Below, piece after piece: positions 1 through 64,000 of a DNA stretch of 64,000 bases. Position 1 is the stretch's first letter. Each line of letters starts with the position of its first letter. The notes below the pieces were generated by a model. That model made no database searches and was not told the DNA's origin. It saw only the letters and a program-made list of their open reading frames with translations. The DNA comes from Stropharia rugosoannulata. Taxonomy: Eukaryota > Basidiomycota > Agaricomycetes > Agaricales > Strophariaceae. The stretch lies in NCBI GenBank assembly GCA_028532985.1, contig JANCIK010000010.1, positions 930,001 through 994,000 on the forward strand, written 5' to 3'. The position numbers were made by a program, and so were the translations under genes.

Positions 1-609
1 TTATGCTCGGAATCCGATAAAATAATAATCTATATACGATAAGAAGAATAAGTATAACATATACTGATAGTACTAGTAGAGAACATACCTCATTTCTGGC
101 CATAGGAATATCATTAACCCCATCATCATGATCCTCTTCATTGCCTTCATTTTCCCCATCTTCCAAACTATCGTCAGTAGTATCCCCATCGTGCCTGTTA
201 GTATTTGTCGCTTTGCCAAAAACCTGATTGCCTATGTCGAGTTCTTCCCTGTCGAGATTGTCAACTCTTGGTCGTTTAGCTGCTCTATTGCTGTCTTCTT
301 CATTACCATCAGAGTCTTTTTCATTCTCGTTTTCCTCGCCCATAAGTCTTTTGTTGCGAGCAGTAATCTCTAGCCAAACCCATTAGTATCGTTTCAGCAA
401 GGAGACAAATACATACCTTCTTCTTTCTCAGCCTCAGCTTGCTTTGAAGTACTCACATGCTGCTTGAGTATCTGTTGTATCATGTCCTGAGGTATATCAT
501 TTATAGTTAAATTCTTTCCCTTGTTAGAAGCTCTTGGCTTCCTTTTCGATGCTGCCGACTTGCTGGAACCAGACTTCGCTTGGGAGGTAGTGCTTCTGGT
601 GTTGGCCAT
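1..609 (-). CDS. Acidic hypothetical protein, 5' part (runs off window start)
   Basis: I do not recognise this family. The ATG at 609-607 opens an exon to about 417, and a GTATGT donor and a TAG acceptor join it to an exon at about 369-89, followed by another donor. The visible protein starts with a Ser/Lys/Arg-rich segment (MANTRSTTSQAKSG...), followed by a helical Gln/Glu stretch and then a long Asp/Glu-rich segment (for example NEKDSDGNEEDSN), so a basic N-terminus leads into an acidic tail. Such composition is common in nuclear or chromatin-associated proteins, but nothing here proves a function. It lies just downstream of the Plavaka transposase on the same strand, so it could be a second gene of that element. 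The C-terminus lies outside the window. Confidence 0.5.
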
Positions 610-793
610 AGGGATAGAAAACAAATAGAAAGCAGTATGAGTAAGCTTGAAAAAATGAATGCTTATAAGCAGGAAGTAATTGCCAGGTGTATATTTTACG
701 AAGGGAAAGACACGATACAAGCAACTATTTCCGGTCTGACTAAGCTGGAATGGCTTATATAATATAAAAAGATAGCGACTACCGAGTACAGCT

Positions 794-3700
794 CTACCAT
801 ATAGTTTGGTATGCATATTTACTAGACCAGTTATTAATTAAAAAGGATGTGCATCTATCAAGTATATTATCAGATGTCCATTCATTAGGCATTGGGGCAA
901 GCTTGGGAAATACTGGAAATAGCATGCAACTTTGCCGAATATTTGAGACTGGAATAATTGAGCACCAGGCTTGAGTACCTGTCGGATTGGCACCTGCTAA
1001 AGGTTCCATCTTTTTGATTAGATACATGTTACCATTAGAAACAGATGGCTGGGATGGTATTGGTGAGTACCACTCAATATATGCTAATGGCGAAGTTGGC
1101 CAATTGTGAGGGGCATCTTGTTGCCCTAAGCGAGTATCCAAAACCTTCGGAAGAGTAAAAATAACCTTTACTCTTCCTATTCTTGTGCCTTGATTAAAAG
1201 AATTAGAAGTGCTATAGCAACATATAATCTACATACCTATAAGCCCAGTTGACTCTGCTTTATCATTAACCATAGCTATAACAGTATCAAATTTTCCTAA
1301 ACTGTTCTGTTGTGATATTGGAATAGCTTTCACTGAGTCTTTTTCCCCTGTATTATCGTCATCAAGACTGGTAGGACTAAAGCGAAGTATGTTGTAGACA
1401 TCAACTCGTGTAAAGGGTAAAGTAGCCTCAGCTAAAGCTTGTTGCGATAAAGGCTGGGACCGGAGACCATTAATAAAGACCTTCAGTGAGTGAATAAAGC
1501 CACGAGCATTATGCTTCTCCTGGATTAGAGAAAGCATTCTTTTAGGATAATTGGGATATTTTGCAAGGGATTTGACTGATTTTGGTGGTTTATTTAATGG
1601 TGTATTCATTTGTAGATTTGCTTCAAAGCCAGTAACTTTTTCCTGTCGTGAAAGCCAAGTAACCATTTGAGGAAACTCATCCCGTTGATTACTTGCTCTC
1701 CAACCATCCTTTGCAAAGTCGATGTGTAGTCGTTCAAACATCTCAGTGTTATAGTTGTCTGTTGTCCCAAAGAGCTTGATAGAATCAACATAATGCAGCA
1801 AAGAGTGAAACTTGGGGATATTGAAGTTGTCTCGTACACCAACATTGAGAAAGTATGCTTTGTGTTGGTGAAACCGCTTCAGAGCATCGGTCAAATACTC
1901 TAAAGTAGTTGTATCATGGGTGGGATATTGGGCAATATAGATAAAGTCTAGCAGTGCTGTAATTGCCTGGGCAGCTTGAGTTGGAATACTTCCGACTAAG
2001 CAGCCTAGAAGAATTTTAGCCATGTTTTTTCGTTCAAGCCCAGTTACTTGAGAGAGAGATGTAAATCCATTTTTGAAGTGGCGAACTCCAAAGGAAGGTG
2101 GAAGACTTTGAATTCTCCGGTCTAGCTCTCCTTTCTGTAAAAGCTTTCCACACCATGAGATTAGATGCTTTAGGACCCCTTGATAAAGCTGGTGTAATAC
2201 ATCAGGTGTTAATGACTGGTGAATGTCGGTCAGAGGAAAGTCTTCCCAAAAAGGCTTGAATACACTGCCTGCAACATCATGGGACATGCAATATTTATGA
2301 AACTGGTTCTGGTTGTCTCCTGAATAAAGTTTGGCCTCTTCAATGGTGGATTTTGTCCATTGCTGAGTTCTGAGCTCCGATAGTGCTTCATCTCCAAGAT
2401 TATTGGCCTTTGCTTTGCATTTGACACAAGTCCCATATTTCGTACAAGAAACAAGACATTGTTCAGGATAGTCGGCAACATAGCAAGTAAGGATAGGAAA
2501 AACAAGACGAGTAGCACCATCAGAGCTTGCCATTTCTATGCCCTCATTTCCAGCTTTAATGAGAGGTTCTAAAACGATTTTCATTGATTCATGGAAAAGC
2601 CTTTGAACTCTAGATCGGTGTTCATTTTCACTCATTTGTGATCGGTTGATTTTGTCAACTGAAAGGTAGGCTATAAGGATGGTAGCATGGGAAGAGGGCT
2701 TTCTTCTTGTTGCTTTAGGGATGTTTCCAATCGTAAGATAAACAGGATAGGCTGATTTTCCCCCTGAAAACTGGGTTAACTGGGTTTTGTCTGTAGCAAT
2801 TATGACAGGAGCTAAAGTAGCTCCAACTGGAAGTCGACTCTAAAGTGAAGTAAATACAACTTGCTATATCAAGAATTGTGATTTGAATATAACATACCTG
2901 AAGAACACTCCACCATTGACCTGTCCACATTTCATTGAATATTTGCCCATCTTTACGAGGGCTAGTATACACCTTCTTAGGCTTAAATTTCATCATAGGC
3001 GACAGATGGGGGTCCTTCCAAAGAGACTCGATGGCTTGTATTGGATTACGATGCCGAATAGTATATACTTCATTAGGTTTATCGGCAAATCTTAGTTTGC
3101 AAGTCTTCCATTCGCCTGCTTTCTCGGGCATAGAGTCAAGTTTCTTGTGCAAACCCCGAATATTATGGTATGAGAGACCAAGCTTTTTGACAACCTTGAT
3201 AGTTTGAGTTAGTAAATACAACTGTATTAGTAGTATTGAAATTACCCCAGGAATTTTAAGTAATCGGTCAAATGCATTATGGCCTGGCCCATCGTTAACT
3301 GCCCATTGAGCTATTTTCCAATCTAGCTCTGAATGAAAGGGATGAAACTTGGGATCCACTCCCTCTTGAAGCATATGAACATCACCATTGCCATCCAAAG
3401 TGTGGATATGTGGGTTACTGGTTGCTTGATATCGAAGAATTCTACCAGCAGTAGGATGCTCTTCTTCAATCCTTTCATCGTCATCATCATCATCTAGTAA
3501 TCGCTTCATTGACAGCACTCTACTGCGATAAGCAGCAGTTTGAGGACCTGGGCCTGCCTCACCCTCCAAGTAGTTGTCAGGACCTGGAATAAGAGCAAAC
3601 TCATCTACAATATTGTCGAATTCCTCATGAAAAAAGTCCTCAAGATCTTCGCCATCTAATTCTTCGGGTGTTTGGTTACTAGCTTGCTGTCCAGTATTCA

Positions 3701-3908
3701 GGGCACTGCTAGCAATGTTGTCGTTGGATCCAAGGTCATACTGTATTGGGGCATTTTCTTGTATCTCGTAGGTGTTTTCAGCATTCAAATCCTCTAGTTT
3801 TTCCTCCATATACCAGGAGCAAGATCGTGATGAGGTTAAATGGGCATTTACCCCACCCCAGGTTTTGAAAAATCTTTCGCATCCAGCAGGGCATTCAAAG
3901 TTGGGCAT
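794..3908 (-). CDS. Plavaka-family DNA transposase (copy 1)
   Basis: Transposase of the Plavaka family, cut-and-paste elements related to the CACTA/CMC group and abundant in Agaricomycetes. The start at 3908 gives a C2H2-like finger (ECPAGC, later H and C) followed by an acidic low-complexity region. A GTATGT intron at about 2899-2839 joins to the catalytic core. Family landmarks in the core include ATDKTQLTQFSGGKSAYP, the CYVADYPEQ segment, a CTKYGTCVKCKAKA zinc motif, TPDVLHQLYQGVLKHL, and FNIPKFHSLLHYVDSIK. A further intron at about 1228-1180 leads to the C-terminal exon, which stops at 794. A third short intron near 3245-3190 is likely. I see no frameshift or internal stop in the core, so the gene may be functional. 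Terminal inverted repeats were not located. Confidence 0.85.
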
Positions 3909-4060
3909 TGCTTATCAGACTCTGAGATAGTGGGGGTTTTGGTACAACTTTCGGTTGCATTCTCACACATATATCTAAAGTACCAATTACAATTGTGCTA
4001 TTAAAAGCTGTAAGCTCACGATTGCCAACCATATACACCAAATCGATTTAACATACCTAT

Positions 4061-4640
4061 TTATATAGTATATTTCCGTGAGTAAGCTAAGGTCTTCTTT
4101 GCATATCTGATCGTTTTTGCTAATAGAAGCTGCTTTTGTTGAAGCAATGCAAGAAGCTTTACTCTTTTATTGCTCTTATGGCGATAAATGGCTTCCAAAG
4201 CTTTTGACTTACGATACAATCGCCGATGGTACCGAAGTGTCGTTTGCTGCAGCTCAATACATTTGGCCTTTAGTCTTTTGTTGGCAGCTGGTCTGGGCCA
4301 ATATGGCAATGTAAGCTAAATAGTATGAATAGTATATTAGCAATAGCAGTTTGGAGGCAGTTTGTATAAGTGCAAATCTGAAATAGTACATACCTGTTCA
4401 TCCGAAAATTGGGGCCATCTATTATATTTCAAAGTATAAGCATTGTAATATTCACTACGGTCTGAGAAGTCTTCAGGATGGAGTATTGCATAATCCAAGG
4501 ACAGACAATGCTGATAGGACTTAGTAGATTCGGAATAGACATAGAGAAATACATACTTGGGAAGAGTCGGAAGAGTCAATGTTCTCAGGAGCTGCATCAT
4601 CGGAAGTAGCAGGAGCAAGCAAATACTATAAGTACTAGTA
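4061..4640 (-). CDS. Small basic hypothetical protein, probably 5'-incomplete
   Basis: At least three exons can be joined on the minus strand: about 4640-4558 (ending in a Ser/Asp-rich stretch, NIDSSDSSQ), about 4520-4396 (SYQHCLSLDYAILHPEDFSD...), and about 4318-4061. The junctions use GTATGT donors and short introns with AAG or TAG acceptors. The last exon is strongly basic and helical (Lys, Arg and Leu rich, YRHKSNKRVKLLALLQQKQ), which could be a DNA- or RNA-binding tail or a coiled coil. I do not recognise the family. It sits 150 bp upstream of the Plavaka transposase start on the same strand and might be a partner ORF of that element or an independent remnant. The start codon was not resolved. 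Confidence 0.4.
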
Positions 4641-4996
4641 ATTAGCAGGCTGTTTCGGGAATGGCAAGGTTATAGTAATTACTATTTCTTGCTCATAGTA
4701 AACTGAGCTTTCAACCTCATCACTATTGGGAAGCATGAAAATCGGGGTTTCGAAAGTGAAGTCAAGTGAAAGGTTTCAAGCTGGTAAATAAATCATGTGA
4801 TTATTGTTAATGGTTCGGGACTACAACAGGAAACGTTGGTCAGAGTTGCAAATATAATATTGATTGATTGAGTATGCAAAATACATGAAATGCATTGTAA
4901 AGATAAAATATAATAATAAGAGGGGATATGTAAATGTTATTGGTGGAAGGGGTGGTTGAGTAGTGAGTTGGGCAAGGACAATGGGGCAGGTAGAAT
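4641..4996. other. Intergenic, AT-rich, no feature seen
   Basis: About 360 bp of AT-rich sequence between the small basic ORF and the GC-rich array. I see no gene or clear repeat. Composition changes abruptly near 4960, where the GC-rich array begins. Confidence 0.5.
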
Positions 4997-7380
4997 GCCC
5001 TGCAGTTGGTCAACAAGACCGCGGGGCAATTATGAGCAGAACAGGATGCATATGAAGCATCCTGGGTGCATTTTTGGGCCGCGCAAGGGCGGGTCAAAGC
5101 GGAGGGCGGCGGGGTCGAGGGCAGGAGGGCAGGGGGCGGAGGCCGTGGCCACTACGCCCTGCGGTTGTTCAACACGACCGCAGGGCATCGTGCAGCACCC
5201 AGGATGCATGGCATGCGTCCTGGGTGCTTTTCCTGCGCCTGGTAGGCGCGGGTCAAGGCGGCACGGGGCGGGGTCGAGGGCACAAGGGCAGGGGCGGAGA
5301 CGGGGCCAACGACGCCCTGCGGTCGTGTTGAACGACCGCAGGGCATCGTTCAGCACCCAGGACGCATGGCTTTTCCTGCGCCTGGTAGGCGCTGTGAGGG
5401 GCTGGGGCTGGCCCCTCGTGAAAACATGAAAAACCATAAGGTTCAGAACATAGATACACAAGAAGCGACATATCCGCCATAAGGATCGGAAACTACTATC
5501 GGAAACTGAAAGAACAAGAAGAAGCACGAAATATGAAGACTGAGATATGAAGATGCAAGTTTATTCGAAGATATGAAATATGTACATGATGAAACAAGAA
5601 GACAAGCACAAGGAAGACTCAAGATGTTATTACAACTCAATGGCAGATCAAGAAAGACAACAGCATCAGAGCAATATTGGACTTCTGATGCCGATAACAT
5701 CAGATCAATATTAACAATCTGATGTAACTATGGACCCACAAGGGAGTCAATCACATGGAAATACTCATACATACGACCTGGGACATATATGGCAACGGAT
5801 TCCGATGATATGCAAGGGTTTCCGACGACATGCAAGCGTGTGGTAGCAGAAAGCAGAAGTATCTCGATATAAACACAAGGGACATAGGTGTGGAAAGAGG
5901 GTCGGAGGAGATGTGTGTTTAGGGGAGAACATGGAGTTGATCCGGCTGCAGGAAGATCTCTTGTGCTTGGGGGCTTGGTTTCCGAAGATAAGGAAATTTG
6001 TGGCCAAGATATGAAGCATGCTGTAGTACAGCATGGTTTCCGACGAGATAAAGTCAGCATGGGCGGTCGGATCTTCGTGGATGTATATGGTACGATCTGG
6101 GCATGGCAACCAGACGGGTATTTAAGGAGTAGAATATCTCTGTACTTCTCTAGCTTCCTTCAGGGTTAAATTCTACCTACACACTTCATACCAGTTCGCA
6201 TCGGAAACCATTGTTTAAACCTCGTACACTGGAAGCTCCTTGTTTTTAAAACAAGTAAAACCTTTTCAATGTGCTATCGTTGTACACACGTTGCCTTCGC
6301 ACATTGTGAACTATAGAGACAGGCTTTTCAGACCCGTCCTACCCAACTTTGCACCTCACAGTGCGGGTCAAGGCGGCACGGGGCGGGGTCGAGGGCACAA
6401 GGGCGGGGGCGGAGACGGGGCCAACGACGCCCTGCGGTCGTGTTGAACGACCGCGGGGCATCGTTCAGCATCCAGGACGCTTTGCCAGCGTCCTGGGTGC
6501 TGTCCTGGCCCCGGCAGGCGCGGGTCCAGGCGGCAGGCGGCGGAGTCGTGGGCAGGACGGCGGGGGCAGAGCCAGGGCCAACGACGCCCTGCGGTCGTGT
6601 TGAACGACCGCGGGGCACTTGCAAGCAACCCAGGACGCTTGCCAAGCGTCCTGGGTGCTTTTCGTGCGCTTGGCAGACGCGGGTCGGCGCGGCAGGCGGT
6701 GGGATCGAGGGCAAGAGGGCAGGGGTGGAGCATGGGGAAACGGCGCCCTGCAGTCGTTCAACACGACCGCAGTGCGATTTAAGGAGCCCCAGGACACTGG
6801 CCAAGCGTCCTGGGTATGTCTTCTGGCTGCGCCAAGGCGGGTCGAGGCGGTGGCCGGATGTGATGGGGGCAGCAGAGTGCGGGGGCGGAGCAACCGGGCA
6901 CGATGCGCTGCGGTCATTCGGCACGACTGCAGGGCGATGAGAAGCATCCAGGACGCTGCCCGAGTGCCCTGGATGCTCCTGCCGCTGTGTCAAGCAAGGA
7001 CGGGCCAAAGCATCTGGTCATGGATTAGAGACGGTGGGGGGCAAATAACCTGGCTACGGCAGCCTGTGGTCATGTCAAACAATTGTAGGGCAATGAACAG
7101 CAGCCCAGGATGCTGCCCGAACATCCTGGGTGCTTCTTGTTGCCGTGGCAAGGGCGGATCGAGGCGGAGTGTTGGTCAATGGGTGCAGGAGGGCAGGGTG
7201 GCTGATCAGTTGGGCAAGATGCCCTGTGATCATTCAACATGACTGCACGGTGATGGAATGCGGCCCAGGATGCTTGATAAGTGACATGGGCCCTTGTGTT
7301 GGCTGCAGAATGGCAGCTCATGGCAGGTTGAGGGTGGGTGTTCAAGAAGGGCTGGGGCAGGGCATATTAATGTCTTCAAC
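4997..7380. repeat. GC-rich tandem array, about nine 158-bp units with two dyads each
   Basis: Units begin with GCCCTGC or a variant at 4997, 5156, 5314, 6429, 6586, 6745, 6905, 7062 and 7221. After removing the solo LTR that interrupts unit 3, spacing is 157-160 bp except for one 143-bp unit. Each unit has hairpin 1 (GCCCTGCGGTCGT, short loop, GACCGCAGGGC) and hairpin 2 (CACCCAGGACGC, short loop, GCGTCCTGGGTG), then a G-rich spacer with GGGTCGAGGG and GGGGCGGAG. The left and central units are the most GC-rich and best conserved; units 6-9 decay towards AT. Many long ORFs are open here on both strands, but they only reflect the composition. Function is unknown; the period is close to a nucleosome length. 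Confidence 0.85.
5393..6360 (+). mobile_element. Solo LTR of the Ty3/Gypsy family seen at 26-38 kb
   Basis: This 968-bp block is the same sequence, in opposite orientation, as the two 953-bp LTRs at 26176 and 36736. It begins TGTGAGGGG and ends CCTCACA. It is flanked by GCGC (5389-5392) and GTGC (6361-6364), a 4-bp target duplication with one change. The uninterrupted neighbouring repeat unit at about 5240 reads GGCGCGGGTCAAGG, which is the empty site and confirms the insertion point. A TATA-like TATTTAAG lies at 6119-6126 in LTR sense, and two imperfect hairpins containing CATCAG/CTGATG lie near 5690-5730. No internal retrotransposon sequence remains, so LTR-LTR recombination is the likely origin. 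Confidence 0.92.
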
Positions 7381-7798
7381 CTAATAATGCATTGGGCAGT
7401 CCTTACCTCACTTATCTGCTGTATAATCTATGTAGACCAGCAATGTTCATTAGTTTATTAGTGGCCAAAGTATCTTCCAAGTGGCCTGTACTTTATCCCC
7501 AGCCTATACCCTTCGCACTATGGTTATCTCCCAGACACTAGCAATCCACATCTCACTATGACTTAAGCAAGATTAAAACCCCACTATAGCCTGTAGGAAG
7601 TGTATAACCAATGTCTTTAGATCCACTAGCAGGAAAGGGTAGAGTGGGCCCAAAGCCAGTAAAAAGACAGAAACAGGACAGAAAGAGTAACGGCAGTGGT
7701 GGTATTTGGCTGGTGCTGCTTACCTGATCGATGTTCAAGCTTGATTGCCAAATTTAATTCTTTATCTAATCTTCATCAGTAACCACTACATCACCAGA
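7381..7798. other. Intergenic, no feature beyond a possible promoter
   Basis: About 420 bp between the end of the decayed GC-rich array and the ATG of the oxygenase-like gene at 7799. I see no coding sequence. The leader just upstream of 7799 is CA- and CT-rich, as is common in fungal promoters. Confidence 0.4.
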
Positions 7799-9424
7799 AT
7801 GGCCCACCTGTCGAAGCCAGCCAAAGCTTGCATTGCCCAATCTACTGTTTCTACCATTTCCAAGAAAGACCTGGAATCCTTACTTCAGTTTCTAGAGTCC
7901 GACACTACTGCTCTTCGCTATCTCAAATCTAATAATAGAGCTGCCTTTGCAGCTTCTGCCAAAGCCTCCGAACTCGGTGCAGTCTATTTCTCTGGCAGCT
8001 CCTTTCCTAGCATATATGAAACAATCACATCTGCTCTTCCACCTCGCCATACACGCTTCCCTACTTTGTTTGCTGCCTATAAAGCTGGAAAAACTGCAGT
8101 AAAGTCGTATAAAAAGAGAAAATCCAACTTTACCAAAGCAACTAGACTTAACTGGACTAACAAGGATCGGGACAAGTTTCTTAAAGGCATCAAGAGGGTA
8201 AAGGTTCAGAAACTGGCTGAAAGCGACTACTACCCCCCCCCTATGCATATCATCACCGAGAATCAGGAAATCATGGACAAATGGAGGGACCATTTTACAA
8301 TAGGCAAACAGGCCGATGCTAGGATTCCTCGAAAGCCATTACATCTGCTCGATCCTTCTAGACTTTCTTTGGACATTGGTCCCGATGAGAATGTGATTCT
8401 CGAAGACTCTGAAACTGGCGAAATTGTTGGGGTTGTTATTCGTGGCTTTTGCAAGCATAAGGGTGCTCTGAAATGGGCGAAGGATACTGCTGAGTTTCAG
8501 ACTGACATTCGCCAAAATCTTAGGGTATTCTTGTTTACTGTCTTTGTAACTTATACTAATATTTTTTATAGCAAGAAGATCCTGGGAAGCTTGTTCAGCT
8601 TGGTTGGTCTGCAGGTGCCAGAAGCCGATGCGAGTTTGGCTGGGTCCGAAACATTGTCGCATCAAAGAAGAAACTTTCGGACGATAAAAGGGTTGAGGCC
8701 AACATCGAGGGTTCCAATTTGTTTGCCTTTATATGGCAGCTTATGGAGAAACAGCTTCCTGAGGAGGTGAGGACTGATATCAAGAACTTTTCAAAGGTGC
8801 TTAAAATTCCTTCAAACGATGGAGAAGGTAACAACTACCAGGAGTGCCATGAAGAATCATTGGTGAGGACAATGAAAGAAGGTGATTCGGAGGCTCCAAC
8901 TACCGATGTTACAAAGTATACTGTGTCTCTGCCCCATGAGTCATATGATTTCTTTGGTACTGGTCTTGCCCCACCAGGAGCTTTTATCACAAGAAATTAT
9001 TCAAGGTATATTTCTCTTGTTGCTATATCTCCATTTCTGATCATCCACTTTAACTTATAGGCATATGCATAAGGAAGGTCACCCCCACACATATGGAGCA
9101 ATGCTTACCCTGCATCGTTCCCATAACTGTGTGTCGTATGGAGGAAACTTCTTTCTTCCAGAATATGGGATTCGTATCCAGCAAGCAACGAACACTTGTA
9201 TTGTCTGGCAGCCTAAAAGGCTTCATGGAACAGGAGTCCCCAATGTTGATCCGACCACTGAAGACCCCGATTTCCAGCAGCTTGTCGCTGCTATCGTCAC
9301 TTCAAACACTTTAGCAGCAGCTTGGAGGAAGTATTGTGAGGGAAAGGTAAACCGAAAGGAGTTTGAGAATATGGTTGATGAAGTTGAAGCTGAGGGGCCT
9401 TTGAATCATGAAGGCGATAATTAG
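7799..9424 (+). CDS. 2OG-Fe(II) oxygenase-like protein (TET/JBP-type suspected)
   Basis: A three-exon gene of 507 codons: 7799-8524, 8572-9005 and 9061-9424, with GT..AG introns of 47 and 55 bp. I chose ATG 7799 because the open frame further upstream begins without an ATG. The C-terminal 120 residues look like a double-stranded beta-helix oxygenase: HKEGH (H390, E392), then YGGNFFLPEYG (413-423), then CIVWQPKRLHGTG with H442, a plausible HxE...H iron site. The middle contains GPDENVILEDSETGEIVGVV and DPGKLVQLGWSAGARS, segments I associate with a large Agaricomycete family. TET/JBP oxygenases act on 5-methylcytosine or thymine and are known to be expanded beside KDZ elements in basidiomycetes. 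The oxygenase assignment is inferred from motifs; the TET/JBP subfamily is less sure. All frames are intact. Confidence 0.6.
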
Positions 9425-9813
9425 TAGACTAAAGCTCCTAGTCATTATTATTTACAAAGTACATTCTACTATTGTACTATGGTTGCGAACAATACCCATT
9501 ATGTACTGGTATAGCGAAGTTGGGTAAATAATCAGGTGATCATTATAGTTACGCAAACAGTAAATGTTCTTTGCTGTAGGCTTACTATATTCTGTGCTGT
9601 TTCAATCGACCCATACATTTCTTACAATGTCTACAACAACTTCTTGTCTTTCTATCAAAATGCCCATAGTAGCTAGTCGGCAGACCCACCAGGTGTATTT
9701 TGAACTGTTTTCTAAGTGTATGTTTATATGCCAGCTCAATATAAGCTTTACTGATTGTATCTGCTGCTATTAGTCGGAATACATAGCATTCACCTTATAG
9801 CTTATATATTTTC
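9425..9813. other. Intergenic, AT-rich, nothing recognised
   Basis: About 390 bp downstream of the oxygenase-like gene. A few short open frames occur but none has convincing splice or coding signals. Confidence 0.4.
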
Positions 9814-10869
9814 ATGGCTATACATATTATCCTCAACACTGCAAGAGATTCAGGAGCTTATTGTACCTGGATGGACGAAAAGTATGTTGTATTTATTTTG
9901 GATTGTGATATACATTCTTATGTAGTGAAATGTAATAGTTCCCTTTGAGCTTCGGGATATTATTTTAGAAGCTTTGTTTTGGGAGCTGCCTAGCTACAAG
10001 TCAGGATGTGTCTTTCGGCAGTTGGGATATAAGGCTTGGTTAGCAAGCCGAAACACTATGCCTTTGCTGACATCACTGGACCAATATGCAACCCAGCTCC
10101 AATTCTGTGAAGACTTTACTAGTTTCTACCGACAGCATCGCCTTTCCAGCTGCACCAATGCATTTGCTAACATTTGGGCATTGCAGTTCCGAATTCCCAG
10201 AGTTAACAACCAACAGAATACAATTGTGAAACTCTATGCGATTATGTTCTCTAATATGCAAGTAAAAGCCTTACAAATTCACTGTGGTGATGTTGCTTGG
10301 TTGGTTTCGGAGGTTTTGGATAAATGGGTCGATTCATTGGGTCCCCATTTAGTCAACCTTCAGGTTATATATGACTGTCGTATGCCAATACTACCAATAC
10401 AGGTTAGTTGTATACTTCTATGTTACCCTATCTTTACTCATATTCTTTATATTAGGATAATCATCTTGGACTATATCCATGGTGTTCTAGAGACTGGGCC
10501 TCTGCTTTAGGTCGTCTTTCATTTCTGAAATTGGTCATTATCTATACTCCTCGGTTGCTACATTACCATATGTACGACACCAATCCTAGTATGGGTTATA
10601 TGAGGGACTTTGTTTCCTCACTTGTGTCTGTTGTTTGGTCGCCGACAATGCCTCAACTGGAACGAGTCTACTTTCTGACAATCCAGGATAAGCATGAAAA
10701 GGACGATCAAAGTTACAGTGATGGCATACAGTTTCTAGCAGAACGACAAGTATTAGATCAGAATACCCAGAGTTGGAATGGGTGGGTTTGCCGACCAATC
10801 AACTTGTATAGTAGAGCCCGACAAGACCTGCATAGAAATGACCACCAGTTGCGACTTTTCTTTAGTTAG
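9814..10869 (+). CDS. Hypothetical protein, F-box-like architecture possible
   Basis: Coding sequence is clear from about 9950 to 10869; the 5' end is unresolved. A first exon ending ELIVPGWTK can be spliced (GTATGTTG donor near 9881, TAG acceptor near 9944) to IPFELRDIILEALFWELPSY, which resembles the start of fungal F-box proteins (a P-x-E-L-x-x-I-I pattern). The next exon runs to about 10402 and is followed by an intron and a final exon (LGRLSFLKLVIIYTPRLL... ending at 10869). The protein is rich in Leu and aromatic residues and would suit leucine-rich-repeat packing, but no repeat is obvious. I infer F-box/LRR only weakly; treat it as unknown. Confidence 0.45.
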
Positions 10870-11086
10870 TTTTTGTAATTAGATTAGAATTTACCCCATA
10901 GCTATAGAATTTATGGTTTTACAGTGGAATGTACAAGTTTTATATGGTTATAAGAAAATGTACATAAAAAAGACTTGTAGAGACCTAAAGAGACCTACAG
11001 AGACCTACAAAGCTATACTTAGTTTAAGGCAAGGCTAAAAAGACTGCCGAAGACTTATCAAGCTATTTAAAGATATGATTGGGGCT

Positions 11087-12045
11087 TTAATTAAATCTAG
11101 TTTGAAACAATGGACTAAAAGTTACTAAAATGTCTTTAAATAGCTCTCGGCAAAAAAGTGATTTTCCTGATGTCTTCTCCCTCACCGCCAGTTTCTTGTT
11201 TCTTGGCCGGCGGATTACGGCCGGCAGAGAGGGGGAGACATGCGCTGCACCTAAGGGTTGCTCCGGTGCGGACATTGGCACGGGTGCTGGAGGCGGGATA
11301 GGCGCGGGGGCCAGGGACGGGATAGGCCCAGCGGGCGTTGGCACGGGGACTGGGGGCGGGATGGGAGCGGGCATTGGCACGGGCTCTGGGGCCGTGATAG
11401 GGGCGGGGGTTGGCACGGGCGCTGCAGGCAGAGTGGGCGCGGGCGTTGGCACGGGCGCAGGTGTAGGGACAGTGGCAGGGATTGGGACTGGCGCACGGGT
11501 TGGGATGGGGACTGGCGCGGGAAACGCAGTCGGTTGCGCCGCCGGCTGAGCCGCCGGAACTGGTGCCCTGGCCTTCACAATATCTGGCTGTTTTTCTACG
11601 GAATAATTAGTATAATGTATTAAGCAATGAAACAGGACTTACTAATGACAGGGAGGCTTGACTGTTCAACCTCAACCTTGGCCTGGTCCTCTCGCCTCAG
11701 GACATACAACCCTCCCTCGACCATTCCTCTCCACTGTTCCCACTTCACACCTTCCGCCTCCTTTCCATCCGCCGGCGAGTCCGACGACACGAGCTTCAGC
11801 ATATAGCTGTACAGTGTCCACCCGATTCGAGGGCCAGCAGCGGTCTTCTTGCGTTCTCGAAGTTCAATCTATTCACAGAATGTAAGTATCCAATAATAAA
11901 TGAAATCAATACTCACAAATGCCTTCCATAACCTCTTCCTCTCTTGCAGGTATACCTGCTCCCCACCCTCCCAAACCTTGATGCAATCGAAGTGGAAGGC
12001 AAGAATTGCCTCTCGGAGCTCCATGTTGCTGTATGTGGTGGCCAT
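11087..12045 (-). CDS. Hypothetical protein with long Pro/Ala/Val repeat
   Basis: Three exons join cleanly: 12045-11917, 11868-11643 and 11595-11087 (864 nt, 287 aa), with GTGAGT and GTAAGT donors and TAG acceptors. The N-terminal 118 residues are helical and Trp-rich (REAILAFHFDCIKVWEGGEQ). The last exon is dominated by degenerate PVPTPAP-type repeats, about 90 residues that are probably extended and disordered, then a basic region (RRPRNKKLAVREK) and a hydrophobic tail. I do not recognise the family. The DNA of the gene and its surroundings is strewn with CCGCCGG/CCGGCGG, which suggests it may belong to an element that extends to about 13.8 kb. The reverse strand is open as Gly-rich ORFs because of the repeat composition. 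Confidence 0.55.
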
Positions 12046-12572
12046 TTGATGACGAGACTTGAAAAATGAGGAGGAGAGGGATTTTTTTAGAGTATGAAGG
12101 TGTGGGAGAGAAGAAAACAACCGGTGATCGCCTAGAGCTATTATAAAGTTCAACATTGTACAAAGAATAGCAAACATTCCCACGGCACCAATCAACATAG
12201 CTCGAACATTTAAAGTTCACTTTCTGCCGGCCTTACATGATCTCAGTGCCACATCCTGGCGTCATATAATGCGCCGGCCTACATTATATCAGCCCCACCA
12301 ATAAGGTGTTAACAAAGCTCGATTATTACTGATAATAGCTGCATCTTGAGGTAACATTGAAAGTGGTTGGCTTGACCTAAGTAAATAATGCAAGGGTGTA
12401 TGGAAAGGATGCTGAGGTAGGAAAGGACAGAAGTAGTAAAAGCATTTGCAGAATTGGTTCACATCAGGGAAGGGTCAAGGTGCGATGGATCCGGCGGTTT
12501 TGCCGCCGGATGTGTTCCACGCATGTGCACCCATTGACACAGCAGGGCCATCTATCTCCGTGTGTCAGTAGA
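12046..12572. other. Non-coding stretch with GCCGGC-type motifs
   Basis: This is the upstream region of the Pro-rich gene on its right side. I see no gene. It contains several CTGCCGG or CGCCGG motifs and a perfect small dyad, CCGGCGGTTTTGCCGCCGG, at about 12491-12509. Confidence 0.5.
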
Positions 12573-13241
12573 ATATTTCTGGCAAGAACCTGGCGCAATT
12601 CAGCGTCAGAGGAGCGAAGAGAGTCGGTCACCAGCATCATAAGGGTTTTTGGAAGATTTGGATTTGATGCCTACAACAGAGACATAACTCCAAATGTTAC
12701 CCCATGATGGGTGTTTGTTCATTGCAAAACACCCCCAGCGACCAGGTGGAGCTGCCAGCCAAACAGTGCAAGTAGGCGGGGGCGGGGGCTCAAGGGGACC
12801 AAAAGGCGCAAAGCGGCGGGGTCGGGGGGGCGCAGAGGACCAAAAAGCCCAAAGGGGCGGCGGAGCAGCCGGCGGCCGCCGGCCATGGGGCCCAAAAGGG
12901 CGGGGGCCCAAGGGGGGCCAAAAGGCCCAAAGGGGCGGAGGCCCCTGCCTATGGCCGCCGGCCGCCGGCTGCTCCGCCGCCCCTTGGGCCCCGCCCGCCC
13001 CTTTGCGCCTTTTGGTCCCCTTGAGCCCCCGCCCCCGCCTACTTGCACTGTTTGGCTGGCAGCTCCACCTGGTCGCTGGGGGTGTTTTGCAATGAACAAA
13101 CACCCATCATGGGGTAACATTTGGAGTTATGTCTCTGTTGTAGGCATCAAATCCAAATCTTCCAAAAACCCTTATGATGCTGGTGACTGACTCTCTTCGC
13201 TCCTCTGACGCTGAATTGCGCCAGGTTCTCGCCGGGAATAT
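12573..13241. repeat. 669-bp foldback palindrome (MITE-like)
   Basis: The left arm from 12573 (ATATTTCTGGCAAGAACC) and the right arm ending at 13241 are inverted copies of about 250-300 bp. They share, in mirror order, GAACCTGGCGCAATTC, ATCATAAGGGTTTTTGG, CCAAATGTTACCCC, TGTTTGTTCATTGCAAAACA and a GC-rich stretch. The centre is also self-complementary (GCCGGCGGCCGCCGGCC and its mirror). Mismatches between arms are mostly transitions (T/C near the ends; GGTCACC versus GGTGACT). The same peptide-like frames appear on both strands only because of the palindrome. Long-TIR non-autonomous DNA elements look like this; I could not identify a target-site duplication. Confidence 0.85.
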
Positions 13242-13764
13242 CGCATTCACCGGCGGACAAAGCCAGTTTGCTGGATTGGCAGACCACTTAGCTTCACCTG
13301 CTAAAATGATTCCCTGTTCCAGGCAAGGAATACATGCCCCTGGTAACCCAATTGGTCCACTCCGTAAAGGATAGCTGGGTGGAAGTATTATGGGCAGTTT
13401 GGGTACATTCCATCAGCTTTGGATAAGTCGGAGAGGAGTGACAGGCCATTCTCATCCACCATCAGCTCGCCGCCGGATTTTTTCCAGCCGGCTCATCGAA
13501 ACTCTCAGAAGTCCATTTGTTGAAAATGAGTCTATAGCACACGGTATTAAAATATTTACCACTAGCCCCGTAAAATTTGAGAAAATCATGTGACTATATC
13601 CGCCGGATAGAAATGGTGTTTTCAGTACAACTGCCGGAATTCATTTTGTGAAAATTATAATGCCGCCGAATTTACCTCTTTTTACGCACATCGCCGCCGA
13701 TTTTACCGCTTTTTAATTATTTAACTTTCTGGTTCCGCCGGATTTACCTACCTATTTATGCGGA
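13242..13764. other. Non-coding stretch with dispersed CCGCCGGA motifs
   Basis: No coding signal. It contains repeated CCGCCGGAT or GCCGCCGAT elements at about 13250, 13470, 13602, 13662, 13692 and 13735, and phrases such as CATTTGTTGAAAAT that recur in the tandem repeat that follows. Confidence 0.5.
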
Positions 13765-13921
13765 TGCCATTTGTTGAAAATGGCCCCGTGAAACACGGTA
13801 CTAAGATAGGTTGCCATTAGCCCCGTAGATCACGGTATTATACTAGGTTGCCATTTGTTGAAAATGGGCCCGTGATCTACGGTATACTAATAGTTTACTG
13901 AGGTCCCGTATACTACGGTAC
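13765..13921. repeat. Degenerate short repeats with CCCGTG..CACGGTA dyads
   Basis: The phrase TTGCCATTTGTTGAAAATGG is followed by CCCGTGAAACACGGTACT. Variants recur with spacing of about 40-60 bp (CCCGTAGATCACGGTATTA, CCCGTGATCTACGGTATAC, CCCGTATACTACGGTACC). Each CCCGT...ACGG pair is a small inverted repeat. A related copy with GCACACGGTATTA lies at about 13540. Confidence 0.6.
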
Positions 13922-13999
13922 CCAGCCACTGTCCTATGTGTTGATTCTTGCACCACGTGTAATGAGGCATTCTGGCTGGCCTGATACTAGGTTAGTTAC

Positions 14000-14454
14000 A
14001 TTGGTGTTATCTCGAGCCATAAGTGATTTACCTCGTGCGCAGAAGGTATCTTCTTCTTCTTCTTCCTATCGATTTTCGGTGCCATACTATTTTCAGGGGC
14101 TTGTTCAGGTATTGCAATGGTAGCCTTCGGCTTTGGAACTGGTGGCGGATTAACAGCATTTGCAACCTTTTCAAGCTGATAGACATGCCTGCCTTGGCCT
14201 CAAGTACTGCATACTGGACGGCCTTGGGGTATCTGTTCTTCGGATGCTGATGTAGCAGATGAATGAGTAGCGACAGTGGGAGCTAGCAGGCACAAACGAG
14301 GAGCATCAGATGGTAATATTCATATTAACAAAAATGCCTTACCAGATCTATTAGACCTGCTTTTCTGCATTTTAACTTGTGGAATGGTGGGTTCGACCTC
14401 CTCAGAGAGTTGACTTGGATGTTCTTTGCATTTCTGAGATTTGGAAGAGGACAT
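14000..14454 (-). CDS. Hypothetical protein fragment
   Basis: ATG at 14454 opens MSSSKSQKCKEHPSQLSEE..., which ends at a GTAAGG donor near 14342. A plausible second exon (after an acceptor near 14285) reads APTVATHSSATSASEEQIPQ and then meets an in-frame TGA. Beyond it the same frame continues with a Pro/Lys-rich segment (NPPPVPKPKATIAIPEQAP), ending in a run of lysines near 14040. The protein is low-complexity and I do not recognise it. The TGA could mark a pseudogene or an unrecognised intron. Confidence 0.35.
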
Positions 14455-14913
14455 GGTGAGCTGTAAACGAAAGACGGCGAGCAAATAAAGGAATGTTGAA
14501 TGGGTTTGCGGAGAGTATATTTAATACCACGTTTATGCTGCACAATAGGAGCTGGATTTCAATTCTTTTGATCCTAATGTTCCGGTCAGGAGAAAGTGGC
14601 ATACAGTTTATACAAGTTTGTCGTCCATATCTATCGAGAACAACAAAGAAGTCTTCTGCAAAACATGAGTTCACACATATGACCGATTAATATACCCACA
14701 TGGAAAGCAAGTTAAAATTTCAAATCATTGCTATAGATATACTATAGCTTTAAGTACACCTGCTACATGAAAAGAAAGCATCACAGACAGCTACTAACTA
14801 GTCCAAGATAAGCAACAGTGCTGGCCTGCCAGCAACAGAAACAGAGTGCTTAACTACAGCATTTTTAATTGGTTAACATCATGATGCCACGAGAATGTAG
14901 AAGGCTTGCTTAC
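14455..14913. other. Intergenic, AT-rich, no feature seen
   Basis: About 460 bp separating two minus-strand gene fragments. The short open frame on the plus strand at 14493-14690 lacks coding character. Confidence 0.4.
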
Positions 14914-15422
14914 ATTGGTTGGCCTGGACAACTGCAGGCATAGTTGTATTGATGTCTTCTATGGTAAATCCGCTCTGGATAAGTTCGTCGATAATAGCAC
15001 CAACATAACTTTCAGCAGCTTTGCACTGTGCTTCGGCCGTTGAAGATCTGTCTCAGCAGTTCTCAGTTGAGCCTCTGCACGCTGAACTTCGAATCGAGAA
15101 CGGCACAGTTGAATTAACATGTAGTCCTGGAATGTCTTAGTCCATTCCTCATGTTGGACAGCCTCACGAAGAAGCTTGGATGCCCCTTCTAGAGTATTCG
15201 GAACCACTGGTCTCTTCCTTTCCTAAGGTAACAAATGCAGAAGGATACCATGTAAGTGAATGTCGCTCAAATGTCGACAATATATAGACTTACCATACAC
15301 ATGTTATGCATTTCTTCATGGAGTTGCATCTTCCGGGTGTACGTGGATATGGCATCGGAGCGGGTATACCTATCTGCACAAGACACTGCAGAGCAAGAGT
15401 CTGAGTTGTAAACATAGTTCAT
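14914..15422 (-). pseudogene. Helical hypothetical protein with a frameshift
   Basis: Exon 1 spans 15422-15294 (43 codons), followed by a GTAAGT intron and exon 2 from 15222. Exon 2 reads ERKRPVVPNTLEGASKLLRE... and RFEVQRAEAQLRTAETDLQ, a predicted coiled coil. Near 15034 the reading frame must shift by one base to continue into AQCKAAESYVGAIIDELIQS and on to a GTAAGC donor at 14913. The protein is not recognised. The shift suggests a decaying gene, though a base-call error cannot be excluded. The preserved splice signals and continued coding character on both sides of the shift argue that this was a real gene. Confidence 0.45.
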
Positions 15423-16315
15423 GATGAACAAGCAGAGAAATCAATGGTAGAGCCCGAGTACAAATGTATTAGTAGAGAACAAGGGAAATTCGGACTCAGC
15501 ACATCAATGCATCAACATTCAACATTGATTTGTAATCATTCTTTACCATCAACAGGCTGGGCTGAAGGGGAAGGGCCCGAGATCAAAGGGCAAGGGATAT
15601 GCTGCCACTACAGCGAGTAACTGCAAGGTGTGTCCTTCCTTCTTCCATTTGTTTCAACAAGCGCACCACGTTGTCTGCATCACCCTTTGCCTTCACCATG
15701 GTCCATCACCTGCGCTGCGATGCGTGAGGTGCTCAAGTTCACGACACAAGACCACCCGCCATCTTCGAGCCCCAGTACCTGCAAAGCTTCACTGAGCACA
15801 TCAACCCCTTCTGCCCGCCCCGGACAACATCACCGAAGGATTTTGTGTTTTGGAAATTCCATCATAATACAGAGTATTACTGTGAATAAGCCAGTAATAC
15901 TGGAATTACCTGATTACCGGGAATTACCGTGAATTGGAGTGGTCTGGTAGTAATATCACGTGTTATTACCTAAGTTTACTAGTTGGTTATTCATTTGTCG
16001 CAAAATATTGAGCAATGACCATCCAATTTCATGTATAATATTCACTTCTGACCACATACTTTTCTCAGATTATATGTGGGTTGTCCACGTATTAGGGCAG
16101 AAAGAGACACATTTACATCTGAAATTTCAATTATTTATTAGGTATTTATGGCCTTAACATAAGCGACAAGCAACATAGTGATATATAATGGTCTGGACTA
16201 CAGAGGTGAGATTACATATCAATGAGGGATAGTATGTCTTCATCTTCAACCTCATTCTCAGTGACGAGTGGACTAAATGCATATTAAGAACACTCTCACA
16301 ACGAAAAAATGTAAC
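15423..16315. other. Intergenic, no gene seen; ATTAC-rich patch
   Basis: About 890 bp. Between about 15870 and 15970 short repeats of ATTAC/GTAAT type occur (GAATTACCTGATTACCGGG). The open frame at 15630-15932 has no recognisable protein. Confidence 0.4.
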
Positions 16316-16872
16316 TTATGTGACTGCCTGATAAAGGCGGGACATGACTGAGTGATATAAAGTTGGCTTGGTTTTCTTGAGCTGATCAAGGATGGAGACA
16401 TGTTTTGAGTAAACTGAGCCAAAGACATTACCATTGAATGCTGCCTCTTCATGCTGGCCCGAACAGTATTCATAAATGCCTGCATACACCTTTACAGGCG
16501 CATATGAACACTGAGATGCTGATCTAGGAATTATATGTTTAAGTACTCACCCCAGTCACACACAAGGTGACGAGCGGAATTGATAACTCAGGCTCTTCAT
16601 CTTGATCCTTCTCCTTGTTCAGCACCAATGCTTTGAAAGATTCAACGTAGCCGCGGCTCAATGATTGTGTGGACCCAAAATAAGCGGCCCTAATCGTGTC
16701 GATGATGGGAACATTGAGATACGGTTCTTGTCGGCGTGGTTGCCACTCCTGCGACATTGTTAGTACGTACTACAGCGGCAAAGCGAGACATACATTTTTC
16801 TGATCCCCGCTTCCCCATTCACCCGGGAAAATGTACTGGTGCTTTGTAAACAAGGATTTGACCCGTTCTTTG

Positions 16873-17183
16873 TGTTGGAATTCCGAGAGGCAAGGACAAA
16901 TAACGACACGAGGATTGCTGCCGCCACGCGGAGTTCTTTCTGTGTCAAAGGTATATTTTGGTATTCTCGTCACATATGCAATTGCTAGCCTCGATTACTA
17001 GCTATTTAACTACATGTCAATAACTACTTAAAAACTCTGACTGTTACATGTTTCCTTCTACTTTTGTATGCTCTTTTCGAGCACTTATTCTTTTCTTTTC
17101 TAGTATATAATGAAGTGTACAAATCTGCTACACCTCAGTCGTTTGCACCCTCTTCGAGGCAACGAGCTGAGGCTATTCTTACA
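16873..17183 (+). repeat. Copia 5' LTR
   Basis: 311 bp, TG...CA ends. A TATA-like GTATATAATG lies near 17103. It is identical to the 3' LTR except for one C/T difference at a CpG. Confidence 0.95.
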
Positions 17184-17197
17184 GGTTATGAGCCCTG
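17184..17197 (+). promoter_or_regulatory. Copia primer binding site: half-tRNA type (initiator Met)
   Basis: GGTTATGAGCCCTG directly abuts the 5' LTR. It is complementary to the anticodon arm of eukaryotic initiator methionine tRNA (CAGGGCTCATAACC, with anticodon CAT), not to a tRNA 3' end. This matches the half-tRNA priming described for Drosophila copia. Confidence 0.85.
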
Positions 17198-17240
17198 GTT
17201 GTTACCACTGCCTCTGATTGTTTTTTGCAACTCACCGAAA

Positions 17241-18947
17241 ATGTCTACAATCACTGCTACTTCTCTCACAGATACTCTTCCTTCTTTGGTTCCGAAACTC
17301 GACGCAAGCAGCGTCAACTGGGCTATTTTTGCCGTTCGGTTCCAGGATGCTGTCGAGGCAAAGGGGTTCTGGGGGCACTTCGACGGGACGTCTTCACGTC
17401 CAACTGAGGCGCCCGCTGTTGCACCGCACGTGGCTACTGCGACTACCACGGCGCCAGGTGCTGCTGCTGCTGCTGCTGCTGCTGAGCCCGAGGCCAAGCC
17501 TGATGACAATACTGCTGCTTTAATCCGTCAGTGGGAGAAAGATGAAAAATCGGCCAAATCATTGCTTACCCAAAAGATTCCCGACTCTACGTTGATGCGC
17601 GTTCACATGAAGCCAACTGTAAAGGACCGTTGGGATGCAATTGTGGCCGAATACACGGAGAAAGGTGCTTATGCACAGACTGATCTTCGTACCAAGTTCT
17701 TGGAGTCCAAGTGCCACGAGAAGGGCAATGTTCGAGAGTTCCTGGATGCCTTACGGGTCAAGCACGAGGAGCTGGTGACCGTTGGTGTGGACATCGATGA
17801 GAAGGACTACAGATCCGTGATCATATCCTCCTTACCTTATTATCTCTCCAACTTCGCATCATCACAGCTTGCTGCAGCCTGGATGTTTGCTCAGACCAAG
17901 ACCATTGCCCCTGATTCACTCATTTCACTCATTTCCGAGGAGTACGAGCGCCAGAAAACCCAGTGCAACAGGCGCTATGGTGGCTCGAAGTCGAAGGACA
18001 GTGACAAGGACGAGGCACTTGCTGTAGGTCACACATCGAAGGGCGGCAAGGGCAAGGCGAAACTACCCCGTGGTGTATGCTGGAACTGCGGCAAGAAAGG
18101 TCACTACAAGGACAAGTGCCCCAAGCCTGCAAAAGACGACAAGGGCAAAGGGAGTTCCGCCAAGAAGACCACAGAAGCTGCAAATGCTGTAGCAGCTGGC
18201 GATTCCGATGCAGACAGCGATTGTGTGCTGGCTGCGGATAGCGATGTCGAGGATTCCGACTCTGACTCTTGCTCTGTGGATCTTGCTTCTATTTCTGGCT
18301 CTGACTCTGATTCTGAGACTGACGACTCCGATTGCGAGAGCAGCGTGGCTAACACTAGCGACTGGTTCTCTGACAATGAGGATGGTGAGGTGGATGATGT
18401 TGAGCACTGCTCCGACGGCAGCTGGGACAGAATTTCTGATGGGGAAGACATGCAGTCAGCCAATGATTCCGAGGACTCACTCTCCGAGGTTTTGGCTACT
18501 CACCCCACTTCGGAAACCCCAGATGCTGCCTGCATAAACCTCATGGACTCTGGTACATCCCGACACATCTCCCCGTACCGTGATGACTTCAAAAACTTCC
18601 ACGAAATCCCTCCGAAAGCCTTGCGTGCTGCGAACAAGGGCAACTTCAGTGCTACGGGCGTGGGAAGCATCACGATAGACATACCAAATGGGGTTGACAT
18701 CACCAAACTCCGTCTTGATGAGGTCTTGTATTCTCCGGAGGCGGGCTACACTCTTGTGTCAGTTGGGAAGCTTGATGAGCTTGGGTTTACACTCACATTC
18801 GGAAACGGGAAGTGTACCATCACTGGGCCAGACGGCGAGCACATGGGACAGCTTCCGAAATCTTCAAAGGGCCTGTATCGCTTCACGATGGAAGGCGACA
18901 TTGTAAATGCGGTGGACACTATCACGTTGGATCAGTTTCACCGATGA
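17241..18947 (+). CDS. Copia gag-protease part of polyprotein
   Basis: The frame is open from within the LTR, but the first ATG is at 17241 (MSTITATSLTD). The first about 270 residues are a Copia-type Gag (UBN2-like), with an Ala-rich insertion of about eight GCT codons. A zinc knuckle CWNCGKKGHYKDKC starts at residue 280, followed by a Ser/Asp-rich linker. The aspartic protease signature MDSGTS has its aspartate at residue 436. The frame then enters the pre-integrase domain and stops at a TGA (18945-18947) directly before MGHISP. The downstream polyprotein continues in the same frame, so this single TGA is the only break. Full-length Copia polyproteins are usually one ORF, hence this copy has a nonsense change, most simply CGA to TGA, unless it is read through. 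Confidence 0.92.
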   Translation: MSTITATSLTDTLPSLVPKLDASSVNWAIFAVRFQDAVEAKGFWGHFDGTSSRPTEAPAVAPHVATATTTAPGAAAAAAAAEPEAKPDDNTAALIRQWEKDEKSAKSLLTQKIPDSTLMRVHMKPTVKDRWDAIVAEYTEKGAYAQTDLRTKFLESKCHEKGNVREFLDALRVKHEELVTVGVDIDEKDYRSVIISSLPYYLSNFASSQLAAAWMFAQTKTIAPDSLISLISEEYERQKTQCNRRYGGSKSKDSDKDEALAVGHTSKGGKGKAKLPRGVCWNCGKKGHYKDKCPKPAKDDKGKGSSAKKTTEAANAVAAGDSDADSDCVLAADSDVEDSDSDSCSVDLASISGSDSDSETDDSDCESSVANTSDWFSDNEDGEVDDVEHCSDGSWDRISDGEDMQSANDSEDSLSEVLATHPTSETPDAACINLMDSGTSRHISPYRDDFKNFHEIPPKALRAANKGNFSATGVGSITIDIPNGVDITKLRLDEVLYSPEAGYTLVSVGKLDELGFTLTFGNGKCTITGPDGEHMGQLPKSSKGLYRFTMEGDIVNAVDTITLDQFHR

Positions 18948-21797
18948 ATGGGCCATATCTCCCCTGTGGTTGCGCAATGGCTTGTTGCCAACAAGTTTGT
19001 GACTGGAGTTCGTCTTGAGGACACCCCAGCCGGCAAGCCTTTCTTCTGCGAGTCCTGTGTGTACGCGAAGGCTACGAGAAAGCCAGTCTCTCGTGAGTGC
19101 GAGGGGGAGCGTGCGGCCGAATTTGGCGGCGAGATACACTCTGATCTCTGGGGACCAGCACCTATACGCACGAAGGGCGGAAAGCGTTATTACATCACCT
19201 ACACGGATGACAAAACTCGACTCACCAACATTGACTTCTTGAAGAAGAAATCAGAGACCTTCAACTCATACAAGGAGTACGAGGCCTGGGTGGACACACA
19301 GCATGGCGTGAAGATCAAGATATTGCACTCTGATCGGGGCGGCGAGTACGAGGGGAAGGAATTCACACTTCATCTCAAGAAACGCAGCACGCATGCGAAG
19401 CGCACTGTTCACGACACCCCACAGCATAACGGCGTTGCGGAGCGGCGAAACCGAGTCATCATGGAGCACGTGCGCGCATTGTTGCATGCCAGCGGCCTTC
19501 CGAAATCTCTCTGGGCCGAGGCAGCGCGGCACGTAGTGTGGTTACTAAATCGCACTTCAACTAAGGCTGTTGACGGCAAGACGCCATACGAAGCTGCTTA
19601 CAGAAAGAAGCCCGACCTCAGCAAGGTTCGGGAATGGGGCGAGAAGGTCTGGGTACGGGTTGAGGGCGGTACAAAGCTGGGAGGACGGGTACGGCAGGGC
19701 AGGTGGATGGGCATTGATGAGAACTCGAAGGGCGTGAGGGTATACTGGCCGGAAAAGGGTACCGTCTCCGTGGAACGGAACGTCTACTACGACAAGACGG
19801 GAGCACTGTCAGCCCCTCATCTCGAGGGGGAGCCACATCAGCCGCCGATAATGCTCGAGATGGATGCTGACAAACATACCTCGAATCCGACAGCACCAGC
19901 TGCTTCCAGAGCATCCACGGCACCCCCAGAACACTTGACAAAGCTTGAGGAGCCCGCCGAGGACCCGAAGCGATCCAAACGCATTCGCAAACCGTCGCAG
20001 CGTGTACAGGATGTGCTTGAAGGGCGTGGTAGCATGGGACAAGGGGCCGGGAAGCTAGTCGCAACGGGCATTCAATTACCATCTACACCAGAGCAGGTCT
20101 CAAGTGTGAGCGCTGACTCCAACGCTGCAGACTCCGTGCCCATGACCGAGCTAGCTGAAGTCTCGATGGCCGTGGATTTTGTGGAGGAATATGCTATGGC
20201 AGCCGAGATCAGCGAGGTCGAGGCGCTCGAGCCTACGTCACTTACTGATGCGCAGGCGCGGCCGGATTGGCCACTGTGGGAGGCAGCTATTCAGGAGGAA
20301 CTGTCGGCACTACGAACTGCAGGAACATGGGAGCTAGTCGATGCACCCAAGAACGCCAACATTGTAGGCTCGAAGTGGGTTTTTCGGGCCAAGAAGGATG
20401 CAGCAGGGAATGTCGTGAGGTACAAGGCGCGTCTGGTCGCGCAAGGGTTCTCGCAGGTTCCAGGGGTCGATTATTTCGATACATTTGCGCCCGTGGCACG
20501 TCTATCTTCTATCCGGACTGTCCTTGCAATTGCAGCTGCAGAGGACCACGAGATTCATCAAATCGACATTAAAGGGGCTTATTTAAATGGGGTACTCACC
20601 TCAGACGAAATTATATACATGCAGCAGCCCCCTGGTTACCCATCCCCTTCGTCTTCTGGCATGGTTTGCAGGTTGAAGAAAACCTTGTATGGCTTGAAGC
20701 AATCTGGGAGGAGGTGGTATCAGAGGCTGGTCGAGATCATGGTGAAGGAGCTAGGATTTACTAGGTGCGAGGTGGACCAGGCTGTGTTCTTCAGGAGATG
20801 TGGCGACGGAGACTTCATGGTGGTACTGGTGCATGTTGATGACTGTACCATTGTGGGATCAACAAACGATCTCATCACTGATTTCAAACTCAGCATCACG
20901 CGGCACGTGGACATCACGGACTTGGGCGAAATTCACTGGATTTTGGGCATCGAGGTGTGCCGTGATCGAGAACGGCACTCCATACATCTCTCACAATGTT
21001 CCTACATTAACTCTATACTCACGCGATATAATCTTGCGGATTTACGGCCCGTTTCCATCCCAATGGAAACAAATATTCATTTTTCGACTGCGCAAAGCCC
21101 ATCTACCATGGAAGAAATAGCAAAAATGCGGCACGTGCCATACCACGAGGCTGTTGGATCTCTCATGTATGCAGCGCAGGGTACGCGTCCAGATATTGCT
21201 TATGCTGTTCAGACTGTCTCGAGATACTCACGCAATCCTGGTGAAGCGCATTGGACTGCTGTTAAGCAGATTTTTCGGTACTTAAAGGGGACTATTGATC
21301 TTTGGCTTACATACGGCTCTCAGGCGACAGAATTAACCGGTTATGCGGATGCCGATGGGAATATGGCCGAAGATAGACACGCTATTTCTGGCTACGCATT
21401 TTTATTGCACGGCGGAGCTGTTTCTTGGTCCGCTAAACGCCAGGAAATTATTTCACTGTCAACCACGGAAAGCGAGTATGTTGCGGCAACATATGCGGCT
21501 AAGGAAGCACTTTGGCTTCGTTCCCTTATATCCCAAATTTACGACACATCTCTGGCAGCTACAACTCTATTTTCAGACAACCAATCAGCCATCGCTCTTA
21601 CGAAAGATCATCAATATCATGCACGCACGAAACACATTGACATCCGTTTCCATTTTATCCGCTGGATCGTCGAGAACGGATCCCTTCGTCTTGTGTATTG
21701 CCCTACGGACGAGATGGTTGCTGACACGCTTACTAAGGCACTGCCTTCCCCGAAAGTCAAACATTTCGCACGTGAGCTTGGGCTCGTGTCAATTTGA
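18948..21797 (+). CDS. Copia integrase-reverse transcriptase-RNase H part of polyprotein
   Basis: In frame with the upstream gag-protease ORF and separated from it by a single TGA. It begins in the pre-integrase domain (MGHISP). The integrase core carries the three acidic residues in IHSDLWGP, LHSDRGGEYEG and GVAERRNR. Next comes a Pro-rich linker with PSQRVQDV, then the reverse transcriptase (WVFRAKKDAAGNVVRYKARL, VDYFDTFAPVA, MQQPPGYP) with catalytic HVDD. The Copia RNase H follows (GYADADGN, LSTTESEYVAA, HIDIRFHFI). The stop at 21795-21797 abuts the polypurine tract. I see no frameshift, so the enzymes may be intact apart from the upstream stop. Confidence 0.95.
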   Translation: MGHISPVVAQWLVANKFVTGVRLEDTPAGKPFFCESCVYAKATRKPVSRECEGERAAEFGGEIHSDLWGPAPIRTKGGKRYYITYTDDKTRLTNIDFLKKKSETFNSYKEYEAWVDTQHGVKIKILHSDRGGEYEGKEFTLHLKKRSTHAKRTVHDTPQHNGVAERRNRVIMEHVRALLHASGLPKSLWAEAARHVVWLLNRTSTKAVDGKTPYEAAYRKKPDLSKVREWGEKVWVRVEGGTKLGGRVRQGRWMGIDENSKGVRVYWPEKGTVSVERNVYYDKTGALSAPHLEGEPHQPPIMLEMDADKHTSNPTAPAASRASTAPPEHLTKLEEPAEDPKRSKRIRKPSQRVQDVLEGRGSMGQGAGKLVATGIQLPSTPEQVSSVSADSNAADSVPMTELAEVSMAVDFVEEYAMAAEISEVEALEPTSLTDAQARPDWPLWEAAIQEELSALRTAGTWELVDAPKNANIVGSKWVFRAKKDAAGNVVRYKARLVAQGFSQVPGVDYFDTFAPVARLSSIRTVLAIAAAEDHEIHQIDIKGAYLNGVLTSDEIIYMQQPPGYPSPSSSGMVCRLKKTLYGLKQSGRRWYQRLVEIMVKELGFTRCEVDQAVFFRRCGDGDFMVVLVHVDDCTIVGSTNDLITDFKLSITRHVDITDLGEIHWILGIEVCRDRERHSIHLSQCSYINSILTRYNLADLRPVSIPMETNIHFSTAQSPSTMEEIAKMRHVPYHEAVGSLMYAAQGTRPDIAYAVQTVSRYSRNPGEAHWTAVKQIFRYLKGTIDLWLTYGSQATELTGYADADGNMAEDRHAISGYAFLLHGGAVSWSAKRQEIISLSTTESEYVAATYAAKEALWLRSLISQIYDTSLAATTLFSDNQSAIALTKDHQYHARTKHIDIRFHFIRWIVENGSLRLVYCPTDEMVADTLTKALPSPKVKHFARELGLVSI

Positions 21798-21804
21798 GGG
21801 GGAG
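21796..21804 (+). promoter_or_regulatory. Copia polypurine tract
   Basis: GAGGGGGAG directly precedes the 3' LTR (TGTTGG at 21805), the expected position for the plus-strand primer. Confidence 0.9.
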
Positions 21805-21885
21805 TGTTGGAATTCCGAGAGGCAAGGACAAATAACGACACGAGGATTGCCGCCGCCACGCGGAGTTCTTTCTGTGTCAAAGGTA

Positions 21886-23483
21886 CAGTGGCGATCAAAA
21901 GTATCGCACAGCCACCCCCGCATCACTTAAAATAGATCTACTCCTCGTAAAATATATGCAATTCAGATAAAAAGACATACAATGTGTAGCTAGATGTGTA
22001 TGGAACAGAAAATAAATACATCACATACTGTCTGATTGTTCATGATATAAAAATACGAAGCATAGTAAAAAAGGTACTGTGCAATTCTTTTGCTCACGTC
22101 CTGTCAGATGTGGGAATGAGCATATTCTGGAAGAACGGTTAAAGCAATTGCCTACCGGGTTTCAGTACTTTGTAGCCCCACCTCGGGCCTTCACCAACGC
22201 AGCTACGCGGCGAGGCATACTCTCATACAGAGTGTCGAGGGCCTTGCGCGGGAAGTTCTCCCATTCCTCCTGCAGTGCCTCCCACAGCTCCTCCTTGTTG
22301 CGTGGCAGAGGGTTGCGTGCACGCACAAGTGCATCCAATTGATCCCACACGTGCTCAATAATATTCATATCCGGGCTAGAAGGCGGCCAGGGCAACATCT
22401 TGACATTTTTGCGTGTGAACCATTCCTGAGCAACCTTGGATTTATGTTTTGGATCATTATCCTGCTGAAAAATGAGGCCTTCTTTGCCCGTATGCCGAAT
22501 TTTAAGATCCTTCCGAGTCCCGAGAAATTGTTTTTCCAGGATTTCGACATAATCTGGGCCGCACATGATGCCGTCGATGCGATGAAGCCTTCCCATGCCC
22601 TGTGATGTGATCATCCCCCACACCATGAGGCTTCCAGCGCCATGTTTAATGGTTTTCTTTAGGAATCGATCATCCAGGGCCTGTCCGGGCTGGAACCAAG
22701 CATACTGGCGGCCATCAGACTTAAAGAGCAAGAATTTGGACTCATCCGTAAATCCAACCCTTTTCCAGTCCTCAACCGTCCAGCTTGCATGTGCAAGTGC
22801 CCAGAGCCGGCGCTTCTCTCGATTGGCTGGAGAAATGTAGGGCCGAGACCTTCGAACACGGCACACAAGTCCATATGCCTTTAAATTGCGTGCAAGCGTG
22901 TGGCGAGACACTTGTGGGAACGCCTTCTTGACCAATTCAGTAGCATTTGCGGCTTCGGTTCTCACAAGCATTCGGGCTGCAACGCGGACATCGTGGTCAT
23001 CCAATGTACGAGGGCGGCCAGTTTTTGGATTTACATGGTAAGGATCAGCTGTTTTCTCAAAGCGCTTGAGTATATGGCCAACAGTAGTGCGATGAATACC
23101 AATTTCGGCAGCAATCTCATTGTCATTGAGTGAGAGGTTGTGGAGATGAGCAACTCGGGCAACTTTTGTGGGGGAAGTGTAGACCATATTCGTAGGAAGC
23201 TAGCTGTTAATTTTTTCGTCCAGCAGCGCTCTCAATCTTTTTAAAAAGCCCTGCCTTTCTTGCTGAAACATGTGAGCAAAAGAATTGCACACGTGTTTTT
23301 ACAATAAATTGTGCATTTTTAATGTGAAAGCCATTAATATATACAAAACATGTTTGCAACATATTCATTACATCCACACCTATGTAAAACAGTTGTTCGA
23401 CCCGACATTAAATAGTAATCTACATTGCGAGAAGGACATATCGGAGTCGTGTAGTGGCTGTGCAATACTTTTGATCGCCACTG
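21886..23483 (-). mobile_element. Tc1/mariner element (1,598 bp) inside the Copia 3' LTR
   Basis: Terminal inverted repeats of 30 bp at 21886-21915 and 23454-23483 start CAGTGGCGATCAAAAGTA and differ at one position. A TA duplication flanks the element (21884-21885 and 23484-23485), the hallmark of this superfamily. It contains one intact transposase ORF on the minus strand. Because it interrupts an LTR that is otherwise identical to its partner, it inserted after the Copia element. Confidence 0.97.
22162..23187 (-). CDS. Tc1-type DD34E transposase, apparently intact
   Basis: 341 codons without intron or stop. Residues 1-60 form a helix-turn-helix (ARVAHLHNLSLNDNEIAAEI...TTVGHILKRF) ending in the GRPR AT-hook-like motif (57-60). 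A second HTH spans about 65-115 (VSRHTLARNLKAYGL). The catalytic domain has D148 (GFTDESKF), D243 (FQQDNDPKHKS) and E278 (SPDMNIIEHVWD), with 34 residues between the last two: DD34E, the Tc1 class. The protein binds the 30-bp ends, excises the element and integrates at TA. The length is normal for the family (about 340). The intact frame and near-perfect ends suggest recent activity. Confidence 0.97.
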   Translation of the reverse strand: MVYTSPTKVARVAHLHNLSLNDNEIAAEIGIHRTTVGHILKRFEKTADPYHVNPKTGRPRTLDDHDVRVAARMLVRTEAANATELVKKAFPQVSRHTLARNLKAYGLVCRVRRSRPYISPANREKRRLWALAHASWTVEDWKRVGFTDESKFLLFKSDGRQYAWFQPGQALDDRFLKKTIKHGAGSLMVWGMITSQGMGRLHRIDGIMCGPDYVEILEKQFLGTRKDLKIRHTGKEGLIFQQDNDPKHKSKVAQEWFTRKNVKMLPWPPSSPDMNIIEHVWDQLDALVRARNPLPRNKEELWEALQEEWENFPRKALDTLYESMPRRVAALVKARGGATKY

Positions 23484-25897
23484 TATATTTTGGTATTCTC
23501 GTCACATATGCAATTGCTAGCCTCGATTACTAGCTATTTAACTACATGTCAATAACTACTTAAAAACTCTGACTGTTACATGTTTCCTTCTACTTTTGTA
23601 TGCTCTTTTCGAGCACTTATTCTTTTCTTTTCTAGTATATAATGAAGTGTACAAATCTGCTACACCTCAGTCGTTTGCACCCTCTTCGAGGCAACGAGCT
23701 GAGGCTATTCTTACACTTTGCAGTCGTCATTGAGGCTGAGCTGGAAGAATGGTGTGTAAGCAACACCTTTCTTCTTAGCATGGCCCCACTGGGTTGATAG
23801 TCGGTCAATGGCCTGCCACAGTCAGTAGCCGCAACACAAAATATATTCATGCACTTACCATGGCCGAAAGTGCTTTTGCGAATACTGGATCGTATTTAAC
23901 ACGTTTTTTTGATGTCGCCAATTGACTTGTGTACTTGAGTCAGGCTCCAGCAAGCCTTCAAAACAGTATCCTTTCCGTAAGTAAAACGCGCCTCCATTTC
24001 CGGCCAGGCATTTTTAAGCACGAGGTCGTCCATCATTAGGTCGATAGCTTGGTGTATAACATCTTGAATCAATTCCGGCTGCTTACGCAAAGCCAGTTCA
24101 TGCCCCTTGTGCGGTTTGATTAAGGTGGCATGAACCGGCCACTCAATGGGTATGTCTTCTTTTCTTGATACTTTCTCCCGTATGACGGGTTCCTAAGGCA
24201 TCAGCCAGAAATTAGCATCGAAAAAAATAACATAAAACCTCATGTATAACTTACCTCTCCTGCTAATTGCTCAGCATACCTGTCGTGTCCCTGCCGAAAG
24301 GAGAGTCAGTGTACAAACATATGTTACTCTTGTCATCTCACCTTGCTCCTCTTCTTGGTTTTGGATTGCTTTGATGTAGAGGTAATTGTCACAACTCTAC
24401 CAGACATTATGTCACAGTCGTCTTCATCTAATATATCGTCAATTATCTAGCGAGGTGGCAGGGGCTTAGGCATGGGAAGGGAGTGACCTCGGATCTCTTC
24501 AGGTGAATGGCCTGCTTTCTGCACAGGCGGAGCATATTCGTCCCCAACACTTGACTGGCCCTGTTTTGTTTTAACTCGGTGGCATTCAGGGCTGGGCACA
24601 CGGGCAGTACACTGGGTCGGTGGGGGAGTTAGAGGTGCTGAGCAGGACAGGGGCACAGATCGAGCGACCTGGGCTGTGAATGTCTGTAAGGCATCAGCCT
24701 GTTTGCCCTGCTGTTGGCATGTGTTGGTTATTTGACGGTACATCTGGGCCTTCGCGAGGCAGCCAGTGGGCGGAGGCAACCGATCGTCCATGATTTCAGG
24801 GCCCTAAATAATGTTCGTTGTCAATGAGAAATGTATGAAAAGTTGGGCGCACTCACATCATCAGGGCCTTCTAAAGAATCTAGATCCCCATCCTCATTGC
24901 TATCCGGCTTGCCTTTGTCGAGTGAGTCCTCCGAATGGTCGTCGTCGCTGCCACCAGAGTACGAGTCAACCTCTGACTCGCTTACAATCACGTTGGTGAC
25001 AGCTATGTGAACATGCATAGCACATGATGTAATCAAGTTTGTGGGCATTAACACAATTCTAAGTACTTACCACGCCATCCAGACTTGCATGCCTTGTACT
25101 CTGTGACCCCACTCTGGCCAGCTTTCTTGGGTGCTAAGCAAGATTTGAGCGAGTTTGGGGCAGATATAAGGGAACATTTTGCATGCCTACCTGGTATGTC
25201 TTCGTCAGAGTCTATGTAACGTCATTTGCGTTTGTGCTGAACTAAATATTGTTCAGTACCTATTGAGGCTAATTGTAACTGCAACATTACCTGCAACGTC
25301 CCCGTCAGAAGACGCCTCCTCCGCATTGTGTGTGCCCGGGTTGGCATGTTCATCCACTAACTCTGGTTCTTGAGCACATGCGAGTTCTTCTTGGTTGACT
25401 GTCCCATGAATCATGATGAGTGATTTATGTACAGTTAATGCAGATTTCATACCTTGAGAGCGTTTGCAGCTCGACTGGTCTCGCTTCCAGACTGGGAAGG
25501 ATGGGTGAGTTTTGCTTGACTTGGCGCAATGGATTCCCATACTGACCTGCATTTTTGATAGCCTTGTCTTTGGCCTTTCGGCCCTCTGGTGCGACAAGGA
25601 ACTTATAAATGAAAAACATTGCATGGAAAGTTGAAACTAAAGGGCCACTGACCTCGATGTGGGCGACCCGTATCTTTGTCCATCATTGCCCAGACCCAGA
25701 GCAACGGTGAGGTTGTGGGCGAGGAAAGTTGGGGGGAGCAATGATTGTGTAGCAGGACAAGAAGGACAATCGCGGTCAGTGGAAATTTTTACTTGTGCGG
25801 AACAGACTAATCTGAACCTATTCCAAGACCATGCAACGGCGTGTTCTGCCAGGCCTGTCCCGAGACGACCCGATCAAGTTGAATACACCCTCTCAAC

Positions 25898-26175
25898 ATG
25901 CCTCCTCTGTCGTGGCCACGCATTATAATACCCTCGATGGCGGGGTTCACCCAGACATGCCCCGGGTGTGGGCATTCTGACCTTAGTTGGACAGGATATT
26001 GGTCACATTTACGACAAAGCCCCGACAGTCGCTGCACAAAAGTCTTAGCAGAATTGAATGCAGCTTTACAAATAGATTCTGACGTTTCGAGCTCGAATGG
26101 CAGTGATTCCAAGGAGGATGAGGGGGATGAACTCACTGAAGAAGACGATGAATTAGAGAATTCAGACATTCACGA
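25898..26175 (+). pseudogene. Truncated zinc-finger N-terminus, Plavaka-like
   Basis: The ORF begins at ATG 25898, with an alternative in-frame ATG near 25940 (MAGFTQTCPGC). It contains CPGCGHSDLSWTGYWSHLRQ and then a Cys (QSPDSRC), followed by a Ser-rich and an acidic stretch (DSKEDEGDELTEEDDELEN). A C2H2-like finger plus acidic region is how the Plavaka transposases in this window begin. The frame is cut by the Gypsy LTR at 26176. The flank on the far side of the Gypsy element is not Plavaka sequence but a GH31 pseudogene, so the remainder of this gene is missing. Confidence 0.5.
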
Positions 26176-27128
26176 TGTGAGGTGCGAAGTTGGGTAGGAC
26201 GGGTCTGAAAAGCCTGTCTCTATAGTTCACAATGTGCGAAGGCAACGTGTGTACAACGATAGCACGTTGAAAAGGTTTTACTTGTTTTAAAACAAGGAGC
26301 TTCCAGTGTACGAGGTTTAAACAATGGTTTCCGATGCGAACTGGTATGAAGTGTGTAGGTAGAATTTAACCCTGAAGGAAGCTGGAGAAGTACAGAGATA
26401 TTCTACTCCTTAAATACTCGTCTGGTTGCCATGCCCAGATCGTTCCATATACATCCACGAAGATCCGACCGCCCGTGCTGTCTTTTTCTCGTCGGAAACC
26501 ATGCTGCACTACAGCATGCTTCATATCTTGGCCACAAATTTCCTTATCTTCGGAAACCAAGCCCAAGCACAAGAAATCTTCCTGTGGCCGGATCATCTCC
26601 ATGTTCACCCCTAAACATACATCTCCTCCAACCCTCTCTCCACACCTATGTCCCTTGTGTTTGTGTCGAGATTCTTCTTCTCTCTGCTACCACACGCCTG
26701 CATGTCATCGGAAACCCTTGCATATTGTCGGAATCCGTTGCCATATTTGTCCCAGGTCGTATGTATGAGTATTTCCATGTGATTGACTCCCTTGTGGGTC
26801 CATAGTTACATCAGATTGTTAATATTAATCTGATGTTGTCGGCATCAGAAGTCCAATATTGCTCTGATGCTGTTATCTTTCTTGATCTGCCATTGAGTTG
26901 TAATAACATCTTGAGTCTTCCTTGTGCTTGTCTCTTGTTTCATCATGTACATGTTTCATATCTTGCATCTTCATATCTTAGACTTCATATTTCGTGCTTC
27001 TTCTTGTTCTTTCAGTTTCCGATAGTAGTTTCCGATTGTCATGGCGGATATGTCGCTTCTTGTGTATCTATGTTCTGAACCTTATGGTTTTTCATGTTTT
27101 CACGAGGGGCCAGCCCCAGCCCCTCACA
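26176..27128 (-). repeat. Gypsy 3' LTR (left)
   Basis: 953 bp. A hairpin with arms ACATCAGATT/AATCTGATGT lies at 26808-26836, and a second, GCATCAGA...TCTGATGC, just after it. It has several TCGGAAA/TTTCCGA motifs. Confidence 0.96.
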
Positions 27129-27141
27129 TCTCCCCCCAACT
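27129..27141 (-). promoter_or_regulatory. Gypsy polypurine tract
   Basis: In element sense the bases AGTTGGGGGGAGA immediately precede the 3' LTR, the expected plus-strand primer. This position places the whole antisense region inside the retrotransposon. Confidence 0.85.
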
Positions 27142-27175
27142 TTTAAAACACCACCCTCCTGGGTGGTCAGAAACC

Positions 27176-27182
27176 TATAAAT
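27176..27182 (+). promoter_or_regulatory. TATA-like box before antisense ORF A
   Basis: TATAAAT lies 33 bp before ATG 27215 on the plus strand, close enough for a short-leader transcript. Only the sequence supports it. Confidence 0.45.
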
Positions 27183-27214
27183 TTCAGCCAAAAGCGTCGT
27201 CGCCATCAAGCACC

Positions 27215-27958
27215 ATGGACCCCGCAGCAGAAAGAATATTTCGCTCGCTCTGTTTTGCTCCAGGAAACCGAAGCCATGCATTCGTTGTACCAACAACCAT
27301 GCGTAAATTTGCGTTGTCCATCCGTCACCAACATGAAATCCTGTGCCTCGCCATCTACAAGGACATCCGCACACGCAGCGTACGAGAACTGAACATAATC
27401 GACCATGCGCAAGTGGAAGCGTACGTCCATGATCACCTTGATCACATGGTAAGCCCTCGAACTGTTTCACAGCTGGCCCTGCTAATGATAGCTCAGCGCT
27501 TATTGCTATGCTCTCGTGTCAACATGCGGCCATCAAACGAGCGTGAAATTGAGCGCATGATTCCGCCTGAATGCCGCTACCTAAGCGCAAGTGCCAGGCA
27601 TTTACTGGAGATGTTTCCGATGGAGGAACACGAAGGGTTCGAGTATTGGTCAACCATACTGCGGTTCATGGCACTATATGCTGAGGACACTGCCGATGCA
27701 ACCAAAGAAAACCAAGTCGACTTCAAAGAATTTAATGAACTGGACAGCAACAGTCGGTGGTGGATACAGTTTTCAAACTGCGTCAAAGCCGAAGACCCCC
27801 TTGAAGAGCACCTGCCCGCATTCAGGCCAGCTGCAACACCTGAAGACACATTGGATATCGAAGAAATCCCAGCGGCAATCTTTCATCTTCAAATGGCCGT
27901 GCCCTCCCAGCGTCCACATGCCAGATTCCGAACATCGGTGCGAGAGATGGATATATAA
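27215..27958 (+). CDS. Gypsy antisense ORF A, unknown protein
   Basis: 247 codons, intronless, ending in TAA. The frame is also open back into the LTR, but the ATG at 27215 (MDPAAERIFRSLCFAPG) with its TATA-like box is the natural start. The protein is helical and soluble-looking, with no signal peptide or membrane segment; segments such as EREIERMIPPECRYLSASA and EEHEGFEYWSTILRFMALYA stand out. I do not recognise a domain. It is transcribed against gag-pol and lies directly inside the polypurine tract. ORF B begins 38 bp after its stop in the same direction. Confidence 0.7.
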   Translation: MDPAAERIFRSLCFAPGNRSHAFVVPTTMRKFALSIRHQHEILCLAIYKDIRTRSVRELNIIDHAQVEAYVHDHLDHMVSPRTVSQLALLMIAQRLLLCSRVNMRPSNEREIERMIPPECRYLSASARHLLEMFPMEEHEGFEYWSTILRFMALYAEDTADATKENQVDFKEFNELDSNSRWWIQFSNCVKAEDPLEEHLPAFRPAATPEDTLDIEEIPAAIFHLQMAVPSQRPHARFRTSVREMDI

Positions 27959-27996
27959 AGCGTAGAGCACTAGTAGATAGTTCCGTAGCACCCACA

Positions 27997-28485
27997 ATGC
28001 AAGCACCTTTGCGTCTATATCTTCAATCCTTAGTGCTTGAGTTGCCCACCAATCTAAACGATTTCCGATCGCGATTTCCGATCCCATACGTCTTCAAACA
28101 TTGCCTTGATCCCTTCATCGACGCCCTAGAATACGAATACACACGAATACTCCAGCTTGACACACCCAACCTGCAACCTGTCATAAACGATCTCCGGTCC
28201 TTCTTGTTCCTAGGACAGACCATAGCAGTACACAGCTTCTTCAGATGACGTGCTGCCCTAACACAAGCACAGTATATTGCATGGCATGGTCGTCAGCATA
28301 TAGCCATACATCGGTCGCCTGTCGAGCAAATCACCATGGTCGAATTGAGGGTGTTAATGCATATGCGATACATGACAATGACATTTGGATACACCGGGCA
28401 CGAGATTCCCGAAATCAAGGAGCGCATGGACGACATTTTCTTCCAGTATCAACAGGCATGTGTGTGCAGAGTAGGCAACCCATAA
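27997..28485 (+). pseudogene. Gypsy antisense ORF B, unknown protein with one TGA
   Basis: ATG 27997 opens 83 codons (MQAPLRLYLQSLVLELP...) to a TGA at 28246-28248. The same frame continues for 78 more codons (RAALTQAQYIAWHGRQH...GYTGHEIPEIKERMDDIFF) to TAA 28483-28485. The uniform character on both sides, and the AGA-TGA-CGT context, suggest an original CGA. The protein is helical and unrecognised. Its 5' spacing from ORF A (38 bp) and its orientation suggest a cargo block transcribed together or in series. Confidence 0.55.
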
Positions 28486-28628
28486 CCAACAACCGGCAGT
28501 CGGAAATTAGCTAGATAATCTCCAGACAAGTGACATGTATCCATGCGTCCAGATCGTCCAATGCCAAGCAACCCAGCGCCTGAAATCCGCATAAAAGGAA
28601 AGGCAACTGGTCTGTCCAAACACCAGAA

Positions 28629-29139
28629 ATGAGCACCACCACTTGATTCACCGCATTATTGACCACAGCTGTGAAGAATCCAACGGACATCATGCAGGTC
28701 CTAGAGCATGCCATTCAGCCCACCATAGACCAATTGTTATCCGATCAAATGCTACCTCGTTCCGCAGCAGACACAATGGAAACACATCGGACACTTGCCG
28801 CCCTATGCCATTACGTTGTAAGTTGTCCCACTTGACCTGTTGAAATCAAACCCAATTGACAATCCATATTCTGCACAGAATGACCATTTTGAAGATCACA
28901 TATCCGCGAAACAATTCCGACCCCGGTCATCGTGGACATTACTCTTGCTTCGCCGGATCATGAGCGAATACGGAGCCGTTCTTGTAGACAGCAAGCAGGA
29001 TAAGGCATTAAGCCTACTCAAAGCAGCTGAGAAGCAGTCGCAAGGTTTCCGCCACTGCTACTTGTGCGAGACTGACTTCACCATAGATGGAGTAGAGAGA
29101 TGGAGGGACTGGATTGAGAGACAAGCCAATCAGCCGTAG
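28629..29139 (+). pseudogene. Gypsy antisense ORF C, spliced unknown protein with one TGA
   Basis: Exon 1 28629-28817 begins MSTTT, then a TGA (28644-28646), then FTALLTTAVKNPTDIMQVLE...HRTLAALCHYV. A GTAAGT..CAG intron (28818-28878) joins in phase to exon 2 28879-29139 (NDHFEDHISAKQFRPRSSW...FRHCYLCETDF...). The two-Cys CYLC pair near the end is not enough for a zinc domain. The intron supports transcription from the plus strand, opposite to the retrotransposon genome. Alternatively translation could begin at a later Met (MQVLEHAI). No family recognised. Confidence 0.55.
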
Positions 29140-29757
29140 ATACACTGCTCATAGATGTAAACCCATTATAATAGATTTCCGCACACAATTTTGACACTGT
29201 CATATGATGCCGAAAAGGGCCGAATGAAAATGAAAGATGCCGAAGTAAGACTGAACATGCCGCCCAGCTTACACATGTGCCATCACAGCCGAAAATGCCA
29301 GTTGAAAACTCCGCGGCGGCCCAGAACATTGCCACAACAACAACCCGACAGCAGACCAAAGAGGTATCGCCATTTCCTAAAGCAGCACGGCATGTCACCA
29401 TAAACCCGGTGCCATCGCGTCGTCATACTTGATTAGGCAACGCCGCTTTCCAGAACAAGAGCCACGGTGATTTCCGACCTAAAAATAGAAAATCCGAACA
29501 AGATTCGCGTCGAAGTTATCGCAGTTCCAGTAAAGGCATCCCAATTGTCCAACATACAGGACCGAGTCATAGAGAAGAATCCACAGCATTCTATTGGTTT
29601 CTTCATAATGCCATCCGTGCATGACACCGTACCCAATCCAAGCTAGCCGATATCCGAAAACGTGCAGAACCACAGTCCTAGAAGAATATAAAAGCCTGCC
29701 CATTCCACTCATACTTTCACCATTCTTTCCTTCCCTCCTCCATCTCCCTTCCCAATA
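29140..29757. other. Non-coding or unresolved part of the Gypsy antisense region
   Basis: About 620 bp between antisense ORFs C and D. A 59-codon frame at 29224-29403 (MKMKDAEVRLNMPPSLHM...) is open but unsupported. TTTCCG-type motifs continue here. The stretch just before 29758 is CT-rich (CCATTCTTTCCTTCCCTCC), like a fungal promoter leader. Confidence 0.4.
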
Positions 29758-30753
29758 ATGCCTCCTTGTCGTACCGCTCGTCCTGCGTCTACACACGAAG
29801 TCGATATGCGCTGGGCCGCCCCTCAAATCCTTGGTCTCGCCGAAGGATGGTACGAATACGAGCAAGTAAGTAGCCATGGAGTATTGAATGTCTGTTTTAT
29901 TAACCATTGATCCAGATATGTTCTTGGTGCAAAAATCACCCTGGTTACATGTGTACCTTGCGCTACACACCTCGCTGGAGCAGGGCGTGTACCAACTGCA
30001 AGGTTGACAAAAAGAATTGCAGCAATAATACTGCCGAATGTGTAAGTTTCTGGTAATTGTTTTCGGTTGTTTTTCATGCTGATAACTTCATCCGTAATTT
30101 AGAAACAACACCCGGGCGACTTCTTGACTCGCACCCTAGCTGGTAGCGACTTCTCATACGACCGACGGTCCCGTACCGTCCACCCAGATCCCGAAGAAGA
30201 AAGTGATGACAAGAGCGACAGCAACCAGGACGACGATGACGAGGAAGTAGACGAACTCGAAGAAAATGACGAGGACAACACAGCAGCCCTCCACGACGTG
30301 CCCACGAGCCCTATGTGCATTGAGGATGACGGCCCTCTTCCCTATTACGACGCTATGCACGCTTTCGAGTACACAGATTCCATCGTCGCGAATCAAAAGG
30401 ATGTTGGCGAAGGAACCTCAGGTAAGTAATTGCAATTTCCTATCATCGACAGATTTCGGCAACCATATTGTACAGGTATTACGCGTTCAAGCCCCAGCAC
30501 GAGTACTAGCGGTCCTGTCGAAGGTTTACCATCATATGCGCCATACACACAGTTGGTGCGAGATTTCCGCGAATGGCAAACGACTGCCAACCCGATAAAT
30601 GGGCTTGAAGAGCTGGACAACCTCTGCGACAGAAACTTGCGACATTATTCCGATATGGAAAATCGACTTCGCAATCTGGTGGAATTATCGATGGAGCGCA
30701 TTGAGGAGATCCGTAAAATGTCCGGGGAAGTCAAAAGGTTCCGTAGGAAGTAA
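29758..30753 (+). CDS. Gypsy antisense ORF D: Zn2Cys6-like DNA-binding protein with acidic and coiled-coil parts
   Basis: Four exons join in frame: 29758-29865, 29916-30041, 30103-30421 and 30476-30753 (276 aa), all with GTAAGT donors and CAG/TAG acceptors. Cysteines at 38, 41, 49, 61, 64 and 71 give C-x2-C-x7-C-x11-C-x2-C-x6-C (CSWCK...RACTNCKVDKKNC), close to the GAL4-type Zn2Cys6 binuclear cluster, which binds DNA at CGG triplets. A long acidic segment follows (EEESDDKSDSNQDDDDEEVD). The C-terminus is helical with heptad-like spacing (ENRLRNLVELSMERIEEIRK) and suits dimerisation. This is the architecture of a small transcription factor. The introns are antisense to the retroelement RNA and so survive retrotransposition. 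I infer it may bind the TCGGAAA motifs of its own element. Confidence 0.8.
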
Positions 30754-31011
30754 AAGGGATTATATGTATTTCTTCTTGTCGTATTTCCTTTCACCCTTCG
30801 TCGGAAACCAGTTGTCATAATATCTTGTAATCAATAAATTGTCTTGGCCATGCATATTTTAGTTTGACAACCATAATTTCATAATCTTGTAAAAAAACAG
30901 AAACATAACCTAAAAGAAAAAGAGTTTATTTAACAAATGAGAAGAAATGAACTTGAAACTGTTGAAGCTCCAATAAGAAATTTAAGTTGTGTAAGCGTTT
31001 TCGGAAACTTG

Positions 31012-34000
31012 TTATTCATCATCAGGCGCCACTTGCGAGTCCTCGTGTACTTCTTCATGAACCATGCCTTCAATTAAATCCTTGGGTTGGGATAATAGTT
31101 CCCATGGTATTGCCAGCGGTTCCCTTGATATATAAGGTATCAAGCGATATGCGGCGAATCTCTTGTAGGAAACAGCTCCACTAAGTTCAGCACAGATGTA
31201 AGACCCTCCTTTCGTTCGTCGTAACACCATTAGAGGCCCGAAGTATCGTGGTTTTGTTTTCCGATCAAGTGATTTTTCAACTGGTGAATTCCTGACTAGA
31301 ACCAAAGTACCTGGTGCGAAGTCCTGTGGTACGATGCGATGCTTATTATACTGTTCAAAATAACGAGCTTGTCGCAGCCGTGCTTGCTCCACTTTGTCCT
31401 TGACCCTTTCAAGATCTTCCGGTCGCTTCTGCAGCATTATAGCTCTTCTTGCTATTAGCTCTTCTTCGGAAATCATATCGACTTGATCGGGAAACATGAA
31501 GGTCGCTTCTGTGATGTCAAATGGGAATAATGGCTCCACTCTGTGCGCGATATAGTAGGGAGTATAACCTGTTGATTTTTGTACCGTAACACGTTCGGCC
31601 CATAAAACAAATCGGAGAATTAGTGGCCATATTGATAAGTCGCCTTCGCAAGTCTTGACTATTGCTTCCCTAACATCGAGATGTCGTTTTTCAATCAAGC
31701 CGTTTGCCTGCAAATTATATCCCGAAATTCTGATGTGGTAGATTCCATATTTTTCCGCCAAATAGTTCACGGCTTTAACCCAAGGTGTACCATTGTCTGT
31801 CACGATAATAGCCATAGCTCCCCATTGCGACATAACATCCAACAGAAATTCTCCTATAACCGTATGGTTTTCCGACGCTACAGCCAGAGCTTCAGGCATT
31901 CCCGAAAGTGAACATCGTAGATGAAGACAGAGATGTTTTCCCCCTTTTCCTTTGGGCATAAAGAAAGTATCTGCATGAACCTTGACAAATAGCGACAATG
32001 GACGAGCTACCGTTGGCGGAATGAGGTTCTTTACCCTTGACTGTCGCTGACATATATCGCAAGTCTTCAAGTACCACGTAAGATCATTACTGATGTTAGG
32101 CCACCAAAAACGCTTCGTGAGCCTATTCCACACAGTAAAGTAAGACTTATGTCCTAAATTATCGTGTACTTCTTGGAGTATCCGAAGCCTATCTTCTTGT
32201 TGTACCACTTGTTTATGTTCACCATCGTCGGACCTTTTCCATAGTTTTCCGTCCAGTATGAAGAATTGCCTTACTTTCTTGAGGAAGCAGTCGTACTCCT
32301 TTCTTGTGCGAATCCATGCGGGTCTTTCGGGGTCGCCTAGAAATTCTTTGACCTTCTTTAATTCCTCATCCATGTCAGCTCCTCTGTCGGAAACCGGTAA
32401 CTTAAGCGTTGTAGTAATCTCCGAACAGTGAGGTACCGATTTAGCTGCAATAAGTACCATAGCCTTGTAAGACAATGACGATCCCGGTATTTTCTTCTGT
32501 ACCATGGACATGTGAGTGAATTTCCGATCGTCATTTTTGTTTAAGACCCAGATTCCGAAGCTGCATGCCCTGTCAATCCAGTCTTCTACTTCTTCTTCGG
32601 AATCTTCTTGAGGATCTAATTCTGATCGTCTCCTTCTTGACAGACCGTCTGGTGAATGTGATTTTCCAGGGACGTGTTCTAGCTTGAAGTCAAACAAAAG
32701 TATAGCGGCTATCCAGCGATTTATCGTAGCATTAGGTTGTATATCGGGGTTGTTTAACATTCCCTTGAGGTAACTCGCATCAGTCCTGACTATCAAGTTT
32801 TCCACTCCAACCAGGTATATCCGATATGCTCTAAGGCTGCGAAATAGACCATATAACTCGATCTTGGCTTGTGAGTATCTTGATTCTCTTTCGTTCCAAG
32901 TTATAGACCCAAACCGCGCAGGATGTTCCTTTCCGTCTTCTTTAACCTGAGATAAAATAAAACCCACAGCGATGTTGCTTGAGTCCACCTCCATTATTAT
33001 CTGTCCTTCGGATTCATAGTCCAATGCCGTTAATGCTGGAGACTGAATTAAGAGACGCTTTAGACTGTCCATTGCTTCTTGTTCTCTTTGTCCCCATGTG
33101 AATTCAACGTCCTTCTTTGTTAGTTCAGTTAATGGTCTTGAATGCATTGCATAATCTTTTATAAAGATACGCATTACACCCAATGTTCCCAAGAATGAGC
33201 GAACTTCTGTCAAGTTTTCACAAGGTTTCCAATCCCTGATAACTCTGACTTTTGACTCATCAACCGTCCTTCCTTGGATGCTGCACATATGGCCAACAAC
33301 ATTAATTCTTGGTACAGCCAAAAAGGATTTCGAGGCATTGAAGGTTCCTCCAGCATGCTGTATCCTTTGAATAATGCGATGTACATTGTTCAAGTGTTCC
33401 CAGACAAATCTTCTGATACCAGGGTTTTCGGAAATCGTTTCATAGACCCCATTCTCATCTTGATAATAAGATCGTGGTCCTTTGACCGGTACATCATCCA
33501 CAAAAGGTGCCGTAAATTCAGGAATCTCCGGCTCCAGGATAAATGACACATCTCCTTGTTGGACTTGAACCGAATTTGTAAATCCTTGTGGTAGACAGGT
33601 CAATCTCAGGTTTCCGATAGGCGAAGAGAATGTAGTATAATCCCTTGAATCTTGATGAAGAACCCGATGGTCAAATCCTACAAACAAATCAAACATGGCA
33701 TAGATAGTTCTTCCACCGAAAGATTCCGCATAGAGTTCTACAACTGGCGGGAGAGCTGAGTCTTTTATGGTTACTGCATTCAACCTTCTCAGGTCATGCA
33801 CTACCCGTATTGCTCCGCTTTTCTTTGGCACATATAGGATCCTGGACCGATAAGGTGAACTAGAAGGTTCATATACTTTGCTTGCGACTTTATCTTGAAA
33901 AATTCTCGTGACTTCTTTAGCGATGCCTGGAGGTATCGGTATCGGTTTTTCCGCCCATGGTTCATGCGGTACAACGGGTATCTTTAGTGGTTCAAAATAG

Positions 34001-34548
34001 TCTTCTCTGAAGGCACCTTTCTCCATCTCATTCCAGGCGAATCCCATCTCATGTTCTTTAATGATCCATTGAACTAGACGGGCTTCATCCGGTGTCAAGA
34101 AGCCATCTTCATTTATGTTCCAGGCGTCCATTCGTTCTTTTGTATAGCGTATTCCTGGTTCAATATGGTCCACTTTAAAAGGTAATGGTTTCATATTAGC
34201 CAGAGGATCTGATGGAATTCTTCTAATAACACGATATTCTTCGGGAAGCATAGTTGACACAGGAAATGTCCGTCTCGCCACAGGTTTATATTTTTTCCTA
34301 GCTTTTATTATTAGTGCTCTTTGTTGAAAAGAGTAAGCATAAGTCTTCTGTAAACATTGGCCGATAAATCTGGCCGAAACTTCAAAATTAAAATTAGTAG
34401 GGTATATTTCGTGATATGATGATCCTCTTTCATCATCTATTCTTGCTGCGAATAAGGGAGTTATAAATCGTCCAAATGATAGTGCTGAAGGAATATCCTT
34501 CTTGTGCTGTTCATGTCGTTTCTCGTGCACTATATTTAACATGAACAT
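31012..34548 (-). CDS. Gypsy pol: reverse transcriptase, RNase H, integrase
   Basis: 1,178 codons from ATG 34548. The frame is also open upstream, in -1 relative to gag, which ends at 34572, so expression may use a frameshift or reinitiation. The reverse transcriptase has SRILYVPKKSGAIRVVHDLR, LTCLPQGFTNS and catalytic FVDD. RNase H has IIMEVDSSNIAVGF and later DASYLKG. The integrase has an HHCC zinc part (LGHKSYFTVWNRLTKRFWW...CDICQRQ), then catalytic residues in HADTFFMP, IVTDNGTPW and ANGLIEKRH. A GPLMVLRRTKGGSYICAEL-type segment follows; no chromodomain is visible. The whole frame is uninterrupted. Confidence 0.95.
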   Translation of the reverse strand: MFMLNIVHEKRHEQHKKDIPSALSFGRFITPLFAARIDDERGSSYHEIYPTNFNFEVSARFIGQCLQKTYAYSFQQRALIIKARKKYKPVARRTFPVSTMLPEEYRVIRRIPSDPLANMKPLPFKVDHIEPGIRYTKERMDAWNINEDGFLTPDEARLVQWIIKEHEMGFAWNEMEKGAFREDYFEPLKIPVVPHEPWAEKPIPIPPGIAKEVTRIFQDKVASKVYEPSSSPYRSRILYVPKKSGAIRVVHDLRRLNAVTIKDSALPPVVELYAESFGGRTIYAMFDLFVGFDHRVLHQDSRDYTTFSSPIGNLRLTCLPQGFTNSVQVQQGDVSFILEPEIPEFTAPFVDDVPVKGPRSYYQDENGVYETISENPGIRRFVWEHLNNVHRIIQRIQHAGGTFNASKSFLAVPRINVVGHMCSIQGRTVDESKVRVIRDWKPCENLTEVRSFLGTLGVMRIFIKDYAMHSRPLTELTKKDVEFTWGQREQEAMDSLKRLLIQSPALTALDYESEGQIIMEVDSSNIAVGFILSQVKEDGKEHPARFGSITWNERESRYSQAKIELYGLFRSLRAYRIYLVGVENLIVRTDASYLKGMLNNPDIQPNATINRWIAAILLFDFKLEHVPGKSHSPDGLSRRRRSELDPQEDSEEEVEDWIDRACSFGIWVLNKNDDRKFTHMSMVQKKIPGSSLSYKAMVLIAAKSVPHCSEITTTLKLPVSDRGADMDEELKKVKEFLGDPERPAWIRTRKEYDCFLKKVRQFFILDGKLWKRSDDGEHKQVVQQEDRLRILQEVHDNLGHKSYFTVWNRLTKRFWWPNISNDLTWYLKTCDICQRQSRVKNLIPPTVARPLSLFVKVHADTFFMPKGKGGKHLCLHLRCSLSGMPEALAVASENHTVIGEFLLDVMSQWGAMAIIVTDNGTPWVKAVNYLAEKYGIYHIRISGYNLQANGLIEKRHLDVREAIVKTCEGDLSIWPLILRFVLWAERVTVQKSTGYTPYYIAHRVEPLFPFDITEATFMFPDQVDMISEEELIARRAIMLQKRPEDLERVKDKVEQARLRQARYFEQYNKHRIVPQDFAPGTLVLVRNSPVEKSLDRKTKPRYFGPLMVLRRTKGGSYICAELSGAVSYKRFAAYRLIPYISREPLAIPWELLSQPKDLIEGMVHEEVHEDSQVAPDDE

Positions 34549-34571
34549 CTTTCCCGACCGTGTTAATTCAG

Positions 34572-36545
34572 TCAGGATTCTGGAAAATCCGCTGACTCTT
34601 TTTCGGAAACCTTATTCCTGGGCTGAGTTGGAATAGTAACCACCTTCTGCATGTTGGGGCAAGTCAAAGTGATTTCCTGGTCGCCATTTGTATAATCCCT
34701 AGTAGTGCATCCAGTATACACAAAGAACGGTCGTCCTATCAGAACTTGAAAAGGGGCTTTATCCACAACATGTACTTGAAAATAGAGTTCAAGGCTTCCA
34801 ATAGTGATTTTAAGGTTTTCGCACATTCCATCCGTTTGCGATAATTCCGTGTTGGCAGACTCCATATATATTTTCCTTTCTGGGTTTATATTGTGAGACA
34901 GTTTCCTCCATATGCGCTTGTCCATTGCCATGATTTCCGATCCTTGGTCCAAAACACATTCCGCCGTGAATTCACCGTTTAGCAACGCAGGTATCACCCT
35001 GAGTTTCATAAGGGGAGAAGCCGTCAAAAGGACTCTATCTGATGGCCCATTTTCCGAAGCAAATTGTAGCACATAAGACCCTTCATTTTCTTCGCCGTGG
35101 ACATAGCTAACCGTCGGAATTCTCTTTGGTGTAGTTGTTTCCTTGAAATATTTCCGAAGTTCTCCAGAAATAGCCAACAACTCTCTTTGAGAAATAGTAA
35201 TTTCTGCATCCAAGGATTTTGATATGACTTTCTTAAGAAGGTCCAAATTTTCCGCTCCAGAGGTGAATCTATACTGGGGTCCTTTAGCCGGTTCAAATCT
35301 TACATGTGCTTCTGGTATTGTCTTTTCCGATTTCCTTTCGGCAATCACGACTTCAGGGACTTTTTCATAAGCAGATGAGTTTTTTCCTGGTCCAGGTTTG
35401 TCTTGGGGCGAAGACCTTGTCCTCAGATAAACCTCACCGATTTCTTCGTCGACTTCTTCGAGTTTACTGGAAGAATTAAACAAGGTTTCAGCCGTAGTAC
35501 AGGAAAACATCATCGTGGTAGCTGGCAACAGGTGAGGGGGTGCATCTCGAGCACGTTGTAGTTTGAGAATGTTTTCGATCCTTTCTTTTATTGTTCCAGT
35601 TCCATTGATCCAGTCGCCGTTAGCCATTGTGAATCTACCATTCGGTCCTTGTTTGATGATTCCCTTGTTTATAAATTCATCCGGCAAGTTGCAAGACCTC
35701 ATAATATGATTAATGTCTCCGCAAAACAAGCAACCAGGGGCATAGCGCAGAGTGGAACGATACATAGGTCTTTCTTGCGTCGGAAAAGATGTATTTGGTT
35801 GGCCTTGCATAAACATCTTTATTGATCCTAATTCCGATGTCATTTTCCTTAGCATGAGCTCAAGAGCAGTTTCTTCGGTTTTCGTCCGTTCACGAGGTGT
35901 GTCTTCAAGGCCATACCTGTCAGAATAAGCGTTATCTTGAAGAACATATCGAGCCGCTCGATTAACTTGAAGATAATCATGAACTAGGCCCGGTTTCCGC
36001 TTTGGGTCTTCAGCCGTTAATTGAGTAAGAACCTTCGCCCTGAATTCTTTTGGGAGACCTAGAACATAGTTTCTGTTGATGTCGTCTCTTGAAGATAATT
36101 GCTCCTTCTCCAGATAAGTAGCTATAATCATGAATTCACAATGATATTCTGCTAGAAGTTCTTGATTATCCATGGGTTTGCTCGAAAACTTCTGTATTAA
36201 TTTATGCAGGTCGTTGACTGAGTATTTGTAGAGCGAATCCAACCCAGGGAAATATTCCAGTAATATTTGTTTATTCTCCTTCCAGGATTTGTTTTCATCT
36301 AGAATATTCTTCCATGTTTCGTGGTATCGGTAATCCACATACCACAGGGTTTTTGTAATCCGCGTGATATCCAATGTGTCTCCCCTGTCTTTGCATAATT
36401 CCTCGATGTCCTCTAGGTATCAATGTAAAGGAGTAGTTGGTCCTGTAAATGATGGAGCATCTTTTGAGTTGCGGTTTGGGTAAGGCTTGACTTTGGGCGC
36501 CACAGTTTGAACTTCAAAAGGGTTAGCTTCGATTCCATGATCCAT
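34572..36545 (-). CDS. Gypsy gag-protease with N-terminal TGA
   Basis: The frame is continuous from 36374 to the stop at 34574-34572 (600 codons) but has no ATG at its start. Reading further upstream in the same frame passes a TGA at 36422-36420 and reaches ATG 36545 (MDHGIEANPFEVQ). A further TGA lies at 36569-36567. Both resemble mutated CGA. The capsid-like part (ETWKNILDENKSWKENKQIL, LGLPKEFRAKVL) is followed by a zinc knuckle (CLFCGDINHIMRSC). An acidic linker leads to a retroviral-type aspartic protease with LDQGSEIMAMD and IGRPFFV. Protease fused to Gag rather than Pol is unusual but known in Ty3-like elements. Confidence 0.88.
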
Positions 36546-36699
36546 TTCCGATATATGGCTGAGTACTCAAGATATTTGGCTTCCTGACGGTGTCGGTCTT
36601 TTCCTTCTTCTCTTGATGGGCGCTTCAGGAGGTTGTAGGGGTATAGCAAATTCTGCAGCAAGTTGACGAGTTATCCGACGGTCTGGAACAGACGGATCT

Positions 36700-36714
36700 A
36701 TTGTGAACTGTAGA
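36700..36714 (-). promoter_or_regulatory. Leader segment complementary to U5
   Basis: ATTGTGAACTGTAGA (plus strand) is the inverted complement of TCTATAGTTCACAAT at 36779-36793 in the 5' LTR, matching at 14 of 15 positions. The pair brackets the primer binding site in genomic RNA, like a U5-leader stem. Confidence 0.55.
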
Positions 36715-36732
36715 CCCTCGCGGTGGGCTCCA
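36715..36732 (-). promoter_or_regulatory. Gypsy primer binding site (candidate)
   Basis: In element sense TGGAGCCCACCGCGAGGG lies 3 nt after the LTR end. The leading TGG fits complementarity to a tRNA CCA end; I could not name the tRNA. Confidence 0.6.
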
Positions 36733-36735
36733 CGT

Positions 36736-37688
36736 TGTGAGGTGCGAAGTTGGGTAGGACGGGTCTGAAAAGCCTGTCTCTATAGTTCACAATGTGCGAA
36801 GGCAACGTGTGTACAACGATAGCACGTTGAAAAGGTTTTACTTGTTTTAAAACAAGGAGCTTCCAGTGTACGAGGTTTAAACAATGGTTTCCGATGCGAA
36901 CTGGTATGAAGTGTGTAGGTAGAATTTAACCCTGAAGGAAGCTGGAGAAGTACAGAGATATTCTACTCCTTAAATACTCGTCTGGTTGCCATGCCCAGAT
37001 CGTTCCATATACATCCACGAAGATCCGACCGCCCGTGCTGTCTTTTTCTCGTCGGAAACCATGCTGCACTACAGCATGCTTCATATCTTGGCCACAAATT
37101 TCCTTATCTTCGGAAACCAAGCCCAAGCACAAGAAATCTTCCTGTGGCCGGATCATCTCCATGTTCACCCCTAAACATACATCTCCTCCAACCCTCTCTC
37201 CACACCTATGTCCCTTGTGTTTGTGTCGAGATTCTTCTTCTCTCTGCTACCACACGCCTGCATGTCATCGGAAACCCTTGCATATTGTCGGAATCCGTTG
37301 CCATATTTGTCCCAGGTCGTATGTATGAGTATTTCCATGTGATTGACTCCCTTGTGGGTCCATAGTTACATCAGATTGTTAATATTAATCTGATGTTGTC
37401 GGCATCAGAAGTCCAATATTGCTCTGATGCTGTTATCTTTCTTGATCTGCCATTGAGTTGTAATAACATCTTGAGTCTTCCTTGTGCTTGTCTCTTGTTT
37501 CATCATGTACATGTTTCATATCTTGCATCTTCATATCTTAGACTTCATATTTCGTGCTTCTTCTTGTTCTTTCAGTTTCCGATAGTAGTTTCCGATTGTC
37601 ATGGCGGATATGTCGCTTCTTGTGTATCTATGTTCTGAACCTTATGGTTTTTCATGTTTTCACGAGGCGCCAGCCCCAGCCCCTCACA
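36736..37688 (-). repeat. Gypsy 5' LTR (right)
   Basis: 953 bp, one base different from the left LTR. Confidence 0.96.
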
Positions 37689-38957
37689 ACGAACAGGTAT
37701 CCTGACGGGAATGAACTTGTACAGCAGCCACCCCATGTATGTCGAGCACAGAACAACTGGAATCCACGGAGTCTTGCTCTTGAACGCCAACAGTATGGAC
37801 ATCGGACTTACCGGCAACAGTTCCCCTGCCCTTGAATACACATTGGAGTCATCCTCGACTTCTACTTCTTTGCTGGAAGCTAGTCGGATCGCAGTCTAGT
37901 GTCGCGTCAGCACGCCGAGGTCATCCGTCTCCCCGTCAAAGTGCTCCACTGGTCATTCAGATTCACATTATCACCAACTACTCTGCATCTGAAATCCCAC
38001 TTGAAACTATGTGGATGATATCAGTACGTGTTTACCTATCTGCAATGTAAACTTTGATGTTTACTATGTTTTTTAGATTATATGGATTGCTGCCGTATGT
38101 TCATCAACAACCCTAACTACTTCCCTCTCCCCAAGGTCAGGGAAATTGCTGACTACCTTCATGCTCATGATCAGAAATACAGTATAGCTAAATACAAGGC
38201 TTATGACAACGGGCACGCACCCAATATAGTCTTTAAGAGGGACAACGGCAGTGAGTTCCTCGGCGTCGTTTGGCCAGGTGAGAACATCCATATTCTATTG
38301 ATCAACTCTTTCAAATAACTCATTGGTATTCATTCCTACTAGGTGTCACTGTCTTCCCTGGTATGTACTTAGCGCTTAGCATGGCTCTACAAGCTCATAA
38401 ACGACAAGCTGCTGATTTGATGCATAGATTGGTTCCATTCCAAAGCATAAGAATGCGTCTAAATTAGTTTCTTGTTGCCGTTCATTCCACTAATGACATT
38501 ACAGGTACTTGTCTGGTCAATTCCAGAGCTACTACAATCACGACACTGGTATCGACATTGACGGTCTGTGGATCAGAACAAACTCGTCAACATGTGTTTC
38601 TCCTGTTACTCAGTATTAAAATAACTATTTAATTCTTGTCATGCTCAGTTCTGGGTCTACCCCTGTGAGGACCCCTTTGCACAGGCTATCGAGCAGCAAA
38701 TGCCTCCTGCACGCCCCTGCAGTGCCCCCGATGCTAACATACCCACCCTCGACAAGGCTAATCTGACCAGGTGCAGCTACCTCGACCCCTCTTACACCAT
38801 CAACAACAAAGCCGGTGTCCTCTCTTCAAGGACCGCCAACGTAAACCCACTTACTCCCCTTCTGACCCCTCTGGCTTGACAACAAACACCACTTTCCATA
38901 GGTCGACATCAAGCACGCTAATGGCCTAGTTGAGTACGACATGCACAACATGTGATG
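37689..38957 (+). pseudogene. GH31 alpha-glucosidase pseudogene, 5'-truncated
   Basis: Fragments in GH31 order appear in shifting frames: MNLYSSHPMYVEHRTTGIHG and VLLLNANSMDI (37709-37800), GVILDFYFFAG after a frameshift (about 37850), QHAEVIRLPVKVLHW, NYSASEIPLETMW (about 37975-38015), then an exon FINNPNYFPLPKVREIADYL...FLGVVWPG (about 38085-38279). VTVFPG and a short piece follow, then GIDIDGLWI (about 38551-38577), the region of the catalytic nucleophile. The last piece is VDIKHANGLVEYDMHN (about 38902-38949). Intron positions seem preserved while frames are broken, with at least one TAG. GH31 enzymes release glucose from starch or glycogen oligomers. The Gypsy LTR abuts the 5' side, and the C-terminal third is absent. 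Confidence 0.75.
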
Positions 38958-39416
38958 TTCATCGCCTCGCAGAATGCCATGATCGATACATTGTACTACG
39001 TATTCTGTTTTCTTCAATGGCTGAATTCAATAGAGGCAGTGACATGTTCCTGTACCACAACTGCCTCTTTGGTATGATTTCATTTTACGGTGTTTCTTGT
39101 AGGATTGTAGTTGAACACTGGCAACCATATCATACAATGCCTGTAAACGGTTTGATCTCCTATGACACAATACCCCCGCCTCCTTTGTACAACAGCCATA
39201 CTGTAGCATTACCCTACAAACTAATTACAAAGAGACGCCACAAAACATAAATTTGTTGCGAGTGAGCTGCCAACTTCATAAATCCGCTGCTTTAGTAGTT
39301 GTCAATCCCACGGTCAACTTTGTTCTGTGCACCGTTCGTACACCGACACCCATGTCTAGTCTGGTTACCTACGACATTCAAGCATCTTCCAGCTCGCTAA
39401 CTCTGCCCTTCTGCAT
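38958..39416. other. Intergenic or promoter region before Plavaka copy 2
   Basis: About 460 bp separating the GH31 remnant from the second Plavaka gene. I see no convincing coding sequence. Confidence 0.4.
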
Positions 39417-42400
39417 ATGCAACCCGTGTTCTGTCCACGATGCTGTAGGAAGTTCAAGAACCAGTCAATCCTTCTCAATCACCTCAATCAGCCGGTCTCA
39501 TCTTGCCTTACTCATTTCCAAGAACACATAGACATTTCCACTTCCTTGATATCCAATGTATCTCCCATTGCTAGAACAGATAACGAAGAGAGCCAAGATC
39601 ACGAAATGGAGGATCCAGAACATATTATGCTGGAACAAAGCGACATAGCTGTGATGGGGGAAGACTCTGAAATTCACTCTCCCATGGACAACTTCCCGTC
39701 TGCTGCTTCAACTGGCCCCTTTATAATCAAGAAGCAGGCCAATACTCCGTCAGTTTACGGAAGAGGGGACACTCCTTTGGAAATATTTGCCAAGGATCGG
39801 TTTAATCAAGCACGGCAAGAAGCATGCATTTACTATCCTTTTGCCTCCTGTGGTGAATGGCGGCTAGCGTCTTTTCTTCTGAATTCTGCTCTGAGTCAAG
39901 AGTCAATTAATCTATTTCTTACACTGGAACTTGTATGTTTAACATCCTCTCTAACCGTGAAGTTTCATTAATCAGGCATGCCGCAATAGGTGCAGCATAT
40001 AGGACTTTTGTTTCGAACAGCAAAGGATCTTCGAAGCCGTGCTGAAATGCTGCCATCTGGACCTTTGTGGAAGTTCCAACCTTGGAAGACGGTCTTCCCA
40101 ACAAAGCATCCTCTATACTTATACTACTGTGATCCCATCGAGTGCTTGGAAGCCTTCATGAGTTCCCCAATTATTGCGAAGTATATTGAGTTCCACCCCC
40201 TTCAAATATTTCGATCCGCTGAGGGAGCTATGAGAGTATATACGGAATGGTTAACAGGTGATGCAGCATGGAATATGCAGGTGAGTATAATCTTTCGTTC
40301 TTTACCTCACAATTATTCTACAACCATTTTATAGGATGCTATACCAGAGGGTGCGACCATCTTGGGGACTATTCTGTCATCAGATAAAACCAATATATCA
40401 GCAATGACAGGGAATCACATTGCTCATCCTCTCCTTATTAGTCTTGCAAATCTCAATATGAATTTCCGCATGAAGGCTTCAAACCACACATTCCTTCTCT
40501 TGGCCCTCTTACCTGTACCAAAATTCATTCATGACAAGAAGCAGTGCTGCAGTCTACTTAGAGATCGACTGGTACATGAATGCCTTGACTTTGTACTGCG
40601 GCCATTGAAGATTGCCGCTTGTATAGGCATCATGATGTCCGACCCCTTAGGCTTTCGACGATACTGCTTTACTCCATTGGCTGCATATATTGTAGACACG
40701 CCAGAGTCAACTCTTCTTGCAGGAGTCAGTTCTTCTGCCTCGTCTGTTACAATGGCGACGCACAGGGAATTTGGCGATAACATCCGGCATAAACCGTGCA
40801 CGGCTTCGACTACTATATCCCAACTTCGCAACCTTGAAGACTCATGCATCAATCCCTGGAACCTCGAGGTGTATCTCAAGGCATCAGGAAACATTAACCT
40901 CAATGGTGTACATCATCCCTTCTGGATCGATTGGCCTCTTTCTGACCCTTCGGTCTTCCTGACACCTGAACCGTTACATCATTGGCACAAGGCGTTCTGG
41001 GATCATGATGCCAAATGGTGCATTGCTGCTGTCGGTGCACAAGAGCTTGACTACTGCTTTACTGTTTTACATCTGTTTACGGGTTTCCGGCACTTTTCGG
41101 AGGGTATATCATCCCTGAAGCAAGTTACTGGACGGGAGCATCGAGAAGTTCAGCGACATATTGTGGGTGTAATTGCTGATGTTGCATCTTCAAACTTTGT
41201 AATTGAAATTAGGGCTCTTATGGATTTTCGCTACTATGTGCAATCTATGGAAATTGACGACATAATATGTCAGAAGATAGATGCTGCCTTAGCTGAGTTC
41301 CATGCCCACAAAGCTGCTATCATCAAAGCTGGAGCACATAGGGGGAAGAATGGGCTGCTCGATCATTTCTGTATACCAAAGCTTGAATTCTTGCAAAGCA
41401 TAACCTCAAGCATCCGATTAAATGGAATACCTCAGCTGTGGTCGGCAGATGGGACGGAACGCGCTCATATTGAAGTCATCAAGAATCCTTCCAAGTTATC
41501 CAACAATCATAAGCATGAGTCCCAAATCTGCCGCCATATGGATTGCTCAGAGAAGTGTCGTCAATTCAATGTAGCAATTACAGCTTATGAGTCAAGTAAA
41601 GCTGACTCTAATCCTATGGAAGTAAATGCTGGCTATGCGAGCGACAGCAGTGAATCGTGTGACTCGAACTCTGAAGAACCAGTTCTGCCTGTACCGCAGT
41701 CGAAGTGCTCATTCACGGATTATTTCTCAAAAGCAGCCACTTCGAAGGCTACAGATAACATACCCCATCGGACATCTTGTGTTGCTAGTACAGCCTTTCA
41801 CTTAAACCTCAGACCAGTCAACAAGATGGCTGTTGATGCTGTTGCACAGTTATTTAATATTTCAGCCCTGCAAGAGGCTCTCGGGGATTTTATCCGAAAC
41901 TTTTCCACCTTGGAAAATGGCCACGTACGAAATATTGGTGGCCGAAGGCTATCTTCTAGTGGCTGTGCTCTTCCATTTACACATCTTCGAATCTGGCACA
42001 AGTTCTGCCTTCAGACCAAGGAATATAACTTTCCCCACCAAATTCTTCAATCACGGACAGTAAATGCTAGTCTGCCTTCCGAAACATGGCCAATGGGACA
42101 TTATGATCCTGTCATTGTTAATACCGACCCTATAAGCATGTGGCCACATAGTGGCATTAAAGGTATACTTCTTGATACTTATCCATTCGAACATAATGTA
42201 ACATACTCTAACAGCCTATTCAATTATAGGTCATCAAGTTGTTGAAGTATGCCTTATCTTCTCCATCGTGCCGGATTCAAAATGGTGTGACTCCGCATTG
42301 ACAAAGCTATCTAGGCAATTTCTAACATATGTAACACGCTTTGATATAGTACCGCAAACTAATAAACACTTTTCAGGACAATCTAGAGCTCGTGGTCTGT

Positions 42401-42642
42401 ATCCAGAACTTAGCACATCTATGTATGTTCTCAAACGTGCATACCGTGCTGATAACTCGCCAATCGGAGATATTCTGCTGTTAAATCAGGTCAGGGAGCT
42501 TGTTGAACTCATTCCGCGGTTTGGAGTAGAGGCAGATCGTCGTTTAACCAGGTATAATTGCATGCAGTACTTTACCGAATTTCGTTTAAATAAGTATTTC
42601 AGTAAAGAGATATTTCTTGCATTATCGTTAGTCTCTCATTAG
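39417..42642 (+). CDS. Plavaka-family DNA transposase (copy 2)
   Basis: Exons about 39417-39930, 39976-40279, 40335-42163 and 42232-42642 join with GTATGT, GTGAGT and GTATAC donors. The start gives a C2H2-like finger (FCPRCCRKFKNQSILLNHLN) and then an acidic region. The core has the family order: FAKDRFNQARQEACIYYPFA, WNMQDAIPEGATILGTILSSDKT, PLAAYIVDTPE, WPLSDPSVFLTPEPLHHWHK, FCIPKLEFLQSI and TERAHIEVIK. It is only distantly similar to copy 1, and its C-terminal exon (VVEVCLIFSIVPDSKWCDSA) aligns in position with that of copy 1. Frames are open throughout, so the gene may be intact. Plavaka-type elements mobilise by cut and paste; ends were not located. Confidence 0.82.
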
Positions 42643-42878
42643 ACACCTTTAATTATAACCCTTTGGAAATATATCAAACTGCTTTTATAAACTGTATAGA
42701 CCTAGTAACATGCATAACACAAAATCTACCATAACGGCAAAATATTGATAGTATCCATAAAGCTCTGTATTAGCAGGTGGCACATATGTAGCAGAGTCTA
42801 TTTCTGTATAGCATAGCCTTGGTACTATGCTCTTTATATCCACTATAAATCGAACAGTCCCATTATGTCACATTATGA

Positions 42879-43151
42879 TTAAATGACCGGATTTACTGAT
42901 GTAGGAGGCAGCTCCATCTCCTTGTGCAGTGGCTGAATGACTTCCTGGGGCTCCGGGATCTTGTCATAGCTCTCCTCTGTTAAAGGCGACAGTGGCTGTT
43001 GCATTGGCCCGATCGGAAAGTTTTGTATCAACTCGGAAAATGTTGAAGCATTGAGCGAAGGGGCTGCGGCCACGGGAGAATCAACCACATTTGCGGTGTC
43101 ATCGGCCATGACAACATCTTCGCCCGCTTGCATTTTGGGCATGCCAGTCAT
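42879..43151 (-). CDS. Small acidic ORF, possibly the last exon of an unknown gene
   Basis: 90 codons (MTGMPKMQAGEDVVMADD...TEESYDKIPEPQEVIQP). It is low-complexity, Pro- and acid-rich, and I cannot connect it to upstream exons. It is real coding only if a transcript supports it. Confidence 0.25.
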   Translation of the reverse strand: MTGMPKMQAGEDVVMADDTANVVDSPVAAAPSLNASTFSELIQNFPIGPMQQPLSPLTEESYDKIPEPQEVIQPLHKEMELPPTSVNPVI

Positions 43152-43607
43152 GGGAGGGGCAATGTGGGCCTTGCATCAGCAAATCCAACCATTTTCTCAT
43201 AGCATGTCATAATAATACCACATGATCTCATAGAACGGCATAGTAATACCGTACAATCTCATAGCATGTTATAGTAATTAGACTAGGCTTATAATGGCGC
43301 ATAGTCACGTAGCACTATATAGTATAATTATAATTGTTATATAGCATATTGTAGTACTCTATAATAGGCTCTGCAAGTCATGCCATAAATACTAATCTAA
43401 TAACGACTATAGTTATAGCTTCAGCAGTTTTCAAAGTTCGTAGATCTTGTTATGTCTTTGGCTCATCTTTATATCTTTCCAGGCTTTTGAACCGCTATAT
43501 ACTAAGTTAAATAAAGTATACTGTGTGTAGATATAATGATATCAACATATCGTACAAGTTACAACCAGCAGTAAGCCAAATTTCATGTATGCTAACTTAT
43601 TAAAAAA

Positions 43608-43685
43608 TGCGACCAGCCAGAATTGAACACCAAGCCTCAAGGGACTTATGTAGTAGAAGGCCATAATAAACTACCTAGGCCATAC
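43608..43685 (-). tRNA. tRNA-like sequence, degenerate (pseudogene or SINE head)
   Basis: On the minus strand, an A-box-like TGGCCTAGGTAGTTTA is followed about 40 nt later by a B-box-like GTGTTCAATTCTGG. A T6 run at 43607-43602, a Pol III terminator, follows the body. The acceptor and T stems pair poorly, so I assign no anticodon. It could be a dead tRNA or the head of a tRNA-derived SINE. Confidence 0.3.
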
Positions 43686-44392
43686 CACAATTTATTTTGA
43701 TTGAACTAAAGAATACATATACCGCTTTTTCTCGGCTATTTCCGAAGGCTGTGTCAAGGCTGTGTTATGGATATTTCTTGCCACGTTGCAGCCGTTCCCT
43801 CTTCATCCACTACCACCACCATGCCGAATTCCCCTTCCCTCTCCCCCATAGTGCAACCACCCTAACAATGTTGACGACGCCAATGACGCCAATGACAAGA
43901 TGACGATGAAGCTGCAGGGAGCAGGGAACAGGCACGAAAAGGGGTGAAGCATAGGTGAGTAACTGAATCCCCCAATCTGTCCATGCAGGTCCCACTGCCT
44001 CGTATGTCCCAACCACCCCATGACCCTGCCACATTGAAAAACAACTACCACAAGACCCATGCCATGCCATATACGACCCCACTGCATCACAAAACAGCCC
44101 CTGTCTAGCCGGTGCTCTTAATGTACTTACATATATATATATAAGTTTAATATTATGTTGTTTGTAATAGATGTAAAGTGTGAATAAGTAATAAACAATA
44201 TTATAGCCCTTGATCTACCTAAATGCCACTCGAATTTAAGTACTGGTACTGTACTATGTAATTCTACAGAGTGTTATATAATACTACATAATGTAGCTGA
44301 GTTACTATGTAGATATGAGCCTATGCTATGCCGTGCTAAATAGATAAGAACCCTTACTATGGTGCTATGGTATTATATAATGCTAGTAGGTA

Positions 44393-47300
44393 CTATATAG
44401 TAAGTCCCAGATTTGCTGATGTGACGCAGGAACATTGGACAATCTGGCTTTCGGCAAGATCCCTTTCCAAAGCTTCCAGTGTAGGCTCATCAACATTTTC
44501 AAAAGCGCGTTCGGCCTTGATACATTCCATCCCATCTGCTCAGAAGGCAATGTTTTCAAAACAGACATGCAAATCAGAAATATAATGTACTTACTCCGGA
44601 TTGTGAGATCAGTGCAGAGCGCATCCAACTCACCCAACTCTGTGGTTAGCTCCGCTGATCCCTCCTCAAAAGCGAATTCTTCAGCATGCGAGCTAATGTA
44701 CTTCGCCCGGGATTTTGCTGCCGTGATAACATTGCACGATTGCACATATACTGCATCAGATATGGACTGGGCACAACACAGTGCCGCCTTGACAATGATG
44801 TCAGCTGTCCTACGAGCATGTAGAATGTCATTCTCGGCCTCATCTTCCATGGCCGACTTCGTTTTGGACACTGAGGGCGCGCCGATGCCGAGAGCTGTCT
44901 CAATGACGGCTAAGCAAGTGGCTACGTCTTTCTCTAGATTGAAAATGCGTGCCTCCAGTTTATCGTATGTTTCTTTTAATTTCTTTGCATCAGACCCAAC
45001 CTGCATCACACTTTCTTGAAATGATGCACTCGTGGTATAGAACTTCATTTCGGTCTTATTTTTATCCGAATAAAAGTATGACAGTTTGTTCTCGACATTG
45101 TGCAACTGATAGTCCATGCTCATGAACATATTTTCTTTGTATTCACCTAGTCACATGGTGGACACTTGTTTAGATAAAATGATGCCGCATGAATGGACAA
45201 TGCACTTACAAGCAACATGTGTTCCTGCCGCCATCTCAGGTCGGCGGGCATGCATGGGTACTGCACATGCGTCGGCCACATCAGTAGTGTGCCCCTCGGC
45301 ATGTGGAACAGTGCGCACATCGGCCTGGAATGCAGCAGGCGCTTCAGCATGCAGCAAAGTGCGCGCTTCGGCCAGATATAGACCCCCCTTTCTAACTGCA
45401 GGTGGTGGAAGGATATTCGGGGCAGGAGCAGAGTGTTGCCTTTCAGTGGCCACCAATTCCGGAGCTAGACCAGATGCACCTGAGCGACATTCTTCTTGGA
45501 CTTGACGAGCGTCTGAAACATATATTGTGTGCTCAGACGCTCTGACTTGAGGCTGAAAGGGTGTGTCCACTGTCTTGTTAACTGTTGCCTTGGATGATGA
45601 TGCTTTTGTGTTGGAGTTGACAAGGACATATGGGACACCTTTGTCGCGAAGGTTCGACAGTCCAGCAATATTAGTATTGTCTATGCAACAGTATTAGGAC
45701 TAGTAAAAGTTCAATGATAACAACTTACCTGTTGTTTGGCCACCCCCTCGCGTTCGGCCACCTATCGCTTTTCGGCCACCTGCCGACGCTCGGCCACCAT
45801 CTTCCATTGTATTCTCTTCACGTATCCCTTGCATCAGCTCTGATGGCAGAGTGACGCCTTTTCCTTTTGGCCAAGGCTGCTCTGGTGGTAGGATAGCCTG
45901 CTCTTTGCCTTTATTTCCAGATGAGGCGTCTGCAGGTGGGAGTGTCGCCTCTGCTGTCTTCGTGGCCAGGACCGAGCTCTTGTGGACAGGTGTTTCCGTG
46001 GCAAGCTTGGTATTCACAGTTTTGTCGGTTGTCTTCTTTGTGGTCTTTTTGGCTTGCTCCGGCGCTTTACGCTTCGACGTTTTGTGGCCGCCTTTCACGG
46101 TCCGTCGTTGTGGCTGGGGGTCGGAGCCTAATAATGTCATATATTGTAAGAATTTCATAATACCAAGCAATGAAAAACAGACTTACTTTCATTATCGTCA
46201 TCTCCTTGATCTATTTCTCCAGGGTTTTCGTCCATATCTGGTACTCCAACTTGTACTGCATCCTTCCAATTCCCAAGAGAGCAGCTGGTTTTTCGATTCG
46301 CACACTCCATACATGCACTCTTTTTGTTCTTGCTCGGCGCAAGGTCTTCCTTCACATGGCAATGCTGCTCACTCTTCACACACCACGAGCATCGGGGCGA
46401 CCAGAATAAACCCTTGAGTGCCTTCTTTGGAGGTCGGTCTCGGCCATGTTTCTCCCCTGACGTTGTATCTTCCTTCTTCTTCTTGGTTGCCGGGACTTCT
46501 GCATCAGGAGATGCCTTTCACTTTCCTTTCTTCGGCTGCAAAGCTTGCTCGGTATCTCGTTTCTTCTGGTCTTTGTCTGCCTGTCGCATTCGGTTCGATG
46601 GGTCCATTGACATATCCCGTATACTGGATGCCAGCAAGACGACTTCGGGCGAGGGTTCAGGTCTGCTGGAGCAATCCAAAGAGGGCCCACCCTGGCCGAG
46701 ACCTTTTCCGGTGCCCCTTGCCTTCAATTCCTTTGCATAGAACTGCTTGGCCGCGGCAGGAAATTTGTTCGCACGGGTGTTCTTTTTGATTGCACAGTAA
46801 TCCCGAATAAGGGTTAGGAATGACCAGCTGTCCCAGTCCACAAATTCGGCGAGGGGATCATTGCTGACAGAAGCCTTTACCTAGGTGAGAGATACATGAG
46901 ATAGTATAAATATTCCTGACGCACCAATTCCGCCTTTTCTGCCCGGATCAGCTCATCAAAATCCTCATCCCCCAGACCTTGGCCGAACACATCTTCGAGG
47001 CATTGGAGCCGGTCCTTGAATTTTGCAATCTGCTTCGAGGTCGGTCAGAGTGAAGAAGACATGTTTGTGATAATCAGCAGGAGGGATAGGAATAGCACAG
47101 ACGTGTTACAATTCAAGTATGGGGTAAAAGCAGGTTGCAACAGCTACAGAGCATTCAACAAAGTCACGTTACCTGCAGTGCGTGCCGACCTGCAACTTGC
47201 CATGTGAATGTGCTAATGTTCGGCCAGTGCAAGTTTTTCTTTCACTCTTTGGTCTGCACATCATGACACCCGCAGTAACTACAGTGAACAAGGAAAATCT

Positions 47301-47563
47301 TGGCCTTGCACAACAGCTCAGCAAACTCCTGGTTGCTGCAAGGCAGGAATGTGCGGTGAGGAATGCCAGCACTGAGGTAAATTCCTTGTTCTCACTTGTA
47401 CAACCATTGATGGAATGTATTCTGTAGCTGCAGCCGGTTGTGGGCCGATGCTATGTTGAAGTGTCGCCATTGCATGTTTGAACACTGAATGATCCAGTAA
47501 GCAGGATCAGGCTTCATACTTTGTTTGGCCTGGGAACTGATCGGCCTCGATTTTTGTAGCCAT
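44393..47563 (-). pseudogene. KDZ-block accessory protein 1: Zn2Cys6-like cluster plus coiled coil
   Basis: Minus-strand multi-exon gene from about ATG 47563 (MATKIEADQFPGQTKYEA) to TAG 44395-44393. Exons about 46880-46185, 46130-45730, 45680-45226 and 45160-44595, plus a last one ending at 44393, join with short introns. Around 46390-46270 lies CSWC-x6-C-x15-C-x2-C-x6-C (AAC codes omitted; ACMECANRKTSC at its end), the same pattern as in Gypsy antisense ORF D. The middle is Lys/Pro/Ala-rich and probably disordered. The C-terminal exon is a coiled coil (DAKKLKETYDKLEARIFNLE). In-frame TGA codons at 46518-46516, and others near 47510 and 47237, each in a context fitting CGA, mark decay. It runs opposite to the KDZ transposase and shares its dense TCGGCC motifs. 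Confidence 0.6.
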
Positions 47564-47841
47564 TGTCTGACCAAGAATTACTAGCACTACATGCTCGCAT
47601 TCTGGCCTACCAGCGTTCGGATGGCAGTTCATACCTGCAGGCTTGCTCACTGGTTTACTTCGAGGAAATGCGCAGGCTGGAAATGGCTCAGGAAAAGAGT
47701 AGAGGATAGCAACAATTGAAAGACATGGCCGAACAATTTAAATCAGAGTTGCAGGATTTATTACAAACAAAAACAAAGTAGATACAATGGGGCTTACAGA
47801 ACAAAGATCGGCCTGAACTTATTTTTGTGATAATACAAGTT

Positions 47842-50357
47842 CTAATGTTTGCTTCTGCTACGAGTGAGACGTTGTGTTGAACCATCGGCTTTCTTCTCAG
47901 CATTTTTGCTCTGTGTCTGTCGTTGGGGTAATTGAGGTTCTTCAATATTTTGTTCCAATTGATCTTTCTTTGTCCTCCTTCCCGCTTGTTTTTTGGGCAC
48001 TAATTGGGAAGTGGCCATGCTAGGGCCAGACGGCATAGGTGATGCAGATGGCCTCGGTGTGGGAAGCATGGAAGCAGGTGCGTAAATAGGGTTCAATGTA
48101 GGTTGCTGAACTACACTGGAGCTCTGCCCACATGCCAGCAGTGGATTTATCTCAGCATGTATTGTTGGCACTGCCATCAATGGCTGTTGACCCCACACTA
48201 ATGGTTCTCCAGGTGGGGTGCCTGATGGGGGTGGATGTGTGAGTGGTGACAGGTACATTCCATGCGCTGGTTGCAATGCAATGTCCCAAGAAAGTGCATT
48301 TTGTGAAGGAGCAATTGCAGTCAATGATGAAATATCGGGCCGATGGCCGATGCTTGGCAATAATAGACGTGGGTCGATGTTTGCATCCGTCTGATGATTC
48401 AATAGTAAGTATGGCTTGCTAATAGGATGATACCACTTACTATAACATCGGCATGCGGAAGTTTGTTGTGTATATATGGCTGTGCAGCTGCCGATACAGA
48501 TTCCGCAACGTCTGGCCGAAGTGAAGTGGCTGAACTTTGAGCATCAATGGTAGGCAAGGCCGACATATCAGAGGGTGTGGATACATCTCGCCCATCCCAT
48601 GGAACAAGTGGTACACTTGGCTGCATATCTTGTGATGAGGGTGGTTCAATCTGAAAGGTAAACATGTATCCATCCAAGGACACGGGAGGCTCCTGTGGTG
48701 CAGTGTTGCTGTTTGACGATGAGGCGGCATGTTCTGCCTATGACATAAAAAGATCTGAGTAAAGACTTCCTTCCCACGACTACATGCGTACTGACAAACA
48801 ATGCTTTGAGTATCGGCCCCTGTTCGGCCAGGTCCCCACGCTTTGCCTTGCTCTTCTGCTGGTGGACTTTCTTCTTATTTTCCTTTATCACATCGGCATT
48901 ATATTCTGGATCGCAAGGATATACGGCCCGTGTAAGCTCATTTTCATCCCCCTTTCTACTCACATTCACCATTTTAAAACGGAAAACCTCTTCTATAGGA
49001 TGCACATATTGATGTTCGACTATCCAAGTAATAAACTGGACCAAAGCGGGCTTATTGATTGCTTTTGATGACATAAAAGTGAATTTCGGAGGCAAGTATT
49101 TCTTGTCAATATAAGTTTTTGGCAAAGTAGTTATATCGATCCAGGGTGCGGCTTGATATTTCATTTGACTAGCAACTGCTGTTCGGCAATGTCAATATTG
49201 ATCGGGCCGACATGTACATCAGACTTACCATAGTGGGTGTTAATATACACACGATACACGGCTGCTAGTTGCTTGCTACTGATAGTATAGAGGTCCGATG
49301 GAACATTAATTATCACAGGAAACTCTCCTCCTTCAGTTCTGACAGAAATGTCTCTGTTGGCCTCGGCAGGCCCAACTGGCATGCCGATCACTTTGTTAAT
49401 CTTGCATGTGTATGCTTTTAAGCTCCGAAGAACTTCATTGCAAAGATCACCGTACTCCTCCTGGAACGTTGGGCAATGTAAGCCAACTACTTTAGTTATA
49501 TTGTCATGGCTATGGCAAGGGTGTAAAACTGGCAGTGAAAGGAACAATATGAGAAGCATGTACTCACGTGGTGTACCCATACTGAAAACCGTCATGCCAT
49601 CCTGCGGAGAATGTGACTGATAATAAACCCATTTCCAACCAATGCCGACGATCAGAATCAGCCACCCTGATAGTGCTATACTTCTTGCATTGCCTGAACA
49701 AAACATAAGAGGCCGATAAGCAAACCTTAACACTATATTAACACAGAACATACTCGGCACGCAGTTCAAAGGGGAACCCTTGTTCGGCCATCCGACGCTT
49801 TTCGGCCACCAGGCGGTCAAGGTCTTTCGGCGCCATTGTCTTCAGCAAGTGTCCGATGGCTTTTGATTTAAAGGGAAAGTAGTTGTCTGGACAAACGTCT
49901 TCAATTGGTGTTTTATTTTGTAGACGATATATCTCCTTGTATACTAAATTGCGATGATTCATCCACAAGACTTCTGATATCTTAACAGAAAGCTTAGACA
50001 ATTTCTTGCTAGATTTTGATCGCCAATTGTTCCTGATGTAATCCATCAAAGTCTCTGTAAAACATTTTAGTAACGCATATCCTGTTATTGCTTCGAGGCC
50101 GATACCTTTGAAACACCCCTCCTGTCAATGTTAACTCTTCCCCCAGGAACCTCTGAGTCCCACTTCGCAAATAAATCTTCCAACATGCCTTCACATATAA
50201 TTGCACGACGCTCGATTGCCGAAGACACTTTGAAATATTGTTCTCTGTGGTTGTTCATGATTCTCTTCTCATCATCTGAGTATCGCCGGTGGTTCTTCCT
50301 GTGTGGGCCGTGTTTACACGGTGGGTAGACTGAATCTGGGGCTTCAAAGTAAGACAT
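47842..50357 (-). CDS. KDZ-block accessory protein 2, unknown family
   Basis: A multi-exon minus-strand gene starting at ATG 50357 (MSYFEAPDSVYPPCKHGPHR), divergent from the KDZ transposase start at 50551 (193-bp shared promoter region). Exon 1 spans 50357-50106 and exon 2 50054-49754 (RNNWRSKSSKKLSKLSVKIS...). Then come QCKKYSTIRVADSDRRHWLE, EEYGDLCNEVLRSLKAYTCK...INVPSDLYTISSKQLAAVYR, and FMSSKAINKPALVQFITWIV...TRAVYPCDPEYNADVIKENK. The Pro/Ser-rich C-terminal exons end TRSRSKH at 47842. The first half looks globular and helical, the last 250 residues disordered with a basic tail. The family is not recognised. Placement suggests a conserved partner of the KDZ transposase. No internal stop was needed for this model; some exon borders are approximate. 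Confidence 0.6.
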
Positions 50358-50550
50358 TTGGGATGTTATTGTCGTTGAACGATCAATCAGGCTGCTTATA
50401 AGGTGTACACACATCTTTAATTGATTGCATCACACATTACATCCAACGTGTTGATGCATGCCTCAGCATGAAAATTGTGGCATGAGGACACCACATTTTT
50501 ACAAAACCCCATATATAATGCGAGACAGGAAAGTGTCCATTCAATACTGA
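50358..50550. promoter_or_regulatory. Shared divergent promoter of KDZ transposase and accessory gene 2
   Basis: 193 bp between two divergent start codons (50357 minus, 50551 plus). ATATATAATGCGAG near 50510-50523 could serve as a TATA element. No other element is identified. Confidence 0.45.
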
Positions 50551-53224
50551 ATGGCATACAGTACTGATCGACCAAGCAAGCGCAGTAGGAAACAGAAAGG
50601 AACCATTTATGATTCCGATCCTCGGATGCAACCCGATGTGTTTTACAGAATTCAATCAAGCACTGTCGGAGGCCGTGATAGACAGATAGTCACCAAGCGC
50701 GGCACATCACGCCAAGTTGCTACTGCCACAAGTCATACAGCACCTAGTCAGGTCGACTTTGAGTTCTTGTCTGCTTTGCATTCCGATCATGCCAAACTGC
50801 AGCTGATCATTGAAACTGTGCATGCTGTGAGGCCGAAAAGGGTATGTTCAAGCCGATTGCATTGCCTCAACATGTATGCAACATGCGCTAATTGTACATA
50901 TATTCCAGACAGGGGAACAGTACATTCAAGAGTTTGTTCAGTGTGCAAATCCTATATTGGCTGCTTTACTGAGCCGGGAAGCCTTGCCCTTGGGACTACA
51001 GACCTGCCGATCATGCAACAAGTCAAACTTTGCCCTATGGCACTGCAATGATTGCAGTCTCCCAACATTGATGTGCAGAATGTGTCTGTGACTTTCACAC
51101 CGGGTCAACCTGTTTCATAGGGTAGAATACTGGGAAGGAACATACTTCAGAAAAGCCGAGCTATGGGAAGCAGGTTGCTACCTGCTCATAAAACACCAGG
51201 GCCAGCATACTTTGTGTTCACGTTTGAACCAACAGGTTGAGTGGTTAGAAGAGAATGAGCACTACAGAGACTTAGCTGAGCAGGACACCTGCTGACATAG
51301 AGAGCATCACGAACCACAGGATAAAGGGGCAAATACGGATATGCCAGAAATTCAGGCCAATGAATATTTCCGTGCTGAGGTGAATCCTGACTGTACCATG
51401 GCCGAACCCGACATGGCCGAAAGGGAGACCGAAGACACAAGTGGCCAAAATGAAGAGGACTATGACCAGTACTTTGACAAGGCCTTTTCGGCCGCCTTGA
51501 ATCCTGATTTGCCAGAAGAGCAATCAGATGAATTTGTGTTGGCTGAAGAAGAGCTGTGCATGATAGACGATGATGAGCTGGACTTGCAATTCGGAGTGAA
51601 ACCCAGTTATCTGGCCGACCACCATCTGTCAGATGCTGATTTGCTGCAAAATAATTATGTTAGAGTTGTCCACAATAATGGCTTACATCATTTGGCGCTG
51701 GTTACCTGCTCATGTGCACACACATCAACAGATGGAGTCATATACAACCTCATTGCAGAACGTTTAATCCCGGCCAGTTTCTTATGCATTCACACAATTT
51801 TCTCGGCCTCTGTCCTTGATCATTATCGGCTCTGCAACTTGGAATTGAAGGCATCAGCTTATCAGTTCTTTTTAATGCTTCGTAGGCTCACGTCCCCCAT
51901 GAAACCTTCAGGTGTTGCAAACATCTACAATATATTCAGGAGAATGACAAGGCTTTGGAGGTGGTTTAAAAAATTGAAATGGAGTGGGTTTGGGCACAAC
52001 CAGAGAAACCCCATGAAGGTTGAGCCTGGAGAATTAAGTATCTTTTGTCCAGCTTGCCCTACACCTGGAGTAAATTTGCCACCGAACTGGAAGGAACAAT
52101 CACATGATCGGTCAGTATCTCCCATCTTTTCTGTGCAGAACAACAAGTCATTCTTTGTTTGCAGATTTGTATATCGGCGCATCTTCGTGGCCGATGGCAA
52201 TTTTAAGGCCGATCATGTTAAAAATGAACGTGCCGCACCCGATATATGGTTGTCAGAAGGTGGACTTATGGATCCGGTCCATGACAATTATCAGGAATTT
52301 CTAGCCAGCACGCATGAGAAATTGACAGTCAGACATTTCTACATTCCAATATATGACTCAATAATTTATTCATATATGTTGCCTGTACAGAAAGCACCAT
52401 GTGAAAACTCTTTCCGTGCGATAATGATGTCCTTGCTAGCTTCATCGGCATGTGATTGTACCGGGAAGGTTGCATTTGCATGTGCACGTCATGGATGCTA
52501 CGCCCCCAATAGCCTTGTTGACTTGTTCAAGGGTGAGCAGCAAAAAAATGTCGACTATGCCTTGCTGAGGGCACTGGACACGACAAATGTCGACCCTGCC
52601 CAAGGGCTACTGATTATCTATGACATTGTTTGTCAATACATCATCTATCTCCAAGACTGCATTGGTGATAAACTACCATCGGGCCTCGACATTGATGCTG
52701 CAATTGGCCTATTTCATGTTCACGCACATAAAGATGAATGCTTCTTCCGCTACGCAACATCATTTATTCCAGGGGCCGGGGTCACAGCAGGAGAGATTTT
52801 GGAGTCAATGTGGTCAACATTGAATTCGATTTCACCCACTGTCAGAACTGCAACATTGGCGCACAGAGCAGAAGTCTTGGATGACCATTGCAACGATGCC
52901 AATCATAAAAAATGCCTCGGGATTGTGGATGCCCTGGTCCGACGACACGGTCACGCAAAGTTTGAATTCACCAAGGCCCTGGAGTACTATGAAAATCTCA
53001 CAAATTCCATACCTTCTGATACCATAGACATATGGACAAAGACAATTGAAGATGCTGAACAGTGCCGAAAGACAGATGTTTCGGCCATGGATATATATGC
53101 AGCGCAGATCAATTTGGGCAATGAGCAGGACCTGCAGTGGCCATCCCAGTATGTCCCTATGCCTATTGAACAATGGCTTGAACTGGCATTTAATATTGAA
53201 GAGCAACAGTACATGTTTGGTTGA
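50551..53224 (+). pseudogene. KDZ transposase with CxC2-type cysteine cluster, two TGA codons
   Basis: Exon 1 50551-50841 (MAYSTDRPSKRSRKQKGTIY), intron 50842-50908, exon 2 50909-53224. The N-terminal cysteine cluster CRSCNKSNFALWHCNDC...MCRMC and the following HRVEYWEGTYFRKAELW are the CxC2 region typical of Kyakuja-Dileera-Zisupton proteins. The KDZ core contains RFVYRRIFVADGNFKADH, YDIVCQY (aspartate in the triad), GLFHVHAHKDEC and IPGAGVTAGEILESMW (glutamate). The frame is continuous except for TGA at 51089-51091 and 51293-51295, both fitting CGA. KDZ enzymes are DDE-type transposases linked in basidiomycetes with expansion of TET/JBP genes. The family C-terminus is short here (see 53382-53834). 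Confidence 0.88.
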
Positions 53225-53381
53225 TATCAATATATGTGGCCGATTCCATGTTGGTCATTTTCAGGCCGAGATTGTTGTACTGTGCCGATTGATATGCACA
53301 CACAATCACTGACCGATGCCCTAATTTCAGCATTTTTATTCCAATGACGACTATGCTAATTCTTATTCTGTACATTGCAGG

Positions 53382-53834
53382 ATGTCTATCCAATTTAGTA
53401 TTCGCCGTTACTTCAAAGACAAGCGCGATTCATCAATAGAATCCATTCAGAAATCACGTATGGCATTAATTCCACAGTTCACTTTGCTCTCACAACACAA
53501 AAAGAACATTGGCATCTCCCCCATTCCCTCTGCAAGCAGACAAGGTACAGCACATGTCACAGCTAATTGTGAAATTGTGGCGCAATGGGATGAGTTGGAT
53601 ACAGTGGACAGGCTGGACCTGATTCCTGGAGCGTCTTTGCCTGGAACTGACCCAATTCCTGCTAATAATGTTGGCATCCCATTCGAGAAACATCATACAT
53701 CAGGCCATTGCAAATCTCGGCAAGGCGAAGTTGATGGAGATGTACCACCAGAACATCTTGAATTATATCTTCCGTTGACAGGCCTGCGTTTACACCAAGG
53801 CTGTAATATAGCCACAGCGGGCGGTTTGGGCTGA
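53382..53834 (+). CDS. Probable C-terminal exon or follow-on ORF of the KDZ gene, truncated
   Basis: The ORF begins ATG 53382 after an intron-like TTGCAG acceptor and runs MSIQFSIRRYFKDKRD...VPPEHLELYLPLTGLRLHQG to 53834. Position and the phrase ELYLP suggest it is the far C-terminal region of the KDZ transposase, cut short where the GCTCAGCGG-rich sequence begins at about 53800. It could also be a separate small gene. Confidence 0.4.
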   Translation: MSIQFSIRRYFKDKRDSSIESIQKSRMALIPQFTLLSQHKKNIGISPIPSASRQGTAHVTANCEIVAQWDELDTVDRLDLIPGASLPGTDPIPANNVGIPFEKHHTSGHCKSRQGEVDGDVPPEHLELYLPLTGLRLHQGCNIATAGGLG

Positions 53835-54388
53835 AGTGCAAGGGTACAGCGGAGCAGTGACTAGCCTGGTCAGCCGTCTTGGCACTCAGCGCATGCATCA
53901 CAAATCATCACGCGTGTGCTCAGCGGGCGGTTGTGTGGGGGCTCAGCAGACTGTACCAGCCATAAGTACACAGTTGAAGGACCTGGAATAACTGCCAGCG
54001 GGGCACATAACGGTTACTGTCTTCTCAGCAGAAGGCAGGAGTACAGCTGAGCGAGAAATATCAAAGGCGACGAGCAGGACTGTGTGTAGACAGTGTCCCA
54101 AAAGGGGGCTCAGCGGAACACATCACGAAGGCGAGATTTGCCTAAGTCCACTTGTCAGGTGACCATGGCGCGCACACTGGAGCGTGTGATGCCCGAGGGA
54201 AATAAATAATGCACACAGCACGGACTCCGCTGGGGAACTTTGGCAGCAGTAACCAGGCCCCAATAACCAGGAAGGAACTGCTCAGCAGAGTTTAACAGTG
54301 TCTCTCGGCAGAGGCTGGCAACACAACAAGGTCAGGTCGTGCTCAGCGGAGTAGTCATCAAAACGCCCAGCGGAGGCACATGCGCTCA
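53801..54388. repeat. GCTCAGCGG-rich non-coding sequence
   Basis: At least nine copies or near-copies of GCTCAGCGG or GCTCAGCAG lie in about 590 bp (for example near 53917, 53941, 54021, 54110, 54281, 54341 and 54384), plus CAGCGG variants. It has no ORF and runs directly into a promoter-like repeat at 54389, so it may be the U3-like part of an LTR or an element end. Confidence 0.6.
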
Positions 54389-54705
54389 GCGGACCTTTGG
54401 TCCGGTGTTGCTAGTATTTACCCTCCACCTAAATTAGTACACAGGGCCCATCTATATAAACTTGTAATTGTAGCTACGGAAATCAAGCAATTGTCTACCC
54501 ACTAGATCTGTGTGTTGGGCTCTGTCCCAGACTGTCAGCGGGCTGTGTTTAGCTTTTGTTAGGGTCTTTACAGTGAAGTGTATTGTGAATCATAGAAGTT
54601 TTGGATAGCTTCTGACCACCGGGTCATTTGGAGAGCTCAGCAGGGAGTCAGTGCAACCGTGTACGAAAACTCGCGCTGTAGTGTTTTGTGAATTGAGACT
54701 GCACC
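54389..54705 (+). repeat. Dispersed promoter-like repeat, copy 1 (LTR remnant?)
   Basis: About 317 bp homologous to 59185-59502 (both plus). Shared landmarks are GTTGCTAGTATTTAC, a TATA box (CTATATAAAC), CAATTGTCTACCCACTAGAT, GGGCTGTGTTTAGCTTTTGT and GTTTTGGATAGCTTCTG. TATA box spacing and structure suggest an LTR R-U5 region. Confidence 0.6.
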
Positions 54706-56784
54706 AATCTGTAGCCACGCCTCTTCATCAGGAAAATGACTTTTGTCCCCAGGGGCTTTGTATCTCCCTGGCACAGCCTTAGAGATCCTAAGGCAGCCAG
54801 GGCATGCAAAGCAGCCAGGGCCCTTAGGTGCACTCAGGGCAAGGTCCCTCTGCAAACTACCAGGTACAACTTTCCCAAGGCAATCCAGGGCAGCTCAAGG
54901 CATCCTAGGATCCACCAGATGGGCCTTGTATCATTCAAAGATGTTTATATATAATGCCATTTAACAAGTACTATTCAAACTTCTTATAAAAAACAAGTTA
55001 TATATTGACTCTAACTAGACTAGATAATACAGTATTCATGTAGATACATATAATACAACACAGTGATAGGGCGCTTATGAAGATGGTAATTCTACTCGGA
55101 ATAACGCGTTCAGGGGCTCTTTAGAAAGCCTGAATTAATGCAAAGAAGCTCCAAAAAACCGCGACGCAATTGAAGAAGTTGTTCTTGACTTAGAGCAAAA
55201 TTAGTCCAAGACAGGGAGATGGAGGAGGACATGGCTACTCACAGGCATCCAGGAGTCTCAAAATTTGTGTAGTAGACGCATTCAAACCCCACATAAATGG
55301 TGAATAAACATGCCAAGTTGCGAAAGCCTTTGTTGAAAATTGAAGGAAGGAGATGATATTCAACTCTGCAGCAGTAGTCATATGGTCAATAGGGACATCG
55401 GATATTGAGGGCGTATCGGACGCCGTAAACTGGTCGATTAGTCGATACATATCTATAGTAAAAGACTCCAAAAATAATTAGCCAAAAATACAAACTGGAA
55501 CCTAAGATATGAAGTACTTTACCTGGAGGAGGGAGGGGGAGGAGGAGGACATGGCGGTTTTTTGGATTTCAAGCAGCAATATGGAGTGTTTAAGGGCTCG
55601 TTAGAAAGCTACAATCAAGGTGAGTTCATCATAGAAAGAATTAAGGAGATTGGAGACGAACCTATGTCAGAATCAAAGAAATACTCCAAAACTCCGAAGT
55701 TGACTAGCAACTTGAGATGAAGGACGCTTGGTGGCCCCAAAAATTAATCCGTCACAGGAGAGGGTACCTTATGTAGTTGAGTAAGTTTTCCCAAAGTTTG
55801 AGACACTCAGGACATCTAGAAGCGCACCTATGAATTAATTTGTCCCACCTAGGGGTAGGAGGACACACAGAGTGAGATCGCCCTCAAGCTTGTCAAATCG
55901 CGCAATTAATGGTACTGTTCAATAGGTATTAATGAGACGAACCAGGAAATGCAAAGATCATACTGTTTGGCCGGGTATTGACAGATATATGAGGGAAAAT
56001 GCGTCCTAGGGGGACTTGACACCTATAAGATGATACTTGGCAAGTACTGGATGAATTGGCATGATCTTGGAGACGTTTGGCAGAGGACTAAGATGGTCTT
56101 GAAGGTGCAAAAGGAATTAGGAGTGAAGGTGGACAGGATCCGGAGTTATGGCACTTACAAGCAGAGGCAGTCCAGGGGCAGGAGGAGCACATCACAGTTG
56201 TATGGCTTCCAGGCGTCGGAATCGAACGTTCAAGCACTCTATGGAATCCCCTAATCTTCAGGAGCTCATATGTGAAAAGAACGACGCAATAAATCCAACA
56301 CATACCTTTAAAATCGATAAAACATCGGAAATTGGGGGAAGGAGGGTAACATAGCCGGTTCTCGCCTTCCAGGCGACCAAATCCATTGGTATTGAGCTCG
56401 TTAGAATTGCATAATTGCCCACATTCTGAATCTGGGGCGACCGAAGGCTCGGAATAAACGGATGAGAAGGGAAATGGTGAACTGTACCAATAGGGGTCTC
56501 CAGATGGTGTTAAGTTTGCACGTCGACTACTGGTTCGTTTGGAGTATTCTTGGGTGCGTTAGAAACGTATAGACGAGCTAAAAACGTCCCAAAAAACCGC
56601 TTCATAATGCGGTTCACCATTCCGACGATATACAGCAATCTCTATTGGAACAGGCCCATTCCATGATCCATCCTTGTCTGCCCTAAGCCCAGGTCAGGAT
56701 CCAACAAGGTAGCAGCCATCAAAACTGCCTGAGTAGAGTGAAGCCCAAGCATACAAGTAAAGTTGGGTGAGGGGGGTGGGGAAG
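54706..56784. other. Non-coding, degenerate repeats with TCGTTAGAAAG phrases
   Basis: About 2 kb without a credible gene. The phrases GGGCTCTTTAGAAAGC, GGGCTCGTTAGAAAGC and GGTGCGTTAGAAACG, each followed by AAAAAACCGC or similar, recur at about 55110, 55590 and 56558. Between 54770 and 54910 there are short repeats of GGCAGCCAGGGCATGC type. Confidence 0.5.
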
Positions 56785-57130
56785 ACAAGAGTGAAGTGCA
56801 AGTGAACTTAGAGGACTTAGTCGACTTAGTGCGATATTGGATAGGCTTACATAATCAAATTATCGCACTATTTGAAGTACTTAAATGGGCATGTCACCCA
56901 CATAATGTGTATAATTTTAATGTTTGAAAATCAACAATGAAGGTGGGAAAAGTCATTCAAGCTGGCTTTATTTCCCCACGTTGCATGGAAATTCAAAGCA
57001 TGCCAGGGTATGCCAGGACATGCCAAGGCATCTCATGACATCCTAAAGTAGTTAAAGGCCCCATCAATTGATGATCTGATCGCACTTTCCTAAAGTGCCC
57101 TCCGATCAAAAGTCTTTTTCGTGATGCAAC
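56785..57130 (+). repeat. 346-bp direct repeat, copy 1
   Basis: Near-identical to 58781-59126, with three C/T differences seen. It starts ACAAGAGTGAAGTGCAAG and ends TTTTTCGTGATGCAAC. It contains a 10-bp-period patch (GCATGCCAGG, GTATGCCAGG, ACATGCCAAG). Confidence 0.9.
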
Positions 57131-57957
57131 GGATCCTACAACCTGCGGCTTCATGCTAATGTAGCAGCGTCTTCTCTGCGGCTAGTATGCAGAGTCACAT
57201 CCTTCCTCTCATAGCTCGCCGCCTGAGTGCAGAGCATCACTGAGCGGCTGGACTAGCATGAAGATCTATTTCAAGTCATCCAAGTCCCACTCTGTTCCCT
57301 ATTGAAGGCCGAAATGGCATGCACCGGCCCATAATTCTGTTTACACCCAAAGGCAGAGATTTCCCTTCCCCCCCCCCCTGGCCTTGCATCGAACACTTCG
57401 AGAATCGATATATGCGAGCATCATCACATGTTTCGTCGTTGACGCAAAATAGACATCATGAAGCTCTTAGCACACTACTTATGCCTTGCACTCGAGCTCA
57501 CGCCCAAGGGCCGCTCGCCGGAGCTGCCGGTGTATTGCGGGGTTTCGACACGATAAGGGAAATGCATCACCACTGCTCCACATGGCGTCAATACCTATTC
57601 ACTTCTGCGTCGCCGTTTATAACTGTCGTAACATCACCAAGTTGTCACCGCTTCGCTTCTGCGTCATGTCGGAAAACCAGGAAAGCGTAGCCGTCAGCTG
57701 ATACTGTACTTCATGGAATTTTCGGATCGGTTTCAACTGCTCATAAGGTCAGTAATTTCTGGCTAAATTCACAACCATAGTTTTAATGTCTTTCTCCTCG
57801 ATATCACTATTATCGCGTACCGCATATATGTGGCCCTGTGATATGAACGGTGGCATCATTCACCTTTCTTCCGCCTATTCAACAATCCACCATGCTTCGC
57901 ACGTCACCTGAGAGACAACAATGCATCACCCGAGGACCGATAATGCTTCATACGCCA
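57131..57957. other. Non-coding between direct repeats, no family recognised
   Basis: About 830 bp. The longest open frame (57319-57690, plus) has no recognisable features. A C10 run lies at about 57370. Confidence 0.4.
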
Positions 57958-58052
57958 TACGACAATGCTTCACCCGACAATGCTTCATACGACAATGCTT
58001 CACTCGACAATGCTTCACTTGACAAGGCGTCTCCCGACAATGCTTCACCCCG
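57958..58052 (+). repeat. 15-bp minisatellite CGACAATGCTTCACT
   Basis: About six to seven tandem units, imperfect, with period about 15. Isolated CAATGCTTCA units continue at wider spacing to about 58280. Confidence 0.75.
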
Positions 58053-58100
58053 GTTTCAACAATGCTTCATACATGATGTGTCAATCGGTAATGCTTCTTA

Positions 58101-58780
58101 GACTATCGCTCATGTATCTTTCGACAATGCTTCATGCTTCATGCATCAATTAATAATGCTTCTTGTATCGTAACTTACCTGGTTTGGCAATGCTTCACAC
58201 AGGCCTTATGCATCACTCGACAATTCCTCTAAGTTCAGGCCTCAAATACCTGTCACGCCAATCTTTCACAATGCTTCACGCACCTGACATGTTACCTCGT
58301 CTTAAGCCCCACCAATAAGTCATTCTCTCTCGTGTTTCAACTCTTAGTCTAACATCATTGCTCTGGTTGAATGTCAATAGGAAAATACTAACTGTTTAGA
58401 AATCTCTGGTCCGCCTCCTAAATTTTGGGTAGCAAGGCTCTCGCGTTGCGTCGTCGAACTCCTACAATGTGGGTATCGCAGCTCGCCTTGCCCCCCGGGG
58501 TAGGGACCGCTCCTCGGGTCGGGAAGCGCTCCGCACTTTCGCCCAACCTGCTCTCGCCTCCAGCAAACCTTTAGCACATCAACTAAATGCAGCTTGCAGC
58601 ATCAACTAAGCATCAGCGTCAATGCAGCTTTACTGACAGTGACTGTGCTAATGTGTGCACCAGTCGAGTCGCAGTCAGGCATCAGTGCATAGCCCAGAGG
58701 CATGCCCAATCATATCCACTTTCAGTGGATCCTCTTTTCCTCCCTGTCGCGTGGATGCCAGGGAATACAAAGAGGGGAAC
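58101..58780. other. Non-coding, with a GC-rich island
   Basis: Scattered CAATGCTTC units occur up to 58280. A GC-rich island at about 58400-58570 (CTTGCCCCCCGGGGTAGGGA) stands out from the AT-rich surroundings. It is open on the minus strand for 67 codons, but I do not recognise a protein and cannot say where it came from. Confidence 0.4.
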
Positions 58781-59126
58781 ACAAGAGTGAAGTGCAAGTG
58801 AACTTAGAGGACTTAGTCGACTTAGTGCGATATTGGATAGGCTTACATAATCAAATTATCGCACTATTTGAAGTACTTAAATGGGCATGTCACCCACATA
58901 ATGTGTATAATTTTAATGTTTGAAAATCAACAATGAAGGTGGGAAAAGTCATTCAAGCTGGCTTTATTTCCCCATGTTGCATGGAAATTCAAAGCATGCC
59001 AGGGCATGCCAGGACATGCCAAGGCATCTCATGACATCCTAAAGTAGTTAAAGGCCCCATCAATTGATGATCTGATCGCACTTTCCTAAAGTGCCCTCTG
59101 ATCAAAAGTCTTTTTCGTGATGCAAC
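58781..59126 (+). repeat. 346-bp direct repeat, copy 2
   Basis: Same length and orientation as 56785-57130. The outer flanks do not share a target duplication. Confidence 0.9.
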
Positions 59127-59184
59127 ATGCACACAGCGAATGCCAAGGGGCCAGGATACTGGAGGAGAAGCCCGGATGTGATGT

Positions 59185-59502
59185 GCAGACCTTTGGCCGC
59201 GCGTTGCTAGTATTTACTTTACCTTACGATTAGTACACATGTGTGCATCGCATATAAACCTGTATCCTTGTCTATAGTAATTTAAGCAATTGTCTACCCA
59301 CTAGATCTGTGTGCTGGGTTCTGTCCCAGGCCGTCAGCGGGCTGTGTTTAGCTTTTGTTAGGGTTTTAACTGTGAAGTATTTGTGAATCATAGGAGTTTT
59401 GGATAGCTTCTGGCCACTGGGTCAATTGGAGAGCTCAGTGAGGAGTCAGTACAACCGTGTACGGAAACTTGCACTGTAGTGTTTAGACTGTGAGACTGCA
59501 CC
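59185..59502 (+). repeat. Dispersed promoter-like repeat, copy 2 (LTR remnant?)
   Basis: Homologous to 54389-54705 with perhaps 15 percent divergence, TATA box CATATAAACC near 59250. The GCTCAGCGG-rich part is missing upstream of this copy. Confidence 0.6.
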
Positions 59503-59958
59503 GCCAGGTGAAAGACTTTGGAGAGTCTTGGATTGTTGGACTTTGGAGAGTCTGTGCATTGCACGAGGTCACCGGACCCGGAAGTGTGCGCAGAAAAGCC
59601 ATTCGCTAAAACAACTTATTTCATTCATCATTTTGCCTAGCACACATCACTAGCAACCGGGCTCTATCCGAGATTTACTAGAATTAAACCCCTCCTTACA
59701 AACGAACTTGCAGGCACTACTTGCTATTACAAAGACTAGAGGACACGAGGTGCGTGCATCACATGCCCAGACCGGGAACCAGAGCAGAGCAAAGATTATA
59801 CTAGCTGTTTAGTTGAGGGCGTTCGCTCAATCTAAAGGATAGGATCTTGCTCTGCTGGGTGTGTGTGTGTGTGTGTGTTGTGTTTCGCGATTTCGAGTCT
59901 AGCTACGCAGTAGACCTCTCAACGGCTATTGGTGTTCATGAAGAATGAGGCATTGTTG
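59503..59958. other. Non-coding, with a (TG)n microsatellite
   Basis: A run of about eleven TG units occurs at 59859-59880. Just after copy 2 there is a short direct repeat of GACTTTGGAGAGTCT. No gene seen. Confidence 0.5.
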
Positions 59959-60551
59959 TCAATAACTCCAAAAATAGAGAATGCAGCGCTTCGAAGAGTA
60001 TTCAAAGCAGAGGATTGATGTGCTTTCATCCCGCCAATAAACTAATAATAATAAGTTAAAAAGAATTTGTGCCGTCAGTGAGAGATGGATCAATACAATA
60101 CTTAATAAAAATGACATGACACTTACAGCTTGGACAAGGTCCTCATTCACCTTTGCGCGCTCCATCATGACTAGTGGAAGAAATTCATGAAGCTCAGCTG
60201 TATCTCCCAGCGCAATATTCTTGTCAGACGCAAATCGAAGAGGGCTTTTAGAGTCGAATGTAGGACGTGGCTCTCTGAAGACATTCTTGGTGATATTCAA
60301 TGAAAGATAGACACCACAGTATTTCCCAGATTTTTTCATGTAGATCAGGGACTCACTGTGAGTATAATCCTCAAGTTCGGTGCCTGCATCCGCTGCCTTA
60401 GCAGATCTGATTGCCCTGTTGTGCTCACGCTTCTCGTTTCACTTTGCAAGATTTAGGTTGGACAGGCCTGACATTACTGATTTGGCTGTCGTCAGAAGAC
60501 TCGGAGTTAGAGTCCCTTGAACTGACAATGCAGGTCTGAGAGACAGATGAC
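59959..60551 (-). pseudogene. Hypothetical protein with frameshift, downstream of Plavaka copy 3
   Basis: ATG 60551 opens a Ser/Asp-rich N-terminus (MSSVSQTCIVSS...SESSDDSQ). Near 60435 the frame must shift by one base to continue EHNRAIRSAKAADAGTELED and MKKSGKYCGVYLSLNITKNV...LHEFLPLVMMERAKVNEDLV. A possible donor then leads to an unresolved tail. It lies on the same strand as the Plavaka transposase, 245 bp beyond its stop, and may be an accessory ORF. No family recognised. Confidence 0.35.
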
Positions 60552-60795
60552 ATTGGGGATTCAAGTGCGAAGATTGAAAGCTTCAAAGTTGAGGCAATTG
60601 TTATGTGTTGTTAAATTCTTTGCATTGCAGTACACTATAAATCTTCGGAACACCATCTGTTTACCATGCCAGTTAATAATAATACAAAGGCCCACGTAGT
60701 CTTCTTTATATTTTTACACTATTTAATCAAATGATCAGTAAGACATTGACCAATACCATTACTATTAATATTATAGATGTAATTCACTGATAAAA

Positions 60796-63700
60796 TTATA
60801 GAGCTACATTTGTTGCCAGACTGGCTGACCTCAGTCTCATCCAAAGGTCATCATCAACCTCTTTTACAACCAGAAATTCGTCAAATGTGTGTGTAGATCC
60901 ATGGTCCTTTACCAGAAGTGCTCCTTGAATGATCCAATCCAATGGGACAAATGCTGCCTTGTCTCGTGCCCGTGCACAGACACGAGTGAGACCAAGGTCT
61001 CGATCCCTGCTGCGGTTGGCACTTGAAATAGGTCGGTCCATCGGTAGGATAAGTGCAACAAACCATTCACGGCCGACACAGTCAATGCTAAATATAGATA
61101 GAAGCCTGCCAAAAAAAACCTCATCATTGTCTCCAGGTCGTTTGATGAGCATGCAATCATAGTGTTCTGAGTTGTGGAACTTGGGGTTGCAGCGTAGAAT
61201 GTCTGTTAGGTTGTTCCAGCTTACTACTGACTGAAAGGTGACCTTGAGATACTGGAAGCATTGTATCTATAAAAGCATAGATAGTCAGAATATTATTACA
61301 CATTACAAGCTATTTTTAGATGTTGACTTGCCATATCAGAGGTGTCAAGATGGACAGGTTGGCCCTGCCACTGAGATAACGCCTGACTGAGACGTCTACA
61401 GAAGTTCTGATATGCAGGATCAGAAGTTGGACTGTTGTGTTGTTGTTCTATTCCTTTAAGAGAGATCAGGGGAAGAGGAGAGCCACAGACACAATATTCA
61501 AGCCCAACATGGCAATGCTGTAGATTCTTTTTTATCTTGTCATGGTATACCACTTGTGAGCCTGGCTGACATTCTTCCTCCTGATCTTCCTGTAGTTGCT
61601 TTAGATATTCTTTCTTTTCATTATATTCATTGATCTCAGTTCGAATCATAAGGCTTGCAAGCGTCTCATGCTCCAATCTAAGGATCTGTCATAAAAGAAT
61701 AAGTCAAGGGAGTCAGGCTGTATAAATTTGATACTGATATAATAGGCTATAAACGAACCTGTTTATCGGTATCCTTGAAGTTTGTGTGGTATAGGTAAAA
61801 CTTCTTAAATGCACGGTGTTGTTTTTCACCAAGTTTTGTGTTTGCATTGCAAGTAACACCTTTTCGCCTAATGTCCTGGAATAGGTGCTGATGTGTGTGC
61901 ACTTTGGGGAAGTTCCAGTTCTTTGTGTTGTACTTCTGAACATGCTCCTGGAGTTCATATGCACATTAAAAGGTGGTTTAATCGTTAGATTCTTGCTACA
62001 TAGTTAAATTAAATTAAATTACTATTACCTTTACTAATGAGCTGAATACAAGTAGCTCTGCTTCACCTGCCTCAAGGGTCTCTTCTGTGTGAACGCTCAA
62101 TGATGTGTACATGTCCAAATTGAGATAGCTATGCAGAATCTTGAGAAGGAGGTACCCTTCAGGTGATATTGCTGGTGTAAGTATGTTTGAAGCTGTGTAG
62201 AGAAGAACCTGTAAAATTCTTAAATGTCAATCTCGTTTCACAATCCAGATAATAGCAGCGACTGTAACAATATAAACATATAATAATAATTTATGCTTAC
62301 CTTGGCCATGTCTTCGTGCTTTGTACCATCCAGAAATGTTGGTGCCTTTATTATTGAGATGAAATGATTCAATCCAGTCCAGCTCGGTGTTTTGTCTACC
62401 CTATATTTAAATCTATATTAATATTGCTCCTCCCAATTAAAATTAATAATCTCGAATAATTACTGGTTATCCAACATCTTGGAGTACTTCTTATCTAGTG
62501 ATCCAATAAAGAGAGACTTAATGCACTTAAGGATATGATCGGAAAAGAGGCCTTGATGGTACGCATGAAGCCAGTCCCAAGAAATTGCTAGATAGACATC
62601 ATTGTTTTTTCCTAACATCCAGAAGACATTCTGAGACATGTCAACACACACAATAGATAATGATTCAAATTGTATTAATTTAAACCCACCTCTATGTTCT
62701 GTAATCCATGCTGTTGCAAGTGCTTTTCTTTTTCATCTGCAGGTAGCCCTTGCACTTCTTCAAAGACAGCTTTCATTGAGTCAGTGGTATGTAATGGATA
62801 CTTCTTTGAAAGATCAGCCTGATCTGTTTGCAGTACAAGACACACAGGGCACGGATATAAACTCCTGTGTCCACGGATAAGAGCCATAAATGTACTGCAT
62901 ACGGCTAGTTAGAGACATAGAATACAAGTAATAAAATACTTACTGCTCCTCATAGTCAGCTGAAAGAATAAGAATGACCGGATATAGCAACCAAACTATA
63001 CCATCGCCACATTTGAAAAGATACCCTGTCTTTGCATGATCTGAAATTTCTTGAATAAGCTCATAAAATGCTTTGTGCCAGATAACTCGTTTGAGGTTGA
63101 CATACTCCGGCTTGTTGGTAAGCCCTGCCTTTTCTTTCACCTGTGAAAGGGATGCAATGAGATGTAATCAGTAAATTAAAAAGAAGGTTAATTTTGTTAT
63201 AATATAATTTATAACAGCTGTACTATAGGGAGCCAGCCAACTACTCTGCCACCAGCAAGACCCGTCCCATTCTGCACTTCAATTGGTAGGTTAAGTAGTC
63301 GTGCAATGACTGGGTAGCCCTGGGCTGTGCCAAATGATGAAAGCCGTGTTTTATCTGCGTAAATCAGCAAGCAGATAGGTACTGCACCATTTACCGGAAG
63401 GTTTGACTTTAAATTTGATTTTCACTGGGATTAATACCATAGATATACTTGCAATAATATGTCAATTTGCTTACTTGGATCTCCCACCATGCATCTCCAC
63501 TCCATGGCTCGTCCCAGAACCGTTCAAGTTTTACCCCATCATACTTAAACTGGCACTCCGCATCCCAGTGACACTGTGAAGCAATGCTTGCGTTGCCTAA
63601 GAGCTCCAATACCCAGTCCCATATTGACCAAGTCCACACATCAAATGATACCTCTTCATTCCCATAGGTAGCAGTGTCCGATGTCTTCACTAACTAAATT

Positions 63701-64000
63701 ATATAAATTAAATTGAGTTACACTGAATTAACTTATTTGAATAAAAGGGGAGCAAGCAACGACACCCCAGAACACGTATATAGAGCCAAGATATCAGTTA
63801 AATTAAATCATGAAATTTAAACTTACTCCTTTCGTCCTCTTGCAAGCAAGATCCCAGATCTTCTGCATGTCCTTGTCACTCTCCAACGTAAAATCACTGG
63901 GGGATTTGGTGGCGCGCTGAATAATATCTAGTAAGCGATTCTTCTGCTTTGCATTTAGATGGGTGTCAAGAGAGAACTTGGCAATGTCGAAGTCGAGTTT
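60796..64000 (-). CDS. Plavaka-family DNA transposase (copy 3), 5' end outside window
   Basis: At least ten exons run from the window edge to TAG near 60796. Landmarks in order: LESDKDMQKIWDLACKR (about 63900), WSIWDWVLELLGNA...FWDEPWSGDAWWEIQ (63690-63476), ICLLIYADKTRLSSFGTAQG...GGRVVGWLP (about 63400-63220), NLKRVIWHKAFYELI and GYLFKCGDGIVWLLYP...ILSADYEEQ (63140-62941), ALIRGHRSLYPCPVCLV (62887-62690), and WDWLHAYHQGLFSDHI (62636-62460). Further exons follow, including WNFPKVHTHQHLFQDIRRKG (about 61900) and a C-terminal part ending SASLATNVAL. The ADYEEQ and PCPVC segments are typical of Plavaka. Introns are 45-70 bp. I see no stop or frameshift, so the copy may be intact. It is clearly diverged from copies 1 and 2. 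Confidence 0.88.

What the first reader, a model, noticed from the sequence alone, without database searches (positions are those of the whole stretch)
27129..30900. LTR retrotransposon carrying an antisense, intron-containing gene block
Seen: about 3.9 kb lies between the pol stop (31012) and the polypurine tract (27129-27141) of the Gypsy element, with four ORFs on the opposite strand; two have well-formed introns. Established: retrotransposon RNA is spliced in sense, so sense introns are lost at each cycle. Inference: introns antisense to the genomic RNA are invisible to that splicing, so a spliced host-style gene can be carried indefinitely on the opposite strand. A multi-gene antisense cargo in a fungal Gypsy element is something I do not know to be described.
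Basis: partly seen in the sequence, partly recalled or inferred. Interest (0 to 1): 0.9.

Follow-up and report, generated by a model that had tools for sequence, protein, structure and literature searches.

The report
Jumping gene with backwards, intron-containing genes
A fungal retrotransposon carries four genes on its opposite strand, three of them with introns that appear to survive each round of copying because the element's own RNA cannot splice them, and copies across the genome share and conserve this block.

Summary
Confirmed and extended. The element is a young Ty3/Gypsy LTR retrotransposon on the minus strand. Between pol and the 3' LTR lie four plus-strand (antisense) genes, A-D. 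The block is a family trait: 24 of 26 near-complete pol copies have it (17) or part of it (7) in the expected place. Five introns (one in B, one in C, three in D) keep GT...AG in 23 of 23 aligned copies, although 104 of 140 interior columns of the D introns vary. Variable sites are skewed by codon position in all four genes but not between them. Searches of this genome found the genes only in element copies. Related Gypsy lineages here also carry antisense, apparently spliced genes after pol; in four of them exon 1 is 177 nt with a phase-0 intron. The D transcription unit exists as divergent types (between-type dS 0.5-2.2, against 0.05-0.26 in A and 0.05-0.19 in pol; 13 pairs) on shuffled backbones; four types occur in young copies. 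Single antisense genes (Grande, Retand, Boty brtn) and spliced antisense genes (HTLV HBZ) are known; my eight paper searches found no multi-gene, multi-intron antisense block. Transcription and function are untested; I favour element-encoded regulators of the element.

The parts
36736..37688 (-). 5' LTR of the element
   Evidence: alignment; ends trimmed to TG...CA by reading the printed ends; flanking ACGA on both sides of the element
34575..36419 (-). gag-side ORF (DUF4100 match)
   Evidence: 30 full-length DNA matches at 96-100%
31012..34611 (-). pol ORF (RT, RNase H, integrase)
   Evidence: RVT_1 is below its Pfam cut-off
27129..27141 (-). polypurine tract
   Evidence: 18 of 23 copies identical over 27129-27148
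26176..27128 (-). 3' LTR
27176..27183 (+). TATA-like box upstream of gene A
   Evidence: TATAAATT in 23 of 23 copies
27215..27958 (+). antisense gene A, one open frame, 247 aa
   Evidence: intact in 16 of 23 copies; dN/dS 0.07-0.24 in 13 pairs
27952..27960 (+). TATA-like box upstream of gene B, overlapping the end of A
   Evidence: TATATAAAG in 22 of 23 copies
27997..28227 (+). antisense gene B, exon 1
   Evidence: spliced frame, 147 aa, intact in 19 of 23 copies
28228..28272 (+). intron of B (45 nt)
   Evidence: GT and AG in 23 of 23; CCCTAAC before the acceptor; this copy has the weaker donor GTACAC
28273..28485 (+). antisense gene B, exon 2
28590..28598 (+). TATA-like box upstream of gene C
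   Evidence: variants of TATAAAAGG in 23 copies, 13 exact
28692..28817 (+). antisense gene C, exon 1
   Evidence: spliced frame, 128 aa, intact in 21 of 23 copies
28818..28878 (+). intron of C (61 nt)
   Evidence: GTAAGT...CAG in 23 of 23
28879..29139 (+). antisense gene C, exon 2
29687..29694 (+). TATA box upstream of gene D
   Evidence: variants TAT(A)AAAA in 23 of 23
29758..29865 (+). antisense gene D, exon 1
   Evidence: spliced frame, 276 aa, intact in 14 of 23 copies under this exon map
29866..29915 (+). intron 1 of D
   Evidence: GT/AG 23 of 23, 31 of 43 interior columns vary
29916..30041 (+). antisense gene D, exon 2 (cysteine cluster)
   Evidence: seven cysteines in 22 of 23 copies
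30042..30102 (+). intron 2 of D
   Evidence: GT/AG 23 of 23, 39 of 52 interior columns vary
30103..30421 (+). antisense gene D, exon 3 (acidic)
30422..30475 (+). intron 3 of D
   Evidence: GT/AG 23 of 23, 34 of 45 interior columns vary
30476..30753 (+). antisense gene D, exon 4
30833..30838 (+). AATAAA downstream of D
   Evidence: 16 of 23 copies

Best explanation
The four antisense genes are accessory genes that belong to the retrotransposon family. Shown by sequence comparison: they are inherited with the element, keep reading frames, splice sites and upstream TATA-like boxes across copies, and are constrained as proteins (strongly in A and D, more weakly in B and C). Inferred: each is transcribed by host RNA polymerase II from the integrated copy, from a promoter near or just inside the 3' LTR, spliced by the host and translated. 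The sense genomic RNA carries the introns only as reverse complement, so they are not removed and are copied back into DNA at every cycle. Inferred from anatomy: D, with a cluster of seven cysteines, an acidic middle and a charged C-terminal part, acts in the nucleus on the element's own expression or copy number, as HBZ does for HTLV-1; A-C are helper proteins. The long-lived divergent D types fit a type-specific or frequency-dependent role.
For: Same block at the same place in 23 aligned copies, and in whole or part in 24 of 26 near-complete pol copies. Splice dinucleotides of five introns kept 23 of 23 while 104 of 140 interior columns of the D introns vary. dN/dS over 13 chosen pairs: A 0.07-0.24, D 0.08-0.17 in 12 pairs, pol 0.06-0.14 in 12 pairs. 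Codon-position skew in A-D and none in gaps. TATA-like boxes conserved. Antisense genes after pol in further lineages, with conserved intron place and phase or conserved splice ends. D cysteines kept in 22 of 23.
Against: No RNA evidence. Constraint on B and C is weaker and noisy: (made before the B intron was seen, so 42 nt of intron were counted as B codons) the two B halves gave dN/dS 0-0.61 and 0.15-1.30, and C 0.12-0.45 with one pair at 1.38 (dS only 0.012); D and pol each have one outlier pair (0.53, 0.35). D is intact under the window's exon map in only 14 of 23 copies, A in 16. No domain was found in any protein, no PDB match for D of note, and the model of A is worthless (mean pLDDT 35), so the regulatory role rests on anatomy and analogy. 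The lack of a bZIP or a Pfam zinc cluster speaks against direct homology to known regulators.
Confidence: 0.72

Rival explanations
1. Captured host genes: one ancestral copy picked up a host gene cluster in antisense orientation and spread it; the genes are passengers.
For: Spliced, TATA-bearing genes are host-like in form.
Against: Own-genome searches with A, B, C and D gave 34, 47, 53 and 99 matches, which by coordinates lie in element copies or fragments (only best candidates are scored). A and D have no match in the 5.8-billion protein set (150 and 456 candidates scored), while pol has 1077. B and C were not searched there. Constraint on the copies is not expected of passengers.
Confidence: 0.08
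2. The block works mainly as antisense RNA: transcripts against the 3' end of the genomic RNA make double-stranded RNA and silence the element; the proteins matter little.
For: Antisense transcripts can act so (discussed in PMC7264820, parts 1-2 read). The D unit diverges at nucleotide level between types, which would make silencing type-specific.
Against: Codon-position skew, kept frames and kept splice sites show protein-level constraint, which an RNA-only role does not need.
Confidence: 0.1
3. The constraint is real but the proteins are structural or infection-like factors (for example for particle formation, nuclear entry or transfer between nuclei), not regulators.
For: No domain is known; A-C could be anything; plant authors discuss nuclear import of the pre-integration complex (PMC7264820).
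Against: Expression from a separate antisense unit of the integrated copy separates these proteins from the gag-pol phase; the D anatomy looks nuclear. Neither excludes it.
Confidence: 0.25
4. Spurious: chance ORFs with chance intron-like stretches in non-coding 3' sequence.
For: Short ORFs and GT...AG pairs are common by chance; each gene taken alone in one copy proves nothing.
Confidence: 0.02

Closest known systems
Boty-like Gypsy elements with the antisense gene brtn (Botrytis cinerea; Zhao et al. 2011, not seen itself, cited in PMC7264820, PMC8365987, PMC4227169)
   Same: Fungal Ty3/Gypsy element; extra gene antisense to gag-pol; [quoted passage not shown]
   Different: One gene there (as cited); here four, with five introns. 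The Boty pol has a chromodomain (PMC4227169 passage); one search lists none here, but no chromodomain search was made.
Plant Grande (gene 23), RIRE2 and Retand (TRP28) elements (PMC7264820 parts 1-2; PMC11963269 passages)
   Same: [quoted passage not shown] long region (2.9-6.6 kb in Retand).
   Different: The passages I saw mention no introns in these antisense genes ('intron' occurs 0 times in PMC11963269); no TRP28, SMC or other domain here.
HTLV-1 HBZ and the APH genes of HTLV-2 to -4 (PMC10186651, passages)
   Same: Antisense gene of an integrated retroelement, spliced, promoter in the 3' LTR; nuclear regulator of the element.
   Different: One gene and partly the 5' end spliced; HBZ is a bZIP protein. 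Here four genes, three with introns inside the coding region, D with a cysteine cluster.
Bdelloid rotifer LTR elements with ORF3 (PMC5408684, passages)
   Same: Family-specific extra ORFs beyond gag-pol.
   Different: Not reported as antisense or intron-bearing in the passages seen.

Membership tests
Ty3/Gypsy LTR retrotransposon | Two LTRs with target-site duplication | tested here: met
   LTRs 99.8% identical, 958-nt alignment; ACGA on both flanks by reading
Ty3/Gypsy LTR retrotransposon | pol order RT - RNase H - integrase | tested here: met
   RVT_1 261-441 (below cut-off), RNase H 506-637, integrase H2C2 803-857; relatives carry the same set
Ty3/Gypsy LTR retrotransposon | Primer binding site and polypurine tract | tested here: inconclusive
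   polypurine tract present; the priming tRNA was not identified
Antisense additional ORF between pol and 3' LTR (as in Grande, Retand, Boty) | Place and orientation | tested here: met
Antisense additional ORF between pol and 3' LTR (as in Grande, Retand, Boty) | Present in most copies | tested here: met
   24 of 26 near-complete pol copies, 7 of them in part
Antisense additional ORF between pol and 3' LTR (as in Grande, Retand, Boty) | Conservation like that of other element proteins | tested here: met
   A and D like pol in dN/dS; B and C weaker
Antisense additional ORF between pol and 3' LTR (as in Grande, Retand, Boty) | Sequence homology to brtn, gene 23 or TRP28 | tested here: inconclusive
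   no Pfam match incl. PF04195; brtn and gene 23 themselves were not compared
HBZ-like antisense regulator | Spliced antisense transcript from the 3' LTR | not testable with these tools
   only conserved splice sites and TATA-like boxes seen
HBZ-like antisense regulator | bZIP domain | tested here: not met
   no Pfam match
HBZ-like antisense regulator | Nuclear protein that represses the sense LTR | not testable with these tools
   needs experiment
Zn2Cys6 fungal transcription factor (for D) | C-x2-C-x6-C-x5-12-C-x2-C-x6-8-C cluster (spacing recalled, from no call) | tested here: inconclusive
   D has C-x2-C-x7-C-x11-C-x2-C-x6-C-x6-C, close in spacing; no Pfam zinc-cluster match

The most novel reading that the evidence does not exclude
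The D transcription unit is an exchangeable type cassette. Several anciently diverged versions, alike in protein design but saturated at silent sites and introns, co-circulate on freely recombining copies of one retrotransposon family, kept apart by negative frequency-dependent selection, as immunity regions are in temperate phages: each D type would control elements of its own type and not others, a superinfection-immunity system of a eukaryotic retrotransposon, encoded by spliced antisense genes that only an integrated copy can express.
Probability: 0.17. Interest if true: 0.9.

Novelty: new variant of a known kind. Interest (0 to 1): 0.7.

Why it matters
Retrotransposons are thought to lose introns because they copy through RNA. 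Here five introns in three genes persist across copies because the genes run against the genomic RNA, so a retroelement can keep a host-style, spliced gene set. That makes strand-specific expression, and a separation of 'integrated and regulating' from 'copying' phases, directly testable in a fungus. The extra genes occur in further Gypsy lineages of the same genome, so additional antisense genes that intron-unaware annotation breaks up may be common in mushroom genomes. The divergent D types raise the question why one 1.2-kb unit escapes the homogenisation of the rest.

Tried and rejected
Homology of A, B, C, D and of the related lineages' antisense protein to one another: profile comparison found none (best probability 3.6%, A-C), so I do not claim that B and C are duplicates of A, nor that A is the same gene as in the relatives. 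A fossil intron in A: GTAAGC at 27449 is kept in 23 of 23 copies, but the nearby AG in only 9; left as a lead. Structure of A: single-sequence AlphaFold2, mean pLDDT 35, so no fold search was made; the spliced proteins were not eligible. Viral-contig scans with A and a pol piece: no relative. Nested DNA transposon as origin of the block: the inverted repeats found are short, imperfect and do not bound it. The first phylogenetic comparison was spoiled by rows that align with unrelated flank (L019 LTR, L023 pol); repeated without L010, L014, L019, L020, L023 (18 of 23 rows kept). Lineages at 45% pol identity (L049, L050): no clear antisense gene recognised, not pursued. L059/L060: antisense frames without a clear signal (two sequences, few changes).

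Rows left out: alignments use L001-L023 of 28 fetched block loci; L024-L028 are partial or rearranged. One search uses 26 of 41 matches (those with at least 1,941 of 2,201 bases). dN/dS uses 13 chosen pairs.
Full report
What the window holds. The window lies in contig C10 of a 48-Mb eukaryotic genome. The element runs on the minus strand from 37688 to 26176. Its LTRs differ at one place by my trimming (2 of 958 in the raw alignment), so the insertion is recent. A gag-side frame with a DUF4100 match and a pol frame with RNase H and integrase domains are open.

The antisense block. Between the pol stop and the polypurine tract four genes run on the plus strand. Gene A is one open frame of 247 codons. 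Gene B appeared broken by a stop, but in all 23 aligned copies the stop lies in a stretch GT...CCCTAAC...AG of 45 nt (44 in one copy, L011), and removal leaves one frame of 147 codons, intact in 19 of 23 copies. Gene C has one intron, D has three. TATA-like boxes precede all four: 23, 22, 23 and 23 of 23 copies keep the box or a close variant (for C 13 are exact), and AATAAA follows D in 16 of 23.

It is a family trait. A DNA search of the genome with the block gave 36 matches in total, 19 of them over essentially the whole block at 88-100% identity and four more over the first 3.1 kb. A pol piece gave 41 matches. Of the 26 that cover at least 1,941 of 2,201 bases, 17 have the whole block and 7 part of it at the expected place; 2 do not (C9:2770741, where an LTR sequence lies at the expected place; and C12:1643068). 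These counts are lower bounds, since only best candidates are scored.

Selection. Over 23 copies, variable columns at codon positions 1, 2, 3 are 39, 34, 98 in A; 24, 18, 44 in B; 28, 10, 38 in C; 124, 86, 224 in D; the three gaps show no skew. With five copies the result is the same (p 5e-14, 0.005, 0.002, 4e-21; gaps 0.46-0.56). dN/dS in 13 chosen pairs: A 0.07-0.24; D 0.08-0.17 and 0.53 in one close pair; pol 0.06-0.14 and 0.35 in one pair; C 0.12-0.45 and 1.38 in one close pair; B first part 0-0.61, second part 0.15-1.30 with one undefined (B halves still held intron bases). So A and D are constrained like pol; C and B less, or with less power. Intact frames: A 16, B 19, C 21, D 14 of 23 (the D count uses the window's exon map and so may understate types V and VI).

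Introns. All five keep GT and AG in 23 of 23 copies. In the D introns 31 of 43, 39 of 52 and 34 of 45 interior columns vary and lengths differ by one to two bases, so these ends are kept by selection and not by recent common descent. In B and C the interiors vary less (10 of 36, 14 of 52). No aligned copy lacks an intron.

Related lineages. The same genome holds Gypsy copies with pol 45-54% identical to this one. I read the DNA after pol in 12 of them. In the 52-54% group (five places) an antisense gene follows pol. For four of the five (L048, L051, L052, L053) I could name an exon 1 of 177 nt, an intron of 49-59 nt in phase 0, and exon 2 (junctions chosen by eye). The proteins of L051, L052 and L053 are 36-38% identical (E 7e-36 or better); that of L048 is not recognisably related. 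The fifth, L047, is a 95% copy of L052 with part of exon 1 missing. In L047 the gene lies before the LTR; in L048 it lies inside an LTR of at least 1.7 kb. In the L054/L057/L058 family eight antisense frames after pol (of 17 of at least 60 codons) have pN/pS 0.06-0.27 and no stop in the other two copies, and 4 of 7 neighbouring pairs of them are joined by a phase-true GT-AG intron kept in 3 of 3 copies. Against a simple reading, a few overlapping sense frames there also score low (831-1187 0.23, 1785-2003 0.08), as mirror frames do, so pN/pS alone does not fix the strand. L059/L060, L049 and L050 gave no clear antisense gene. None of these proteins is recognisably related to A-D.

Gene D is unusual. 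Its protein has seven cysteines (38, 41, 49, 61, 64, 71, 78) in 22 of 23 copies (shifted by one residue in L010; two lost in the broken L014), an acidic middle and a charged C-terminal part. The spacing resembles the Zn2Cys6 cluster of fungal regulators as I recall it, but Pfam does not match. D falls into types: I L001-L008, II L009-L014, III L015-L017, IV L018-L019, V L020, VI L021-L023. Divergence between types rises at about 29650 and falls at about 30850-31000, that is from the D TATA box to its poly(A) signal. Between-type dS is 0.5-2.2 in D, while the same 13 pairs give at most 0.26 in A and 0.19 in pol; gag copies are 96-100% identical (30 full-length matches). Among 11 young copies the mean difference is 0.132 in the D unit, 0.048 in A-C, 0.031 in the LTR and in pol. 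Ten of 18 copies tested, and the window copy, have full-length LTR pairs at least 99.6% identical, and these include types I, II, III and IV. Trees of LTR, A, B-C, D and pol conflict for each of the ten pairs of segments at support 0.95 or more. So the copies are mosaics and several D types have been mobile at about the same time. Two neighbouring inverted copies on C1 (L018, L022) are identical over LTR, A and pol yet differ in D, which suggests conversion or exchange around D.

Mechanism. Shown: shared inheritance, conserved frames, conserved splice sites, protein-level constraint, and the confinement of the divergent segment to the D unit. Inferred: transcription, splicing and translation; carriage of introns through the RNA stage because they are antisense; a nuclear regulatory role of D. 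The strongest analogy is HBZ of HTLV-1: antisense, spliced, from the 3' LTR, nuclear, down-regulating the sense promoter (PMC10186651, passages). It is an analogy of working, not of descent.

What is known. [quoted passage not shown] PMC11963269, PMC8365987 and PMC4227169, passages). The 2020 review states that their function is unknown and asks for a search for antisense and spliced transcripts. My eight searches that ran showed no multi-gene, intron-bearing antisense block; the library lacks most subscription papers, and Zhao 2011 and Gomez-Orte 2013 were not seen. I therefore call it a new variant of a known kind.

Noticed in passing
L048 144-1853 (C12:330043-331752) and L055 1-1706: In this related Gypsy element the LTR is at least 1.7 kb and contains the end of pol and the antisense gene, so a copy of the gene sits in both LTRs.
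   Followed up: partly
G000 C1:269040-284595 (L022, L018): Two neighbouring inverted copies are identical in LTR, A and the end of pol but differ by up to 50% in D.
   Followed up: no
G000 C5:694665-722004: Repeated gag plus partial pol matches with LTRs in the same orientation suggest a tandem array of internally deleted copies.
   Followed up: no
L026, L027: Internally deleted copies that lack D and the end of pol (L027) or C, D and more of pol (L026); whether they moved after the deletion was not tested.
   Followed up: no
L049 1543-4970: Antisense frames behind a 46%-identity pol look like fragments of a fungal protein kinase (by eye, no search).
   Followed up: no
window 27449-27472: GTAAGC in gene A kept in 23 of 23 copies with a nearby CAG in 9 of 23: possible remnant of an intron.
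   Followed up: partly
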